From: Salipiger bermudensis
GTDB taxonomy: Bacteria; Pseudomonadota; Alphaproteobacteria; Rhodobacterales; Rhodobacteraceae
Direction of reading: 5' to 3'
DNA: 64,000 nucleotides
Assembly: GCF_019801965.1 (NCBI RefSeq)
Contig: NZ_JAHVIA010000004.1
Span: 1-64,000 of the forward strand
Shown: positions 1-64,000 of the stretch, in pieces
Numbering within the stretch: position 1 is the stretch's first letter
How the letters are laid out: every line of letters begins with the position of its first letter
Program-made: the position numbers and the translations under genes
The notes under the pieces: generated by a model
Databases searched by the model: none
Told to the model about the DNA's origin: nothing
The model's input: only the letters and a program-made list of their open reading frames with translations

Positions 1-54
1 GTGCTCCTTCAGGATGCCAATGATCTGCTCTTCGCTAAAACGGCTTTTCCGCAT
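1..54 (-). CDS. IS3-family transposase OrfA, N-terminal 18 residues only
   Basis: The minus strand reads ATG at 54 followed by MRKSRFSEEQIIGILKEH and then leaves the window. RKSRFSEEQIIxILKE is the classic start of the helix-turn-helix OrfA of IS3-family elements, which binds the terminal repeats and is joined to OrfB by programmed frameshifting. Minus-strand bases 65-59 (AGGAGAC) give a ribosome binding site. Only the start is present, so integrity of the transposase cannot be judged. Confidence 0.8.
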   Translation of the reverse strand, partial: MRKSRFSEEQIIGILKEH

Positions 55-119
55 CGTCTGTCTCCTCGTTTGGAGAACAGGCTAACTTCAAACCGCGGAC
101 TTTTCAGGGGAGCAGGTCA
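1..119 (-). mobile_element. End of an IS3-family insertion sequence, cut by the window edge
   Basis: Read on the minus strand, the segment begins at 119 with TGACCTGCTCCCCTGAAAA. This resembles the TGACCTG-type terminal inverted repeats of IS3-family elements. About 65 bases further in, a start codon opens a frame typical of an IS3 orfA. The rest of the element lies left of the window, so the other inverted repeat and the target duplication cannot be seen. Family assignment rests on the end sequence plus the 18 visible residues. Confidence 0.7.
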
Positions 120-477
120 GGAGTTTCAACAAAACAAGGCCGGTGGTGGCTTCGCGGCATCGTAATGTGGTGACGGTCTATAGTCTATTGAAAATGATGA
201 GGACCCGTTCTGGGATGTCGACATGATAGCCGATCGCCGGGCCCCACCAGATTGCTCGGCGACTGCGTTGCCGAGGCGTTTCATCACCGGCCCCCGGAAA
301 GTGTCGTCGAGAGGGGCTTTCGCCACTCACAGATCGCGCGCAACGCGGATAGGACGAGTGGTCTCAGGCATGTAGATTTCCACGATCTTTGAAAATTTCA
401 TTCCATGGCCCGGAAAGCAACAGCACTTGGACGATTATTGAAATCCATTATGGTGCTGGCTTGAGGACCTCGCAATG
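120..477. other. Stretch with no supported gene between the IS end and the integrase
   Basis: A 66-codon minus-strand frame at 126-326 is open, but its product has no recognisable motif and no good ribosome binding site. I see no tRNA gene, terminator or clear attachment repeat here. It may be the eroded flank of the integrated element whose integrase follows. Confidence 0.4.
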
Positions 478-2017
478 TCATGCCGCCTGCGCACGTGGGC
501 GGCGCAACTCGAACCCCATTCCTACCAGATGCGCATCGACTTCGGCCCAGAGCTCTTTGCTGGGTCGCGGAGCCCAGGTTTCCGTCGGGTAGGAGACCAG
601 CTCCATATACAGGGCGCGAAGGGCGAGATCCGGCCCGCTGCCGTAGACCGGGCGACCGCGCACCTGCGTCAGTGAATGCCCCATCATGTAGGCGCGCTCT
701 TCGTTAGTGAAGTCCAAGGCCAGCATGCGGTCCTCGAAGGTGTGACGAGTTGAGCCGAATGAGAAGGGGCGCTGCAAGGCATCGTTGACATCGCGACCCA
801 AGGCTTCGGCTCTCCGCGCGATTTCGGCCTTCTGCGCTTCGTTGGGTTCCGGGAACAGGTCGTTGTCCTTGAGATAGCGGCCGAGCTCGTTACTGATCGT
901 GCCCTTGCCGCGATACTTGGGGAAACCCTCGTGGTTGCGGCGCATGGCCTCCAGGGCCGGTCCGACGAGCGGGATCACGCGCTCGGATGCCTTGTTCTTG
1001 AGCTCGGACTGGTATTCCCCGCGATTCACGAAGCCGATGACGACATGCGGGATCGGATGGTCGAGAACGATGTTGTGCGGCGGCAGGTCACAGATTTCGC
1101 TCTGCCGGGCGCCAGTTTGCGCCACGACGATCGCAATATCCTGCGCTTGGGGGTCACCTTCCAGGCCCGCAAAAACGTGGCCGGACACGACGCGTTGAAC
1201 CCAAGAAGAGGGCAGCGGAAGCTTCGTACCTTCGTCATTCGCAAAGGATCCGGCGTTCTTGAGGCTCATGCCCGCGAACGGGTTGTTGCGTTCGCTCATG
1301 GGGACGGTGAACATCTCGTAGTAGGTGTCGATCATCTGGCGGAAATGCCGGATCTGCTTGTTCACGTAGTTCGACGTCAGCTGGCCGGTCTTCAGACGCT
1401 CGAGCCAGTGCTTCTTGAACGCCATGGCGTTGGCTTCGGAGATCTGGTGCATCGGTTTGTCTTCGACCACTTCGACGAAGGATGCGGCCGCACGCTGATA
1501 TTTCGAGACCCAGACCCTGGTCTGGTACGCGCTCTTGCGTGAAATCTTGGTCGCGTGCTGGCGCTTCATCAGATCGGCCATTTCTGACACCATGACGTCG
1601 GGCAGTTGTTTTGCGCCAAGAACGGCGGGAACCGCATCAGATGTTGTGCCGAAATCGTCGATCTTCTCGATCCGGGACAGCATGTCTTCGAGCGGTCCGC
1701 TGACGATGTTCTGCAAAGTTCTGCAAAGGCCGGAACGGCAGCGAGAGGGTTTCCAGGAAATGGGTCATCTGGATGAAGCTATCGACGGTGCTCCGCCCTT
1801 CTTTCTCGGCCAGCAGCGTCTCCCACTGCATTTCAAGCTGGGTGCGCATTTGTTCAAGCTTGACCCTGGCTTGCCGACGGTCGCGGGTCTTCAGGGAATT
1901 GTTGACTTCGCGTCGCGTCTCTACCTGGTGGTAGCGAGAGGGAACCCGGAACCGAGCGTAATACATACGCCCGCGTAGTTCCAATCCGTCTGAAAGCGTG
2001 GTAGGTTTGTCGCTCAT
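478..2017 (-). pseudogene. Tyrosine site-specific integrase, frameshifted by a 10-bp duplication
   Basis: Two minus-strand frames together make one phage-type integrase. The upstream part starts at 2017 (MSDKPTTLSDG...) and carries the N-terminal MYYARFRVPSRY motif. The downstream part runs from about 1716 to 478 and carries the SAM-like core-binding segment and the catalytic domain, with TGARQSEICDL (first Arg), the RHTFEDRML box and an MGHS-type box. At 1708-1727 a 10-bp unit is present twice. With one copy, the frame reads straight from RPLQN into IVSGPLEDM, giving a protein of about 510 residues. As written, the upper frame leaves the integrase sequence and ends at 1637. The gene is therefore probably dead, unless the duplication is an assembly or strain-level variant. 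No partner excisionase or phage gene is visible. Confidence 0.85.
1708..1727. repeat. 10-bp tandem duplication inside the integrase gene
   Basis: GTTCTGCAAA occurs twice in direct tandem on the plus strand. Deleting either copy restores one continuous integrase frame. It looks like a replication-slippage duplication. Confidence 0.9.
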
Positions 2018-2534
2018 GGTCTGCTCCACAGTCTGCCCCACAGAGGGGCTGTTGCACGGATCGCCCCGAACACTCATTCGGAGACGATTTCTGCAACGGA
2101 TGTGGGTAGTTATCCGTGGACGCGGAAATTTTATCTCCGCTGCCCAACTTGCCGTGTGGGGGCACCAGCTTTCGCGACGAAGATTAGGTCTCTCTTTGGC
2201 GAAACCGCTTTCGGTCCGTTTTACTATTCCCTCCATTCGCCCGTTCGCTCATCCGCGGTCCTGCGTATTCGTGCGTCGCAACCTGTGGGTTATTCAGAGG
2301 CGGACGGTCATCGGTAAGGTCTCGAATCTTTCTGAATTAGTGGCAGGAAAAAACGCAAAATTTACAGGAAATCGACAATTTACAGGAATTATTTATTTTC
2401 CGTATTAAATCATGTTTCTCTTTGTGCGTAATTTGTCACGCGCTCAATTCTTAACTGAAAATTTAGTTGAGATGGCTGCAGTAAGATATTTTTTTTGTAT
2501 AATATGCGATATCTAAATGCAGAAAGGGGAGTGT
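2018..2534. other. AT-rich intergenic DNA with short repeats upstream of the small membrane protein
   Basis: From about 2300 to 2530 the DNA is far more AT-rich than the rest of the window. The 12-mer AATTTACAGGAA occurs twice in direct orientation (2359-2370 and 2377-2388, 18 bp apart, nearly two helical turns). An imperfect inverted repeat lies at about 2447-2470 (TTAACT...AGTTGA). TATAAT at 2498-2503 is a plausible -10 box for the gene at 2535, but no good -35 is seen. The composition fits DNA acquired together with the integrase. Confidence 0.5.
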
Positions 2535-3002
2535 ATGATTATTATTGGGCCTATCTTGTTTATGGTGGCAATTTCTATGGCAGTCAGTGAAGGGAGCTTG
2601 GCAGTATTTTTTGTAGTATTTTTGGGGGGTAGCTTCGTTATCGGTCTAATGCAGGGAATGGCCAAGGCTAAAATTCAGAATGCTCAAGCGACCGCTCAAC
2701 GGCGGCAAAGGCAGCACGTCGATTGTCAGGATGTCTTAGTTGCATTGGCTGCGCTTGGAAAATTCCATCTATTATCGCAAGCGCAAAAGAAGCAAATACA
2801 AGCGGAAATTGGTAGGTCGACATTTTCCAATGCGCCCTTCAGCGAATCCAGAGCTAGAGAACGTGGAAAGACGAGCTCTCTGGATGATGCCGAAGATGCT
2901 CTGCGATGGCTTGCCGTGGAGCATTTAATAACTGCCGATGAAGCCCAGAATATTCAGGAAAAGATTGAGGCGCGCCGCCTCGAGTTCGCTCAGATCGCCT
3001 AG
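2535..3002 (+). CDS. Hypothetical small membrane protein with a cytoplasmic C-terminal domain
   Basis: I do not recognise this family. The start at 2535 is chosen over an in-frame ATG at 2517 because AAAGGGGAG sits just before it. The product is 155 residues. Residues 1-40 form one or two hydrophobic segments with a central glycine-rich turn (FLGGSFVIGL). The rest is soluble and alpha-helical, with charged repeats (QKKQIQAEI, DAEDALRWLAVEHLITADEA) that look like two short helical hairpins. Codon use and GC are lower than those of the neighbouring genes, and the gene sits next to a broken integrase, so recent acquisition is likely. No function can be assigned. Confidence 0.65.
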   Translation: MIIIGPILFMVAISMAVSEGSLAVFFVVFLGGSFVIGLMQGMAKAKIQNAQATAQRRQRQHVDCQDVLVALAALGKFHLLSQAQKKQIQAEIGRSTFSNAPFSESRARERGKTSSLDDAEDALRWLAVEHLITADEAQNIQEKIEARRLEFAQIA

Positions 3003-3034
3003 AGAAAGTGAACCTTGCCAGACATTCACGCAGA

Positions 3035-3064
3035 AGGCCCGCGCCGTGAGGCGCGGGCCTTCTT
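3035..3064. terminator. Hairpin terminator between convergent genes
   Basis: An 11-bp perfect stem (AGGCCCGCGCC, 3035-3045, pairing with 3050-3060) with a GTGA loop is followed by TCTT. It lies between the membrane protein gene and the end of nrdF and could serve both strands. The T-tract is weak. Confidence 0.6.
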
Positions 3065-3093
3065 GGTCTCGTCTGAGCGCATGAGCCCCCCGC

Positions 3094-4107
<1,014 letters not shown>

Positions 4108-6219
4108 TCAGAGCGTGCAGGACACGCAGCCCTCGACCTCGGTGCCTTCCAGCGCGGTCTGGCGCAGGCGCACGTAGTAGATCGTCTTGATGCCCTTCTT
4201 CCAGGCGAGGATCTGGGCGCGGTTGATGTCGCGCGTGGTGGCCTCGGCGGGGAAGAACAGGGTCAGCGACAGGCCCTGGTCGACATGCTCGGTGGCAGCG
4301 GCATAGGTCTCGATCAGCGCCTCGGGGCCGATCTCGTAGGCGTCGCGGTAATACTCGAGATTGTCGTTGGTCATGAAGGCGGCCGGGTAGTAGACGCGGC
4401 CGATCTTGCCTTCCTTGCGGATCTCGATCTTCGACACGATCGGGTGGATCGAGGAGGTCGAGTTGTTGATGTAGCTGATCGAGCCGGTGGGTGGCACCGC
4501 CTGGAGGTTGCGGTTGTAGAGCCCGTGCTCCATGACGTCGGCCTTCAGCGCCGCCCAGTCGGCGCGCGAGGGCAGGGCGATGCCGTCGAAGAGCTCGGCC
4601 ACGCGGTCGCTCTCGGGCAGCCAGTCGCGCTCGGTGTACTTGTCGAAGAACACGCCCGAGGCATAGTCCGACGCCGCGAAGCCCTTGAAGGTCGCGCCGC
4701 GTTCCCTGGCCAGCGCGCAGGAGGCGCGGATGGCGTGATAGGCCACGGTGGCGAAGTAGACGGAGGTGAACTCGACCCCCTCGGGGCTGCCGTAATGGAT
4801 GCGCTCGCGGGCGAGGAAGCCGTGCAGGTTCATCTGGCCGAGGCCGATGGCGTGGCTCTCGTCATTGCCCTTGCGGATCGACGGCACCGCGTCGATCGCC
4901 GACATCTCCGACACCGCGGTCAGTGCCCGGATCGCTGCTTCGACGGTGGCGCCAAGGTCGCGGCCATCCATGGTCTTGGCGATGTTAAGCGAGCCGAGGT
5001 TGCACGAGATGTCGGTGCCCATGCGGGCATAGCTCAGATCCTCGTTGTAGTCCGAGGCCTCGTTGACCTGCAGGATCTCGGAGCACAGGTTCGACATGGT
5101 GATGCGCCCGTCGATCGGGTTCATCCGGTTCACCGTGTCCTCGAACATGATGTAGGGATAGCCGCTTTCGAACTGGATCTCGGCCAGCGTCTGGAAGAAC
5201 GAGCGGGCGTTGATCTTGGTCTTGCGGATGCGCTTGTCCTCGACCATCTCGTCGTATTTCTCGCTGACCGAGATCTCCGAGAACGGCACGCCGTAGATCT
5301 TCTCCACGTCATGCGGCGAGAACAGGTACATCGGCTCGTTGCGCTTGGCGAGTTCGAAGGTGACGTCGGGGATCACCACGCCGAGCGACAGCGTCTTGAT
5401 GCGGATCTTCTCGTCGGCATTCTCGCGCTTGGTGTCGAGGAAGCGCAGGATGTCGGGGTGGTGGGCGTTGAGATAGACCGCCCCCGCGCCCTGACGCGCA
5501 CCGAGCTGGTTGGCGTAGGAGAAGCTGTCTTCGAGCAGCTTCATGATCGGGATGACGCCGGAGGACTGGTTCTCGATGCCCTTGATCGGCGCGCCATGCT
5601 CGCGGATGTTGGTCAGCATCAGGGCGACGCCGCCGCCGCGCTTGCTGAGCTGCAGCGCCGAGTTGATGCCGCGGCCGATGCTCTCCATGTTGTCCTCAAG
5701 CCGCAGCAGGAAGCAGGAGATCAGCTCGCCGCGGCTTTTCTTGCCGGCGTTGAGGAAGGTCGGCGTGGCGGGCTGGAAGCGGCCCGAGAGGATCTCTTCC
5801 ATGAACGACATGGCGAGATCCTGATCGCCGCGCGCCAGCGCCAGCGAGACCATCACCACGCGGTCTTCGTAGCGCTCGAGGAAGCGTTTCCCGTCGCGGG
5901 TCTTGAGCGTGTAGGAGGTGTAGTACTTGAAGGCGCCGAGGAAGGTCGGGAAGCGGAACTTCTTCTTGAAGGCGGCATCCCAGATGCGCTGCAGGAACTC
6001 GCGCGGATAGGCCTCGAGCACCTCGGCCTCGTAATAGCCCTCCTCGACGAGGTAATCGAGCTTCTCGTCGAGCGAGTGGAAGAACACGGTGTTCTGGTTG
6101 ACGTGCTGCAGGAAATACTGCCGCGCGGCCATGCGGTCGGCCTCGAAGCGGATGTGGCCGTCCTCGTCGTAGAGGTTCAGCATCGCATTCAGCGCGTGGT
6201 AGTCGAGCGTCTCGCTCAT
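4108..6219 (-). CDS. nrdE: Class Ib ribonucleotide reductase, catalytic subunit NrdE
   Basis: This is the large catalytic subunit, which reduces ribonucleoside diphosphates using NrdH as electron donor. The product of about 703 residues has the NLCSEI active-site motif (Asn, Cys, Glu), the conserved [12 protein letters not shown] and [12 protein letters not shown] segments, and the redox-active C-terminal tail CVSCTL. A longer frame extends upstream, but the start at 6219 is preferred. There the ATG overlaps the nrdI stop as ATGA, which implies translational coupling. The N-terminus [14 protein letters not shown] matches the family start. The protein lacks the ATP-cone found in class Ia NrdA, as expected for class Ib. 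Confidence 0.97.
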
Positions 6220-6629
6220 GCGGTCAAGCATTCGGTCCCCCAGAAGGCGTGCAGCCCGTCTCTGACGCGGGCAATGTCGGTGAGCGTGCCGGCAAGCTCG
6301 AACTTGTAGAGCAGCGGCACGGAGCATTTCTTGGCGATGACATCGGCGGCGAGGCCGTAGGTGGCCCCGAAATTGCGGTTGCCACCGCCGATGACGCCGC
6401 GCAGGCGGCGGCGGTTCTCGGGATCGTTCAGGAAGCGGATGACCTGCTTGGGCACCGCGCCGCGGCCTTCACCGTCGGCATAGGTGGGGCAGATCAGCAC
6501 GTAGTCCTCCGGCAGCTCTGGCAGCGCCGCCTTGGGCGAGACGGGGATGCGGCTGGCCGCCATCCCGAGCCCGTCCACGAAGCGCGCGGTGTTGCCGCTG
6601 GCCGAGGAGAAGTAGACGATCCCCGGCAT
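6216..6629 (-). CDS. nrdI: Flavodoxin-like NrdI, activator of the NrdF cofactor
   Basis: NrdI is a small flavoprotein that supplies the oxidant for assembling the dimanganese-tyrosyl radical of NrdF. The 137-residue product has the FMN phosphate-binding loop near the N-terminus ([12 protein letters not shown]), the aromatic/acidic loop [11 protein letters not shown] and the [11 protein letters not shown] segment typical of NrdI. It begins 3 bp after the nrdH stop and overlaps nrdE by ATGA, so the operon is tightly coupled. Its presence supports a manganese form of the enzyme. Confidence 0.96.
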
Positions 6630-6632
6630 TGC

Positions 6633-6857
6633 TCAGGAGGCGAGCGCGCCGATCATGTCGGGGCGGAAGCCCGACCAGTGGTCTTCGCCGGCGATGACCA
6701 CGGGCGCCTGGCGGTAGCCGAGCTCGGTCACGCGGGCCATCGCCTCGGCATCCTCGGTCAGGTCTACCACGTCATAGGGCAGGCCGCGGGCATCGAGGGC
6801 GCGGGTGGTGGCGGTGCACTGCACGCAGGCGGGCTTGGAGTAGACGATGATCGACAT
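6633..6857 (-). CDS. nrdH: Glutaredoxin-like protein NrdH
   Basis: The 74-residue thioredoxin-fold protein is the dedicated reductant of NrdE. It carries the redox motif CVQC at residues 11-14 (KPACVQCTATTRAL) and the cis-proline region QAPVV with the C-terminal segment WSGFRPDMI characteristic of NrdH. The frame is open far upstream, but the start at 6857 is fixed by the family N-terminus (MSIIVYSKP) and by AGAGGA about 10 bases upstream. It is the first gene of the operon. Its leader of about 115 bases separates it from the cobalamin riboswitch. Confidence 0.95.
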   Translation of the reverse strand: MSIIVYSKPACVQCTATTRALDARGLPYDVVDLTEDAEAMARVTELGYRQAPVVIAGEDHWSGFRPDMIGALAS

Positions 6858-6973
6858 GGGCGGCGTCCTCTTTGTGGCTGGCGGGAGGCGACGCGACTTG
6901 GGCGGGCCAGCAGCGCCGACCCGGTTCCCTGACACGCCCCGAACCCTCCGTTCGTGGTCAAATCCTGTTGCTT

Positions 6974-7143
6974 CCGGCAGGTCTCCTGACTCGCGGCGGA
7001 TCCCGCGGGACCGGCCTTCCCGGGGTGGCAGCCCCAGTGGCGTGATCGGTCTCGCGCGCCGCTTACAGTTGCGGGGGCAGTGCCGGCTTTTCACCGGCTT
7101 CCCTCTTGCCGGCGGATGATTCCGCCGAGCACCTGAAGCACCT
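6974..7143 (-). promoter_or_regulatory. Cobalamin (B12) riboswitch upstream of nrdHIEF
   Basis: Read on the minus strand the element runs from GGTGCTTCAGGTGCTCGG (from 7142 down) through GAAGCCGGTGAAAAGCCGGC, the box CCCCCGCAACTGTAAGCGG and the B12-box region CACTGGGGCTGCCACCCCGG, to the terminal arm GTCAGGAGACCTGCC near 6977. These are all the conserved blocks of the AdoCbl riboswitch, in order and spacing. It lies in the leader of nrdH, so adenosylcobalamin should lower nrdHIEF expression. That arrangement is known where a B12-dependent class II reductase (NrdJ) also exists. No nrdJ is in this window. Confidence 0.95.
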
Positions 7144-7604
7144 ATATCTAGATCATGTGGCCTGGAGTGCGTCAATATGCAGTTGTGCAACGGTTCGGGG
7201 CACAAGAGCTTGTGTGCCCTTGCGGGGGCTGGGATTCGGGTGATTTGGGGTCCGTTTTTTTGCTCCGGACGTGGAGATCGGGTGCCTGATTTCTGGGCGG
7301 AGGGCCGGGTCTCATGTGCTTGGCGAGTCGCGGCATTCGATCTCCGCTCTGGCGCGGGGCAAAGGCCAGAGGCCGCCGCGCCATTGCCTGCCGGCTCCGA
7401 CGGGCTGGCGATTTGGTGAAACTGGGGCCGCAGTGGTGAGGTCCTTCGGACTTGGCCAAGATAAACCGAGAGGCTCGCAGGGAAGATCGCCCCCCCCTCG
7501 GGCAGGCGATGGCGCGGCGGCGCCCCCATTCTACGACCAAGGCCACATTGCCCGCATCCGCCGCACCCTGTAGATTCGCGCCATCCGCTGTGAAGGATGC
7601 CGAC
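7144..7604. other. Intergenic region between the riboswitch promoter and the first AraC regulator
   Basis: This region holds the nrd promoter, a short inverted repeat (about 7198-7219, GGGCACAAG/CTTGTGTGCCC), a run of seven T at about 7254-7260, and one copy of the intergenic repeat family (see 7341-7523). No gene is supported. Confidence 0.5.
7341..7523 (+). repeat. Intergenic repeat family, copy 1
   Basis: This copy matches those at 54035-54223 and 54321-54509 and, inverted, at 12075-12270. Shared blocks are AAAGGCC-GAGGCCGCCGCG, a GGTCC/GGACC-type inverted pair, GATTTGGTGA, AGGTCCTTCGGACTTGGCC and GATAAACCGAG. It is the most diverged of the plus-oriented copies. No open frame is conserved among copies. 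Confidence 0.7.
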
Positions 7605-8645
7605 ATGGCCAGCCCCTCTAAGACTCCTGCCAAGCGCCTCAGCGTCGCCTTCCTCTTGGCCGACCGCTTCACCCTCTCGGCCTTCGCCAATTTCGTCGAC
7701 GTGCTCCGCCTTGCCGCCGACGAGGCCGATCTCTCGCGCCCCATCCTCTGCGACTGGGTGGTGCTGTCCGACAGCCTCGAGGCGGTGCGCTCCTCCTGCG
7801 GTGTGCGGGTGCAGCCCGAGAAGCGGCTGCGCCATGCCGGGCGCTACGATTACATCGTCGTGGTCGGCGGTCTGATCGGCGACAGCGCCGCGCTGGGCGC
7901 CGAGGCGCAGGGCTTCCTGCAGCGGCAGGCCGCCGCCGGGGTGCCGCTGGTCGGGCTCTGCACCGGCGTGTTCATCCTGCAGCGGCTCGGCCTGCTCAAG
8001 GGCTATCGCTGCTGCGTGAGCTGGTTTCACCACCAGGATTTCCTCGACCAGTTCGAGGCCGAGACGCCGATCTCCGACCAGATCTTCGTCGTCGACCGCG
8101 ACCGGCTGACCTGCTCCGGCGGCCACGGTGCAGCCCATCTCGCCGCCTTCCTCGTGCAGCGCCATGTCGGGCAGAATGCCGCGATCAAGAGCCTCAACAT
8201 CATGATGATCGACGAGGCGATGAGCGGCGAGCGGCCGCAACCCGGCCAGGCCACCGCGCGGCGCGCCGGCGATGCGCTGGTCAAGCGTGCGGTGCTGCGG
8301 ATGCAGCAGAACCTCGAGCACCCGAAGACGGTGGAAGAGCTGGCGCGCGAGATGCAGGTGGGGCGGCGCACGCTCGAGCGGCGCTTCCTCGCGGATCTCG
8401 GCCAGACGCCCCTGAAGGTCTATCTCGACCTGCGGCTAGAGCGGGCCCTGCAGCGGCTGCGGGGCAGCGATGCCTCGATCACCGAGGTGGCGCTGGCCTG
8501 CGGTTTCTGCGACGGGCCGCACCTGTCGCGCACCCTCAAGGCCGAGCGCGGCGTGACCCCGGCGGAGTATCGCAAGGCTCAGGCGGGGCAGGGGAGGGCG
8601 GAGGATCAGCCGCCGGTGGGCGTGCTGATGCGCGGCGCGGACTGA
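7605..8645 (+). CDS. GATase1-like AraC-family regulator (GbdR/GlxA type), paralog 1
   Basis: The 346-residue protein has a DJ-1/PfpI (class I glutamine amidotransferase-like) sensor domain at about residues 10-195, including LVGLCTGVFIL at the nucleophile-elbow position. A C-terminal AraC double helix-turn-helix follows at about 225-325 (TVEELAREMQVGRRTLERRF, ITEVALACGFCD). This is the architecture of GbdR, the activator of glycine-betaine catabolism in Pseudomonas. The start at 7605 follows GAAGGA and matches the N-terminus of the second copy at 15242. Flanking gbcB/gbcA in a convergent arrangement, it very likely controls the betaine genes. The two paralogs are closely similar through the sensor domain, so they may recognise related ligands such as betaine and dimethylglycine. 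Confidence 0.85.
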   Translation: MASPSKTPAKRLSVAFLLADRFTLSAFANFVDVLRLAADEADLSRPILCDWVVLSDSLEAVRSSCGVRVQPEKRLRHAGRYDYIVVVGGLIGDSAALGAEAQGFLQRQAAAGVPLVGLCTGVFILQRLGLLKGYRCCVSWFHHQDFLDQFEAETPISDQIFVVDRDRLTCSGGHGAAHLAAFLVQRHVGQNAAIKSLNIMMIDEAMSGERPQPGQATARRAGDALVKRAVLRMQQNLEHPKTVEELAREMQVGRRTLERRFLADLGQTPLKVYLDLRLERALQRLRGSDASITEVALACGFCDGPHLSRTLKAERGVTPAEYRKAQAGQGRAEDQPPVGVLMRGAD

Positions 8646-8675
8646 CCGCGCCACGCGGGGTTCGGATCTGAGAGA

Positions 8676-9758
8676 TCAGAGCTCGACGGTGACCTTGCCG
8701 CGCGGGTTCGAGCAGCAGGCGAGGATATAGCCTTCCTCGATCTCCTCCTCGGTGATGCCGCCGTTGTGCACCATGTGCACCTCGCCCTCGAGCTTCTTGA
8801 CCTTGCAGGTGCCGCAGACCCCGAAGGTGCAGCCCGACGGGATCGCCACGCCGGCGCCGCGCGCCGCGGAGAGCACCGTATCGGTCTCGGGGCAGGAGGC
8901 GCTGACGCCGGAGATGTCGAAGACGATCTCGGCCTGCACATCCTCTTCCGGCAGGTCGTCTTCCGGCACCGGGGCCTCGACCAGTTCGGGGCCGGGGGTG
9001 CCGGGCGCCTGGAAGCTTTCCTGGTGGTAATGGTCCATGTCGAAGCCGAGGCCCGCCAGCGCTTCGCGCACCGCGGTCATGAAGCCCTCGGGGCCGCAGC
9101 AGAACACCTCGCGCTCGAGGTAGTCGGGCGCCATCAGGCCCAGCATCAGCTGGTTGAACTGGCCCTGGTAGCCGGTCCAGGGCTTGTACTTGTCGCGCTC
9201 GGCCACGACCCAGCGCAGGTCGAGCCCCTCGATGCGCGAGGCCATGTGCTCGAGCCGCTCGCGGAAGATGATCTCCGACGGGGTGCGGGCGCAGTTGACG
9301 AAGACGATGTCGCAGGTGCGGCCACGGTCGTAGAAATCCGTCACCATCGACATCATCGGGGTGATGCCGGAGCCGGCGGAGATGAACAGGTACTTCTCGG
9401 CCGGGTGATCGGCGGCGGTGAAGCGCCCGCCCGGGCCGAGCGCGCGCAGCGTCATGCCCGGCTTGAGGTTGTCCATCATCCAGCGCGTGCCGATGCTGTC
9501 GGCCTGCGCCTTCATGGTGAGCGTCAGCGACATCGGGCGCGAGGGCGAGGACGAGATCGTGTAGGTCCGGTAGAGCGGCCCGCCGGGCACCGGCAGTTCC
9601 AGGGTGAGGAACTGCCCGGCCTTGAAGTCGAACGGTCGGCCCGAGGGCGACTGGAAGCACACGGTGATGACGTTCGGTGTCTCGGGCAGGATGGAGACGC
9701 ATTCCAGCGCCTCGTCGTCGGTCCAGTGCCCCGATGCGGCGACGAGGGAGGTGGTCAT
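8676..9758 (-). CDS. gbcB: Glycine betaine monooxygenase, ferredoxin reductase component
   Basis: This reductase passes electrons from NAD(P)H to the Rieske oxygenase GbcA. The 360 residues contain an FAD-binding barrel with RTYTISS (about 64-70), an NAD-binding domain with GSGITPMMSM (129-138) and CGPEGFM (221-227), and a C-terminal plant-type 2Fe-2S domain with Cys310, Cys315, Cys318 and Cys348. An acidic linker of about 25 residues (PVPEDDLPEEDVQAE) joins the last two domains. It starts 6 bp after the gbcA stop, so the two are one operon. Length and domain order match GbcB of Pseudomonas. Confidence 0.92.
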   Translation of the reverse strand: MTTSLVAASGHWTDDEALECVSILPETPNVITVCFQSPSGRPFDFKAGQFLTLELPVPGGPLYRTYTISSSPSRPMSLTLTMKAQADSIGTRWMMDNLKPGMTLRALGPGGRFTAADHPAEKYLFISAGSGITPMMSMVTDFYDRGRTCDIVFVNCARTPSEIIFRERLEHMASRIEGLDLRWVVAERDKYKPWTGYQGQFNQLMLGLMAPDYLEREVFCCGPEGFMTAVREALAGLGFDMDHYHQESFQAPGTPGPELVEAPVPEDDLPEEDVQAEIVFDISGVSASCPETDTVLSAARGAGVAIPSGCTFGVCGTCKVKKLEGEVHMVHNGGITEEEIEEGYILACCSNPRGKVTVEL

Positions 9759-9764
9759 GGGCAG

Positions 9765-11027
<1,263 letters not shown>

Positions 11028-11124
11028 CTATTTCGGCGCACAGAGCCATCCTAGTCGGAAATTGGCAATTGGCAAAATCCTCATGTGGGTTTAGTTGAAT
11101 TAATGTCATGATAGGTTTTCGCTT

Positions 11125-11153
11125 GTTTGCGACATCCCCAGCCTGAAAGCGAC
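11125..11153. promoter_or_regulatory. Candidate operator in the gbcA/LysR divergent promoter
   Basis: GTTTGCGACA (11125-11134), a 9-bp gap and TGAAAGCGAC (11144-11153). The same two half-sites recur with the same 9-bp gap before soxB (16328-16355), where the first is exactly reverse-complemented (TGTCGCAAAC). This makes it a likely binding site for one of the two GbdR-like regulators. It also lies just before the LysR start codon. Confidence 0.5.
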
Positions 11154-11158
11154 GCCCA

Positions 11159-12031
11159 ATGCCCAAACCCTATGACCTGCCGTCGCTCGGTGACCTCGCC
11201 TGTTTTGAAGCCGCTGCTCGAAATTTGAGCTTCAAGCTGGCCTCAGCCGAGCTCAACGTCACCCCGGCTGCGGTGAGTCACCGCATCAAGGCGCTGGAAC
11301 ATGAACTGGGGCAATCCCTTTTCAATCGGCAGTATCGCGGGGTCGAGCTCACCGAGGCGGGGGCGCTGCTCTTCGTCTCGTTGCAGAGGGGATTCGAGAC
11401 AATCTCGGAGAGTGTGACCCGGATTCGCAGCCGGCACGACCGGACCGGCGTGTCGATCGCGGCGACCACCGCGATGAGCGGGCTTTGGCTGACCCCGAGG
11501 CTGGCCGCCTTCTGGAAGGCGCATCCGGGCGTCGCAATATCCCAGCTCATCCAGGACGACCAGAAGGCGCAGGGGGTGGACCTGTCGATCCACTACGGCG
11601 ACCCGGAAGCGGAGGATGACGAGACCCGCGTGCTCTTTCGCGACCGGATCCTCGCGCTCGGCACCGAGCAGTTCGCGAAGGCCTACGGCATCGAGCGGCT
11701 GGCCGATCTCTCGGACGTGCCGCTGATCCACACCCAGTCCGGGGTGAACCCCTATACCGAGTGGCCGGAATGGTTCGCCTATCTCGACCGTCCGGCGCCG
11801 CGCGGGCCGGGGTTCTTCCTCAACAATTACCTGATCTCGCTGCAGGCGGCGGAGGATCACGTCGGCGCCGTGCTGGGCTGGGAGGGGCTGCTCGGAAGCC
11901 ATCTCGGCAGCGGCCGGCTGGTGCCGCTGGTGCCCGACGAGATGCCCTCGCCGCACCCGTTCTATCTCCGCATCCATGGCCGCGCCTCGGCCAACGCCCG
12001 GCTTTTCGCCGACTGGCTGGCGGAGCACTGA
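11159..12031 (+). CDS. LysR-family transcriptional regulator (GcvA-like)
   Basis: The 290-residue protein has the N-terminal winged helix-turn-helix (residues 8-66, LACFEAAARNLSFKLASAEL, VTPAAVSHRIKALE) and a LysR effector domain (about 95-285). The N-terminal signature is of the GcvA subgroup, whose members often control glycine or amine metabolism. It is transcribed divergently from gbcA across 155 bp, the usual geometry for a LysR regulator and its target. I infer that it tunes gbcAB, alongside the two AraC-type proteins. Its ligand is unknown. Confidence 0.85.
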   Translation: MPKPYDLPSLGDLACFEAAARNLSFKLASAELNVTPAAVSHRIKALEHELGQSLFNRQYRGVELTEAGALLFVSLQRGFETISESVTRIRSRHDRTGVSIAATTAMSGLWLTPRLAAFWKAHPGVAISQLIQDDQKAQGVDLSIHYGDPEAEDDETRVLFRDRILALGTEQFAKAYGIERLADLSDVPLIHTQSGVNPYTEWPEWFAYLDRPAPRGPGFFLNNYLISLQAAEDHVGAVLGWEGLLGSHLGSGRLVPLVPDEMPSPHPFYLRIHGRASANARLFADWLAEH

Positions 12032-12074
12032 GGGGAGGGGGGAGGACCCCTCAGGCGCGGGGTCAAGGTCTCCG

Positions 12075-12270
12075 TGCCATCGCAACGGAGTGCGCAGCGG
12101 CGAGCCCTTGGGGGGCGTTGCGACGCCTTGATCCTCTCGAATCATCTGGCTCGCACTAGAAGGGCCTCGACGCGCCGCGCAGGCGTCACCAAATCGCGGG
12201 CCCGCGGGGCGGGGCCGGCGCTGCCTCGGCGGCCTGTCCTTCCTTGGCTCAGCGCCGGGGCGTGGCTCGA
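12075..12270 (-). repeat. Intergenic repeat family, copy 2 (inverted)
   Basis: The minus strand carries the same block order as the other three copies: AAGG-CAGGCCGCCGAGGC, GCGATTTGGTGACGCCTG, AGGCCCTTCTAG, GATGATTCGAGAGGATC. It fills the space between the LysR stop and the terminator of the dimethylglycine gene. Confidence 0.6.
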
Positions 12271-12287
12271 TCTTGAAGCGCAGACCC

Positions 12288-12319
12288 AAAACAAAACCGG
12301 CGGGCCAGAGCCCGCCGGT
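12288..12319 (-). terminator. Rho-independent terminator of the dimethylglycine dehydrogenase-like gene
   Basis: On the minus strand, downstream of the stop at 12343, a perfect 10-bp stem (ACCGGCGGGC with its complement, 12296-12305 and 12310-12319) with a 4-base loop is followed by TTTTGTTTT. This is one of the clearest intrinsic terminators in the window. Confidence 0.9.
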
Positions 12320-12342
12320 CAGTCGTGCCTCCTGGTGCCGCG

Positions 12343-14904
12343 TCAGCTGCGCGGCTTGAGGTTCTCGGGATCGTAGAGCGGGGCGTAGCCGATGCCGGCC
12401 ACCTCGACCTCGTAGGGCTCGTCGAAATAGGTCACCTGCAGCTTGCGACCGACCTCGCAATATTCCTGCGGCAGGTAGGCCAGCATGATGTTCTTGCCCA
12501 CGGTCGGGCCATAGGCCTGCGAGGTGGTGTAGGAGCGGCGGCCGAGGCTGTCGATCAGCACCTCGCCGGTCTCCGGGTCCATCACCGGCATGGTGTTCAC
12601 CGGGTAGCGGGCAACGCCCTGGCTGTCGGTATTGTCATGCATGACCAGGGTGCAGAGCATCGCCGGCTGCTTGTCGCGGGCGCGGTACTCGAGATGCTTC
12701 TCCTTTCCGCGGAAGTCGGCTTCCTTGACCTTCGGACGGGCGAGATCCGCCTCGTAGAGGTTGTACTGCGTGTGCAGGTCGGCGTTCTGCAGGCGGAGCG
12801 ACTTCTCGAGACGACGCGAGTTGGCATAGGTCTCGACACCCACCGCCATCACGCCGGCATCGCGCAGCGCGTCCCAGACGGCGAGGCCGTCCTCGTAGGG
12901 CATGTGAAGTTCCCAGCCCTGTTCGCCGACATAGGAGATGCGGAAGGCCATGACGGTCTTGCCGGCGATCTCGATCGGCTTGATCGCCGCGAAGGGGAAG
13001 TTCTCGACATCGAGCGCGTCCGGATCCGCGACCACCTTCTTGAGGTTCTCGCGGGCATTGGGCCCCCAGATGCCGATGGTGGTGAATTTCTCGGTCACGT
13101 CCTCGATGGTGACGTCGAGGCCGCGATCCTGCGCCATGCGCTTCATGTACATCAGGTCACGCGGGCCGGCATCGGCGCCGTTCACGAGGCGGCAGCGGTC
13201 GGCCATGCGGAACACGGTGAAGTCCGCGCGCACGTTGCCCTCGTCATCGAGCATGTGGGTGTAGATGCCCTTGCCGACCATGTTGTCGCCACCGATCTTG
13301 GCGGCGCAGAGATACTCCATCAGCGCCACGTGATCCGGACCGGAGATGTCGGTCATGTGGAAGTGCGACAGGTTGATGATGCCGCAATCGGCGCTCATCT
13401 CGAGCTGCTCAGCGTTGGAGACGCGCCAGAAGTGGCGGTTGTCCCACTCGTTTTCGCGCACCGGCACCTGGTCGGCGTATTTCTCGAGCAGGTGCTCGTT
13501 GGCCGCGTAGCCATGCGCCCGTTCCCAGCCGCCAAGCTCCATGAAGTAGCCGCCGAGCTCGACCTCGCGCTCGTAGAACGGCGAGCGGCGGATGCCGCGG
13601 GCGTTGGCGAAGGGCTCGCGCGGGTGGACCGGCGGGTTGTAGATCTTCTTGGCGGTCTCTTCGCAGCGGCCCCAGATGAAGTCTTCCTTCAGCTGGTAGT
13701 CCTGGAAGCGCGCGTAATCGATGCTGTTGTGATCGATATGGGTGCGGCCGTCGGTCATCCAGTCGACGATCAGCTTGGCCATGCCGGGCGCGTCCTTGAC
13801 CCAGATCGCCACGGCGTACCACAGGCCGCGCACCTTGCGGCTCTCACCCATCGAGGGGCCGCCATCGGTGGTGGTCTGCAGCAGGCCGTTGAACGAGTGG
13901 CTCTCGTTGAAGCCGAGCTCGCCGAGGATCGGGGTCAGCTCCATCGCACGTTCGAGCGGCTCGATCACGTCCTCGAGCTCGAGGTCGCGCATCGACGGCC
14001 CGAGGCGGGCCTGGCCCTTCTCGAGAATGTCGCGCGGGTGCACCATGCGCGGCTCTTTCTCGTAGTAGTAGCCCCACTCGATCTGGCCGCCCTCGGTGGT
14101 GTTGGGATCGCCGGTGTCGCGCAGGTAGGCGGAGTTGCCCTGGTCGCGCAGCAGCGGACGGCCGATCTCGAGGCCGGTGCCGGCAAACTCATCGTAGGGG
14201 CCGAAGAAGGTCAGCGGGTGGTCGACCGGCATCACCGGAAGGTCTTCGCCCACCATGTCGGCGATCAGGCGGCCCCAGAGGCCGGCACAGACCACGACGT
14301 GATCGGCCATGATGGTGCCGCGGTGCGTCTTGACGCCGACGACACGGCCGTTTTCCTGGATCAGCTCGAGCGCCGGGGTGTTGGCGAAGGCGCGCAGCTT
14401 GCCGGCCTTCTCGCCGGCATCCACCAGCTTGCCCGCGACGGTCTGCGAGCGCGGCACGACGAGGCCGGCATCCGGGTCCCACATGGCGCCCTGGATCTGG
14501 TCTTCCTCGAGCAGCGGGAATTTCTCCTTGGCCTCGGCGGCCGAGATCATCTCGACGCGGGTGCCGAAGGCGCGGCCCGAGTCGCAGCGGCGCTTGAGCT
14601 CCTGCATGCGCTCGTCATCGCCGACGCGCGCCACTTCGAGGCCACCGATGCGGCTGTAGTGGCCGAGCTTCTCGTAGAAATCGACCGAGTAGGTCGAGGT
14701 CCAGGTGCTCAGCAGGTCGTGGCTGGTGACGTAGCAGAAATCCGAGGCGTGGCCGGTCGAGCCGATATCGGTCGGGATGGCGGATTTGTCGATGCCGACG
14801 ATGTCGGTCCAGCCGCGCTCGATCAGGTGGTGCGCGACAGACGCGCCGACGATGCCTCCGAGGCCGACGATAACAACGTTTGCGCGTTCAGGAAACGAAG
14901 ACAT
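12343..14904 (-). CDS. Dimethylglycine dehydrogenase-like FAD/folate enzyme
   Basis: The 853-residue protein has an N-terminal FAD-binding DAO domain (ANVVIVGLGGIVGASVAHHL near residue 10), an FAO middle domain, and C-terminal aminomethyltransferase (GCV_T) domains from about residue 430, ending with a GCV_T barrel near 750-850. This is the layout of dimethylglycine and sarcosine dehydrogenases, which oxidise an N-methyl group and pass the C1 unit to tetrahydrofolate. Position between gbcAB and soxBDAG suggests dimethylglycine to sarcosine. The start at 14904 (MSSFPERANVV) is chosen because the dinucleotide fold begins directly after it; the upstream open frame is low-complexity. The gene is monocistronic with its own terminator. 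Assignment to dimethylglycine rather than another methylamine is by context. Confidence 0.82.
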   Translation of the reverse strand: MSSFPERANVVIVGLGGIVGASVAHHLIERGWTDIVGIDKSAIPTDIGSTGHASDFCYVTSHDLLSTWTSTYSVDFYEKLGHYSRIGGLEVARVGDDERMQELKRRCDSGRAFGTRVEMISAAEAKEKFPLLEEDQIQGAMWDPDAGLVVPRSQTVAGKLVDAGEKAGKLRAFANTPALELIQENGRVVGVKTHRGTIMADHVVVCAGLWGRLIADMVGEDLPVMPVDHPLTFFGPYDEFAGTGLEIGRPLLRDQGNSAYLRDTGDPNTTEGGQIEWGYYYEKEPRMVHPRDILEKGQARLGPSMRDLELEDVIEPLERAMELTPILGELGFNESHSFNGLLQTTTDGGPSMGESRKVRGLWYAVAIWVKDAPGMAKLIVDWMTDGRTHIDHNSIDYARFQDYQLKEDFIWGRCEETAKKIYNPPVHPREPFANARGIRRSPFYEREVELGGYFMELGGWERAHGYAANEHLLEKYADQVPVRENEWDNRHFWRVSNAEQLEMSADCGIINLSHFHMTDISGPDHVALMEYLCAAKIGGDNMVGKGIYTHMLDDEGNVRADFTVFRMADRCRLVNGADAGPRDLMYMKRMAQDRGLDVTIEDVTEKFTTIGIWGPNARENLKKVVADPDALDVENFPFAAIKPIEIAGKTVMAFRISYVGEQGWELHMPYEDGLAVWDALRDAGVMAVGVETYANSRRLEKSLRLQNADLHTQYNLYEADLARPKVKEADFRGKEKHLEYRARDKQPAMLCTLVMHDNTDSQGVARYPVNTMPVMDPETGEVLIDSLGRRSYTTSQAYGPTVGKNIMLAYLPQEYCEVGRKLQVTYFDEPYEVEVAGIGYAPLYDPENLKPRS

Positions 14905-15241
14905 GGTGCGTTCCACTTGTCTTTGAGGGGTGTCGAAACTTTCCGATGCGGGCGCATCGGTGGCTAGCACTCGACCGGCATTCACCGGACCGAAAACGAC
15001 GACCCGTGGCCCGGATCGGCGAAGGGCGGGGCAGGCCGCCAAGGGGGCAGGGCAGACACGGTACGGGGAGCAAGGGGAAGTGCGCCGGGTCTGCCCTGCC
15101 ACGCGCCCGGGGCAGGCGGGCGCGAAACATGGGGGGCAGACTTGCAGCAAAGCGCTCTCGAAAAACAGGATGATTGCGTCAATGCGGGATGAGCGCTACG
15201 ACAGCCTATCAGGAATCCTTCGCGCCGCAGGACCCGTGCCC
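14905..15241. other. Divergent promoter region between the dimethylglycine gene and the second AraC regulator
   Basis: No gene is supported here. TGTCGAAAC at 14931-14939 is one base shorter than the TGTCGCAAAC half-site seen before soxB, so this may be a weaker copy of that operator. A short inverted repeat CGATGCGGGCGCATCG lies at about 14943-14958. Confidence 0.4.
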
Positions 15242-16288
15242 ATGGACCAAGCCGCCCGCACCCCTTCCGCCCCCGCTCGAAACGCCTCCGCGCGTGCGCT
15301 CAGGCCGCGCAAGGACAGTGCCCGCCTGTCGGTGGGCTTCATCCTGTCGCGCAAGTTCACCCTCTGCGCTTTCGCCAATTTCGTCGACGTGCTGCGGCTG
15401 GCGGCGGACGAGGGCGACCGTTCGCGCCCGATTCTCTGCAACTGGACGGTGCTGTCGGACAGTATGGATGCGGTGATGTCGAGCAGCGGCATCACGGTGC
15501 AGCCCAAGGAGCGACTCGGCGATCCGGCGCGCTTCGACTACATCGTCGTGGTCGGCGGGCTGATGGACGAGCTGCCCAGCCTCAGCGCCGGCCAGACCCG
15601 CTTCCTGCAGGAGGCGGCCTCGCAGGGCGTGCCGCTGGTGGGCGTCTGCTCCGGCGCATTCCTCCTGCACCAGGCTGGGCTGATGGAGGGCTACCGCTGC
15701 TGCGTCAGCTGGTTCCACCATTCCGAGTTCCTGTCGCAGTTCGAGGGGCTGAACCCGGTCTCCGACCAGATCTTCGTCGTCGATGGCGACCGGCTGACCT
15801 GCTCCGGCGGCGCGAGTTCGGCGCATCTCGCCGCCTATCTCGTCGACAAGCACGTGGGGCAGGCGCAGGCCAGCAAGAGCCTGCACATCATGATCATCGA
15901 CGACCAGCTGCAGGCCGAGAAGCCGCAGCCCGGCATCAGCATGGATTTCAAGACCCGTGACCCGATCGTGCTGCGCGCGCTGCTCCTGATGCAGCAGAAT
16001 ATCGACACGCCGCTCTCGGTGGCCGAGGTCGCCAAGCGCATCGGTCACAGCAAGCGCCAGCTCGAACGGCATTTCCGCGTCGCGCTCGACACCTCGCCGC
16101 AGGCCGCCTTCCTCAGCATCCGCCTGTCGCTGGCGCATCACCTGATCGAGACCAGCGAGAAATCGGTGGCGCAGATCGCGCTCGATTGCGGCTTCTGCGA
16201 CAGCTCGCACCTGAGCCGCATGTTCCGCCGCCAGTTCGGCTGCACCCCGCTGGCGCTGCGCCAGAGCCGCGAGTCGGGGCCGGGCTGA
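15242..16288 (+). CDS. GATase1-like AraC-family regulator (GbdR/GlxA type), paralog 2
   Basis: The 348-residue protein has a PfpI/DJ-1-like sensor domain (about residues 28-215, with LVGVCSGAFLL) and a C-terminal AraC DNA-binding domain (SVAEVAKRIGHSKRQLERHF, VAQIALDCGFCD). It is clearly related to the regulator at 7605: the segments FANFVDVLRLAADE and YRCCVSWFHH are identical in both. In-frame ATGs at 15170 and 15182 also exist; 15242 is preferred for length agreement with the paralog and AGGA upstream. Located between the dimethylglycine and sarcosine genes, it is the best candidate for the GbdR-like activator of sox. Confidence 0.85.
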   Translation: MDQAARTPSAPARNASARALRPRKDSARLSVGFILSRKFTLCAFANFVDVLRLAADEGDRSRPILCNWTVLSDSMDAVMSSSGITVQPKERLGDPARFDYIVVVGGLMDELPSLSAGQTRFLQEAASQGVPLVGVCSGAFLLHQAGLMEGYRCCVSWFHHSEFLSQFEGLNPVSDQIFVVDGDRLTCSGGASSAHLAAYLVDKHVGQAQASKSLHIMIIDDQLQAEKPQPGISMDFKTRDPIVLRALLLMQQNIDTPLSVAEVAKRIGHSKRQLERHFRVALDTSPQAAFLSIRLSLAHHLIETSEKSVAQIALDCGFCDSSHLSRMFRRQFGCTPLALRQSRESGPG

Positions 16289-16327
16289 CGCATCGATCCT
16301 GCGCTTGGCGCGGATCTCCATCCCGGC

Positions 16328-16355
16328 TGTCGCAAACGTTCACGCTTGAAGCGAC
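16328..16355. promoter_or_regulatory. Candidate operator upstream of soxB
   Basis: TGTCGCAAAC (16328-16337), then 9 bp, then TGAAGCGAC (16347-16355), about 50 bp before the soxB start. It pairs with the similar site before gbcA (11125-11153). A shared regulator for the first and last demethylation steps would explain it. Confidence 0.5.
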
Positions 16356-16403
16356 GTCACAGGCTACCCCACTGCGATCATCTCTGCAGACGGGGGCCGA
16401 CTC

Positions 16404-17657
16404 ATGACGCGCTTCAACGCCTTTTCCCTCCTCAAGAACGCCCTGAGCGGCCACAAGAACTGGACCGAGCAGTGGCCGGACAGCCAGCCGAAAGACGAGT
16501 ATGACGTCGTCATCGTCGGGGCCGGCGGCCACGGCCTCGGCGCCGCCTACTACCTCGCCACCCAGCACGGCATCACCAACATCGCGGTGATCGACAAGGG
16601 CTGGCTCGGCGGCGGCAACACCGGCCGCAACACGACGATCATCCGCTCGAACTATCTCTACGACGAGAGCGCGCGGCTGTTCGATCACTCGGTCGACCTG
16701 TGGCAGAACCTCAGCCAGGAGTTGAACTACAACGTCATGTACTCCAACCGTGGCGTGCTGATGCTGGCCCACAACGTGCACGACGTTCAGAGCTTCAAGC
16801 GCCACGTCCATGCCAACCGCCTCAACGGCGTCGACAACCGCTGGCTGACCCCGGAAGAGTGCAAGGAATACTGCCCGCCGATCAACATCTCCAAGAATGC
16901 CCGCTACCCGGTGATGGGCGGCGCGCTGCAGGAGCGGGCCGGAACCGCCCGCCACGACGCGGTGGCCTGGGGCTATGCCCGCGGCGCGGCGATGCGCGGC
17001 GTCGACATCATCCAGAACTGCGCCGTCACCGCGATCCGCCGCAACCCGGATGGCTCGGTCGCCGGTGTCGACACCGCCAAGGGCTTCATCAAGGCCAAGA
17101 AGGTCGCGGTCTCGGCCTCGGGCCACAACACCCAGGTCATGGCCACCGCCGATGTCCGCCTGCCGCTCGAGTCGATGCCGCTGCAGGCGCTGGTCTCGGA
17201 GCCGGTCAAGCCGGTCTTCCCCTGCGTGGTGATGTCGAACGCGGTGCACGCCTATTGCAGCCAATCCGACAAGGGCGAGCTGGTGATCGGCTCGGGCACC
17301 GACCAGTACGTGTCGTACTCGCAGCGCGGCGGCCTGCCGCTGATCGAGCACACCGTCGCGGCGATCTCCGAGGTTTTCCCGATCTTCAACCGCATGCGCA
17401 TGCTGCGGAAATGGGCCGGCATCACCGACAACACGCCCGACCGCTCGCCGATCATCGGCAAGACTCCGGTCAAGAACCTCTACGTCAACTGCGGCTGGGG
17501 CACCGGCGGCTTCAAGGCGACGCCGGGCTCGGCGCATGTCTTCGCCTGGACCATCGCCAAGGACGAACCGCACCCGATCAACGCGCCCTTCACGCTCGAC
17601 CGGTTCCGCACCGGCCGCCTGATCGACGAGGCCGCCGCCGCGGCCGTCGCACACTAA
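16404..17657 (+). CDS. soxB: Sarcosine oxidase subunit beta
   Basis: SoxB is the catalytic subunit of heterotetrameric sarcosine oxidase, which converts sarcosine to glycine and passes the methyl group to tetrahydrofolate. The 417 residues have the FAD dinucleotide fold DVVIVGAGGHGLGAAYYLA at about 34-52 and the conserved RHDAVAWGYARG segment, with His184 at the usual covalent FMN attachment site. It is the first gene of soxBDAG and is followed by soxD after 17 bp. Length matches other alphaproteobacterial SoxB proteins. Confidence 0.95.
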   Translation: MTRFNAFSLLKNALSGHKNWTEQWPDSQPKDEYDVVIVGAGGHGLGAAYYLATQHGITNIAVIDKGWLGGGNTGRNTTIIRSNYLYDESARLFDHSVDLWQNLSQELNYNVMYSNRGVLMLAHNVHDVQSFKRHVHANRLNGVDNRWLTPEECKEYCPPINISKNARYPVMGGALQERAGTARHDAVAWGYARGAAMRGVDIIQNCAVTAIRRNPDGSVAGVDTAKGFIKAKKVAVSASGHNTQVMATADVRLPLESMPLQALVSEPVKPVFPCVVMSNAVHAYCSQSDKGELVIGSGTDQYVSYSQRGGLPLIEHTVAAISEVFPIFNRMRMLRKWAGITDNTPDRSPIIGKTPVKNLYVNCGWGTGGFKATPGSAHVFAWTIAKDEPHPINAPFTLDRFRTGRLIDEAAAAAVAH

Positions 17658-17674
17658 TTGAGGAGTCTCCGCAG

Positions 17675-17977
17675 ATGCTTCTGATCCATTGCCCCTATTG
17701 CGACGAGACGCTGCCCGAGCTCGAGTTCACCTATGCCGGCGAGGCGCATATCGCCCGCCCCGAGAACCCCTCGGAGATGAGCGACGAGGACTGGCAGGAA
17801 TTCCTCTTCATGCGCAGCAACGTGAAGGGCCCGTACCACGAGCGCTGGCGCCACTTCCACGGCTGCGGCCGCTACTTCAACGCGGTGCGTGACACCGTGT
17901 CGGACAAGTTCCTCACCACCTACAAGGCGGGCGCCCCGCGTCCCGACCTCGCCAGCCTGACGGAGGGCCTGAAATGA
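17675..17977 (+). CDS. soxD: Sarcosine oxidase subunit delta
   Basis: The 100-residue subunit binds zinc and completes the heterotetramer. Cys6 and Cys9 (HCPYCD) and the HFHGCGRYF segment (His62, Cys64) supply the zinc ligands seen in SoxD structures. The start has GAGGAG nine bases upstream. The stop overlaps the soxA start as ATGA. Confidence 0.95.
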   Translation: MLLIHCPYCDETLPELEFTYAGEAHIARPENPSEMSDEDWQEFLFMRSNVKGPYHERWRHFHGCGRYFNAVRDTVSDKFLTTYKAGAPRPDLASLTEGLK

Positions 17978-20964
17978 GCCAGTATCGCGTTTCCGGCCGG
18001 GGCCGCGTCGACACCTCGCGCCCCGTCACCTTCACCTTCGATGGCAAGACCTTCACCGGCGGGCAGGGCGACACCGTCGCCTCGGCGCTGCTGGCCAACG
18101 GCGTGCACCTGATGGGCCGTTCGTTCAAGTATCACCGCCCGCGCGGTGCCGTGGCCGCGGGCTCGGAAGAGCCCAACGCGCTGATCGGCACCCGCCGCGG
18201 CCCGGGCCGCTTCGAGCCCAACACCCGCGCCACCGTGCAGGAGATCTGGGAAGGTCTCGAGACCAGCTCGCAGAACAAGTACCCGAGCCTCAAGTTCGAC
18301 GTGGGCGCGGTCAACGATGCTGCCTACATGCTGTTCTCGGCCGGGTTCTACTACAAGACCTTCATGTGGCCGCGCAGCTTCTGGGACAAGGTCTATGAGC
18401 CCTTCATCCGCGCGGCCGCCGGTCTCGGCGTGTCGCCCAGCGAGGAAGACCCGGATCACTACGCATCGCGCTACCTGCATTGCGATGTGCTGATCGTCGG
18501 CACCGGCCCGACCGGCCTTGCCGCCGCCCGCGCCGCCGCCGTCGAGGGGCTCAAGGTCGTCATCGTCGACGAGAACCCGGAAGCCGGCGGCACGCTGCTG
18601 TCGGAGCCGCAGGCCAGGATCGACGGCCAGCCCGCATGGGATTGGCTCGCCGCCGAGGTCGCCGCGCTAGAGGCGCTGGGCGTCAAGATCATGACCCGCA
18701 CCACCGCGATCGGCTACTACCACGAGAACATGATCGGCCTGGTGCAGAAGCTCACCGATCACCTGCCGAAGCTGCCCGACGACACCCCGCGCGAGCGCAT
18801 GTGGCGTGTCCGCGCCGGTCAGGTCGTGCTGGCGCAGGGCGCGCTCGAGAAGCCGCTGGTGTTCCACGGCAACGACCGCCCCGGCGTGATGCTGGCGGGC
18901 TCGGCCCAGACCTACCTCAACCGCTACGGCGTGCTGGTGGGCAAGTCGCCGGTGGTGCTGACCTCGCATGACAGCGCCTGGTACGCCGCCTTCGACCTGG
19001 TCGATGCCGGTGCAAAGGTGCAGGCCATCGTCGACACCCGCGAGGGCGTTTCCGAGGCGCTGCAGGCCGAGGCGCGCAAGCGCAACATCCCGGTGAAGCT
19101 GTCGCACACCGCGACCGCCACCAGCGGTCGTCTGCGCGTGTCGTCGCTGCGGGTCAACCCGGTTCGCGGCGGTGCCGTCGGCAGCGGCGAGGAGATCAAG
19201 TGCGACGCGGTGCTGATGTCGGGCGGCTGGACGCCCTCGCTGCACCTGTTCTCGCACACCAAGGGCTCGCTCGCCTGGGATGACGACCGCACCACCTTCC
19301 TGCCCGAGAAGACGCCGGAGAACTGCGTCATCGCCGGCGCGAGCCGCGGTCTCTGGGGCATCGAGGCGGCGCTGAAGGACGGCGCCGAGAAGGGCCGCGA
19401 GATCGTCGCGGCTCTGGGCAAGGCCGGCGCAGAGGTGAGCTACAGCGTCGAGGGCGACCGCCCCGGCACCGGTGTCTCGCACAAGGAACTGCCGACCGAC
19501 CGCAGCCCCGGCAAGGCCAAGGCCTTTGTCGACTACCAGAACGACGTCACCGCCAAGGACCTGCGCCTCGCCGTGCGCGAGGGCATGCGCTCGATCGAGC
19601 ACGTCAAGCGCTACACCACCAACGGCATGGCGACCGACCAGGGCAAGATGTCGAACATCAACGGCCTGAACATCGCCGCCGACGCGCTCGGCAAGAAGCA
19701 GCCGCAGGTCGGTCTGACGACCTTCCGTCCGCCATACACGCCGACCACCTTCGGCGCCTTCGCGGGCTACCATCGCGGCAGCCATTTCGAGGTCACCCGC
19801 AAGACCCAGATCGACAGCTGGGCCGAGGAGAACGGCGCGGTGTTCGAGCCGGTCAGCCAGTGGCGCCGGGCGTGGTACTTCCCCAAGGCCGGGGAGAGCA
19901 TGGACGACGCGGTGCGCCGCGAATGCGCCGCCACCCGCGAGAGCGTCGGAATCTTCGACGCCTCCACGCTGGGCAAGATCGAGGTCGTGGGCCCCGATGC
20001 GGTCGAGTTCATGAACCGCATGTACACCAACCCCTGGACCAAGCTCGGCGTGGGCCGCTGCCGCTACGGCCTGCTCTGCGGCGATGATGGCTTCATCCGC
20101 GACGATGGCGTCATCGGCCGCATGGGGCAGGACCTGTTCCACGTCACCACCACCACCGGCGGTGCCGCGCGCGTCCTCAACATGATGGAGGACTACCTCC
20201 AGACCGAGTGGCCCGACCTCAACGTCTGGCTCACCTCGACGACCGAGCAGTGGTCGACCGTGGCGCTCAACGGCCCCAACGCCGCCAAGCTCCTCGCGCC
20301 GCTGGTCGAGGGCGTCGAGCTCACCGAAGAGGCCTTCCCGCACATGTCCTGCGTGGAATGCACCGTCGCCGGCATGCCGGCCCGGCTGTTCCGTGTCAGC
20401 TTCACCGGCGAGATCGGCTTCGAGGTCAACGTGCCGGCGCCGATGGGCCGCAAGCTCTGGGAGACGCTCTGGGAGGCGGGCCAGCAATACGGCATCACCG
20501 CCTACGGCACCGAGACCATGCACGTGCTGCGCGCCGAGAAGGGCTACATCATCGTCGGTCAGGACACCGACGGCACCGTCACGCCCTATGACGCGGGCAT
20601 GGGCTGGGCCGTGGGCAAGAACAAGCCCGACTTCGTCGGCAAGCGCGGTCTGGCCCGTCCCGACCTCGTGGCCGAGGGCCGCAAGCAGCTCGTCGGCCTG
20701 CTGACCGAGGACGGCTCGAAGCTCGAGGAAGGGGCGCAGATCGTGTTCGATCCGAACCAGCCGGTTCCGATGAAGATGGTCGGCCACGTGACCTCGTCCT
20801 ACGACACTGGCACCACCGATCGCCCGATCGCGCTGGCCGTGGTCGAGGGCGGACACTCCCGCATGGGCGAGATCGTCCACATCCCGATGCCCGACCGCAC
20901 CATCGCCGCCAAGATCACCTCGACGATCTTCGTCGATCCCGAGAACACCCGTCTGAAGATCTGA
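17974..20964 (+). CDS. soxA: Sarcosine oxidase subunit alpha
   Basis: The 996-residue subunit holds NAD, the FMN interface and the folate site that captures the methyl group as 5,10-methylene-THF. Visible in order are a ferredoxin-like N-terminal domain (residues 10-95), a Rossmann fold (DVLIVGTGPTGLAAARAAAV, about 170-190), a second pyridine-nucleotide domain, and two C-terminal GCV_T folate-binding domains (about 610-990). It is coupled to soxD by an ATGA overlap and lies 10 bp before soxG. The size is normal for the family. Confidence 0.95.
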   Translation: MSQYRVSGRGRVDTSRPVTFTFDGKTFTGGQGDTVASALLANGVHLMGRSFKYHRPRGAVAAGSEEPNALIGTRRGPGRFEPNTRATVQEIWEGLETSSQNKYPSLKFDVGAVNDAAYMLFSAGFYYKTFMWPRSFWDKVYEPFIRAAAGLGVSPSEEDPDHYASRYLHCDVLIVGTGPTGLAAARAAAVEGLKVVIVDENPEAGGTLLSEPQARIDGQPAWDWLAAEVAALEALGVKIMTRTTAIGYYHENMIGLVQKLTDHLPKLPDDTPRERMWRVRAGQVVLAQGALEKPLVFHGNDRPGVMLAGSAQTYLNRYGVLVGKSPVVLTSHDSAWYAAFDLVDAGAKVQAIVDTREGVSEALQAEARKRNIPVKLSHTATATSGRLRVSSLRVNPVRGGAVGSGEEIKCDAVLMSGGWTPSLHLFSHTKGSLAWDDDRTTFLPEKTPENCVIAGASRGLWGIEAALKDGAEKGREIVAALGKAGAEVSYSVEGDRPGTGVSHKELPTDRSPGKAKAFVDYQNDVTAKDLRLAVREGMRSIEHVKRYTTNGMATDQGKMSNINGLNIAADALGKKQPQVGLTTFRPPYTPTTFGAFAGYHRGSHFEVTRKTQIDSWAEENGAVFEPVSQWRRAWYFPKAGESMDDAVRRECAATRESVGIFDASTLGKIEVVGPDAVEFMNRMYTNPWTKLGVGRCRYGLLCGDDGFIRDDGVIGRMGQDLFHVTTTTGGAARVLNMMEDYLQTEWPDLNVWLTSTTEQWSTVALNGPNAAKLLAPLVEGVELTEEAFPHMSCVECTVAGMPARLFRVSFTGEIGFEVNVPAPMGRKLWETLWEAGQQYGITAYGTETMHVLRAEKGYIIVGQDTDGTVTPYDAGMGWAVGKNKPDFVGKRGLARPDLVAEGRKQLVGLLTEDGSKLEEGAQIVFDPNQPVPMKMVGHVTSSYDTGTTDRPIALAVVEGGHSRMGEIVHIPMPDRTIAAKITSTIFVDPENTRLKI

Positions 20965-20974
20965 GGAGAAGAGA

Positions 20975-21529
20975 ATGAACGCACCCGTATCGTCCTTCAC
21001 CCCCGGCATGCTGGTTGAAAGCCCGGCCGCCCGGGTCTCGGCCGCCGTTGCCTGCACGCGCCTGTCGCTGCGCGCCCGCGGCGATCTCGCCCCCTTCGAG
21101 GCGGCGCTCGGCCTGTCGCTCGACGGGCAGATCGGCAGCCGTTCGTCCTCTGGTGTGCTCGAGGCCATGCGCCTCGGCCCCGACGAGTGGATCCTGCACG
21201 GCAGCAAGGACGCTGCCGCAAGCGCGGTGACGGAGCTCGCCGGGCTCTACGCCAATCACCCGCACAGCCTCGTCGACGTGTCGGGCCGCGAGGTCAGCTT
21301 CGTGATCGAGGGCCCGCGCGCCGCCGAGCTGCTGACCATCGGCTGCCCGCGCAACATCGAGACGATCCTGCCGGGCTCGGGCCGCCGCACCTCCTTCGAC
21401 GGTGTGACGGTGGTGCTCTGGCGTGATGCCGAGACCAGCTTCCGCATGGATGTCTGGAACAGCTTCGCGTCGCACCTGCTCGACCTGCTGGCAACCGGCT
21501 GCCGCGAACTGGCGGCGGAAATCCACTGA
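20975..21529 (+). CDS. soxG: Sarcosine oxidase subunit gamma
   Basis: The 184-residue subunit completes SoxBDAG. Its similarity to GCV_T-type folds is faint but recognisable (LVDVSGREVSFVIEGPRAAELL, around residue 90-112). The start follows GAGGAGAAGAGA. The gene order beta-delta-alpha-gamma is the standard one. Confidence 0.92.
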   Translation: MNAPVSSFTPGMLVESPAARVSAAVACTRLSLRARGDLAPFEAALGLSLDGQIGSRSSSGVLEAMRLGPDEWILHGSKDAAASAVTELAGLYANHPHSLVDVSGREVSFVIEGPRAAELLTIGCPRNIETILPGSGRRTSFDGVTVVLWRDAETSFRMDVWNSFASHLLDLLATGCRELAAEIH

Positions 21530-21636
21530 CCCGGTAGACCTGTGGCACGGGCGGGGTAGTCTTGACCTCGCCCGGCATCCCCGGCCCTAGGCCGCTTCCC
21601 GTTCCCGCCGGCGCAAGCCACTTTAGGAGAGCAGCG

Positions 21637-23046
21637 ATGTTCCTGTCGGTCTTCGACGTCTTCAAGATCGGGATCGGCCCCTCGTCCTCGCACACGATGG
21701 GCCCGATGGTCGCCGCCGCGCGGTTCCTCGACGACCTGCGGGGCGGGGCCGAGAAGATTCCCGGCGCCGGAACACTGCACCGGCTCGGTGCCAGCCTGCA
21801 CGGCTCGCTGGCCTGGACCGGCAAGGGCCACGCCACCGACCGCGCGGTGATACTCGGCTTCTGCGGCCTGTCGCCCGAGACCCTCGATCCCGACAAGGCG
21901 GAAGAGCTCGAAGAGACCGTGCGCCGCGAGGGCATGGTGCATCCCGAGGGGCTCGAGCCGCTGGTCTTCGACACCCAGAACGACCTGGTCTTCGATTTCG
22001 GCCCGCCGCTGCCCGGCCATGCCAACGGCATGGTGCTCAAGGCTTATGACGAGGCCGGCAACGCCTATCACCAGCAGACCTATTACTCGGTCGGCGGCGG
22101 CTTCGTCCTGACTGCCGCCGAGCTCGAGGCGCAGCGCGCCGGATCGCATGACCTGCACGAGGAGAAGGTCTCGCACGCCTTCCCCTATCCCTTCGGCACC
22201 GCCGCCGAGATGCTCGAGATGGGCGCGGCCTCCGGGCTCAGCATCGCGCAGATGAAGCGTGCCAACGAGCAGGTGCTGCACGGCGCCGGGCTCGACGCCC
22301 GCATCGACCGCATCCTCGACACGATGGACGATTGTGTCGCCCGCGGCCTCAGCCAGGAGGGCATTCTGCCCGGCGGGCTCAAGGTCCGCCGCCGCGCCAA
22401 GGCGATCCATGACCAGCTGCAGGCCGAACGCGGCATGAACCTCGCCCAGCCGCACCAGGCCAATGACTGGATGAGCGTCTACGCCATGGCGGTGAACGAG
22501 GAGAACGCCGCCGGCGGGCGGGTGGTGACCTCGCCGACCAACGGGGCTGCCGGCGTGGTGCCGGCGGTGCTGCGCTACTACCGCGACCATTGCGTCGGAG
22601 CGACCCGCGCCGGTTGCCGCGACCTGCTGCTGACCGCGGCGGCGATCGGCGGCCTGATCAAGCACAACGCCTCGATCTCGGGCGCCGAGGCCGGCTGCCA
22701 GGCCGAGGTCGGCAGCGCCGCCGCGATGGCCGCCGCTGGGCTCTGCGCCGTGCTGGGCGGCAGCAACGCGCAGATCGAGAACGCCGCCGAGATCGCGCTC
22801 GAGCATCACCTGGGCATGACCTGCGACCCGGCCGCCGGGCTGGTGCAGGTGCCCTGCATCGAGCGCAACGCGCTCGGCGCCATCAAGGCGGTCTCCGCCG
22901 CCTCGCTCGCCCTGCGCGGCGACGGTCAGCATTTCATGCCGCTCGACAACTGCATCCGCGTGATGCTGCAGACCGGGCAGGACATGAACGAGAAATACAA
23001 GGAAACCTCCACCGGCGGGATTGCCGTCAACCTGCCGGAATGCTGA
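21637..23046 (+). CDS. sdaA: L-serine ammonia-lyase, iron-sulfur type
   Basis: This serine dehydratase makes pyruvate and ammonia from serine. In this pathway serine arises from glycine plus 5,10-methylene-THF, so the gene drains the products of sarcosine oxidation into central metabolism. The 469-residue single-chain enzyme has the beta-domain start [19 protein letters not shown] and the cluster cysteines in [12 protein letters not shown] and [18 protein letters not shown]. The start at 21637 has AGGAGA upstream. It lies about 110 bp after soxG and probably belongs to the same transcript. Confidence 0.95.
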
Positions 23047-23068
23047 GACAACGAAAGGTCCAACAGGT

Positions 23069-23953
23069 ATGTCCCAGATTATCCTGACCGTCGCCTGCCC
23101 GGTGCGCTCCGGCATCGTCGCCGCGATCTCCACCTTCCTCGCCGAGCAGGGCTGCAATATCCATGACAGCTCGCAATTCTCGGATATCGGCAATGACCGG
23201 TTCTTCATGCGCCTGAGCTTCGAGAGCGAGCAGGGGCGCAGCCGCGAGGCGCTGAGCGAGGCCTTCGCCGAGACCGCGCAGGCCTTCGGGGCGGAGTTCG
23301 CGTTCCACGATCCGAGCGAGAAGATGAAGGTCATCATCATGGTCTCGCGCTTCGGGCACTGCCTCAACGACCTGCTCTATCGCTGGCGCATCGGCGCGCT
23401 GCCGATCGACATCGTGGCGGTGATCTCGAACCACATGGACTACCAGAAGGTGGTGGTGAACCACGACATCCCGTTCCACTGCATCAAGGTGACCAAGGCC
23501 AACAAGCCCGAGGCCGAGGCCGAGCAGATGCGCATCGTGCGCGAGACCGGCGCCGAGCTGATCGTGCTGGCGCGCTACATGCAGATCCTCTCCGACGAGA
23601 TGTGCACCGAGATGTCGGGCCGGATCATCAACATCCACCACTCCTTCCTGCCGTCGTTCAAGGGCGCCAACCCCTACAAGCAGGCCTTCGAGCGCGGCGT
23701 GAAGCTGATCGGGGCGACTTCGCATTACGTCACCGCCGATCTCGACGAGGGCCCGATCATCGAGCAGGACACCGTGCGCGTGACCCACGCCCAGAGCCCG
23801 TCGGACTACGTCTCGCTCGGGCGCGACGTCGAAAGCCAGGTGCTGGCCCGCGCCATCCACGCCCACATGCACCGCCGGGTGTTCCTCAACGGCGACAAGA
23901 CCGTGGTCTTCCCGGCGTCGCCCGGGGAATACGCCTCCGAACGCATGGGCTGA
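23069..23953 (+). CDS. purU: Formyltetrahydrofolate deformylase
   Basis: PurU hydrolyses 10-formyl-THF to formate and THF. In betaine-catabolism clusters it recycles folate loaded by the demethylation steps. The 294-residue protein has an N-terminal ACT domain (residues 1-80, VACPVRSGIVAAISTFLAEQ) and a formyl-transferase domain with the catalytic Asn-His-Asp set in IINIHHSFLPSFKGANPY and YVTADLDEGPIIEQD. The start is set by AAAGGTC upstream and family length. It follows sdaA by 22 bp. Confidence 0.95.
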   Translation: MSQIILTVACPVRSGIVAAISTFLAEQGCNIHDSSQFSDIGNDRFFMRLSFESEQGRSREALSEAFAETAQAFGAEFAFHDPSEKMKVIIMVSRFGHCLNDLLYRWRIGALPIDIVAVISNHMDYQKVVVNHDIPFHCIKVTKANKPEAEAEQMRIVRETGAELIVLARYMQILSDEMCTEMSGRIINIHHSFLPSFKGANPYKQAFERGVKLIGATSHYVTADLDEGPIIEQDTVRVTHAQSPSDYVSLGRDVESQVLARAIHAHMHRRVFLNGDKTVVFPASPGEYASERMG

Positions 23954-23970
23954 GCCCGCCGTCGCAGGTT

Positions 23971-24090
23971 GGGGGCGCTGCCCCCGCCCGCGCAAGCGCG
24001 GACTCCCCCGAGGTATTTGGAAACCAGAGAAGGCAGGAGCGCAGCGCCCCTGCCTTCTCTTCGTCAAAGATACTCCCGCCGGAGGCGACC
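23971..24090. repeat. Roseobacter-type intergenic repeat, copy A, with hairpin
   Basis: The sequence GGGGGCGCTGCCCCC, then ACTCCCCCGAGGTATTTGG, then AACCAGAGAAG, followed by a related AAAGATACTCCCGCCGGAGG segment. An inverted version lies at 49231-49296. The half-repeats flank a strong hairpin. Such elements are common between genes in this bacterial group. Confidence 0.7.
24026..24060 (+). terminator. Hairpin after purU
   Basis: A 12-bp perfect stem (AGAGAAGGCAGG, 24026-24037, with 24049-24060) and an 11-base loop lie 72 bp after purU, inside repeat copy A. It lacks a T-tract, so termination is likely but may be inefficient. Confidence 0.5.
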
Positions 24091-24254
24091 CAAGGGTGCC
24101 GCGGGGCGCGGGGCCACTCATGTGCCCCCGGTGGGATGCGAGGACGCCCGCAAGCGCGGAGGAGCCGCCTGCGCGACGCCCGGTGCTGTGGAGCGATCTG
24201 AACGGGCACAGGCCGCAATTGCAATGGTTCGGGCGATGTCGCATCTTCTGCGGC

Positions 24255-25424
24255 ATGGAGGAGTTTCTCGCGTTCGGACATGACCCGTGGCTGGTGGTGG
24301 CCTCGCTGGTGGTGGCGCTGGTTGCCGGCGCGACCGGATTGTCGCTGACCCGCGACATGGCGCGCCGCAGCGTGCCGCAGCGCAAGCTGGCGGTGGCGCT
24401 GGCCTCGGTGGCTCTGGGGGGCGGCATCTGGTCGATGCATTTCGTCGCCATGCTGGGGCTGCAGCTGCCGATCCTGTTCTTCTACGACGCCGCGATCACC
24501 CTGGCCTCGGCGCTGGTGGCGATCCTGATGGTGGCTCTGGCGCTGGTGCTGCTGCATTTCACCACCCGCACGCGCGGCGTGATCGTTGCCGCCGGCGCCA
24601 TCGTCGGCGCGGGGATCCTCGCGATGCACTATATCGGCATGGCGGGCATGCAGCTCTGCCGGCCGGTCTATACCCCGGCCGGGCTGATCCTGTCGTCGGT
24701 TCTGGCGATCGGCCTCTGCGTGCTGGCTTTCGGCATCGCCTACGGCGTGCGCTCGAACCGCACCATCGCGCTCGGCACGCTGTGCTTCGGCGCCGCGGTC
24801 TTCGCGGTGCATTTCCTCGCCATGGCGGGCACCCGTTTCGTCGCTCGGCCCGAGGTGACCGAGTTCGGCCCGCTGATCAGCAACGAGGTCATGGCGCTCG
24901 GGGTGATCCTGTCGAGCTTCGTGCTCTTCGGCGCCTTCCTCTGGGTGGGGGCGACTTTCCTCGGGGGCGGCGCGCCGGTGGCCGGCGCAGAGGCGCCGCC
25001 CGCGTCCGCGCCGCGCCCGGACACCGCGTCTGAACCCGCCACGGCGCCGCGGCAGCAGGCCGAGGATGGCGGGCTCAACATCCCCTGCGAGCGCGAGGGC
25101 ACGCGGGTGCTGGTGCGGGCGCGCGATGTCGCCTTCCTGCGCGCCGACGGGCATTACACCCAGGTCTACACCGATACCGAGCGCTATTTCTGCGTCTGGC
25201 CGATCACCGAGGCCGGCAAGCGCCTGCTCCCGCGCGGCTTTCTCAAGGTGCATCGCAGCTACGTCGTCAATCCCGAGAAGGTGGCGCGCTTCGAGCGCAG
25301 CAAGGACAAGGGCGCCTGCGCCTTCGCCTCCGAGGCGATCCCGCCGGTGCCGGTCAGCCGCTCGCGTCTCAAGGATGTGCAGGCGGCGCTCTCGGCGCAG
25401 GTCGTCGCAACTCGTGCGGGCTGA
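24255..25424 (+). CDS. MHYT-LytTR membrane regulator, CoxC/CoxH-like
   Basis: The 389-residue protein combines an integral-membrane MHYT sensor (about residues 8-225, seven hydrophobic helices with SMHFVAMLG, AMHYIGMAGMQ and AVHFLAMAGT) with a C-terminal LytTR DNA-binding domain (about 275-375, VAFLRADGHYTQVYT, FLKVHRSYVVN). CoxC and CoxH of Oligotropha carboxidovorans have exactly this pairing, and MHYT is proposed to bind copper and sense CO or O2. It lies just before coxMSL, so it probably regulates that operon from the membrane. The start at 24255 is the first ATG giving a clean N-terminal membrane segment; a longer frame is open upstream. A Pro/Ala-rich linker (about 235-265) joins the domains. 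Confidence 0.82.
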   Translation: MEEFLAFGHDPWLVVASLVVALVAGATGLSLTRDMARRSVPQRKLAVALASVALGGGIWSMHFVAMLGLQLPILFFYDAAITLASALVAILMVALALVLLHFTTRTRGVIVAAGAIVGAGILAMHYIGMAGMQLCRPVYTPAGLILSSVLAIGLCVLAFGIAYGVRSNRTIALGTLCFGAAVFAVHFLAMAGTRFVARPEVTEFGPLISNEVMALGVILSSFVLFGAFLWVGATFLGGGAPVAGAEAPPASAPRPDTASEPATAPRQQAEDGGLNIPCEREGTRVLVRARDVAFLRADGHYTQVYTDTERYFCVWPITEAGKRLLPRGFLKVHRSYVVNPEKVARFERSKDKGACAFASEAIPPVPVSRSRLKDVQAALSAQVVATRAG

Positions 25425-25535
25425 GGCGCAGTTCGTGCAAAATTCGCGGAATTCAGGCCTTTCCTGGCGCCAGCGCCGCTGCCGCCATGCAGTCTCCCCG
25501 GCAGCAAGAGGTTTGGCTGTAGGGGAGGACAGTCG

Positions 25536-26390
25536 ATGATTCCAGCGCCATTCGAGTACTACCGTCCGAGGGAAATGGCCGCGGTTCTGGCCCTGCTCGC
25601 GGAGCATGGCGACGAGGCCCGCGTGATGGCGGGCGGGCACAGCCTGATCCCGATGATGAAGCTGCGCATGGCCGAGGTGCCGCATCTCATCGACCTGCAG
25701 GATGTCGAGGGGCTCTCGGGCATCACCGTCTCCGGCGGCGAAATCCGCCTCGGCGCCATGGTCACGCAGGCCGAGATCATCGACAGCAAGGAGCTGGCGC
25801 AGGCGGCGCCGATCCTGCGCGAGGCTGCGTTGCAGATCGCCGATCCACAGGTGCGCGCCATGGGCACGGTGGGCGGCAACGTTGCCAATGGCGATCCGGG
25901 CAACGACATGCCGGGGCTGATGCAATGCCTGGGCGCGCGCTTCACACTGGTGGGCCCCGAGGGCGAGCGCGAGGTCGCGGCGCGCGATTTCTACGAGGCC
26001 GCCTACATGACCGAGCGGGATGATGACGAGGTGCTGACCGCGGTCGCCTTCGCGGTGCCGGAGGGCGGCTACGCCTACGAGAAGCAGAAGCGCAAGATCG
26101 GCGATTACGCCACTGCCGCCGCCGCGGTGCAGATCCGCCGCGAGGGTGCGTCCTGCGCCGCGGCCTCGATCGCCATGACCAACCTCAGCGACACGCCGGT
26201 CTGGTCGGAGGCGGCGGCAGAGGCGCTGGTCGGCACCGAGCTCGGGCCGGAGGCCATCGAGGCGGCCGTCACCGCCATGCTGGCCGAGATCGATCCCAGC
26301 GAAGACAACCGCGGCCCGGTGGAGTTCAAGCGCCACGCCGCCGTCGTGATCCTGCGCCGCGCTATCGCGCGCGCCTGGTCGCGGGCCTGA
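25536..26390 (+). CDS. coxM: CO dehydrogenase medium (FAD) subunit
   Basis: CoxM transfers electrons from the 2Fe-2S subunit to quinone or another acceptor through FAD. The 284 residues contain both FAD-binding signatures, [13 protein letters not shown] (about 32-44) and [16 protein letters not shown] (about 110-125), and the C-terminal CODH flavoprotein domain. It starts the coxMSLDEF operon, 10 bp before coxS. The gene order M-S-L is the one typical of form I clusters. Confidence 0.93.
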
Positions 26391-26400
26391 GGAGAGCACC

Positions 26401-26895
26401 ATGCCCGACAAGATGCATGTCAAACTGACCGTCAACGGCGAGGCGCAGGAGTTCCTCGCGGAACCGCGCGAGCTGCTGATCTACGCGCTGCGCGAGCGGC
26501 TGAACCTGACCGGCCCGCATGTGGGCTGCGACACCTCCCATTGCGGCGCCTGCACGGTGATCGTCGATGGCAAGACGGTGAAATCCTGCACCCTCTTCGT
26601 GGCGCAGGCCAACGGTGCCGAGATCACCACCATCGAGGGTTTGGGAAGCCCCGATGACCTCAGCCCACTGCAGCGCGCCTTCCGCGAGCATCACGGGCTG
26701 CAATGCGGCTTCTGCACCCCGGGGATGATCACCCGCGCCACCAAGCTGCTCGAGGAGAACCCGACCCCCACGGAGGAGGAGGTGCGCTTCGGCATGGCGG
26801 GCAATCTCTGCCGCTGCACCGGCTACCAGAACATCGTGAAATCCATCCTCGCCGCAGCGGCGGAGATCAACGCAGCGAAGGAGGCCGCGGAATGA
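26401..26895 (+). CDS. coxS: CO dehydrogenase small (2 x 2Fe-2S) subunit
   Basis: The 164-residue subunit carries two iron-sulfur clusters. The plant-type cluster uses [12 protein letters not shown] plus a later Cys (SCTLF), and the helical-bundle cluster uses QCGFCTPGM and LCRCTGY. GGAGAGCACC provides the ribosome site. The stop overlaps the coxL start (ATGA). Confidence 0.95.
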
Positions 26896-29309
26896 AGGAC
26901 GACGTCGAAAGCCGCGAGGACCGCACCGCCGGGCTCAAGGGGCTGGGCTGCGCGCGCCGGCGGGTCGAGGATCTGCGCTTCACGCAGGGCAAGGGCAACT
27001 ATGTCGACGACATCAAGCTGCCGGGCATGCTGCACGGGGATTTCGTGCGCTCGCCCTACGCCCATGCGCGCATCAAGTCGATCGACGCCTCGGCGGCGCT
27101 GGCGCTCGATGGCGTCGTGGCGGTGCTGACCGCCGAGGATCTGGCGCCGCTCGGGCTGCACTGGATGCCGACGCTGGCGGGTGACAAGCAGATGGTGCTG
27201 GCCGATGGCAAGGTGCTGTTCCAGGGCCAGGAAGTGGCCTTCGTGGTGGCGCGCGACCGCTACGTCGCCGCCGACGCGGTGGAGCTGGTCGAGGTCGAGT
27301 ACGAGGATCTTCCGGTCATCACCGATCCCTTCGAGTCGCTGAAATCGGATGTCGTGCTGCGCGAGGATCTCGAGCCCGGTGCCGACGGCGCGCACGGGCC
27401 GCGCAAGCATCACAACCACATCTTCACCTGGGAGGTGGGCGACAAGGAGACCACCGAGCAGGTGCTCGAGGAGGCCGAGGTGGTGGCCGAGGAGATGGTC
27501 TATTACCACCGCACCCACCCCTGTCCGCTCGAAACCTGCGGCGCCGTCGCCTCGATGGACAAGGTCAACGGCAAGCTCACCATCTACGGCACCTTCCAGG
27601 CGCCGCACGCGGTGCGCACCGTGGTGAGCCTGCTCTCGGGCATCGAGGAACACAACATCCGGGTGATCTCGCCCGATATCGGCGGCGGCTTCGGCAACAA
27701 GGTGGGGGTCTATCCGGGCTATGTCTGCTCGGTGGTGGCCTCGATCGTCACCGGCAAGCCGGTGAAATGGGTCGAGGACCGGATGGAGAACCTGATGTCG
27801 ACGGCCTTCGCCCGCGACTACTGGATGCAGGGCAAGATCGCCGCCACCAGGGAGGGCAAGATCACCGGGCTGTGGTGCCACACCACCGCCGATCACGGCG
27901 GCTTCGACGCCTGCGCCGACCCGACCAAGTTCCCGGCCGGCTTCATGAACATCTGCACCGGCTCCTACGACATCCCCGTCGCCTATCTCGCCGTCGACGG
28001 TGTCTATACCAACAAGGCGCCGGGCGGGGTCTCCTACCGCTGCTCGTTCCGGGTCACCGAGGCGATCTACTTCATCGAGCGGATGATCGAGGTGCTGGCG
28101 ATCAAGCTCAACGTGGATGCCGCCGAGCTGCGCCGGATCAACTTCATCCGCAAGGACCAGTTCCCCTACCAGTCGGCGCTGGGCTGGGAATACGACTCCG
28201 GCGATTACCACACCGCCTGGGACAAGGCGCTGGCGGCGGTCGACTACAAAGGCCTGCGCGAAGAGCAGGCGCAGCGGGTCGAGGACTTCAAGGCCGGCAA
28301 GACGCGCAAGCTGATGGGGGTCGGGCTGACCTTCTTCACCGAGATCGTCGGCGCAGGGCCAGTGAAGAACTGCGACATTCTCGGGCTTGGCATGTTCGAC
28401 AGCTGCGAGATCCGCATCCACCCGACCGGCTCGGCCATCGCCCGGCTCGGCACGATCAGCCAGGGGCAGGGCCACGCCACCACCTTCGCGCAGATCCTCG
28501 CCTCCGAGATCGGCCTGCCGGCCGACAGCATCACCATCGAGGAGGGCGACACAGACACCGCGCCCTACGGGCTCGGCACCTATGGCTCGCGCTCGACCCC
28601 GGTCGCGGGCGCTGCCACGGCGATGGCGGGCCGCAAGATCCGCGCCAAGGCGCAGATGATCGCCGCCTACCTGCTCGAGGTGCATGACGACGATGTCGAG
28701 TTCGATATCGACCGCTTCGTGGTCAAGGGCGCGCCCGAGCGCTTCAAGACGATGAAGGAGATCGCCTTCGCCGCCTACAACCAGGCCATCCCGGGCATCG
28801 AGCCGGGGCTCGAGGCGGTGAGCTACTACGACCCGCCCAACATGACCTACCCGTTCGGGGCCTATGTCTGCGTGATGGATATCGACGTCGACACCGGCGT
28901 GCCGGAGATCCGCCGCTTCTACGCGCTCGACGATTGCGGCACACGGATCAACCCGATGATCATCGAGGGGCAGGTGCATGGCGGTCTCACAGAGGCGCTC
29001 GCCGTCGCGCTGGGGCAGGAGATCGCCTATGACGATCTCGGCAACGTCAAGACCGGCACGCTGATGGACTTCTTCCTGCCCACCGCCTGGGAGACGCCCA
29101 ATTACGAGACCGATCACACCGTGACCCCGAGCCCGCATCACCCGATCGGTGCCAAGGGGGTGGGCGAGAGCCCGCATGTGGGCGGCGTGCCGTGCTTCTC
29201 GAACGCGGTCAACGATGCGTTCCGCGCCTTCGGGCTGACGCACACCCAGATGCCGCACGATCACTGGCGCATCTGGAAGACCGCCAACCGGCTCGGCCTG
29301 CATGGCTGA
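26892..29309 (+). CDS. coxL: Form I CO dehydrogenase large (molybdopterin) subunit
   Basis: This is the Mo-Cu catalytic subunit that oxidises CO with water to CO2. The 805-residue length is close to the 809 of O. carboxidovorans. The form I active-site loop reads SYRCSFR (residues 381-387), with Cys384 at the position of the Cu-binding Cys388. The usual form I motif is AYxCSFR, so the first residue is a conservative Ala-to-Ser change; form II enzymes would read AYRGAGR. The distal motif GAKGVGES supplies the active-site Glu. The start overlaps coxS. These features support true CO oxidation rather than a purine- or nicotinate-type hydroxylase. Confidence 0.95.
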
Positions 29310-29360
29310 GGCCCTTGAGGGAGCGGGGCGGGCGACGCGCTCCCGCTGGCGGAGCATGGG

Positions 29361-30236
29361 ATGAGCTGGACCGATCTACAGGCCGCGCTGGCGGCACAGG
29401 ACTACATCGCATCCGACGATCTCGCGGTGGCGCTGCACCTGGCGCTGTCGATGCAGCGGCCCCTGCTGCTCGAGGGCGCGGCGGGCGTCGGCAAGACCGA
29501 GGTGGCGCGGGTGCTGGCGGCGGCGCGCGACACGCGGCTGATCCGTCTGCAATGCTACGAGGGGCTCGACGCGGCGCAGGCGATCTACGAGTGGAACTAC
29601 CAGCGCCAGCTGCTGACGATCCGCGCCGCCGCCGAGGATGGCGAGACCGGCGCAGCCGTCGAGCAGCGCATCTTCTCACGCGAGTTCCTGCTTGAGCGGC
29701 CCTTGCTGGCGGCGATCACGCAGGCCGAGCCGCCGGTGCTCCTGATCGACGAGATCGACCGCGCCGACGAGGAGTTCGAGGCCTATCTGCTCGAGATCCT
29801 CGCCGATTACCAGATCACCGTGCCCGAGCTCGGCACCATTTCCGCCACCAGCAAACCGGTAGTGATCCTGACCAGCAACGGCACCCGCGATCTTTCCGAC
29901 GCGCTGCGCCGTCGCTGCCTGTTTGCCTATGTCGATTATCCCGATCCCGAGACCGAGCTGGCGATCCTGCGCCGCCGCTGCGGCGAGGTGGAGGAGCGGC
30001 TCGGCCGCCAGATCGTGGGCTTTGTGCAGGCGCTGCGCCGCGAGGAGCTCGAGAAGGTGCCCGGAATCGCCGAGACGCTGGATTTCGCTGCCGCGCTGAT
30101 GGGGCTCGGCATCGCCGATCTCAGCCGCGATCCGGCGGCGCTGCACGCCACGCTGACCACCCTGCTCAAGACCCGCGCCGACCGGGCGCAGGTGACGCCC
30201 GAGGTGGCGGCGCGGCTGGCGGGGCGGGCGGCATGA
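29361..30236 (+). CDS. coxD: MoxR-type AAA+ ATPase CoxD
   Basis: CoxD is a chaperone-like ATPase needed to build the Mo-Cu centre of CO dehydrogenase (sulfuration and copper insertion). The 291 residues have Walker A GAAGVGKT (39-46) and Walker B VLLIDEIDRADEEF (about 128-141), with sensor 1 ILTSNGTRDLSDALRRR. It follows coxL by about 50 bp and overlaps coxE by 4 bp. Family: MoxR. Confidence 0.92.
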   Translation: MSWTDLQAALAAQDYIASDDLAVALHLALSMQRPLLLEGAAGVGKTEVARVLAAARDTRLIRLQCYEGLDAAQAIYEWNYQRQLLTIRAAAEDGETGAAVEQRIFSREFLLERPLLAAITQAEPPVLLIDEIDRADEEFEAYLLEILADYQITVPELGTISATSKPVVILTSNGTRDLSDALRRRCLFAYVDYPDPETELAILRRRCGEVEERLGRQIVGFVQALRREELEKVPGIAETLDFAAALMGLGIADLSRDPAALHATLTTLLKTRADRAQVTPEVAARLAGRAA

Positions 30237-31420
30237 GCCGGGTCACCCGTTTTGCCGGACGCGATCCGGGGCCTGCGGCGCGGATGGCAGGGTTTCTCGC
30301 GCATCTGCGGGCCAACGGGCTGCGGCTCGGGGCGGGCGAGACCTCGGAGGCGCTGGCGGCGCTCAGCTTGGTAGAGGCCGCGCGTCCCGAGGAGGCGCGC
30401 CGCGCCTTGCGGGCGGTCTGCACCGGCAGCCGCGACGAGGCCGCGCGCTTCGATGAACTCTTCGAGGCCTACTGGATGGATGCGGGCCGGGTCCGCTCCA
30501 AGGTGATGCCCAGGCGCCAGAGCGCGTCAAAGGGCAATGATGCCGTGCATTCCTCGCGCGAGGGGACAGGCGAGGATGCCGGCGGGGCGGGGCAATCGGT
30601 GGCCCCCGATCAGGGGACGGGAGCTGCTGAGAGCGGCGGGGAGGGCAAGCTTGTCGCAACCGAGCTGCGCAATCTCCGCCGCACCGACCTCCGCGATCTC
30701 GTGCGCCCGGAAGACATCGCCGAGGCCGAGGCGGTGGCCCGCCGGCTCGGCGCGGCGCTGCGCGACCGGCGCTCACGGCGGCGCGTCGCTGCCCGGTGCG
30801 GCGACCGGCTGCATTTCCGCAAGACCATCCGCGCCAGCCTCGCCACCGGCGGCGAGCCGCTGCGGCTGCTGCACCGCCGCCGCCCCGACCGGACGCGCCG
30901 CATCGTGGCGCTTTGCGACGTGTCGGGCTCGATGTCGGTCTATGCGCAGGTCTTCCTGGCCTTCCTCGCCGGGCTGATGCGCGGCGACCCGATGGCGGAT
31001 GCCTATCTCTTCCACACCCGCCTCGTGCGCATCACCGAGGCGCTGCGCGACAGTGATGCGCTGCGCGCCATCGGGCGCATGTCGCTGATGGCCGACGGCT
31101 TCGGCGGCGGCTCGAAGATCGGCGAGAGCCTGGGGCGGTTTTCCGAGACCTATGCCCGCCGCTTCGTCGATCGCCGCACGGTGGTGATGATCCTCTCGGA
31201 TGGCTACGACACCGGCGCGCCCGGCCAGATCGACGCGGCCCTCACGCGGCTGCGCAAGCGCGGCTGCCGCATCCTCTGGCTCAACCCGCTGAAAGGCTGG
31301 CGCGATTACGCGCCGGTTGCGGCGGGCATGGCGGCAGCGCTGCCGCATCTCGATCTCTTCGCCCCGGCCAACACGCTCGACGATCTCGCCGCGCTGGAGG
31401 GGGAGCTGGCAAAGCTATGA
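30233..31420 (+). CDS. coxE: VWA-domain protein CoxE
   Basis: CoxE works with CoxD in maturation of the CO dehydrogenase active site. The 395-residue protein has a C-terminal von Willebrand A domain with the metal-binding MIDAS motif DVSGSMS (Asp229, Ser231, Ser233), then SLMADGFGGGSKIGESL and MILSDGYDTG. The N-terminal half is helical, with a Gly/Ser/Glu-rich spacer (about 100-140). It overlaps coxD and coxF by 4 bp each. Confidence 0.9.
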   Translation: MSRVTRFAGRDPGPAARMAGFLAHLRANGLRLGAGETSEALAALSLVEAARPEEARRALRAVCTGSRDEAARFDELFEAYWMDAGRVRSKVMPRRQSASKGNDAVHSSREGTGEDAGGAGQSVAPDQGTGAAESGGEGKLVATELRNLRRTDLRDLVRPEDIAEAEAVARRLGAALRDRRSRRRVAARCGDRLHFRKTIRASLATGGEPLRLLHRRRPDRTRRIVALCDVSGSMSVYAQVFLAFLAGLMRGDPMADAYLFHTRLVRITEALRDSDALRAIGRMSLMADGFGGGSKIGESLGRFSETYARRFVDRRTVVMILSDGYDTGAPGQIDAALTRLRKRGCRILWLNPLKGWRDYAPVAAGMAAALPHLDLFAPANTLDDLAALEGELAKL

Positions 31421-32202
31421 TGCCCACCGACCTCATGCCGCCCGAGCTGGCCGAGCAGGTCAGCGCGCTGCGCGAGAGGGACGAGCCCTTCGCCTTCGCC
31501 ACCATCGTGCGCACCGCCGGCACCACCGCCGCCAAGCCCGGCGCCAAAGCGCTGCTCTCTGCCGACGGCACCATCCTGCACGGTTTCCTGGGCGGTGGCT
31601 GTACAAGGGGCGCGGTCAAGCGCGCGGCGCTCGAGGCGCTGCGCAGCGGCGTGCCGCAGATGATCTCGGTCGCGCCCAAGGAGTTGCTCGCTGAGAAGGG
31701 CGTGCAGCCCGGCGCGGTGGCGGACGGCATCACCTATGCCCGCAACGGTTGCCCCTCGCGCGGCACCGTCGACATCTTCATTGAGCCCTGTCTGCCAATG
31801 CCCGAGCTGGTTGTGCTGGGCGACAGCCCGGTGGCGCGCGCGCTGGCGCAGCTCGCTCCGACCTTCGACTGGGCGGTGCGGAGCGCGCTTGCGGGCGGGT
31901 CACAGGCGGCGCGGATACGCGCCATCGTGGTGGCGACGCAAGGGGCAGGGGACGCTGCCGCGCTGACCGAGGCGCTGGCGGCGGGCGCCGATCACGTGGC
32001 CTTCGTCGGCAGTGCGAAGAAATACGCCGCGCTCTCGGCGAAGCTGCGCGAGAGCGGCGTGCCGCAGGCGGCGCTCGACAGCGTGTCGTCGCCCGCCGGG
32101 CTCCGGATCGGCGCGGTCACGCCGGAGGAAATCGCGCTCTCGGTGCTGGCGGAGCTGGTGATGCTGCGCCGCGCACCGCGGCAGACGCGCCGCGCTGACT
32201 GA
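31417..32202 (+). CDS. coxF: XdhC/CoxF-family cofactor maturation protein
   Basis: XdhC-type proteins bind molybdopterin and hand it over to hydroxylases; CoxF is the version in cox clusters. The 261 residues have the N-terminal XdhC domain (FATIVRTAGTTAAKPGAKAL, then GGGCTRGAVKRAAL) and a C-terminal Rossmann-like part (AFVGSAKKYAALSAKL). The start overlaps coxE by ATGA. It is the last gene of this run; coxG, coxI and coxK homologues are not seen. Confidence 0.88.
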   Translation: MMPTDLMPPELAEQVSALRERDEPFAFATIVRTAGTTAAKPGAKALLSADGTILHGFLGGGCTRGAVKRAALEALRSGVPQMISVAPKELLAEKGVQPGAVADGITYARNGCPSRGTVDIFIEPCLPMPELVVLGDSPVARALAQLAPTFDWAVRSALAGGSQAARIRAIVVATQGAGDAAALTEALAAGADHVAFVGSAKKYAALSAKLRESGVPQAALDSVSSPAGLRIGAVTPEEIALSVLAELVMLRRAPRQTRRAD

Positions 32203-32399
32203 GCGCCGCGAGCCCCTTCGACAGGGCCCGCAACCGAGAAGGGGGGGCGTATCATTCGCGCCTTAGGACAGCCGATGGTCACGGCTGCACCGCGCCGTGA
32301 CTCAGCGCGCATCGGCGCAGCCTCGCGCATCACGCGGGGGCGCCTGCCCGCCGGCTCGGATCCTGCTATGATCGGGGTGGCGGACAGGGCGGGGAAACC
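32203..32399. other. Intergenic region after coxF
   Basis: The inverted repeat GTCACGGC...GCCGTGAC at about 32277-32300 could terminate the cox operon; no T-tract follows. No gene is seen. Confidence 0.35.
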
Positions 32400-32774
32400 A
32401 TGACGCAGCCGGTGCTGGGACGGGTGGTGATCTACACCGCGAGAATCGAGGAGATGGCGGCGTTCTATGCGCGGCATTTCGGCTATGCTGCCCTGAGCGC
32501 TGAAGGCGATCGCATCGTCGAGCTCAGGTCGGATGCCGGCGGCCTGGCGCTTCTCCTGCACCCGGCCGCCGCGGGGCAGAAACAGGGGCAAGTGCTGGTG
32601 AAACTGGTGTTCGACGTGGAAGACGTTGCGGCCTTCTGCGCCTCGGCCGAGGCACGGGGGCTGGACTTCGGCAAGGTCCACCGTGCCAACGGCTACAGCT
32701 TCGCCAATGCCAAGGATCCGTCTGGAAACGCGATACAGGTTTCGAGCCGGTGCTTCGCGAAGAGAGATGCATAA
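32400..32774 (+). CDS. VOC-family (glyoxalase/bleomycin-resistance fold) protein
   Basis: The 124-residue single-domain protein begins VLGRVVIYTARIEEMAAFYARHFG and ends FANAKDPSGNAIQVSSR, both typical of the vicinal oxygen chelate fold. It lacks the clear His/Glu metal set of glyoxalase I at the expected first position (V-V-I-Y), so the enzyme activity is uncertain. It stands alone, convergent with the receiver gene at 32941. Function is unknown beyond fold. Confidence 0.75.
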   Translation: MTQPVLGRVVIYTARIEEMAAFYARHFGYAALSAEGDRIVELRSDAGGLALLLHPAAAGQKQGQVLVKLVFDVEDVAAFCASAEARGLDFGKVHRANGYSFANAKDPSGNAIQVSSRCFAKRDA

Positions 32775-32940
32775 CACGTCAAGCGCGTTGGGGCGCCCCA
32801 GTCCTTTAGGAAGCGGCGTCCATCAGGGAGCCGCTACGCCCCGATCCCACGGGAGATCTCCCCCATGGACGGTCCAAGAAAGTTCGGAAGGGCTCCGGAC
32901 GTGGCGAGGCCAGAAAACGACCCTCGAACCTCAAGCCATC

Positions 32941-33324
32941 TTACTGTGGGCAGTTTTCCGGGCAGACCTCGCGCAGCGCACGGCGCAGGCGCTTGGTATC
33001 GATCGGCTTGTGGCAGCACTTGGCACTGCCATATTTCTCGGCGATGTCGGCATCCTGCACGTGGCCCGAGTGGAACACCAGCCCGACGCCCATCTCGTTG
33101 AGCTTGTCGGCTAGCGGGAAGACCTCGCCGTCGCGCAGGCGGACATCGAGCACCGCCATATCGGGGCGCACGTCGTCCAAAGCCTTCAGACCCTTGGAAA
33201 AACTGTCGAACGGGCCGATGACATTGTAGCCAAACTCCTCCAGCAGGAGCTGCAGATCGAGCGCGACGATGTACTCGTCCTCGCACAGCAGCACCGTGGG
33301 TTTGGAGCCATCGCCATCAGTCAT
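32941..33324 (-). CDS. Single-domain response regulator of the LOV/HWE module
   Basis: The 127-residue receiver has the acidic pocket (CEDEYIVALD), phospho-acceptor Asp60 (AVLDVRLRDGE), Ser/Thr switch (VFHSGH) and Lys (HKPID). It has no output domain. The start at 33324 overlaps the kinase stop by 8 bases, so it is translationally tied to the HWE kinase upstream and is its probable phosphate acceptor. Receivers of this LOV/HWE-linked kind often act as phosphate sinks or on partner proteins. An alternative start at 33342 would add six residues. Confidence 0.85.
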   Translation of the reverse strand: MTDGDGSKPTVLLCEDEYIVALDLQLLLEEFGYNVIGPFDSFSKGLKALDDVRPDMAVLDVRLRDGEVFPLADKLNEMGVGLVFHSGHVQDADIAEKYGSAKCCHKPIDTKRLRRALREVCPENCPQ

Positions 33325-36300
33325 TCCGCAGTAAGGGCCCATAGGTCAAGGTCATCCTTCGTTCGTGTTCGTCGAACTCCACCGCGACGGTCCCGTTGAG
33401 CTGGACGGCGGAGAGTTGCACAAGCGTCGAGCCGAAGCCGGACGCACCGTTGTCCGGCTCAACTTGCGCAGTGTGGATTTCGTTCCACGTTAAAACAACG
33501 CCACCGTCGGTTTTTCGTTCCCAAAGCACTTCGAGACGGCCGTCCGCCGGTCCGAGCACGCCGTATTTGGCCGCGTTGGTGGCCCATTCATGCAGCAGCA
33601 GCGACAGGGCGGTGAGGTCCTGATCCTCGACCTCGACCACCGGACCCTCGACGCGGTAGCCCGCCTGGCCGGCATAGGGCTCGAGCGAGGCGCGCACGGT
33701 ATCCTCGAGGGTCAGCGAGCGGCTGCCGGGGCGGCGCTGGGTGAGATCGTGTGAGCGCGCCAGCGCGTTCACGCGGGTCTGGATGCCGTCGACCAGGTCC
33801 TCGACCGAGTCGGTCGAGCGTCCGGCGATGCGCACCATGCCCGAGATGATCGAGAACATGTTCTTCACCCGGTGGTTCATCTCGCGCAGCATCATCTCGC
33901 GGATGTCGCGCGCCTCCTGCTCGGCGGTGATGTCGAACAGCACGCCCAGAACCCGCGCCGCGCGCTTGCTGTGGACCCGCCGGCCGACCACCCGCACCGA
34001 GCGGAATTTCGGCCCCGTGCCGGCGCGCTTGAAGGTCAGGTCGATGGCGTCGCCTTCGCGGGTCAGGCCGGTGATCGCCGCCTTCACCTCGGCTTCGTCG
34101 TCGGGATGCACGGTGTCGAGCAGGCTCTCGAGCGACAGCGCGTTGGCATCGACGCCGAGCACGCCGCAGCCGGTCTCGTCGAGCCGCATGCTGCTCAGGA
34201 TCGGGTCGAACTCCCAGACCCCGAGCGACGACACGTCGAGCGCCAGCCGCAGCCGCTCGCCCTCGTGCTTCAGCGCCTCCTCGAGACGCAGCGCGTCGGT
34301 CAGCTCGGTGAAGACCAGCGTGGCGCCGTCGATCTCGCCGTCACGGGTGCGGTAGGGGGTGATGACCAGCGACCAGGTGCGCTCTTCCTCCTCGCGATCG
34401 CTGACCCGCATGTGGCGCACTTCGCCGTCCTGCACGGTCTGGGCGATGGCGTCGAGCACATCGTCATTGCGGCGCAGCTTGCTGGTGACCTCGGTCAGCG
34501 GGCGGCCGCGGTCGGTGTTGCGGAACGGGTAGATGCCCTGGATCGCGTCGGTGAAATTGCGGATCATCAGGCTCGCATCGACCACCAGCAGCGGCAGCGC
34601 GGTGGAGGCGAAGAAGTTGCTGAGATCGGCATTGGCAATCGACAGCTCGTCGACCTTGCCCTTGAGCTCGTCATTGACCGTCGAGAGCTCCTCGTTGGTC
34701 GATTGCAGCTCCTCGTTCATCGACATCATTTCTTCGTTGGAGCTCTTCAGCTCCTCATTCGCCGTCTCGAGCTCCTCGACGGTGGTGTGCAGGCGCACGC
34801 GCGTGCTACGCAGCTCGTCCTCGAGGCTCTGGACGTGGCTGTCGATGCTGTCGAGATCGTCGAGATCGGCATCGTCGAGCGGCTCGAAGCTCTCGCGCTC
34901 GCGGAACACCACGAGGATTGTGCCGTCCTTGAGCGGCTCGGCGATGAGGTCGAAGGCCTGCCGGCCGAATTCCGAGCGCGCGGTGAGATCGCGCGAGATC
35001 GTGCGGCGCTTGGTCTCGCTGACCTGCCGGATCGCCGCCGAGAGCGACTCGCGGGTGCCGGGGCGGGCCACCGAGGGCGCAAAGCGGTTGGTCTCGTCGC
35101 CGGGCGAGAAATCAAGATACCTGCCGAGCCGTCCGGTCGAGGCGAGGATCTCGCCCGCCGAGGTCACCCGCAGCGTCGCCGGGGCGTAGGCCGACAGAAT
35201 GCGGTCGGTGGCGCCGCCATCGGTCCATTCGCGCCGCGGCGAGGGCTCGCTGGGGCGGGCGCTGGCATCGCGGTTGGCGGTGTTTGCGGTGTCCTGCCCG
35301 CGCAGGTGCAGCGGGTATTCCGGGCGGCTGTCGTTGCGGCGGAAGATGCGGGCGCTCTGGTCGAGCGCCTTGAAGACATGATCATGCCGGCCAACGGTCT
35401 CGGAAGGCCCGAGAAACAGCGTGCCGCCGGGCTTGATGGCGTAGTGAAAGATCGGCAGGGCCGAGTTCTGCAGCGTGTCGCCGAAATAGATCAGCAGGTT
35501 GCGGCAGGACAGCAGGTCAATGTTCGAGAATGGCGGGTCGCGCACCACGCTGTGCACCGAGAAGCGGATCATGTCGCGGATCTTCGAGGAGATCTGGAAC
35601 CGCCCGTCGCGCGCGATGGTGTAGCGGTCGCGCATGGTCTCGGGGATGTCGACCAGCGCCGCCTGCGGGTAGGAGGCGTCGCGGGCGATGCGCAGCATCT
35701 GCTCGTCGATATCGGTGGCGAAGATCTGCACCCGCACCGAGCGCCGCAGCTGCCGGATTTCCTCGGCGAACATCATCGCCATGGAATAGGCTTCCTCGCC
35801 GCTCGAACAGCCCGGCACCCAGACCCGGATCTCGTCTTCATTGCCGGCATTGGCGACCAGCGGCTTGATCACGGTCTCGCGCAGCAGCTCGAAATGCTCG
35901 GTGTCGCGGAAGAAGCGGGTGACGTTGATCAGCAGCTCGCGGAAGAGGATCTCGCACTCGCTCGGGTCGGCGCGGATGTATTGCAGGTAGGCATTGGCAT
36001 CCGACAGGTCGAGCACCTGGATACGGCGCTGCACCCGGCGGATGAGGGTGGATTTCTTGTAGCCCGAGAAATCGTGCCCGACGAAATTGCGCACCACGGT
36101 GAAGATGCCCTCGAGGTTCTCCTCGACGGTGACCGCAAGGGTCTCGCTCTTGGTTTCGCGCAGGGCGTGGGCGTAGAACTGGTGGATCGCCGGGACGATC
36201 TCGGAGGGGCGGCGGACGAAATCGACCAGCCCGGTGGCCTGGGCCGAGGTCGGCATGCCGTCGTAGCGCGCGGTGCGCGGATCCTGCACGATGCAGAGCC

Positions 36301-36781
36301 CGCCATGCTCCTTGATCGCCCGCAGCCCGGCGCTGCCATCGGCGCCGGTCCCCGACAGGATCACGCAGGCGCCGAAGCGGCCCTGGTCCAGCGCCAGGCT
36401 CTCGAAGAAATCGTCGATCGGTCGGCGCAGCCCGCGCGGCTGGGCAAACTCGGTGAGGTTCAGCACGCCGTCGGTGATCGACAGGCCGAAGCCCGGCGGG
36501 ATGATGTAGACATGGCCGGCCTCGACGGTCTCGCCGCCAGAGGCCTGGGTCACCGACAGCGAGGTGTGCCGGCCCAGAAGCTCGGCCAGCAGGCTCTCGT
36601 GATTGGGATCGAGATGCTGGATCACCACGTAGGAGAGATTGCTGTCGGGCTTCGCCCCGGCCAGCATCTCCCGGATCGCCTCGAGCCCGCCCGCCGACGC
36701 ACCGACGCCGATGATGCAGAGCCGCTCGCGGTCGTGCGTGATGTTGTCCTCAGCGGACTTGTTGGTCTTGTCGTCTTTCAT
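33317..36781 (-). CDS. CheB-CheR-PAS-HWE histidine kinase fusion
   Basis: The 1154-residue protein fuses, in order, a CheB methylesterase (residues about 25-205, [39 protein letters not shown]), a CheR methyltransferase (about 210-485, [34 protein letters not shown]), a PAS-like region (about 540-640), a long coiled coil rich in EELxxxNEEL heptads (about 655-725), two PAS domains (about 735-990) and an HWE kinase (about 1000-1150, REMNHRVKN with the phospho-His, [11 protein letters not shown]). The catalytic Ser, His and Asp of CheB look intact. The gene lies between a LOV photoreceptor and a receiver, all in one operon. An ATG at 36781 follows AGGCGG; a TTG at 36796 is also possible. Its substrate is probably not a chemoreceptor, as no che genes are nearby. 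Confidence 0.9.
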
Positions 36782-36801
36782 CGTCCGCCTGATCAAGGGC
36801 C

Positions 36802-37350
36802 CTAGCGCTGGCTGTCGTCGAAGGTCAGTTTTGCCATCAGAGCGATCGAGTCCGCAAGCAGACCTGCCGAGCCCATCATGGCGAGACCGAATTCCCGTCC
36901 GATCTGACCGACATCCGAAAGCGCATCCTGCAATTTCTCGTCATTGAGCGAGATCTGCGAGCGCTTGAGGGCGGTGGTCATGTCGAACTGCGACGCGAGG
37001 ATAAATTGGGGCTGACCCCTGGTGTCTTTTAACCGTGACATAAAAACGTAGTTATGAAACGCAGACCCGTCCTTGCGATAATTGAGGATCGGGAAGCGCC
37101 CGCTGTCTTCGCCATTGCCATGCACGAAATCATGCAGCGCCATGCGCGCGGTCTCGGTGGTGTCGGAGCCCTGCAGGAAGCGGCAGTTATGGCCCACCAC
37201 CTCCTCCTCCGCGTAGCCGGTCAGCTCGCAGAAGGCGTCGTTCACCACGAGGAGCGGTGCGTCGTCTTCGACGGCGGACAGGGCAAGCGCGACGCCCGAC
37301 TTCTTGATGTAGTCGCGTAGCGCCGGGGGGAGGTCGAGCTGTGAGATCAT
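36802..37350 (-). CDS. Short LOV-domain blue-light photoreceptor
   Basis: The 182-residue protein is one LOV (PAS) domain with helical extensions. The flavin-adduct motif GHNCRFLQG is intact with Cys56, and the second LOV signature NYRKDGSAFHNYVFMSRLKD follows at about residues 90-110. The last 60 residues form a helix that may be a dimer or signalling helix (MTTALKRSQISLNDEKLQ). The start at 37350 fits the family N-terminus. It lies 20 bp before the CheB-CheR-HWE kinase gene, so the two are one transcript and the LOV protein is the likely light input to the kinase. It lacks a kinase or HTH of its own. Confidence 0.9.
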   Translation of the reverse strand: MISQLDLPPALRDYIKKSGVALALSAVEDDAPLLVVNDAFCELTGYAEEEVVGHNCRFLQGSDTTETARMALHDFVHGNGEDSGRFPILNYRKDGSAFHNYVFMSRLKDTRGQPQFILASQFDMTTALKRSQISLNDEKLQDALSDVGQIGREFGLAMMGSAGLLADSIALMAKLTFDDSQR

Positions 37351-37465
37351 GGCCGCATGATGTGGACGAGGGGACCGATCTTCAAGAAGATGACGCGGAG
37401 TTCCGTCGAGGCAAGGGAAATAATTGTGCCGCGTCGTTTCTTCTCTCGTCTTGCGGGTCCGGCCC

Positions 37466-38290
37466 TCAGCCCAGCTCGAGCGTTGCCACCGCATAGAGCA
37501 GATCGCCGCCGAAGATCGGCGCGCCGCGATACATGCGCGCGGTCTCGAAGCCGGGCGCGAGGCCGAGCTCGCGACAGATGCCGGTGAGCGTGCGGTCGGA
37601 GGCGGGCACGTCGATCGAGACGTCGGCCTCGCCGGCGATTGCGGCGGCGGCCTGCAGAAGGTTGCGTGCCTGCACGTCCGAGCGCGCCACCAGCGGGCCG
37701 ATCTTGTAGCCGTCGCGGCATTCGCGGATCACCACCATGCCGGTGCCGTCGGCGCTCATGAAGCCGTGCCGGGTCGGGGTGGGGCGGAACCACTGGGTCA
37801 GGAAGCGCGGCTTGGCGACCCCCGAGGCCACCGCCTCGAGCTCGATCATGCGGCCGATATCGGCGGCGTTGGCAGGGCGGGTGTCGGCGGCGGGGCCCCG
37901 GGTCAGCGGGCCGGTATGGCGCACGGTGGAGCCCACCAGCTCGAAGCCGCTCTTGATGTAGTTTTCCTGCTGCTCCGGCACCCCGTCGAGCCCGATGGTG
38001 CGCTCGCCCGCGTGGGCCATCGCTGTCTGCCAGAGCTCGTAGGCGATGCCCCGGCCGCGCGCTTCCGGGGCGCAGATGTAGAGACCGAGGAAGGCGTAGT
38101 CGTCGGTGTGGTTGACCACCGAGATCGCGGCGAGGATCTTCTCGTCCTCGACGGCGATGAAGAAGCCGTCCGGGTCGGCGGCGTGGAACGGGGCGGTGTC
38201 GTCGCGGCCGGGATTCCAGCCCTCGGCGGCGGCCCAGTCGAGGACGAGGCCGAGATCGGCGGCGGTCATGCGGCGGTGCGTGACGCTCAT
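37466..38290 (-). CDS. GNAT acetyltransferase with C-terminal YitI-like extension
   Basis: The 274-residue protein starts MSVTHRRMTAADLGLVLDWA and has the GNAT acetyl-CoA loop EARGRGIAYELWQTAMA (about residues 80-96). A second domain of about 110 residues follows, as in the YitI/Acetyltransf_18 group. The start at 38290 overlaps the GntR gene stop (ATGA), so it is co-transcribed with the regulator. The substrate is unknown; context (amino-compound importer, racemase) hints at a small amine or amino acid. Confidence 0.8.
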   Translation of the reverse strand: MSVTHRRMTAADLGLVLDWAAAEGWNPGRDDTAPFHAADPDGFFIAVEDEKILAAISVVNHTDDYAFLGLYICAPEARGRGIAYELWQTAMAHAGERTIGLDGVPEQQENYIKSGFELVGSTVRHTGPLTRGPAADTRPANAADIGRMIELEAVASGVAKPRFLTQWFRPTPTRHGFMSADGTGMVVIRECRDGYKIGPLVARSDVQARNLLQAAAAIAGEADVSIDVPASDRTLTGICRELGLAPGFETARMYRGAPIFGGDLLYAVATLELG

Positions 38291-38979
38291 GCAAGCGCAT
38301 CCTTCAGTGAGAGTGAGCCCGGAGGCGTCTGGCGCAGATCGAGCAGCGACAGCAGGTCGACGAGATGACTGGACATCAGTTCTTCGGCCGCAACGCCATC
38401 GCCACGGGCCAGCGCTTCGATCAGCGCGTCGTGAGCGTGGCTTTCGCACAACGCGTTCTGCCGCCGCCAGTACAGCGCGATGACCAGCGACGAGCGCGAG
38501 ATCAGCTGCCGGATGAAATCCTCGATCGTGTCCTGATCGGCGATCTTGGCGATCTGGATGTGGAACTCGCCCGACAGCATCAGCGCGCGGCCGCTGTCGC
38601 CCTCGCGCATGGCGGCGTGCTCGGCATCGATATGCTCGCGCAGCAGCGCGATGTCGGCGGCGGTGGCGCGCTCCGCGGCGGAGCGTGCGGTGCGCGGCTC
38701 GAGCAGGGCGCGGGCCTCGAAAACCTCGCGTGCCTCGCGGATGCTGGGGCTGGCGACAAAGGCGCCGCGGTTGGGCTCGATGCTGACCAGCTGCTCATGC
38801 GCGAGCAGCTGCAAGGCCGCCCGCGTGGTGGTGCGGCTGACATCGAAAATGCCGCCGACCTCGTCTTCGCTGAGCTTGGTGCCCGGGGTCAGCCGGTGGG
38901 CATGGATGGCCTCGCGGAGCCGGTCGGCGATGTCCTCGGCCCGGCTGCGTCCTGTCGCGGTTTTTGTCTGCTTTGTCAC
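38287..38979 (-). CDS. GntR-family (FCD) transcriptional regulator
   Basis: The 230-residue protein has the GntR winged helix (residues 12-78, LREAIHAHRLTPGTKLSEDE, VSRTTTRAALQLLAHEQLV) and an all-helical FCD ligand domain (about 85-215) with the metal-binding histidines in EFHIQIAKIAD and HAHDALIEAL. The start codon is GTG at 38979. It is divergent from the ABC importer genes at 39201 across 220 bp and probably represses them. Confidence 0.88.
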   Translation of the reverse strand: MTKQTKTATGRSRAEDIADRLREAIHAHRLTPGTKLSEDEVGGIFDVSRTTTRAALQLLAHEQLVSIEPNRGAFVASPSIREAREVFEARALLEPRTARSAAERATAADIALLREHIDAEHAAMREGDSGRALMLSGEFHIQIAKIADQDTIEDFIRQLISRSSLVIALYWRRQNALCESHAHDALIEALARGDGVAAEELMSSHLVDLLSLLDLRQTPPGSLSLKDALA

Positions 38980-39049
38980 ACTCGTTCTCCGTGAGTCGGA
39001 TCGTCATCCTCGGCGCGGAGAACTGCAAGGGGAGAGGATTGAGAACAGG

Positions 39050-39060
39050 ATTGTATACGA
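39050..39060. promoter_or_regulatory. Candidate GntR/FCD operator
   Basis: ATTGTATACGA is a near-palindrome close to the TTGTATACAA-type site used by many FCD-family GntR proteins. It lies between the GntR gene and the ABC importer genes, the place expected for self- and target regulation. Nearby ATTTTAGACAATG (about 39072-39084) may be a second, weaker half-site. Confidence 0.5.
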
Positions 39061-39200
39061 AATTAGCCGAAATTTTAGACAATGTAACCGCGCATTGGTC
39101 GAAGATTTTGGCATTTGCGGATTCCGGGCTGCCGGCGGGCGGAAGAGTCTTGGGAAGCGGCGGCGAGTTGGCACAGGCTTGGTGCAACAGGGGAGTGCCC

Positions 39201-40178
39201 ATGAAGTCGGATCTGAAACTCGTCAACGTCACCAAGCGCTACGGTGAGACCGTCGCGGTGAAGTCCATCAACCATCATTTCCGCAGCGGCTCCTATGCCT
39301 GCCTGCTGGGGCCCTCGGGCTGCGGCAAGTCGACGACGCTGCGGATGATCGCCGGCCATGAATCGGTCTCGGAGGGTTCGATCGTGCTCGACGGGCGCGA
39401 TGTCTCCTACCTGCCACCGGCCAAGCGCGGCACCGCGATGATGTTCCAGAGCTACGCGCTGTTCCCGCATCTCAGCGTCGCCGACAACGTCTCCTTCAGT
39501 CTCAAGATGAAGGGCGTCGACGCCGGCAAGCGCCGCACCCGCGCGATGGAGATGCTCGAGCTGGTCGACATGGCCAAGCTCGGCGACCGGCTCCCGGCGC
39601 AGCTTTCCGGCGGCCAGCAGCAGCGCGTCGCGCTGGCCCGCGCGCTGATCACCGAGCCGCAGGTGCTGCTGCTCGACGAGCCGCTCTCGGCGCTCGACCC
39701 GTTCCTGCGCATCCGCATGCGCACCGAGCTCAAGAAGCTCCAGCGTGAGACCGGCATCACCTTCATCCATGTCACCCACGGGCAGGACGAGGCGCTGGCG
39801 CTGGCCGACGAGATCGTTGTGATGAACAACGCCGTCATCGAGCAGGCCGGCCCGGCGCGCGAGATTTTCGATGCGCCGCGCACCGCCTTCGTGGCCAGGT
39901 TCATCGGCGCGCACAACGTCATCGCGCTGCCCGAGGGCAAGGTGGCGCTGCGCTCGGACGCGATCACGCTCACCGACGCGCAGGCGGCGCAGCTTTCGGG
40001 CCGCATCACCTCGATCGAGTACCAGGGCACGCATGTCGCGCTCACGGCGATGGTTGCCGGCGAGCAGGAGGTCACCGTCCTGCTCACCGACAAGGAATTC
40101 TTCGGGGCTCCGAAAGAAACCGGCGAGGCGATCGGCCTGGCCTGGGATGCGCAATCCGCGCATGCGCTTTCGGCCTGA
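39201..40178 (+). CDS. ABC importer ATP-binding protein, PotA type
   Basis: The 325-residue ATPase has Walker A GPSGCGKST (about 37-45), the ABC signature LSGGQQQRVALARAL, Walker B VLLLDEPLSALD and a His switch (HVTHGQDEA). A C-terminal TOBE-like regulatory domain follows. The start at 39201 follows CAGGGGAG. It is the first gene of an operon encoding one solute-binding protein and two permeases, the PotABCD layout. The substrate is not determined from sequence. Confidence 0.9.
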   Translation: MKSDLKLVNVTKRYGETVAVKSINHHFRSGSYACLLGPSGCGKSTTLRMIAGHESVSEGSIVLDGRDVSYLPPAKRGTAMMFQSYALFPHLSVADNVSFSLKMKGVDAGKRRTRAMEMLELVDMAKLGDRLPAQLSGGQQQRVALARALITEPQVLLLDEPLSALDPFLRIRMRTELKKLQRETGITFIHVTHGQDEALALADEIVVMNNAVIEQAGPAREIFDAPRTAFVARFIGAHNVIALPEGKVALRSDAITLTDAQAAQLSGRITSIEYQGTHVALTAMVAGEQEVTVLLTDKEFFGAPKETGEAIGLAWDAQSAHALSA

Positions 40179-40213
40179 GGGACAAGGTCATCATAAAACA
40201 GGGAGACTGAAAC

Positions 40214-41488
40214 ATGACCACGATTTCCAAGGTTCGCTACTCGCGGCGCTCGCTGCTCAAGACCGGCGGTGCCGCACTCGCCGCCTCGGCGCTGCCGGCG
40301 CCGATGGTCTGGGGCCAAGAGACCAAGAACATCACCCTGCGCCAGTTCGGCACCGGCGTGTCCAACCTCAACGAGGTTGGCCAGAAGGTGAAGGAAGAGC
40401 TCGGCTTCACGCTCGAGATGACGGCGCTCGATTCCGACAGCGTCACCCAGCGCGCGGCCACCCAGCCCGACAGCTTCGACATCGCCGACATCGAGTACTG
40501 GATCTGCAAGAAGGTCTGGCCGACCGGCAACCTGCAGGCGATGGACACCTCGAAGATCGCCAACTACGACAAGATCGTCGGTATCTTCAAGGACGGCAAG
40601 CTGACGCCGGAATCGACCATCGCGCAGGGCACCGCGCCGCACACCGTGGGCTTCGTGCCGGAGCAGGGTGCCACCACCTTCGCCGATGAGCCGACCCAGT
40701 GGATGACCCTGATCCCGACGATCTACAACGCCGACACGCTGGGCATCCGCCCCGACCTCATCGGCCGTCCGATCAACAACTGGTCCGAGCTGCTGAACCC
40801 CGAGTTCAAGGGCAAGGCCTCGATCCTCGACATCTCCTCGATCGGCATCATGGACATGGCCATGGTCTGCGAGTCGATGGGCGAGATCCAATATGGCGAC
40901 AAGGGCAACATGACCCGCGAGGAGATCGACGCCACCTTCGCGATCTTCACCGAGGCCAAGCAGAACGGCCAGTTCCGCGCCTTCTGGAAGACCTTCGACG
41001 AGAGCGTCAACCTGATGGCCTCCGGCGAGGTCGTCATCCAGTCGATGTGGTCGCCGGCGATCACCGCGGTCAAGTCGCGCGGCATTCCCTGCGTCTACCA
41101 GCCGCTGGAAGAGGGCTACCGCTCCTGGGGCGGCGGCATCGGCCTGTCGAAGTCGCTCTCGGGCATGGAGCTCGATGCGGCCTATGAATACATCAACTGG
41201 TACCTCTCCGGCTGGGTCGGCGGCTTCCTGATGCGTCAGGGCTACTACTCCGCGGTTCCGGAAACCTCGAAGGAGCACATGTCCGACAACGAGTGGGGCT
41301 ACTGGTTCGAGGGCAAGGAAGCCACCGGCGAGATCACCTCGCCCTTCGGCGACGTGCTGGCGCAGGCCGGCGAGACCCGCGACGGCGGCTCGTTCTACGA
41401 CCGCATGGGCTCGGTCGCCTGCTGGAACGCCGTGATGGACGAGAACCAGTACATGGTTCGCAAGTGGAACGAGTTCATCTCCTCCTGA
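40214..41488 (+). CDS. Periplasmic solute-binding protein, PotD-like (Tat-exported)
   Basis: The 424-residue protein starts with a twin-arginine signal (YSRRSLLKTGGAALAASALP) and belongs to the extracellular solute-binding family 1/8 used by spermidine/putrescine and related importers. It sits between the ATPase and the two permeases. A GC-rich hairpin just after its stop (41509-41539) may leave it more abundant than the permeases. Polyamine, an amino-acid derivative or a similar cation is plausible, but not shown. Confidence 0.87.
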   Translation: MTTISKVRYSRRSLLKTGGAALAASALPAPMVWGQETKNITLRQFGTGVSNLNEVGQKVKEELGFTLEMTALDSDSVTQRAATQPDSFDIADIEYWICKKVWPTGNLQAMDTSKIANYDKIVGIFKDGKLTPESTIAQGTAPHTVGFVPEQGATTFADEPTQWMTLIPTIYNADTLGIRPDLIGRPINNWSELLNPEFKGKASILDISSIGIMDMAMVCESMGEIQYGDKGNMTREEIDATFAIFTEAKQNGQFRAFWKTFDESVNLMASGEVVIQSMWSPAITAVKSRGIPCVYQPLEEGYRSWGGGIGLSKSLSGMELDAAYEYINWYLSGWVGGFLMRQGYYSAVPETSKEHMSDNEWGYWFEGKEATGEITSPFGDVLAQAGETRDGGSFYDRMGSVACWNAVMDENQYMVRKWNEFISS

Positions 41489-41508
41489 TCCATCCCAACC
41501 AACGACTT

Positions 41509-41539
41509 GCCCCGGCCGTCCTCCCTTTCCGGCCGGGGC
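41509..41539 (+). terminator. Attenuating hairpin between the binding protein and permease genes
   Basis: GCCCCGGCCG (41509-41518) pairs perfectly with 41530-41539 around an 11-base loop and is followed by CCTTTCCC. No T-tract follows, so it probably works as a partial terminator or 3' end protector for the binding-protein message. Confidence 0.5.
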
Positions 41540-41561
41540 CCTTTCCCATCGGACACGCGTC

Positions 41562-42479
41562 ATGACGGCTGAGACCGACACCCCCACCGCAACCCCCGGT
41601 CCCGACGCCGCCGCGCGCGCCGGTCGCAGGCTGCCCGCCGGGCTCGTGGCCTGGTTCCAGGCCGCGCCGCTGGCGCTGGTGCTGGGCGCCTTCCTCGTCC
41701 TGCCGATCATCATGATCGTCATCGTCAGCTTCTGGGGCGCCACCGAGTACTCGATCTACCCGGCTTTCCAGTTCGACAATTACGAATTCCTGTTCAGCTC
41801 GCCGGTGACCTACAAGGTCTTCGTCAACACCTTCAAATACGCCCTCATCACTTGGGCGGTGACGCTGCTGCTCGGCTTCACGGTGGCCTATTTCCTGGCC
41901 TTTCACGTGCGCAGCCTGACCTGGCAGATCGCGCTCTTCCTGCTCTGCACGATCCCGTTCTGGACCTCCAACATCATCCGCATGATCTCGTGGATCCCGT
42001 TTCTCGGGCGCAACGGCATCGCCAACTCGACGCTGATCTCCTGGGGGGTGATCGACGAGCCGCTCGAATGGCTGCTGTTCAGCGATTTCAGCGTCATCCT
42101 CGCCTTCGTGCACCTCTACACGCTGTTCATGGTGGTGCCGATCTTCAACACCATGATGCGCATCGACCGCTCGCTGATCGAGGCCTCGTACGACGCCGGC
42201 GCCACCGGGTGGCAGACGCTCTGGCACGTGATCGTGCCGCTGACCAAACCCGGCATCATGATCGGCACGATCTTCGTCATCACGCTGGTGATGGGCGATT
42301 TCATCACCGTGCGTTTCATGTCGGGCTCGCAATCGGCCAATGTGGGCCGGCTGATCTCCAACGATATCGGCCTGCTGCAATACCCCTCGGCGGCGGCCAC
42401 GGCGGTGGTGCTCCTGATCACCGTGCTGCTGGTGATCGGCATCCTGCTGCGCTTCGTCGACATCCGGAAGGAGCTCTGA
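41562..42479 (+). CDS. ABC importer permease, PotB-like
   Basis: The 305-residue protein has six predicted membrane helices, beginning with a long hydrophobic segment at about 28-55 (LALVLGAFLVLPIIMIVIVS), and the permease EAA loop (EASYDAGATGWQTLWHVIVP, about 205-225) that contacts the ATPase. It is followed 1 bp later by a second permease gene. Confidence 0.92.
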   Translation: MTAETDTPTATPGPDAAARAGRRLPAGLVAWFQAAPLALVLGAFLVLPIIMIVIVSFWGATEYSIYPAFQFDNYEFLFSSPVTYKVFVNTFKYALITWAVTLLLGFTVAYFLAFHVRSLTWQIALFLLCTIPFWTSNIIRMISWIPFLGRNGIANSTLISWGVIDEPLEWLLFSDFSVILAFVHLYTLFMVVPIFNTMMRIDRSLIEASYDAGATGWQTLWHVIVPLTKPGIMIGTIFVITLVMGDFITVRFMSGSQSANVGRLISNDIGLLQYPSAAATAVVLLITVLLVIGILLRFVDIRKEL

Positions 42480-42480
42480 G

Positions 42481-43320
42481 ATGGAACGTCGCCCCCGGTC
42501 CTTCTATGTCCTCGCCGCGTTCTTCGCGCTGTTCATCCTGTTCCTCTACGGCCCCACCATCACCATCGCGATCCTGAGCTTCCAAGGCCCGCAGGGCGGC
42601 CTGACCTTCCCGATGCAGGGCACCTCGCTGCACTGGTTCCGCGACCTGTTCCAGGAACAGGCGGTGGGCGATATCTGGGGCTCGTTCCGGCGCAGCTTCG
42701 CGCTCGGGCTGATGGTCATGGTAACCACCGTGGTGGTCTCGGTCAGCGGCGGGCTCGCCTTCCGCAAGCGCTTTGCCGGCTCGGCGGTGCTGTTCTACCT
42801 GATCATCACCTCGCTGGTGATCCCGTCGATCCTGGTCTCGCTCGGCGTCGGGCTGATCTTCTCCCAGGCCGGCCTCAAGGTGCACTGGGCCAGCTCCGGC
42901 TTCGGCTCGCAGCTCACCTGGACGCTGCCCTTCGGCCTGCTGATCATGTTCGCGGTGTTCAACCGCTTCGACAAATCCTTCGAGGAGGCGGCCCGCGACC
43001 AGGGCGCCAGCGCCTGGCAGACCATTCGCCACGTGGTGCTGCCGATCATCGCGCCCTCGCTGATCGGCGTCGCGCTGTTCGGCTTCACGCTCAGCTATGA
43101 CGAGTTTGCCCGCACGCTGCTCACTGCCGGCAGCTACAACACCCTGCCGCTCGAGATCTTCGGAATGACGACCAACGTCACCACGCCGGTGATCTTCGCG
43201 CTGGGCACGCTGACCACCGCCTTCTCGCTGGTCGTCATCGGGGCGTTCCTGCTGACCGTCTGGCTGATGGGCCGACGCCGCGCGCGGCAGGGCTCGGATG
43301 CCGGCAAGGGCATGGTCTGA
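42481..43320 (+). CDS. ABC importer permease, PotC-like
   Basis: The 279-residue partner permease has six membrane helices and an EAA loop (EEAARDQGASAWQTIRHVVL, about 168-188). The pair of permeases plus one ATPase and one binding protein completes the importer. A possible downstream racemase gene starts just after its stop. Confidence 0.92.
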   Translation: MERRPRSFYVLAAFFALFILFLYGPTITIAILSFQGPQGGLTFPMQGTSLHWFRDLFQEQAVGDIWGSFRRSFALGLMVMVTTVVVSVSGGLAFRKRFAGSAVLFYLIITSLVIPSILVSLGVGLIFSQAGLKVHWASSGFGSQLTWTLPFGLLIMFAVFNRFDKSFEEAARDQGASAWQTIRHVVLPIIAPSLIGVALFGFTLSYDEFARTLLTAGSYNTLPLEIFGMTTNVTTPVIFALGTLTTAFSLVVIGAFLLTVWLMGRRRARQGSDAGKGMV

Positions 43321-43330
43321 GGCCGCGCCC

Positions 43331-43972
43331 GTGTCGATCGTATTCGTCAATCCCAACAGCACCGAGGCGATGACCGCGACCATCGTGGCGGCCGCCCGCG
43401 CCGCCGCGCCGGAGCTCGAGCTCACCGGGCGTACCTCGCTCTGCGGCCCGGCCTCGATCCAGGGCGCCGCCGATGGCGAGGCGGCGACCCCGCCGCTGCT
43501 CGAGATCGTCGCAGAGCTCGATGCCGCCGGCGCCGCGGGCATCGCGATCAGTTGCTTCGACGACACCGGGCTCGACGAGGCAGCACGCGGGGCGCGCTGT
43601 CCGGTGATCGGCATCGGGCAGGCGGCTTTCCACCTCGCGGCGTTGCGCAGCTGGCGATTCAGCGTGGTGACCACGCTGCCGATCTCGCTGCCGGTGATCG
43701 AGGGCAACATCGCCCGCTACGGCCTCGCCGGGCATTGCGCGAAGGTGCGCGCCTCCGGCGTGCCGGTGCTGGCGCTGGAAGAGGATCCCGACGCGGCGCT
43801 GACCCGCATCGTCGAGGAGGCGCAGCGTGCCGAGGCGGAAGACGGGGCGGATTGCGTGATCCTGGGATGCGCCGGCATGTCGGCACTGACCCGGCGCGCC
43901 CGCGCCGCGCTCAGCTGTCCGGTGATCGACCCGGTGGAGGCCGCCGCGCGCAGCTTCCGGCTCTTCGCCTGA
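43331..43972 (+). CDS. Aspartate/glutamate/hydantoin racemase-family protein
   Basis: The 213-residue protein begins VSIVFVNPNSTEAMT (GTG start at 43331), the characteristic N-terminus of the Asp/Glu/hydantoin racemases. It has the two catalytic cysteines of the family in AISCFDDTG (about residue 75) and VILGCAGM (about 180). The upstream ATG at 43298 would overlap potC, so 43331 is preferred. Co-location with the importer suggests that the imported compound is a hydantoin or amino-acid derivative. Family members also include other isomerases and decarboxylases. Confidence 0.85.
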   Translation: MSIVFVNPNSTEAMTATIVAAARAAAPELELTGRTSLCGPASIQGAADGEAATPPLLEIVAELDAAGAAGIAISCFDDTGLDEAARGARCPVIGIGQAAFHLAALRSWRFSVVTTLPISLPVIEGNIARYGLAGHCAKVRASGVPVLALEEDPDAALTRIVEEAQRAEAEDGADCVILGCAGMSALTRRARAALSCPVIDPVEAAARSFRLFA

Positions 43973-43981
43973 CCGCGCGGC

Positions 43982-44395
43982 TCAGCAGTAGCGCTGCGCG
44001 TAGCTCACCAGCAGCCACTTGTGCAGCGGCTTCAGCAGCAGATCGTCCATCCCGAACTTGGTCCAGTCGCCTTTCTCGAGAAACGCCATGTGCGAGGTGA
44101 TGCCGACCACCCCGCAATCTGAGCCGGCGGTCAGCTTTTTGAAATCCCGCGCGTAGTCGAGCCCGCATTCGCCATTCGGAAACCGGATGTCGAGCAGGAT
44201 GAGGCCGAACGCCTCCGGGTTGCGCGCACAAAGCGTCAGCGCCTCGTCGGGCCAGGGCACTGCGCGCGCCGCGATATTCTCTTCCTTGAGATGCTTCTGA
44301 ACCGAAAACCGTGTCCACTCGTCGTCATCCACGATCAGAACGGTCTTTCCCAGAACCTTGGTGTCGAGCGAAGACTCTAGCCCGGACTGCAACAT
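43982..44395 (-). CDS. Single-domain response regulator
   Basis: The 137-residue receiver has the acidic pair DDDEW, phospho-acceptor Asp in LLDIRFPNG and a Lys in LKPLHKW. No output domain follows. The start at 44395 is supported by family alignment rather than a strong ribosome site. It is divergent from the sensor kinase gene at 44758 across 360 bp of AT-rich DNA and is the likely partner of that kinase. The C-terminal tail (WLLVSYAQRYC) is unusual for receivers. Confidence 0.8.
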   Translation of the reverse strand: MLQSGLESSLDTKVLGKTVLIVDDDEWTRFSVQKHLKEENIAARAVPWPDEALTLCARNPEAFGLILLDIRFPNGECGLDYARDFKKLTAGSDCGVVGITSHMAFLEKGDWTKFGMDDLLLKPLHKWLLVSYAQRYC

Positions 44396-44757
44396 ACCTT
44401 GTCCCCCGGGGCGAAAAAACACGCGGGCCGCCCCAACCCGGGATCCCGCGAAGCATGAAAACCGTCGGAACCCTTCGTCTTTAACGATTTTACAGAAAAA
44501 ATCGGTGGAGTGAATTATTTTATGGCGAATTGATATTCATGTTTCTGCGTCGGAAACGCTGATCGATGCGAATAGTCCTCCATGTTGTGGGGGATTGTTG
44601 CACAAAGACCTTGAGCTGCGAATAGGGCTTTTCGCCTATTGCGCTGTTTTTCAATAAATATAATCCGAGGATCGATTTCTTCGAAGCAAGAGGCGCTTGA
44701 AAAAAGAGGGCGGCTTGAACAATATTCAGATCAAGGGGATTTTCGGGGTGTCTTGAA
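44396..44757. other. AT-rich divergent promoter region
   Basis: From about 44440 to 44740 the sequence is much richer in A and T than the flanking genes. A minus-strand frame at 44520-44777 has no recognisable product and runs into the kinase gene, so I do not call it. The region probably holds divergent promoters for the receiver and the kinase; a foreign insert or an sRNA cannot be excluded. Confidence 0.4.
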
Positions 44758-46296
44758 ATGGTATCGGCATGCGACAATTCGCGCGGGGCGATGGCGTCTT
44801 GCGGCTCGGACGCTCTGGCGGTTGTCGTGCTCGACCCCGAAGATCAGGAAGCGGTTCTCGCCGAGGCGGCAACGCTCGGCGCCGCGCTGCGAGGCGCCGA
44901 CCGCTCGCTGCTGCTGGCGGCGTCCCTGCCGATGTCGCAGCGTCAGCGGCTGGGCGAGCTGATCGGCGCGCAGGCGCCGCTGCGCGAGATCACCGAGCAC
45001 ATGGCGCCGGAACCGGGCCAGATCTACCTCCCGCCGCCGGGCCAGACGCCGATCCTGCAGCGGCATCCCGAGCGTCGCGACCGTGTCGCCTTCGGGCTCA
45101 GGCCCGCAGGATCGGCGGAGGCCGATCCGCCGGCCGCGATCATCGCGGCCTCTGCCGCCGGCCAGCCCGGCGGCGTCACCCTGCTCGCCGGCGCGCGCGC
45201 GGGGGGCGGGGCCCAGAGCGCGCTGGCCAGCCTCGAGCGCATGGTCGAGGCAGGGCAGGCGGGGTTCTGGGATTGGCACGTGCAGGACAACACCGCGTTC
45301 ATGAGCCCGCGCCTGAAGGCGATGCTCGGCTTCTCCGGCGGCGAGCTCGGCACCAACGCCGAGGCCTGGCAAAGGCGTGTGCATCCCGACGATCTGCCGC
45401 GGCTGCAGCAGGTGTTCCGCGCGCATGTCGAGAGCCGGGGTGAGACGGCTTTCGATCTCGAGCTGCGCTACCTGCACCGGGACGGCTCGACGGTCTGGGG
45501 CCATTGCCGCGGCCAGGTGGTGGCCTGGGGGCCGGGCGGCGGGCCGCTGCGCATGATGGGGCTGCTCTCCGACATCACCGAACTGCGACGGCGCGAGGCG
45601 GCGCTCGATGAGATCCGCCATTTCGCCTTCATGGCGGCGCATGACCTGATGGCGCCCGCCAACACCATCGCCGGTGGCCTGTCGATGCTGCGCGCGTCGC
45701 TGGGGGAGGAGCTCGACGCCGATGCCGCGCAGATCTTCGAGTTCGCCACCCGCGCCGCCGACCAGCTGCGCGCCCGCATCACCTCGGTGGTCGAGCTGTT
45801 CCGGATCGAGAACACGCAGGTGACCTTCGAGCCGGTGGATCTCGGAGCCTGCTTCCGCGAGGCCGCCGACTGGCTGCGCGACGAGATCCAGCGCAGCGGC
45901 GCCGAGCTGACCATCGCGCCCCTGCCGCAGGCCTCCGGCGCGCCGATGCTGATCGGGCAGGTGGCGCAGAACCTGCTGGGCAACGCGCTGAAATACCGCC
46001 ATCCCGCGCGTCCGCCGCGGTTGCGGGTCACCACCTTCGACGCCGGTGCGGATATGGTCGGCATCCGGGTCAGCGACAATGGCCGTGGCATCCCGCCGGA
46101 TCAGCGCGGGAAGGTGTTCGAGCTGTTTCACCGGCTGCGCCCCGGCGCGGCGCTCGGGGGCAGCGGCCTGGGCCTGACGCTTTGCGAGCGGGTGGTCGCC
46201 TTGCATGGCGGGCGGATCTGGGTCGAGGAGGGCGACGAGGGCGGCGCGGCGCTGCTCTTCACGCTGCCACGTGACGGTGGCCCGGCGGCGGGCTAG
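44758..46296 (+). CDS. PAS-domain sensor histidine kinase with a degenerate CheB-like N-terminus
   Basis: The 512-residue kinase has a PAS domain (about residues 155-280), an HisKA-type dimerisation helix with phospho-His in FAFMAAHDLMAPANTIAGG (about 290-310) and an HATPase_c domain with N box (LLGNALKYRHP), G1 (DNGRGIPP) and G2 (GGSGLGLTLCERVV). Residues about 45-100 read LLLAASLPMSQRQRLGELI then APEPGQIYLPPPG, which aligns with the CheB segment of the fusion kinase at 33317 ([16 protein letters not shown] then [12 protein letters not shown]). The CheB catalytic Ser motif is absent. The start is uncertain; ATG at 44791 is an alternative. There are no predicted membrane segments, so it is likely soluble. 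Confidence 0.85.
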   Translation: MVSACDNSRGAMASCGSDALAVVVLDPEDQEAVLAEAATLGAALRGADRSLLLAASLPMSQRQRLGELIGAQAPLREITEHMAPEPGQIYLPPPGQTPILQRHPERRDRVAFGLRPAGSAEADPPAAIIAASAAGQPGGVTLLAGARAGGGAQSALASLERMVEAGQAGFWDWHVQDNTAFMSPRLKAMLGFSGGELGTNAEAWQRRVHPDDLPRLQQVFRAHVESRGETAFDLELRYLHRDGSTVWGHCRGQVVAWGPGGGPLRMMGLLSDITELRRREAALDEIRHFAFMAAHDLMAPANTIAGGLSMLRASLGEELDADAAQIFEFATRAADQLRARITSVVELFRIENTQVTFEPVDLGACFREAADWLRDEIQRSGAELTIAPLPQASGAPMLIGQVAQNLLGNALKYRHPARPPRLRVTTFDAGADMVGIRVSDNGRGIPPDQRGKVFELFHRLRPGAALGGSGLGLTLCERVVALHGGRIWVEEGDEGGAALLFTLPRDGGPAAG

Positions 46297-46336
46297 GGCG
46301 CCGGAAATGACCGATACGCACCGGCGCGGCGCTTGT

Positions 46337-46510
46337 GGGCAGCGGCCCGTGCCTGAGGCAACGCGACCGGGCGGGTGCATTGCATGGCGGGCGGATCCGG
46401 GGCGCGGAGGGCGGCGCGGCGCTGCGCTTCACGCTGCCGCGCAATGGTGGCCAGGCAGCGGGCCAGGGTGCTGAAAAGGAACCATGCGCCGCGGTGAGCG
46501 CGGGGCTTGG
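46337..46510 (+). repeat. Decayed tandem copy 1 of the kinase gene 3' end
   Basis: This 174-bp unit matches the last part of the kinase gene (from 46158), including the region coding for GGSGLGLTLCERVVALHGGR and FTLPRDGGPAAG, plus a short 3' flank. In one frame the copy still reads ALHGGRIRGAEGGAALRFTL, but the G2 box is changed and there is no start. It is a gene-end remnant, not a gene. Confidence 0.85.
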
Positions 46511-46684
46511 GGGCAGCGGCCCGGGCCTGAGGCAACGCGACCGGGCGGGTGCATTGCATGGCGGGCGGATCCGGGGCGCGGAGGGCGGCGCGGCGCTGCG
46601 CTTCACGCTGCCGCGCAATGGTGGCCCGGCAGCGGGCCAGGTTGCCGTAAAGGAACGATGCGCCGCGGTGGGCGCGGCGCATCG
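46511..46684 (+). repeat. Decayed tandem copy 2 of the kinase gene 3' end
   Basis: A second 174-bp unit follows directly, nearly identical to copy 1 (for instance GCGGATCCGGGGCGCGGAGG in both). Together with the gene's own end at 46158 it gives three units in tandem. The last unit ends in a perfect hairpin that the earlier units only approximate. Confidence 0.85.
46657..46683. terminator. Hairpin between the kinase and the alcohol dehydrogenase gene
   Basis: GATGCGCCGCG (46657-46667) pairs with 46673-46683 around a GTGGG loop. It lies at the convergent junction, before the end of the PQQ dehydrogenase gene. No T-tract follows. Confidence 0.5.
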
Positions 46685-46730
46685 CATGAGGTCCAGTCGG
46701 GGAGGCGGACCTCTGGGAGGATCGCTTCGA

Positions 46731-48497
46731 TCAGTTCGCCGAGGCGAGCTGCTTGGGCAGCTTGAAGGTCCAGACGGTGCCACCCTGGTTCAGGTAATTC
46801 ACCTTCTTGGCAACCTCGCCGCCCCAGAGCGGAACCGCGCCGCCCCAGCCCGAGACCACCGAGACATACTGCTCGCCATCCATGTCCCAGGTGACCGGCT
46901 GGCCAACGATGCCCGAGCCGGTCTGGAAGCTCCAGAGAACCTCGCCGGTCTCGTCGTCAAGCGCCAGGAACTTGCCCTCCGGGGTGCCGGTGAAGACAAG
47001 GCCGCCGGCGGTGGTCATGACGCCACCCCAGAGCGGGGCCTCGTTCTTGAATTCCCACTTCCACTCGCCGGTGGCCGGGTCGATGGCCTTGAGCGAGCCG
47101 ATATGGTCTTCGTACATCGGCTTGATGGTGAAGCCCGAGCCGAGATAGGCGGCGCCCTTCTTGTAGGTCACGGGCTCGTTCCAGATATCCATGCCCCACT
47201 CGTTGGACGGCACATAGAACAGGCCGGTGTTCTGGCTGTAGGCCATCGGCATCCAGTTCTTGCCGCCGAGGAAGCCCGGTGCCGAGAACACCACTTCGCC
47301 CTTGCCGCCATCCGCCGCTGCGCTGGGATCGCCCGGGCGGTTCTCCTCGACGAAGATCGGCCGGCCGGTCTCGTCGATATCGCTGGCCCAGGTGATGTCC
47401 TTGACGAAGGGATGGGCGTCGATGAAGGCGCCGTCCTCGCGGTTCAGCACGTAGAAGAAGCCGTTGCGGTCGGCGGTGGCGAAGCGCTTGTTGCCGTCGG
47501 CATCCTCATAGGCCACGACCTCGTTGACGCCGTCATAGTCCCAGCCCTCGCGCGGGGTGGTCTGGAAGTGCCACTTGATCTCGCCGGTGGCCGGGTCGAT
47601 GCCGAGCCGCGAGGCGGCGTAGAGGTTGTCGCCGGTGTTGCCCTCGCTGGGGGTGCCGGCGCCGCGCAGGTGGCTGTTCCAGGGCGCCGGGTTGCCGGTG
47701 CCGAAGACCAGCGTGTCGGTCTCCGCGTCGTAGGAGCCGCCGAGCCAGGTGGCGCCGCCGCCGGTCTTCCACAGGTCGCCCGGCCAGGTGGCGTTGAGCT
47801 CGCCGGTCATGGTGCTCTCTTCGCCGTTCAGCGTGCCCATGTGGCCCTCGATCACCGGGCGGGTCCAGACCATGTCGCCGGTCTCGACGTCACGCGCCTG
47901 CACCTCGCCGACGATGCCGAACTCGCCGCCCGAGTTGCCGGTGATGACGAGGCCGTTCACGATCAACGGCGCGGCGGTGTAGGAGTAGCCGGCCTTGTAG
48001 TCGGCGATCTTGTCGCGCCAGACGACATCGCCGGTCTTGCGGTCGAGCGCCACGAGGCGGGCGTCAAGCGTGCCGAAGATGATCTTGTCGCCGTAGATCG
48101 CGGCGCCGCGGTTGATCACGTCGCAGCAGGGCAGGATGCCCTCGGGCAGGCGGGCATCGTATTGCCAGAGCTCTTCGCCGGAGGCGAGGTCGATGGCGTA
48201 GAGCCGCGAGTAGGAGCCGGTGACATACATGATGCCGTCATAGACGATCGGCTGGGTTTCCTGGCCGCGCTGTTTCTCGCCGCCCATGGAGAAGGCCCAG
48301 GCCGGCACGAGGTTCTTGACGTTGTCCTTGTTGAGCGTGTCGAGCGGGCTGTAGCGCTGCAGGTGGCGGCCCATGCCGTTGGTCACCACCTGGGTGGTGA
48401 TGGACTGGTCGTTGGCCAGGTCGTCCTCGGTGACCTGCGCCTGTGCGGCACCGGTCGCCAGCAGACCTGCGGTCACTGCCAGAATGAAGCGGTTCAT
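46731..48497 (-). CDS. PQQ-dependent ethanol dehydrogenase, lanthanide type (ExaF/PedH-like)
   Basis: This periplasmic quinoprotein oxidises primary alcohols and passes electrons to a cytochrome c. The 588-residue protein has a signal peptide ([20 protein letters not shown]), the vicinal disulfide Cys124-Cys125 (ILPCCDV), the metal and PQQ ligands Glu192 (SGGEFG) and Asn269 (GTGNPAPWN), and an eight-bladed propeller with W-docking motifs. The catalytic Asp320 is followed by Tyr321 and Asp322 (GWDYDGVNE). An Asp two residues after the catalytic Asp is the mark of lanthanide-dependent XoxF, ExaF and PedH enzymes; the calcium enzyme ExaA has Ser there (WDFSG). The start at 48497 is fixed by GGGAGGA and the signal peptide. 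Confidence 0.88.
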
Positions 48498-48598
48498 GAT
48501 GTCCTCCCTTAGAGACGGTTCAGAGTGTTCGGTTCGGCCGCCGGGCCGCGCCCTCCTCCGCCGCAAGCATCCCCGGCACGGGGCCGGAGATGAATTGC

Positions 48599-48607
48599 AC
48601 CATGGTC
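48599..48607. promoter_or_regulatory. Candidate operator ACCATGGTC upstream of exaF
   Basis: ACCATGGTC sits in TTGCACCATGGTCGTAAGAC, about 100 bp before the start of the alcohol dehydrogenase gene. Related sites occur at 49145-49153, 52227-52236 and 52256-52265, all in control regions of this cluster. Confidence 0.4.
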
Positions 48608-49144
48608 GTAAGACCTTTCCGCAGGGTTACGCGCCGACGACGAGGACGCGGATGCCGCGCAGGCAGATTGCGCGCCCGCGGGCCAGAGGGATGCCCCGCA
48701 CCGGGCAGCCCCGCTGCCGGCGCCGCGCCGCCCGCCGCCTCCCGAAACGCCGGCCATGGCCACCGCCACGCGCCTCGGCATGGCCGGCGCCCGGACGCTG
48801 CCCGTGGCCAAACGGGCGGTGGCTGCGTTCCCTTCGGAACAGGCGCCGACGCCGCTTCTTACCGGGCCTCCCCACAGGGAGCGGCCGGAAGAGCTATTGG
48901 AATCAAGCCAATGGCTCCGGCATGCCGCGGCCCTGACAGACTTCCCGCCGGCCGCGCCCCCGTCCTCGTCGAGCCCGCAGGCGACCGCGCACCCGGCCCG
49001 GCGCCAAGCCAGCCGGGCAACGACCGCAGACACCGGACGCCCCCCACCGGCAGCCCCCGTCGCAGCGCGCGCCGCACCGACAGCGCAACGGCGCGCGCCA
49101 GACCGCCTCCGTCCGGCTCGCTGCACCCGGTCGCGCTGACTTGC

Positions 49145-49153
49145 ACCAAGGTC
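49145..49153. promoter_or_regulatory. Second ACCAWGGTC motif in the gene-poor region
   Basis: TTGCACCAAGGTCTTAGACG shares the 13-base core TTGCACCAWGGTC with the site at 48599. What it would control is unclear, since the nearest start on the left is exaF, about 650 bp away. Confidence 0.3.
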
Positions 49154-49230
49154 TTAGACGCGCGCGCCGCCACGACCCGCAAGCGCGCGCCTTGCCATCA
49201 CCGCAGCGCCTGTCATCGCGCCCAGGCCCC

Positions 49231-49296
49231 TGTCTTCTCTGGTTCAAAAATACCTCGGGGGAGTCGCAGCTCTGCTGCGGCGGGGGCAGAGCCCCC
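49231..49296. repeat. Roseobacter-type intergenic repeat, copy B (inverted)
   Basis: CTTCTCTGGTTCAAAAATAC, then CTCGGGGGAGTC and GGGGGCAGAGCCCCC, is the reverse arrangement of copy A at 23971. It contains a GGGGGC/GCCCCC hairpin just 3' of the Sel1 gene. Confidence 0.7.
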
Positions 49297-49401
49297 ATAC
49301 TCAGGATTTGCCGCGCTTAGCCGCGGCGGGGCAGGTCACCCCCTGCTACCGGCTTCCCGATGTCCGGGGAGCAGCGCCTCACCGCTCCCGCGTCCCCCCG
49401 C

Positions 49402-49965
49402 TCAGAACATCGGAGCGTAGCGCCAGTTGTCGGCATCCGGCGTGATCTCGTCGAGATCATAGCCCGCCCCCTGCAGGCGCTTCGCGATCTCCAGCCCGTC
49501 GCGCGCCGCTTCGTCGACCAGCGCTCGCCCCGCAGCCTCGTCCTGCGCGGTGCCGAAGCCGCGCATCAGCCCGATGCCGTAGTTGAACTTGCCGACCGGG
49601 TCGCCGGCCTCGGCGGCACGGCGGTCCCATCGGGCGGCGGCGTCGGGATCGAAGGGCCCGCCGAAGCCGTTCTGCTCCATGTAGCCCATCCAGGTCATCG
49701 CCGCGGTGTAGCCGGCCTCGGCGCAGGCCTCGAAGATCGCCCGCGCGGTGGCGTGGTCGCCCGACTTGGTCATCAGGTAGCCCGAGGCGCAGACCATCAT
49801 GTCGGTCTCGCCCCGCTCGGCGCGGTCGCGCAGCGATTGCCAGGTGAGCTCCTCGGGGTTGGTGGTGCCGTAGGCATCCGCCGTGGTCTCCTCGGCCGCC
49901 GCTTGAGTCATCGCGGCTGTGGCCGCCAGACAGGCCGCCATCGCAAGTTCGAGATACCGTGCCAT
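49402..49965 (-). CDS. Secreted Sel1/TPR-like repeat protein of the PQQ cluster
   Basis: The 187-residue protein has a signal peptide (ACLAATAAMTQAAA) and two or three degenerate Sel1 repeats (DHATARAIFEACAEAGYTAA, DPDAAARWDRRAAEAGDPVG, DEAAGRALVDEAARDGLEIA). Small Sel1 proteins are found beside PQQ alcohol dehydrogenases, and the genes on its upstream side are PQQ-linked. A scaffold or assembly role for the periplasmic system is an inference. Confidence 0.75.
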   Translation of the reverse strand: MARYLELAMAACLAATAAMTQAAAEETTADAYGTTNPEELTWQSLRDRAERGETDMMVCASGYLMTKSGDHATARAIFEACAEAGYTAAMTWMGYMEQNGFGGPFDPDAAARWDRRAAEAGDPVGKFNYGIGLMRGFGTAQDEAAGRALVDEAARDGLEIAKRLQGAGYDLDEITPDADNWRYAPMF

Positions 49966-50041
49966 TCGCGTCTCCTCTCTCGCTCGACGCCCACGCTCGG
50001 GTCAGCCCGGGTCAGCCCAGATCAGCCCGGGGGCAGGGCGC

Positions 50042-51004
50042 TCAGCCCTCCGTGGGGCGCAGCGCCGCGCCCCAGGGGAAGCGGCCGACCTTGATGGTCT
50101 TGAACGGTTCGCGCTTCTCCACGTCGATCACCGTGACATCGCCCGACACGCCATTGGTGGTGAAGAGCAGCTTGTGCTCGCGGTCGAAGGCCATGTGCCA
50201 GACCCGGCGCCCCACCAGCAGGTACTCTTCGACCTCCCAGGTCTCGGCATTGACCACGGCGACGTGGTTGGCCGGCCCGAGCGCCACGAAGGCGGTCTTG
50301 CCGTCCGGGGTCAGCTCGAAGCCCACCGGCTGGATGCGGTCCTCGTGTACGCCGGTGATCTCGAAATGGATCTTCGCCTTCTCCGCCTGGCTCGCCACGT
50401 CGAACACCGTCACCGTGCCGCCGATCTCCGACGAGACCCAGAGCTCGCTGCCGTCCTTGACGAACTCGGCATGGCGCGGGCGGCTGTCGACCAGCGTGTT
50501 GGCGAAGATCGCCTCGCTCTCGGTGTCGATCCAATGCGCCATGTTGGTGGTTTCAGAGGTGGTGATGACGATCTTGCCGTCGGGGCTCACCGCCATGCCC
50601 TCGGGCTCGATGCCGACATCGATCTGAGCGATCACCCGGCGGCTGTCGGTGTCGACCACGGTGGTGATCGCGTCATCCTCGTTGGCGATGTAGAGCCGGC
50701 GGTTGTCGGGGTGCAGCACGAACTGCTCCGGGTCCTCGCCGGAGGGCAGGTCATGCAGGATCTCGCCCGAGACCGGGTCCATCACCTGCACCGCGTCGCT
50801 GTCGGAGGCGCAGATATAGACCTTCGAGAAATCGTGGCTGAAGGTGATGCCGCGCGGTCGCTCGCCGGTGGGAATGGTGCGGGTGACCTCGAGCGTCGCG
50901 ACGTCGATGACGCTGATGCTGTCGTCCTTCTCGTTGGTGATCCAGATCTCGTCCGCCGTGGCGGGAGCGGTGAGCAGGGCAAGGATGGCGGTCAGTCTCA
51001 GCAT
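50042..51004 (-). CDS. PQQ-dependent-catabolism-associated beta-propeller (YVTN) protein
   Basis: The 320-residue protein has a signal peptide (MLRLTAILALLTAPATA) and about seven YVTN-type repeats (ITNEKDDSISVIDVATLEVT, IANEDDAITTVVDTDSRRVI and so on). Its length and repeat pattern fit the PQQ-associated propeller family found beside PQQ alcohol dehydrogenases. It starts 4 bp after the stop of the ABC-type binding protein gene. No catalytic residue is evident; it probably acts in the periplasm. Confidence 0.85.
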   Translation of the reverse strand: MLRLTAILALLTAPATADEIWITNEKDDSISVIDVATLEVTRTIPTGERPRGITFSHDFSKVYICASDSDAVQVMDPVSGEILHDLPSGEDPEQFVLHPDNRRLYIANEDDAITTVVDTDSRRVIAQIDVGIEPEGMAVSPDGKIVITTSETTNMAHWIDTESEAIFANTLVDSRPRHAEFVKDGSELWVSSEIGGTVTVFDVASQAEKAKIHFEITGVHEDRIQPVGFELTPDGKTAFVALGPANHVAVVNAETWEVEEYLLVGRRVWHMAFDREHKLLFTTNGVSGDVTVIDVEKREPFKTIKVGRFPWGAALRPTEG

Positions 51005-51008
51005 GGTC

Positions 51009-52175
51009 TTATCCTTTGAATGCGGTGCAGGCGGTTTCGGGCGCATCGCGGCCCAGCGTGTCGAGCTCGTTGCCCTGATGGTGGAAGCCCTCGAGCGGCG
51101 CGGTGGCGACCACGGCGCGGTCGGTGACGATGGGAATCGGCTGGCGCAGCTGGCCGTTCCACGCGCGGAAGCTCAGCGGGCTGCCCTTGAAGCCGGCAAG
51201 CTCGAAGGCGTCGGAGAAGATGTAGTCGCGCAGCGTCGCGGCCTCCGCGCTGCCGGTGCGGGTGACCGCCTCGCCGATGGCGCGGATCGCGGCCCAGGCG
51301 GCATAGTCCTCGGGCTGCATGTCGCGCGCGGCGAGCGCCTCGAAGCGCGATTGCAGCTGCGCCGCGCCCCATTGCTCGACCACCGGCGCCCAGGCCTGCG
51401 GCACCAGCTCTTCCGAGCCCGCGACCGGGCGCGGCAGCCAGGTGTTGTAGACCACGTAGCGTCCGAAATCGCCGATCTCGTCGGCCAGAAGCAGCACGTC
51501 ATGCTCCTTGAACCCTTGGGTGAAGAGCGGCACCTCGGCGCTGGCATTGCGGCGCATGTCGGCGTCGAAGACCCAGTCCTTCTCGCCCACCAGCTTGAGC
51601 CGGAACTTGGCGATCGAGCCGCGCAGCGCCTCGGCGAAGGCCAGGTCGCGCGGATGCGCGCCCGAGATCAGCGCCACCTCGGTCCAGCGCCGCTGCACGA
51701 GGAACTGCGCCAGCGCGTCGGCGCGCATGGCGTTCGAGGGGATGGTGTGCAACAGGTTGGCGCGGCAGCCGGCATCGCGCAGGGCGCTGTCGGGGGCGGT
51801 GGCATTGAACAGCAGCGCGCCCTGCGCCTCGGGCAGATCGGCGATGGCGCTCAGCGCGTCGGCGGGCGCGTCGAGCACGAGGAACGGGCTCGAGGCGAGC
51901 AGCGCCCGCGCCGCGGCCACGGCATCGCCGCCCTCGGGCACCCTTGTCTCGTCCATCACGTAGGTCTGGTTCAGGAAGCGCCCGGTGGTGGCGTTGTCCT
52001 CGATCCCGAGCCGCGCGCCCGCGAGGCCGAGGTCCTCCGGCGTGGGGTCGAGATTCGACAGCACCGGCGGCGCCGGCTCATCGACGCTGAGATAGCCGAT
52101 TCTGACCTGTGTCTCCGACGCGGCGGCGGCGCCCAGCGACAGCGACAACACGGCGGCGAGCCCGAATATTCGCAT
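51009..52175 (-). CDS. PQQ-associated ABC-type periplasmic binding protein
   Basis: The 388-residue protein has a signal peptide (LAAVLSLSLGAAAA) and a type 1 periplasmic-binding fold (TQVRIGYLSVDEPAPP, MRADALAQFLVQRRWTEVAL). A solute-binding protein of this type, without its own permeases, is a recurrent member of PQQ alcohol dehydrogenase clusters. No transport genes lie next to it, in line with that role. The start at 52175 sits 150 bp from the divergent cytochrome gene and is preceded by AGGGAGGAC. Confidence 0.82.
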   Translation of the reverse strand: MRIFGLAAVLSLSLGAAAASETQVRIGYLSVDEPAPPVLSNLDPTPEDLGLAGARLGIEDNATTGRFLNQTYVMDETRVPEGGDAVAAARALLASSPFLVLDAPADALSAIADLPEAQGALLFNATAPDSALRDAGCRANLLHTIPSNAMRADALAQFLVQRRWTEVALISGAHPRDLAFAEALRGSIAKFRLKLVGEKDWVFDADMRRNASAEVPLFTQGFKEHDVLLLADEIGDFGRYVVYNTWLPRPVAGSEELVPQAWAPVVEQWGAAQLQSRFEALAARDMQPEDYAAWAAIRAIGEAVTRTGSAEAATLRDYIFSDAFELAGFKGSPLSFRAWNGQLRQPIPIVTDRAVVATAPLEGFHHQGNELDTLGRDAPETACTAFKG

Positions 52176-52226
52176 GACTGTCCTCCCTTGGTGCAAGCTA
52201 CGCCTCCCGGAGGGCCCGCGCCGTAA

Positions 52227-52265
52227 GACCATGGTCGGAGAGAACGCAGTTTCACGACCAAGGTC
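52227..52265. promoter_or_regulatory. Two candidate operators between the binding protein and cytochrome genes
   Basis: GACCATGGTC at 52227-52236 and GACCAAGGTC at 52256-52265, centred 29 bp apart, lie in the 150-bp divergent promoter. They match the sites at 48599 and 49145, so one regulator may control both sides of the cluster. Confidence 0.4.
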
Positions 52266-52328
52266 CAATATGGCCCGTGGGGGCGCCTTGCTAGCAAAGC
52301 TGAAACCAGTGGAAACGGAGGAGGTCCC

Positions 52329-53027
52329 ATGCCCACGACCAAGCGATCCGCAGCGAAGTTCACCAGCACCGTCCTGACGGGTGCCGCCATCAGCATGTTT
52401 GCCGCCACGCTGGCGCTGGCGCACGGCGATGTCGCGCCGCAGCCGGTCAACACCGATGCGCTGCCCGATGTGGGCGAGGAGTGGCTGACCGAGAATCCCT
52501 ACCGCGATGCCGGCGAGGATGTCTGGCAGGCGGCGGTCGAGATCGGCGCCTCGGGCTACAACCAGAACTGCGCGCGCTGCCACGGGCTCGAGGTGATCTC
52601 GGGCGGCCTCGCCCCCGACCTGCGCTTCCTCGAGGCCGAGGAGTTCGGCGACGAGTGGTTCATGGAGCGCTTCATCCACGGCTACACCCAGAACGGCATC
52701 ACCAAGATGCCGGCCTTCGGTGAGCTGCTGGGCCAGAAGGCGGCCTGGGCGATCCGCACTTATGTCGAGGCGCGCCCCGACGACATGGCGGTCGAGGAGC
52801 AGTCGGCCGAGCTCAAGGAGATCCGCGACAAGCTGGCCTCGGGCGATGCCGATGTCGACGCGCTGCGTGCCCGCCTACGCGAGATCGCCGGCGAGATCGA
52901 AACCCTCTCCGGCGCACCGGTGGCCGACAGCATCGCCTACCGCGCCGCCAACCAGCTCGATGCCAACCCGGAGGATCTGTCCCATGCCGCCGAGACCCTC
53001 ACCATCGGGCTCTCCGCCGCGCACTGA
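52329..53027 (+). CDS. Cytochrome c-550, PedF type
   Basis: The 232-residue periplasmic cytochrome takes electrons from the PQQ ethanol dehydrogenase. The signal peptide covers about residues 1-31 (ISMFAATLALA). One heme-binding motif CARCH is at 81-85 (NQNCARCHGL), and the axial Met is probably in KMPAFGE. The segment GDVAPQPVNTDALPDVGEEW is typical of the PedF c-550 family. A charged helical C-terminal extension (about 130-215) follows the heme domain. It starts the right-hand arm of the cluster. Confidence 0.87.
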   Translation: MPTTKRSAAKFTSTVLTGAAISMFAATLALAHGDVAPQPVNTDALPDVGEEWLTENPYRDAGEDVWQAAVEIGASGYNQNCARCHGLEVISGGLAPDLRFLEAEEFGDEWFMERFIHGYTQNGITKMPAFGELLGQKAAWAIRTYVEARPDDMAVEEQSAELKEIRDKLASGDADVDALRARLREIAGEIETLSGAPVADSIAYRAANQLDANPEDLSHAAETLTIGLSAAH

Positions 53028-53028
53028 C

Positions 53029-53919
53029 ATGCAGCGCCGGGTCTTATTGGCCGCGCTGGCCGGGCTTGCTTTCGCAAGCCCGGCTTTCGCGCGTTGCGAG
53101 GACTGGGTGCCGCAGCCCAAGCCTCAGAATGCCGGTCGCGACATCGTCGGGCAGGATCTCGACCAGATCCTCGAGCGCGGCTACATCGAGTTCGCCGCCT
53201 ACGAGGATTTCCCGCCCTGGTCCTACGAGGAGAAGGGCAAGCCGGTCGGCGTCGATATCGAGATCGGCAAGCTCATCGCGGCGGATCTCGGCGTCGAGCC
53301 GCGCTTCCGGCTGGTGGCGGCGGGCGAAAATCTCGACGCCGACCTGCGCAACAATGTCTGGAAGGGGCCGGTGATCGGCGGGCGGGTGTCGAACGTGATG
53401 CTGCACGTTCCCTATGACAGCGCCTATACCTGCCGCGTCGAGCAGGTGGTCTTCACCGGGCAATACGCCGCCGAGCAGATCGCCATCGCCTATCGCGAGG
53501 AGGCCTATCCCGAGGATCCGCCGGTGCCGGCCTATTTCCGCATCGACACGGTGGCGGTGGAGAACGACTCGATCACCGATTTCTACCTCACCTCCTTCGC
53601 GGGCGGGCAGCTGGCGCAGGGAGTGCGGCGCTATCCGACCTATGCCGACGCGATGGCGGGACTGGGCGCGGGCGAGACCATGGCGGCGATGGGGCCGCTG
53701 GCGCAGCTCGAGGCCGGGGCGGGGGAGGGCATCGCCATCCACCAGCCGCCGCTGGCGGGCTTCGCGGTCAGCCGCTGGACCATCGGGGTGGGCGTTCACA
53801 TGCGCTACCGTGCCCTGGGCTACGCGGTGGACGACGCCATCCGCGCCGGGCTCGAGGACGGCCGCATCGCGGCAATCTTCGAGCAATACGGGCTGAGCCA
53901 CCTGCCGCCGGAGCGGTGA
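53029..53919 (+). CDS. XoxJ/MxaJ-like periplasmic binding protein
   Basis: The 296-residue protein has a signal peptide (LLAALAGLAFASPAFA) and a type 2 periplasmic-binding fold (IEFAAYEDFPPWSYEEKGKP, VGVDIEIGKLIAADLG). XoxJ and MxaJ, partners of PQQ methanol dehydrogenases, belong to this group. It starts 1 bp after the cytochrome stop. It probably helps assemble or activate the dehydrogenase, as shown for XoxJ in methylotrophs. Confidence 0.82.
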   Translation: MQRRVLLAALAGLAFASPAFARCEDWVPQPKPQNAGRDIVGQDLDQILERGYIEFAAYEDFPPWSYEEKGKPVGVDIEIGKLIAADLGVEPRFRLVAAGENLDADLRNNVWKGPVIGGRVSNVMLHVPYDSAYTCRVEQVVFTGQYAAEQIAIAYREEAYPEDPPVPAYFRIDTVAVENDSITDFYLTSFAGGQLAQGVRRYPTYADAMAGLGAGETMAAMGPLAQLEAGAGEGIAIHQPPLAGFAVSRWTIGVGVHMRYRALGYAVDDAIRAGLEDGRIAAIFEQYGLSHLPPER

Positions 53920-53944
53920 GCGCGGGATCATGGCAGAGACGGGA

Positions 53945-53975
53945 CGGGCGCGGGCGACTGCGCCCGTTTTGTTTT
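53945..53975 (+). terminator. Rho-independent terminator after the XoxJ-like gene
   Basis: CGGGCGC (53945-53951) pairs with GCGCCCG (53960-53966) and is followed by TTTTGTTTT. It ends the cytochrome/XoxJ transcript 25 bp after the stop. Confidence 0.88.
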
Positions 53976-54034
53976 GCGAAGGGCTTGAGCATGACCCGAC
54001 GCCCAAGCCTCCGCATTCCCATTAGCCAACCCGC

Positions 54035-54223
54035 GAGCGCCTCTCTGCGCGGAACAAAGGCCGCAGGCCGCCGCGCATCGCCGGTCCGCCACCCGGGCCG
54101 GTGGTTTGGCCGGGCCGGGTGCCCAGCTTCAAGGTCCTTCGGACATGGCCGGGATAAATCGAGGGATTCGACGACCTGATCGCCGCCCCGCGGACCGGCG
54201 ACTCGCGGTGGCGTCTCGGGGCC
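54035..54223 (+). repeat. Intergenic repeat family, copy 3
   Basis: This 189-bp unit is closely matched by copy 4 at a constant offset of 286 bp. Shared blocks include AACAAAGGCCGCAGGCCGCC, AGCTTCAAGGTCCTTCGGAC and GGGATAAATCGAGGGATTCG. It lies between the terminator and the aldehyde dehydrogenase promoter. Confidence 0.85.
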
Positions 54224-54320
54224 GAATGCTGGTTTGGGGCGATACCACCGCCGGGCAATGCGACTGTGCGCCTTCACCATGTCTGATGCCCGCATGGTTG
54301 CTTCAAAGCCGAAAGCGCCC

Positions 54321-54509
54321 GAGCGCCTCCCCGCGTGGAACAAAGGCCGCAGGCCGCCGCGCATCGCCGGTCCGCCCCCTCGGACCGGCGGTTTGGTGAC
54401 ACCTGTGCCCAGCTTCAAGGTCCTTCGGACATGGCCGGGATAAATCGAGGGATTCGACGCGAGGTTCGCCGCCCCGCGGACCCGCGATGCGCGTCGGCGT
54501 CGCGGGGCC
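54321..54509 (+). repeat. Intergenic repeat family, copy 4
   Basis: Second member of the tandem pair, 97 bp after copy 3, in the leader of the aldehyde dehydrogenase gene. Outside the shared units the sequence (54224-54320) is unique. No gene is seen between 53976 and 54754. Confidence 0.85.
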
Positions 54510-54754
54510 TATCGTCACGCGAATCTCAGCGGCAGCGGGCAAGGGCCGAGGCGCTCGAAACGGCGCCGTGGCCGGCACTCAAAGCCGCCACGCCACGCCG
54601 AGCCTCCCCACAGCCCGGAACCCGCCCGCAACCTGTCTCAGAACCGAGACACCTCCGGCCCTCGCGCCGCTTGCCCCCGGCTGACAGCCGCGCCACCGGG
54701 GCGCATCCTGATCGCATCCCCGGGTGGAGGACCCGGACAGACAGGAGGACAGCC

Positions 54755-56275
<1,521 letters not shown>

Positions 56276-56285
56276 AGCTCCTCCC

Positions 56286-56327
56286 GTCCGTGACGCGCGC
56301 TCCTTGCCACTCCTGCGCGTCACGGAC
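56286..56327 (+). terminator. Terminator after the aldehyde dehydrogenase
   Basis: GTCCGTGACGCGC (56286-56298) pairs with 56315-56327 in a perfect 13-bp stem, 10 bp after the stop. A second hairpin (GGCGGTGCCTT, 56369-56379 with 56395-56405) follows before the next gene. Neither has a T-tract. Confidence 0.6.
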
Positions 56328-56480
56328 CACCTCTGCCGCCGGGGCCCTCCCGCCGCGCCGGCAGCTCCGGCGGTGCCTTTACCCTCTCCCTCCGAAGGCA
56401 CCGCCGATCTCTTCCCGGGCTCCGGGTCTCAGACCTAGGTCGCATCTCCCGGCCCGATCCGCCCTGCTACTCTGCGCCCC

Positions 56481-58571
56481 ATGCGGGCGCTTTTGCTTTT
56501 TCTCACCTTGAGTCTTCTCTCTTTCCTCCCGCGCCCCGGCGCGGCGGAGCCGCTCGACCGCGCGGCGATGGAAGAGTTCGTTTACGCCCCCTACGTGCTC
56601 GGTGAGCCGCTTGGCGAGAAGGGCGTATGGGAGCTGCTCAACTCCGGGGGCGGGCTCGCCGGCTACGCCTTCGAGACCGAGCTGATGGCGCCGCTGCCGG
56701 GCTTTTCCGGTGCGCCAATCAACATCTTCGTCATGCTCGATCTCGACGGCCAGTTCCTCGACGTGCGGCTGATCGATCACAACGAGCCGATCTTCGTCTC
56801 GGGGCTCGGCGAGGCGCCGCTGCGCGGCTTTCTCGAGCAATATTCCGGCCACGCGATCTCGGAGACGATGGTGGTCGGCAGCGCCTATGGCTCCGGCGGG
56901 GACGGCTCGGCGCTGGTCTATCTCGATGGCGTCACCAAGGCCACGGCGAGCGTGCGCATCGCCCATGAGAGCATCCTGGCCGCCGCCCGCGAGGTGGCGC
57001 GCGAGCGCATGGCGGGGATCAGCTCCGGCCCGCCGGCGCATCCCGATCCCGCCCATGACGAGCCGCTCGACTGGGCGGCGCTGGTGGCGCAGGGCATCGC
57101 GACCCACAAGACCGTCAGCAATGCCGAGGTCGACGCGCTCTTCGCCGGCACCGTCTGGGCCGATGACGACCCCGAGGCCAGCGAGGATCCCGAGGCCGCC
57201 TATCTCGATCTCTGGGTGGTCGATCTCGGCCCGCCTGCCATCGCCCGCGCGGCGCTTGCCCCCGACACGCTGGAAGAGCTGCAGCGTTTCCTCGCGATCT
57301 CGCCCGACGAGGAGCCGATCCTGCTGATCGAGACCGGACGGCACGGGCTGGTCTCGCCCGACTTCGTGCGCAACACCGCGCCCGACTGGCTCTCGGCGGA
57401 GCAGGATGGTTTGCCCATCGCGCTGCGTGATGCCGATCTCTTCGTAGAGCTGGCCGACTCTGTCCCCGCGGGGACGGCGATGATCCTGCGCACCGACCGG
57501 CGTCTGGGCTTCGACCCGGCGCGTGAGTGGACGCTCAAGGTCGCGGCGGTGCGCGCGCACGGCATGTTCCAGCCCGAGATCGGCCGCCGCGATCTCGAGC
57601 TCACCCACGTGACCCCCGAGCGCTTCTTCCTGCGCCCCGGCGCGGTCGAGACCCTGCCGCCCTGGCGCGAGGCGATCCTCAACCGTCAGGCCGACCTGAT
57701 CGCGCTCTGCGTGTTCCTCATCGTGCTGCTGCTGGCGGTCGGTCCGGCGCAAAACCGTCTGGCGGGAATGCGGTTCTTCACGCCGGTCCGGCTCGGCATC
57801 CTCGCGGTGATGACCGGCTTCATCGGCTTCTGGGGGCAGGGGCAGCTCTCCATCGTGACGCCGCTCGGTGTGTTGCGCACGGCGCTCGACGGCGGCAGCT
57901 TCGCCTTCCTGCTCTACGACCCGTTCTCGCTGCTGGTCTGGGCGGCGGCGATCGCGGGCTTCATCCTCTGGGGGCGCGGGTTCTTCTGCGGCTGGCTCTG
58001 CCCGTTCGGCGCGTTGCAGGAATTCGCCGCCCATCTCGGCCGCCTGCTGCGCCTGCCGCAGATCGAGCCGAGCCCGCGCTGGGACAGGCGGCTCAAGGGG
58101 CTGAAATACGTGGTGCTGGCGGGGATGGTGGCGACGGTCTTCGTGGCCCCGGGCGAGGTCGACACGGTGGCCGAAATCGAGCCCTTCAAGACCGCGATCA
58201 CCACGCATTTCCAGCGCGCGTGGCCCTATGTCGCCTGGGCGGTCGGGCTGATCCTGCTGAGCGCGGTTCTGTTCAAGGGCTTCTGCCGCTACCTCTGTCC
58301 CCTCGGGGCGCTGATGGCGATCGGCGGCCTGCTGCGCGGGCGCGACTGGATCGCGCGACGCAGCGAATGCGGCTCGCCCTGCCAGCTCTGCCGGGTGCGC
58401 TGCCGATACGGCGCCATCGAGAAGAGCGGCGAGATCGATTATTCCGAGTGTTTCCAGTGTCTTGACTGCGTGAAGATCCATGACGACCCGGCGCAATGCG
58501 TGCCGCTGGTGCTGGCGCAGAGGGCGCGCAAGCGTCCGATAAGCCCTGGCCAGGAGGTGCCCGCCGAATGA
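56481..58571 (+). CDS. NosR/NirI-like membrane FMN and 4Fe-4S protein
   Basis: The 696-residue protein has a signal peptide (about residues 1-22), a periplasmic FMN-binding domain, several membrane helices (about 410-625) and a cytoplasmic iron-sulfur end. The flavinylation motif DGVTKATAS (149-157, Thr155 the likely FMN site) is the type modified by ApbE. CGWLCPFGAL and CRYLCPLGAL are the paired CxxxCP motifs of NosR. C-terminal cysteines (CGSPCQLCRVRC and CFQCLDCVK) bind two 4Fe-4S clusters. No nos or denitrification genes are nearby, so electrons probably go to or from another periplasmic partner, perhaps linked to the alcohol pathway. The ATGA overlap with apbE shows co-translation. Confidence 0.88.
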   Translation: MRALLLFLTLSLLSFLPRPGAAEPLDRAAMEEFVYAPYVLGEPLGEKGVWELLNSGGGLAGYAFETELMAPLPGFSGAPINIFVMLDLDGQFLDVRLIDHNEPIFVSGLGEAPLRGFLEQYSGHAISETMVVGSAYGSGGDGSALVYLDGVTKATASVRIAHESILAAAREVARERMAGISSGPPAHPDPAHDEPLDWAALVAQGIATHKTVSNAEVDALFAGTVWADDDPEASEDPEAAYLDLWVVDLGPPAIARAALAPDTLEELQRFLAISPDEEPILLIETGRHGLVSPDFVRNTAPDWLSAEQDGLPIALRDADLFVELADSVPAGTAMILRTDRRLGFDPAREWTLKVAAVRAHGMFQPEIGRRDLELTHVTPERFFLRPGAVETLPPWREAILNRQADLIALCVFLIVLLLAVGPAQNRLAGMRFFTPVRLGILAVMTGFIGFWGQGQLSIVTPLGVLRTALDGGSFAFLLYDPFSLLVWAAAIAGFILWGRGFFCGWLCPFGALQEFAAHLGRLLRLPQIEPSPRWDRRLKGLKYVVLAGMVATVFVAPGEVDTVAEIEPFKTAITTHFQRAWPYVAWAVGLILLSAVLFKGFCRYLCPLGALMAIGGLLRGRDWIARRSECGSPCQLCRVRCRYGAIEKSGEIDYSECFQCLDCVKIHDDPAQCVPLVLAQRARKRPISPGQEVPAE

Positions 58572-59452
58572 GCCTCACCCGACGCCGCTTTCTCGCCATC
58601 TCCGCCGCCTTCGCCGCAGGCCCCGCCACCGCGCTGGCCCCTGCGCGCTGGCGCGGCGTGGCGCTGGGGGCGGAGGCCGAGATCACCTTGCACGGCCCCG
58701 GCGCGGAGGAGGCGCTGGGCGCAGGATTGGCGCGGATCCGCGAGATCGAGGCGCGCTTCAGCCTGCATGATCCGGCCTCGGAGCTGTCGCGTCTCAATCG
58801 CGCGGGAAAGCTTGACGCATCATTACCGTTCCGCGCGCTGATGCGGCTGGCGGGAAGGGCCCATGACGCTACCGGTGGCGCCTTCGATCCGAGCGTGCAG
58901 CCGCTCTGGCAGGCGCTGGCCTTCGGGGGAGACGTGGCGGCGGCGCGCGCGCGTGTCGGCTGGGAGAGGATCACGCAGGGCGGCGATCACATCGTGCTGG
59001 CAGAGGGGCAGGCGCTGACTTTCAACGGTATCGCGCAGGGCTTCGCGACCGATGCCGTGGCCGAGCTGCTCGCGGCGCGTGGCTTCGGGCAGGCGCTGGT
59101 CAATATCGGCGAGTTCCGCGCCCTGGGCGGGCCGTGGCGGCTGGGGCTCTCGGACCCGGAGCACGGCTCCCTTGGCACCCGCACGCTGAACACCGGCGCG
59201 GTCGCGACCTCGAGCCCGGCGGCGCTGCGGCTGGGGGAGGAGACGCACATCCTCGATCCGCGCGGGGCAGGGGGGGCGCTCTGGTCGACGGTGAGCGTCG
59301 AGGCGGAGAGCGCGGCTTTGGCCGATGCGCTCTCGACCGCCGGATGTCTGCTCCCGGCGGAGGCGTTGCAGCGGGCGGCGCGGGCGCTGGGCGGGGTGCG
59401 CCGCATCACGCTGGTCACGCATGAGGGCGATCTGCGCAGCCTGACGGTCTAG
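58568..59452 (+). CDS. apbE: FAD:protein FMN transferase ApbE
   Basis: ApbE attaches FMN covalently to a Thr in its partner protein, here most likely Thr155 of the NosR-like protein encoded just upstream. The 294-residue protein starts with a twin-arginine signal (TRRRFLAISAAFAAG) and has ApbE landmarks FSLHDPASELSRLNRAG, GGAFDPSVQPLW and FNGIAQGFATDAVAELL, with the metal-binding C-terminal domain (VATSSPAALR, HILDPRGAG). The start overlaps the upstream stop (ATGA). Confidence 0.92.
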   Translation: MSLTRRRFLAISAAFAAGPATALAPARWRGVALGAEAEITLHGPGAEEALGAGLARIREIEARFSLHDPASELSRLNRAGKLDASLPFRALMRLAGRAHDATGGAFDPSVQPLWQALAFGGDVAAARARVGWERITQGGDHIVLAEGQALTFNGIAQGFATDAVAELLAARGFGQALVNIGEFRALGGPWRLGLSDPEHGSLGTRTLNTGAVATSSPAALRLGEETHILDPRGAGGALWSTVSVEAESAALADALSTAGCLLPAEALQRAARALGGVRRITLVTHEGDLRSLTV

Positions 59453-59715
59453 GCCGGGTGCAGGGCCTTTCCGGCTTTCGGGGCAATGGAGCGATGACGC
59501 GGTCAGAGGCCGGTGCCGCCGGACGGCCATCCGTTCCACAAGACGGTTCCGTCAACGCGCGATGGCGCAACTCGATCTCAACGAGATGGGGGAACGCAGG
59601 TTGCGGGGCGCCTGTCAGTCAAGACGGTGCCGCTGCGCTGCCGGGGGCACAGAGGACACGCCTGCGTCTCCAGTTGTCGGGACGGGCCGCAACGGCGCAG
59701 GGCCAAGCGCTGCTC

Positions 59716-60663
59716 TCAGTCGCCGATGCCGAGGCGCTTCATCCGGCGGTAGAGCGTTGCGCGGCCGATGCCGAGATCGCGGGCGGCCTTGCTGACATTG
59801 CCGTCGGCGCGGGTCAGGGCGCGGATCACCGCCGCGCGTTCGGCGCGCTCGAAGCCCGAGGGGCCATCCTCGCGGCCGAAGAGATCCGCCGCCGGGCGCG
59901 GCTTCAGCGCGCCCTTGCTCTCGAGCTGAAAGGCGCGCCGCGCGCCGCGGGTCGCGCCCACCACGAGGTCGTCGCCATCCACCGCCAGCAGCACCGCGGT
60001 CTCGCCGTCGTCGCTGTCGCCCACGAGGATGCGGGCGTCGGGGAAGGAGGCGCGGAAATAGTCGGCCTCGATGCTGCGCGCGGTCTGCGCCACGGTGGCG
60101 GCGATCAGCCGGTTGAAGCCCTCGGTCTGGTCGGCGCGCGCCGACGAGACGTCGAGCGCCGCGACGATGCGCCCGTCGGGGCCGAAGATCGGCGCGTCCA
60201 TGCAGCTCATGCCGATATTGCGGGCGAGGAAGTGATCGCCGCGATGGATCGTCACCCGGCGCGCCTCGGCAAGGCAGGTGCCGATGCCGTTGGTGCCCTC
60301 GGCGGCCTCGCTCCAGTCGGCGCCGGGGCAGAGCCCCCAGGCCTCAAAGGCATCGGCATCGCCCTCTGCGCAGCGCTGGTCGAGCACCAGACCCTCGCTG
60401 TCGGTCAGCAACACGCCGCAGCCCGAGCTCGCCACCAGCCCGAAGAGCTGGTCGAGCTTCGGCGCCGAGACCAGCAGGAAGCGTTCGAGCATGGCGCGGC
60501 GATGGGCGAGCGTGCGGTCCTCGAGCCGACGCGTGCCCTGCCGGGTGGCCGGGTCGAGCCCGTGATGCTGCATCGAGCGCCGCCACGAGGCGGCGAGAGA
60601 CGACATGGCGGCAGCTCTGTCGGATGAGACGGTCTTGAAGACACGGTCGATATGGTCTGCCAC
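59716..60663 (-). CDS. AcoR-like regulator with GAF and Fis domains but no AAA+ domain
   Basis: The 315-residue protein has a GAF sensor domain (about residues 60-215, FEAWGLCPGADWSEAAEGTNG, GMSCMDAPIFGPDGRIVAAL) and a C-terminal Fis-type helix-turn-helix (NVSKAARDLGIGRATLYRRM). The sigma-54-contacting AAA+ domain that lies between them in AcoR is absent, so it should not activate sigma-54 promoters by the usual route. The start is GTG at 60663 with no clear ribosome site; the frame is sound. It is divergent from the transglutaminase gene and convergent with apbE. It may control the alcohol/aldehyde genes, as AcoR-type proteins often do. Confidence 0.82.
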   Translation of the reverse strand: MADHIDRVFKTVSSDRAAAMSSLAASWRRSMQHHGLDPATRQGTRRLEDRTLAHRRAMLERFLLVSAPKLDQLFGLVASSGCGVLLTDSEGLVLDQRCAEGDADAFEAWGLCPGADWSEAAEGTNGIGTCLAEARRVTIHRGDHFLARNIGMSCMDAPIFGPDGRIVAALDVSSARADQTEGFNRLIAATVAQTARSIEADYFRASFPDARILVGDSDDGETAVLLAVDGDDLVVGATRGARRAFQLESKGALKPRPAADLFGREDGPSGFERAERAAVIRALTRADGNVSKAARDLGIGRATLYRRMKRLGIGD

Positions 60664-60903
60664 GGGGGAAATGTCGGTGCTCCTCGCTGTCTGCGAAATG
60701 ATCGGTCGGCGTGCGTTGCCGGGAGCCTAGCCCGCGCGGGGCGCGGCGCGATATGCGACCATCGGAGGAGGAGCGGGTGCCGCACGGGATCTGTGCAGCG
60801 CTCCGCCCCGGTCGCGCTACCGGAAGCGTCAGGCTTTACAAGGGCCTGTATCCAAGTTCTTGTGACGGTATCTCGCAGACAGCATCACGGGCGGACCGAT
60901 CCC
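60664..60903. promoter_or_regulatory. Divergent promoter region of the regulator and transglutaminase genes
   Basis: No gene is supported. TTTACAAGGGCCTGTATCCA near 60834 could be part of the transglutaminase promoter. No strong inverted repeat was seen. Confidence 0.3.
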
Positions 60904-63900
60904 ATGGCCATCACGGCAAGCATCCACCACCTGACCCATTACAAGTATGATCGCCCCGTGACGCTCGGGCCGCAGCTGATCCGCCTGCGACCGGCGCCGC
61001 ATTCGCGCACGCGGGTGATCTCGCATTCGCTGAAGGTCGGCCCCGAGGGGCATTTCGTGAACCACCAGCAGGACCCCTACGGCAACTGGCTGTCGCGCTT
61101 CGTGTTTCCCGAGCCGGTAACGGAGTTCAAGATCGAGGTCGATCTGGTCGCCGACATGACGGTCTACAACCCGTTCGACTTCTTCGTCGATGAAGAGGCG
61201 CAGGAATGGCCCTTCGAATACCCGGAGGAATTCCGCAACGACCTGCGCATCTATTCCCGCCCCGACGAGGTCGGCCCGCATCTCGCGGCCTACCTGAAGA
61301 GCATCCCGCGCGATCCGGTCAACACGGTCAATTTCCTCGTCGACATCAACGCCAATCTCGAGAAGCACATTGACTACATCGTGCGCATGGAGCCCGGTGT
61401 GCAGACGCCGGAGGAGACGCTGCAGCACAAGCGCGGCTCGTGCCGCGACAGCTCGTGGCTCTTGGTGCAGATCCTGCGCAATCTCGGCTTCGCGGCGCGG
61501 TTCTGCTCGGGCTACCTGATCCAGCTGAAGCCAGACCTGCAGGCGCTCGACGGCCCCTCGGGCACGGATCACGATTTCACCGATCTGCACGCCTGGTGCG
61601 AGGTGTTCCTGCCCGGCGCCGGCTGGATCGGGCTCGACCCGACTTCGGGGCTGCTGACCGGCGAGAGCCACATCCCGCTGGCGGCGACCCCGCATTACCG
61701 CAACGCCGCCCCGATCACCGGCGGCTTCTCGGCGGCGGGCAGCCCGCATGTGAGCTTCGATTTCGACATGCAGGTCACCCGCGTGTCGGAGCACCCGCGC
61801 ATCACCAAGCCGTTCTCCGAGGAGGCGTGGCAGGCGCTCGATGCGCTGGGCAAGAAGGTCGACGCCACCATCGCCGAGCAGGACATGCGCCTCACCATGG
61901 GCGGCGAGCCGACCTTCGTCAGCATCGATGATTTCGAGAGCGCCGAATGGAACACCGCCGCCGTGGGCCCGACCAAGCGAGACCGAGCAGATACGCTGAT
62001 CCGCCGCCTGCGACAGCGCTTCGCGCCGGGCGGCTTCCTGCATTACGGGCAGGGCAAGTGGTATCCGGGCGAGACCCTGCCGCGCTGGACCTTTTCGCTC
62101 TATTGGCGCCGCGACGGGCTGCCGATCTGGAAAAACGCCGATCTGGTCGCCAAGGAGACCGCCAAGGGTGCCAATGCCGAGCAGGCCGACCAGTTCATGT
62201 CGGCCTTTGCCGAGAATCTCGGGCTCGAGGCCGATTACGTGCACCCGACCTTCGAGGATCCGGTCGAGTGGATCCTCAAGGAGGCGGACCTGCCGTCGAA
62301 TGTGACCCCCGAGGACAGCAAGCTCAAGGATCCCGAGACCCGCGCCCGCATCGCCAAGGTGTTTTCGCGCGGGCTCGAGACGCCGGCGGGCTACGTGCTG
62401 CCAATCCAGCGCTGGCAGTCCAAGGCCAGGCCCGCGACGCGCTGGCGCTCGGAGCACTGGAAGACCCGGCGCGGCCAGCTCTTCCTGATCCCCGGCGACA
62501 GCCCGGTGGGCTTCCGCCTGCCGCTGGGCGCGCTGCCCTATATCGCGCCCTCGGCCTACCCCTATGTCTATCCCACCGACCCCTCGGTGCCGGTCAGCCC
62601 GCTGCCCGATTTCCATGCCGAGCGCGAAGAGCAGCGCAAGGCGTTGATGGACGAGCTCGAGCGCATCGCCAATGAGGCGGCGAAAATCGCCGAGGAGGAG
62701 GCCGCGCTCCTGCCCGAGGTGACCCCGGGCCACGAACAGCCGGTCTCCGAGGCGCGCGACGCCGGGCGGCGGCAGAAGATCATGGAGCAGGGCGTCGATC
62801 CGGAGGGCGGGCAGGTGCGCACCGCCATCGCCATCGAACCGCGCGACGGGCGTCTGTGCCTGTTCATGCCGCCGGTCGAGACGCTGGAGGATTACCTCGA
62901 GCTGCTGGCCACCGCGGAAGAGACCGCCGAGGAGCTCGGCCTGCCGATCCATATCGAGGGCTACACCCCGCCGCATGACAGCCGGATGAACGTCATCCGC
63001 GTGGCGCCCGATCCCGGCGTCATCGAGGTCAATATCCATCCCGCGCACAGCTGGGAGGATTGCAAGGAGATCACCGAGGCCGTCTACGAGGAGGCCCGCC
63101 AGAGCCGCCTCGGGGCCGACAAGTTCATGATCGACGGCAAGCACACCGGCACGGGCGGCGGCAACCACGTGGTCGTCGGCGGCGAGACGACGCTCGACAG
63201 CCCGTTCCTGCGCCGCCCCGACCTGATGCGCTCGCTGATCCTCTACTGGCTGCAGCATCCCTCGCTGAGCTACCTGTTCTCCGGCCTCTTCATCGGCCCG
63301 ACCTCGCAGGCCCCGCGCATCGACGAGGCGCGCCATGACAGCCTCTACGAGCTGGAAATCGCGCTGTCGCATTTCCCCGGCCCGGGGGAGGGCGAGCCGC
63401 CGCAGCCGTGGCTCACCGACCGGCTGCTGCGCAACATGCTGATCGACGTCACCGGCAACACCCACCGGGCCGAGATCTGCATCGACAAGCTGTTCTCGCC
63501 CGACGGCCCGACCGGGCGCCTCGGCCTCGTCGAGTTCCGCGGCTTCGAGATGCCGCCCGACGCCAAGATGAGCCTCGCCCAGCAGGTGCTGATCCGCGGC
63601 CTTCTGGCGCGGTTCTGGAAGGCGCCGGTGCAGGGCCGCCCGGTGCGCTGGGGCACCACGCTGCATGACCGCTTCATGCTGCCCTATTTCGTCTGGGAGG
63701 ATTTCCTCGAGGTGCTGCGCGACCTCAAGGGCCACGGCTTCGAGTTCCGCTCGGAGTGGTACGAGGCGCAGAAGGAGTTCCGCTTCCCCTTCGCCGGCGA
63801 GGTCGAGTACGAGGGCGTCCACCTGCAGCTCAACCAGGCGCTCGAGCCCTGGCACGTGCTGGGCGAGCGCGGCGCCATCGGCGGCACCGTGCGCTACACC

Positions 63901-64000
63901 GACAGCTCGGTCGAACGCATGCAGGTGCAGCTCACCGCGATGGACCCCGACCGCTACATCGTCACCTGCAACAAGCGGCCGGTGCCGCTGGCGGGGACCA
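60904..64000 (+). CDS. Transglutaminase-like protein with DUF2126 domain, 3' end outside the window
   Basis: The first 1032 codons are present. Residues about 1-290 form a bacterial transglutaminase-like cysteine protease domain with N-terminal subdomain (ITASIHHLTHYKYDRPVTLG) and the catalytic triad Cys180 (KRGSCRDSSW), His229 (DLHAWCEVF) and Asp245 (GLDPTSG). From about 330 onward the large DUF2126 domain follows (MRLTMGGEPTFVSIDDFES, HYGQGKWYPGE, KHTGTGGGNHVVVGG). The latter segment resembles a circularly arranged amidoligase-like fold. The pair transglutaminase-DUF2126 is common in Proteobacteria, next to alpha-E and circularly permuted ATP-grasp proteins that probably lie beyond the window. 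Its substrate is unknown. A long antisense frame opposite this gene is not coding. Confidence 0.9.
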   Translation, partial: MAITASIHHLTHYKYDRPVTLGPQLIRLRPAPHSRTRVISHSLKVGPEGHFVNHQQDPYGNWLSRFVFPEPVTEFKIEVDLVADMTVYNPFDFFVDEEAQEWPFEYPEEFRNDLRIYSRPDEVGPHLAAYLKSIPRDPVNTVNFLVDINANLEKHIDYIVRMEPGVQTPEETLQHKRGSCRDSSWLLVQILRNLGFAARFCSGYLIQLKPDLQALDGPSGTDHDFTDLHAWCEVFLPGAGWIGLDPTSGLLTGESHIPLAATPHYRNAAPITGGFSAAGSPHVSFDFDMQVTRVSEHPRITKPFSEEAWQALDALGKKVDATIAEQDMRLTMGGEPTFVSIDDFESAEWNTAAVGPTKRDRADTLIRRLRQRFAPGGFLHYGQGKWYPGETLPRWTFSLYWRRDGLPIWKNADLVAKETAKGANAEQADQFMSAFAENLGLEADYVHPTFEDPVEWILKEADLPSNVTPEDSKLKDPETRARIAKVFSRGLETPAGYVLPIQRWQSKARPATRWRSEHWKTRRGQLFLIPGDSPVGFRLPLGALPYIAPSAYPYVYPTDPSVPVSPLPDFHAEREEQRKALMDELERIANEAAKIAEEEAALLPEVTPGHEQPVSEARDAGRRQKIMEQGVDPEGGQVRTAIAIEPRDGRLCLFMPPVETLEDYLELLATAEETAEELGLPIHIEGYTPPHDSRMNVIRVAPDPGVIEVNIHPAHSWEDCKEITEAVYEEARQSRLGADKFMIDGKHTGTGGGNHVVVGGETTLDSPFLRRPDLMRSLILYWLQHPSLSYLFSGLFIGPTSQAPRIDEARHDSLYELEIALSHFPGPGEGEPPQPWLTDRLLRNMLIDVTGNTHRAEICIDKLFSPDGPTGRLGLVEFRGFEMPPDAKMSLAQQVLIRGLLARFWKAPVQGRPVRWGTTLHDRFMLPYFVWEDFLEVLRDLKGHGFEFRSEWYEAQKEFRFPFAGEVEYEGVHLQLNQALEPWHVLGERGAIGGTVRYTDSSVERMQVQLTAMDPDRYIVTCNKRPVPLAGT

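Follow-up and report, generated by a model that had tools for sequence, protein, structure and literature searches.

The locus described here raises the question of how a blue-light photoreceptor without an effector domain of its own might pass on its signal, and whether the genes beside it encode the partner. The window, by which we mean the whole stretch of 64,000 nt analysed (Salipiger bermudensis contig NZ_JAHVIA010000004.1, positions 1 to 64,000), contains the genes for a LOV protein, a histidine kinase and a receiver, all on the minus strand at 32941-37350. Our preferred reading, to which we give a probability of about 0.5, is a split blue-light two-component system in which the LOV protein would act in trans on an HWE kinase, the receiver would feed into the PhyR-NepR-EcfG response, and the CheB and CheR domains of the kinase would serve adaptation.

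Three adjoining genes and their products

The genes and domains are as follows.

36802..37350, minus strand: short LOV photoreceptor gene; 182 aa, ATG at 37350, stop codon ending at 36802
33317..36781, minus strand: CheB-CheR-coil-PAS-PAS-HWE histidine kinase gene; 1154 aa from the ATG at 36781
36185..36712, minus strand: CheB methylesterase domain of the kinase, residues 24-199 (Ser29/His56/Asp148), with no receiver domain in front
35354..35926, minus strand: CheR methyltransferase domain, residues 286-476 (Arg292, Asp357, Tyr432)
34661..34780, minus strand: Glu-pair coil, residues 668-707, the proposed own methylation region
34298..34624, minus strand: PAS domain 1, residues 720-828 (Pfam and model)
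33917..34240, minus strand: PAS domain 2, residues ~848-955, little conserved (FixL-type matches and model)
33647..33883, minus strand: HWE dimerisation/phosphoacceptor region with His970, followed by the ATP-binding part to residue ~1147
32941..33324, minus strand: single-domain receiver gene; 127 aa from the ATG at 33324, Asp60, FHSGH motif

The first-pass annotation, made from the sequence alone, had proposed a closely spaced or overlapping operon-like trio, and this agrees with the 20-nt gap between the LOV and kinase genes and the 8-nt overlap between the end of the kinase gene, stop codon included, and the receiver gene beginning at its ATG. Alternative starts exist for the kinase (a TTG 15 nt upstream, giving 1159 aa) and for the receiver (an ATG at 33342, giving 133 aa). 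No minus-strand promoter-like site was returned by a promoter scan, and a terminator scan yielded, 44 nt beyond the end of the receiver gene, one weak terminator-like site (32897-32885), which is no more than shuffled sequence gives.

The LOV protein stands alone, as first annotated, and has an NCRFLQ motif with Cys56 intact (codon at 37183-37185); the FMN-binding and adduct residues (NCRxxQ, two Asn and Gln) are invariant in 93/93 LOVs. Pfam and the structural model indicate a C-terminal two-helix extension (~127-181) and no effector domain, the last helix being of low confidence (mean pLDDT below 60 over residues 161-182). Among the listed matches to the model, the best seven are entries of RsLOV from Rhodobacter sphaeroides (Z 19.1-19.9), aligned over 163-169 residues, against 102-145 for the other 43 listed, at an identity of 25-27%. 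Brucella LOV-PAS chains rank ahead of RsLOV in Foldseek E-value order, but with an rmsd of ~18. Judged from its residues, its absent effector domain and its helical tail, as known here from sequence and model, the protein is an RsLOV-type short LOV. The structure alignment of this family comprised 57 LOV rows out of those available.

In the kinase, Pfam recognised CheB_methylest, CheR_N, CheR, PAS_10 and HWE_HK and gave no match to Response_reg. The length and domain order originally proposed hold, while the PAS count has to be corrected from one to two, because a second PAS domain is seen in FixL-type matches and in the model. The full-length model (pTM 0.34; pLDDT ~44-68 in the coil) served only to assign secondary structure and domain boundaries; its stretch 526-635 is PAS-like by secondary structure, at the low confidence of the whole chain. 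The structure alignment took 41 kinase rows out of those available. The CheB and CheR catalytic motifs had been called intact, and their residues are indeed kept in all trio loci whose frame can be read; the HWE His is present in 91/91 trio loci having that region.

The window kinase thus combines CheB, CheR, a Glu-rich heptad coil, PAS and kinase parts in one chain. Its coil carries heptad-spaced Glu pairs at 669/670, 676/677, 683/684, 690/691 and 697/698, then Asp-Glu at 704/705, and residues 668-707 are the most conserved 40-residue stretch among trio kinases. Three half sites of the form [EQ][EQ]xx[ASTG][ASTG] were found in the window kinase, all within the coil, and none of the full chemoreceptor consensus [ASTG][ASTG]xx[EQ][EQ]xx[ASTG][ASTG]. 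The spacing of the Glu pairs resembles that of chemoreceptor methylation sites.

The receiver is a single domain with no output domain by Pfam, as anticipated, and its Asp, Ser and Lys are kept in 80/80 loci; F84 and S86 are likewise invariant (80/80). FATGUY is the motif form used for FAT GUY single-domain receivers. The window receiver has FHSGH, which is not of this type, whereas the receivers of six divergent relatives have FATGY-like motifs. The closest solved structure is 2msw, which we take to be EL_LovR. The family name FAT GUY appears for single-domain receivers in PMC5898713.

Conservation of the unit across genomes

Poor conservation of the neighbourhood had been named at the outset as an argument against a unit. 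Instead, the kinase gene lies directly downstream of the LOV gene in 80/80 genome loci retrieved by LOV alignment, a count to be read with caution, as the kinase had served to find nine of the 12 LOVs in the query alignment. The receiver gene follows in 67 of the 80, the loci span four alphaproteobacterial orders, and the hosts include many soil, leaf and sea bacteria. Such recurrence of the gene order argues that the trio is not a product of chance. In all 80 loci, as in the window, LOV and kinase are encoded separately. Six further Roseobacteraceae genomes have the same three genes with the LOV gene divergent from the kinase-receiver pair; linkage is therefore conserved in two gene arrangements, as befits the one signalling unit first annotated. 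When the start codon closest to the upstream stop is taken, the LOV and kinase genes overlap or lie <=50 nt apart in 88/92 loci measured, and kinase and receiver genes in 80/80. Distance correlations over 78 loci were 0.95 (LOV-kinase), 0.82 (LOV-receiver) and 0.88 (kinase-receiver), values reached by 0/1000 within-order permutations.

The adjacent receiver is not essential, since a receiver behind the kinase is missing at ten Methylobacterium/Methylorubrum loci and at L064, all of which have the LOV and kinase genes. No fourth conserved gene was seen among the flanks of the loci, the best recurring flank family being found at 15 loci in 6 genera. The unit occurs on 12 retrieved plasmid records, and its flanks differ between genera. 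Despite the plasmid records we do not claim frequent transfer as a mobile cassette, because only 4 changes of order label are required on the kinase tree, against a minimum of 3. This tree omits L047 (broken gene), L038 (frameshift), L090 and L105 (both cut by contig ends), and the LOV and receiver trees omit L047 and L038. In Sagittula sp. P11 (L038), one long CDS was considered as a kinase-receiver fusion that would prove partnership, and rejected as a frameshift or sequencing slip: alignment with L036 reveals that a run of Gs within the kinase has lost one base.

LOV-less CheB-CheR kinases are common; among 31 that were read, 10 are immediately followed by a receiver, and the trio is one branch of this larger class. 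Three such loci (L048, L049 and L165) encode the CheB, CheR and Glu-rich coil of the trio kinases together with an HWE-type core and are followed by a receiver gene, but have no adjoining LOV gene. In several members of the class the PAS2 stretch is missing, and others have a different kinase core. Inspection by eye of the listed open reading frames upstream of L048 and L049 disclosed no stand-alone sensor, and a supposed N-terminal fused sensor in L165 was discarded as an extra reading frame without a Pfam domain that looks non-coding.

Proposed signalling scheme and alternatives

The gene unit, its conservation, the predicted fold and the co-occurrence with PhyR are established, and all dynamic steps are ones that we infer. 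In the split system favoured here, the LOV protein would bind FMN and form a cysteine adduct in blue light, its two-helix tail would probably be exposed or released, and the lit protein would in trans alter the activity of the HWE kinase expressed with it. As the family and the operon suggest, the kinase would autophosphorylate His970 and then phosphorylate the single-domain receiver; this in turn may shuttle or drain phosphate in the PhyR-NepR-EcfG response as SdrG, MrrA or LovR do, a step that co-occurrence supports. CheB and CheR, presumably active enzymes in view of their conservation, would provide adaptation through methylation and demethylation of a substrate that is most probably no classical chemoreceptor. 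A coupling of light to methylation is thus plausible.

PhyR, which a general-stress-response branch requires, is present in the genome. It was found in 24/24 trio Rhodobacterales genomes in a search covering 41 of the 80 loci, and in a family sample in 10/10 linked genomes compared with 87/198 overall (hypergeometric 2e-4, genera not being independent); genomes with HWE kinases or LOV genes of any kind may show the same co-occurrence. Because PhyR co-occurs with the linked unit, general stress control would be the likeliest output. The unit itself is not visibly under EcfG, since an EcfG-like promoter precedes the LOV gene in only 1/93 loci (0.25 expected), the window not among them.

As to the methyl groups, we put forward tentatively that the methyl-accepting protein may be the kinase itself: its CheR and CheB would methylate and demethylate the coil Glu pairs, so that the blue-light signal from LOV would be adapted inside one polypeptide. 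A rather doubtful alternative is that CheB and CheR are scaffold or binding-only regulators, that phosphate alone signals, and that the coil is a dimer or signalling helix. The catalytic residues of both domains are kept in 28/28 LOV-less fusions, as in the trio, which speaks against a scaffold, although the coil misses the full chemoreceptor consensus and LovK/LovR is not known to need methylation. Helix 648-726 continues straight into the PAS-PAS-kinase part (the model being of low confidence there), as in signalling helices; against this, several Glu/Asn/Ser positions of the LOV-less coil are invariant, whereas hydrophobic positions 685 and 692 vary. The LOV-less coil counts cover 28 of 31 loci (L170, L176 and L192, broken or truncated, omitted), and the extra heptads cut out of the alignment were counted on unaligned sequences.

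It is improbable that LOV-controlled CheB and CheR act on the ordinary chemoreceptors of the host and that light thereby resets chemotactic adaptation. The genome has five MCPs elsewhere, MCPs occur in 75/79 trio host genomes (L100 omitted as the same assembly as L099), and RsLOV is reported to affect chemotaxis genes (PMC4335406). However, features of the chemoreceptor-adaptation pathway are absent: the window holds no MCP, in line with the first-pass annotation, and CheB lacks the receiver that couples CheB to CheA. Another CheR is present in the genome, and four of the 79 host genomes (L056, L071, L073 and L099, all drafts) show no MCP, with the checked CheB, CheR and HWE residues intact. 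Mere co-transcription, with the kinase PAS domains sensing something else and LOV acting on another target, is very unlikely: LOV-less kinases are common in the class and related short LOVs occur without an adjoining kinase (L138, L201, L202), but linkage is kept in both arrangements (80 and six loci), and PAS2 is the least conserved folded domain of trio kinases (mean entropy 2.22).

Relation to known systems and implications

No earlier description of the trio as a unit was found in the literature searched, as the first-pass annotation had supposed. The split system shares blue-light LOV input and an HWE kinase core with LovK/LovR of Caulobacter and with the LOV-HWE kinases (Brucella LOV-HK, EL346, RT-HK). 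LovK/LovR also has a single-domain receiver in its operon, comparable to the receiver and the HWE core with His and N box of the trio, and these known systems are tied to the general stress response (PMC5964349, PMC12148442). In these systems LOV and kinase form one polypeptide, whereas the trio has a separate LOV protein; unlike LovK-type kinases, the trio kinase bears CheB, CheR and the Glu-rich coil.

RsLOV, whose type forms a dimer in the dark that light dissociates, is likewise a short LOV and the best structural match, but no partner is reported for it in the accessible text of PMC9758184, whereas the trio LOV has a kinase gene fixed next to it. According to this 2022 paper, RsLOV, DsLOV and the P. 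putida LOVs had no known binding partner until its description of PmSB-LOV. In the PmSB-LOV/PmlR2 pair of Pseudomonas mendocina that it describes, a short LOV targets the product of a neighbouring gene; PmlR2, however, is a MerR-type repressor and not a kinase. In the Pak-SdrG-PhyT-PhyR relay of Sphingomonas melonis, kinases phosphorylate a single-domain receiver feeding PhyR, but no LOV protein or CheB/CheR is described in the portion of PMC5898713 at hand.

Short LOV proteins have been studied as models of photochemistry, and the trio puts forward a specific candidate partner for the RsLOV type, in genera that can be cultured. CheB-CheR fusion proteins are common, and no role for them was found in the literature searched; the trio is a tractable case of these as well. 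With input, kinase, receiver and proposed methylation region in one 4.4-kb operon, the signal, the phosphate and the methyl group could be followed in one experiment. If the kinase does methylate itself, a chemoreceptor-style memory would be built into a two-component kinase, and self-methylation would extend to a large class of CheB-CheR fusion proteins.

Gene order of the LOV-kinase-receiver trio

The trio comprises a short LOV gene, a gene for a CheB-CheR-coil-PAS-PAS-HWE kinase and a gene for a single-domain receiver, arranged as follows (window positions).

37350 down to 32941, minus strand: trio, three genes
37350 to 36802, minus strand: LOV gene, 182 aa, PAS domain (Pfam)
36781 to 33317, minus strand: kinase gene, with CheB, CheR_N, CheR, PAS_10 and HWE_HK (Pfam)
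start at 33324 (alternative 33342), minus strand: receiver gene, Response_reg (Pfam)

The LOV and kinase genes are separated by 20 nt, and the receiver start at 33324 overlaps the kinase stop within the sequence ATGACTGA. In NCBIfam, the top models for the LOV protein were LOV kinase and YtvA, both far under cut-off. A CCCTTGCCTC-like element is located 5' of the LOV start (37400-37450), as it is in three other loci (L050, L051 and L052), and is possibly a promoter of the trio. A 977-codon open frame (33872-36805, plus strand) runs antisense to the kinase gene. Long antisense open frames are frequent opposite GC-rich coding DNA, and this one is regarded as such an artefact and not as a gene. 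The genome contains five HWE_HK matches and two CheR proteins, one of the latter being the trio kinase. None of its five MCPs falls inside the window, which agrees with the first-pass annotation that no chemoreceptor is nearby.

The kinase matched 1242 plasmid records by tblastn, and the 13 best matches have 93-98% query coverage and 47-64% identity. Twelve of these loci were fetched (the match H8 was left out). The PAS (LOV) gene, the kinase and the receiver follow the trio order in all 10 annotated loci, with the first and third genes labelled 'histidine kinase' in a Neorhizobium record; reading frames give the same order in the two unannotated loci (L044 and L045). The kinase and receiver are annotated as one CDS on the Sagittula P11 plasmid (L038), where the kinase has a one-base loss near 8183; the kinase gene of the Rhizobium CC-CFT758 plasmid (L047) has several breaks (3965-7370), and the CheB start is out of frame (843-1150) in Alloyangia mangrovi (L063). 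These frame defects may be sequencing slips.

The first-pass annotation had proposed looking for the same gene order in other genomes. An alignment of 12 LOV sequences found 138 relatives on genome contigs, and in the best 80 of these the kinase lies directly 3' of the LOV gene in every case (46-94% identity) and the receiver follows in 67, with the caveat that nine of the 12 query LOVs had originally been obtained via the kinase. The 13 loci without receiver comprise 10 from Methylobacterium/Methylorubrum (L078, L082, L083, L088, L098, L107, L113, L118, L122 and L123), L064 and two cut by contig ends. In the 11 intact ones, a receiver profile found none behind the kinase and gave weak matches upstream of LOV only, in three loci. 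Together, the 93 loci (window, 12 plasmid and 80 genome loci) belong to Sphingomonadales (36), Rhodobacterales (28), Hyphomicrobiales (27) and Acetobacterales (2). Novosphingobium guangzhouense SA925 carries two copies on separate contigs (L099 and L100). Over 78 loci, the distance correlations among the LOV, kinase and receiver trees are 0.947, 0.822 and 0.878, values reached by none of 1000 within-order permutations; such agreement is what linked genes would give.

Seven LOV positions for FMN binding and adduct formation are invariant across the 93 loci. The CheB and CheR positions, whose catalytic roles we assume after Salmonella CheB and CheR, are retained in every trio locus with a readable frame, so that the motifs earlier described as intact are indeed kept: CheB Ser29 and His56 in 91/91 and Asp148 in 92/92 (without the broken L047 and, over the first CheB part, the out-of-frame L063), CheR Arg292 and Asp357 in 92/92, and Tyr432 in 93/93. 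His970 of the HWE domain is retained in 91/91 (L090 and L105 end before it), and receiver Asp60, Ser86 and Lys106 in 80/80. The trio is real and well conserved. Our literature search (titles and abstracts, with supplements and most subscription journals out of reach) found no account of it, consistent with the earlier claim that it is undescribed as a unit, nor one of any pairing between a LOV gene and a kinase of the CheB-CheR type.

Divergent units and kinases without LOV

In view of the origin of the 12 query LOVs, a fairer test of linkage is to search 198 family genomes with no query but the window LOV. Loci were read for the 30 genomes with the best LOV matches, in most cases with flanks of 1.5 kb. 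All of the top four LOVs (G000, G088, G192 and G107) have the kinase, and among the next matches there are six genomes (G047, G006, G091, G051, G050 and G171) with the kinase head-to-head to LOV. These six divergent units (L194-L199, Roseobacteraceae) encode full-length CheB-CheR-PAS-PAS-HWE kinases of 34-38% identity with a receiver behind. Their checked LOV and kinase residues are identical to those of the trio, whereas the receiver motif is F-[ALC]-[TS]-G-Y (FATGY-like) as against FHSGH. Counting both arrangements, the LOV-kinase set is present in at least 10 of the 198 genomes. No kinase stands beside three close LOVs, from G058 and G015 in the family list and G448 in the class search; these (L138, L201 and L202) are RsLOV-like short LOVs with core residues as in the trio LOV.

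Across the class, 30 of 385 sampled genomes have a kinase match at E <=1e-120, own genome counted. Among 31 non-trio kinase loci (29 from this search, L048 and L049), no LOV gene was found in the flanks (up to ~1.5 kb, and 4 kb in L048 and L049), and a receiver lies directly behind the kinase in 10. The trio is one branch of a wider CheB-CheR kinase class.

A conserved coil as candidate methylation substrate

The most conserved 40-residue stretch in 41 trio kinases is the coil (residues 668-707), not CheB, CheR or the kinase domain, with a mean entropy of 0.065 versus 0.404 for the next best separate stretch; across the 93 loci, 34 of the 40 residues never vary. When 28 LOV-less fusions, which differ in their C-termini, are compared, the coil ranks third in conservation. 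Ser687, Glu690, Glu691, Asn696, Glu697, Glu698 and Asn703 are retained in 28/28, as are the CheB and CheR residues, and the hydrophobic positions 685 and 692 are variable. Each of these fusions has four to eight successive heptad-spaced [ED]E pairs, and a small residue lies three past the second Glu in every pair in 26 fusions and in all but one pair in the other two.

The right half of the chemoreceptor methylation consensus, [EQ][EQ]xx[ASTG][ASTG], occurs in the window kinase at 669, 676 and 690, in the coil only. The full consensus, [ASTG][ASTG]xx[EQ][EQ]xx[ASTG][ASTG], is found nowhere in the window kinase; 4 of the 93 trio kinases have it at some position. Two NEE seven residues apart occur in 124 of 7051 reading frames, a set biased towards trio and CheB-CheR loci; CheR is found in 122 of them, and the remaining two are truncated fragments of such kinases. 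Conversely, 120 of 135 CheB+CheR frames have this motif, and the remaining 15 end before the coil (13) or carry a variant repeat (2). An MCP search in 79 trio genomes found none in four, all drafts (L056, L071, L073 and L099), in which the checked residues and the coil are intact, with Leu706Ser in L073.

The coil may have a purely structural role. Judging from the coil conservation, the heptad Glu pairs and the MCP-less genomes with intact residues, our boldest interpretation is that the coil is a putative substrate of CheB/CheR. The same literature search found no description of self-methylation by CheB-CheR fusions.

Short LOV, receiver and general stress response

A LOV model built from 57 sequences (pLDDT 85.5, pTM 0.82) has two helices past the LOV core (133-153 and 161-181), with a mean pLDDT below 60 for residues 161-182. 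In structural alignment, seven RsLOV entries were on top (Z 19.1-19.9, 163-169 residues), matching up to residue 179, and the remaining 43 among the matches listed aligned over 102-145 residues (Z 17.9-18.9); the lead in aligned length is the stronger point, since that in Z is small. RsLOV also has the top Foldseek TM-scores on query (up to 0.76), with Brucella LOV-PAS ahead of it by E-value, and the best phmmer match, 7ob0, is an RsLOV variant. PMC9758184 cites light-induced subunit dissociation of RsLOV, states that binding partners had yet to be identified for RsLOV, DsLOV and PpSB LOVs, and presents PmlR2 as the first such partner for any short LOV from bacteria. A Methylobacterium populi short LOV is listed in PMC4844311, with no gene context found there.

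The window's genome has one PhyR above cut-off (contig C12, 4791-5558), and an HWE kinase other than that of the trio lies ~2 kb from it (C12:7595). The closest solved relative of the trio receiver is 2msw, which we take to be EL_LovR. The general stress response is fed or drained by single-domain receivers of this type in Pak-SdrG-PhyT-PhyR (PMC5898713) and by MrrA/LovR (PMC5964349). Of the 41 trio genomes searched for PhyR, 40 have it (the exception is that of L080), but the 17 outside Rhodobacterales say little because a background rate is lacking there. Within the window's family, PhyR is above cut-off in 87 of 198 genomes; it is present in 24/24 trio Rhodobacterales (counted as 12 genera, Fisher 1e-4) and in 10/10 genomes with the LOV-kinase set among the same 198 (2e-4). 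This is an association, in which related genomes are not independent and whose pattern other LOV or HWE genes might share. Most likely, the trio is a two-component system for blue light, split over separate proteins and linked to stress control, that carries its own methylation enzymes.
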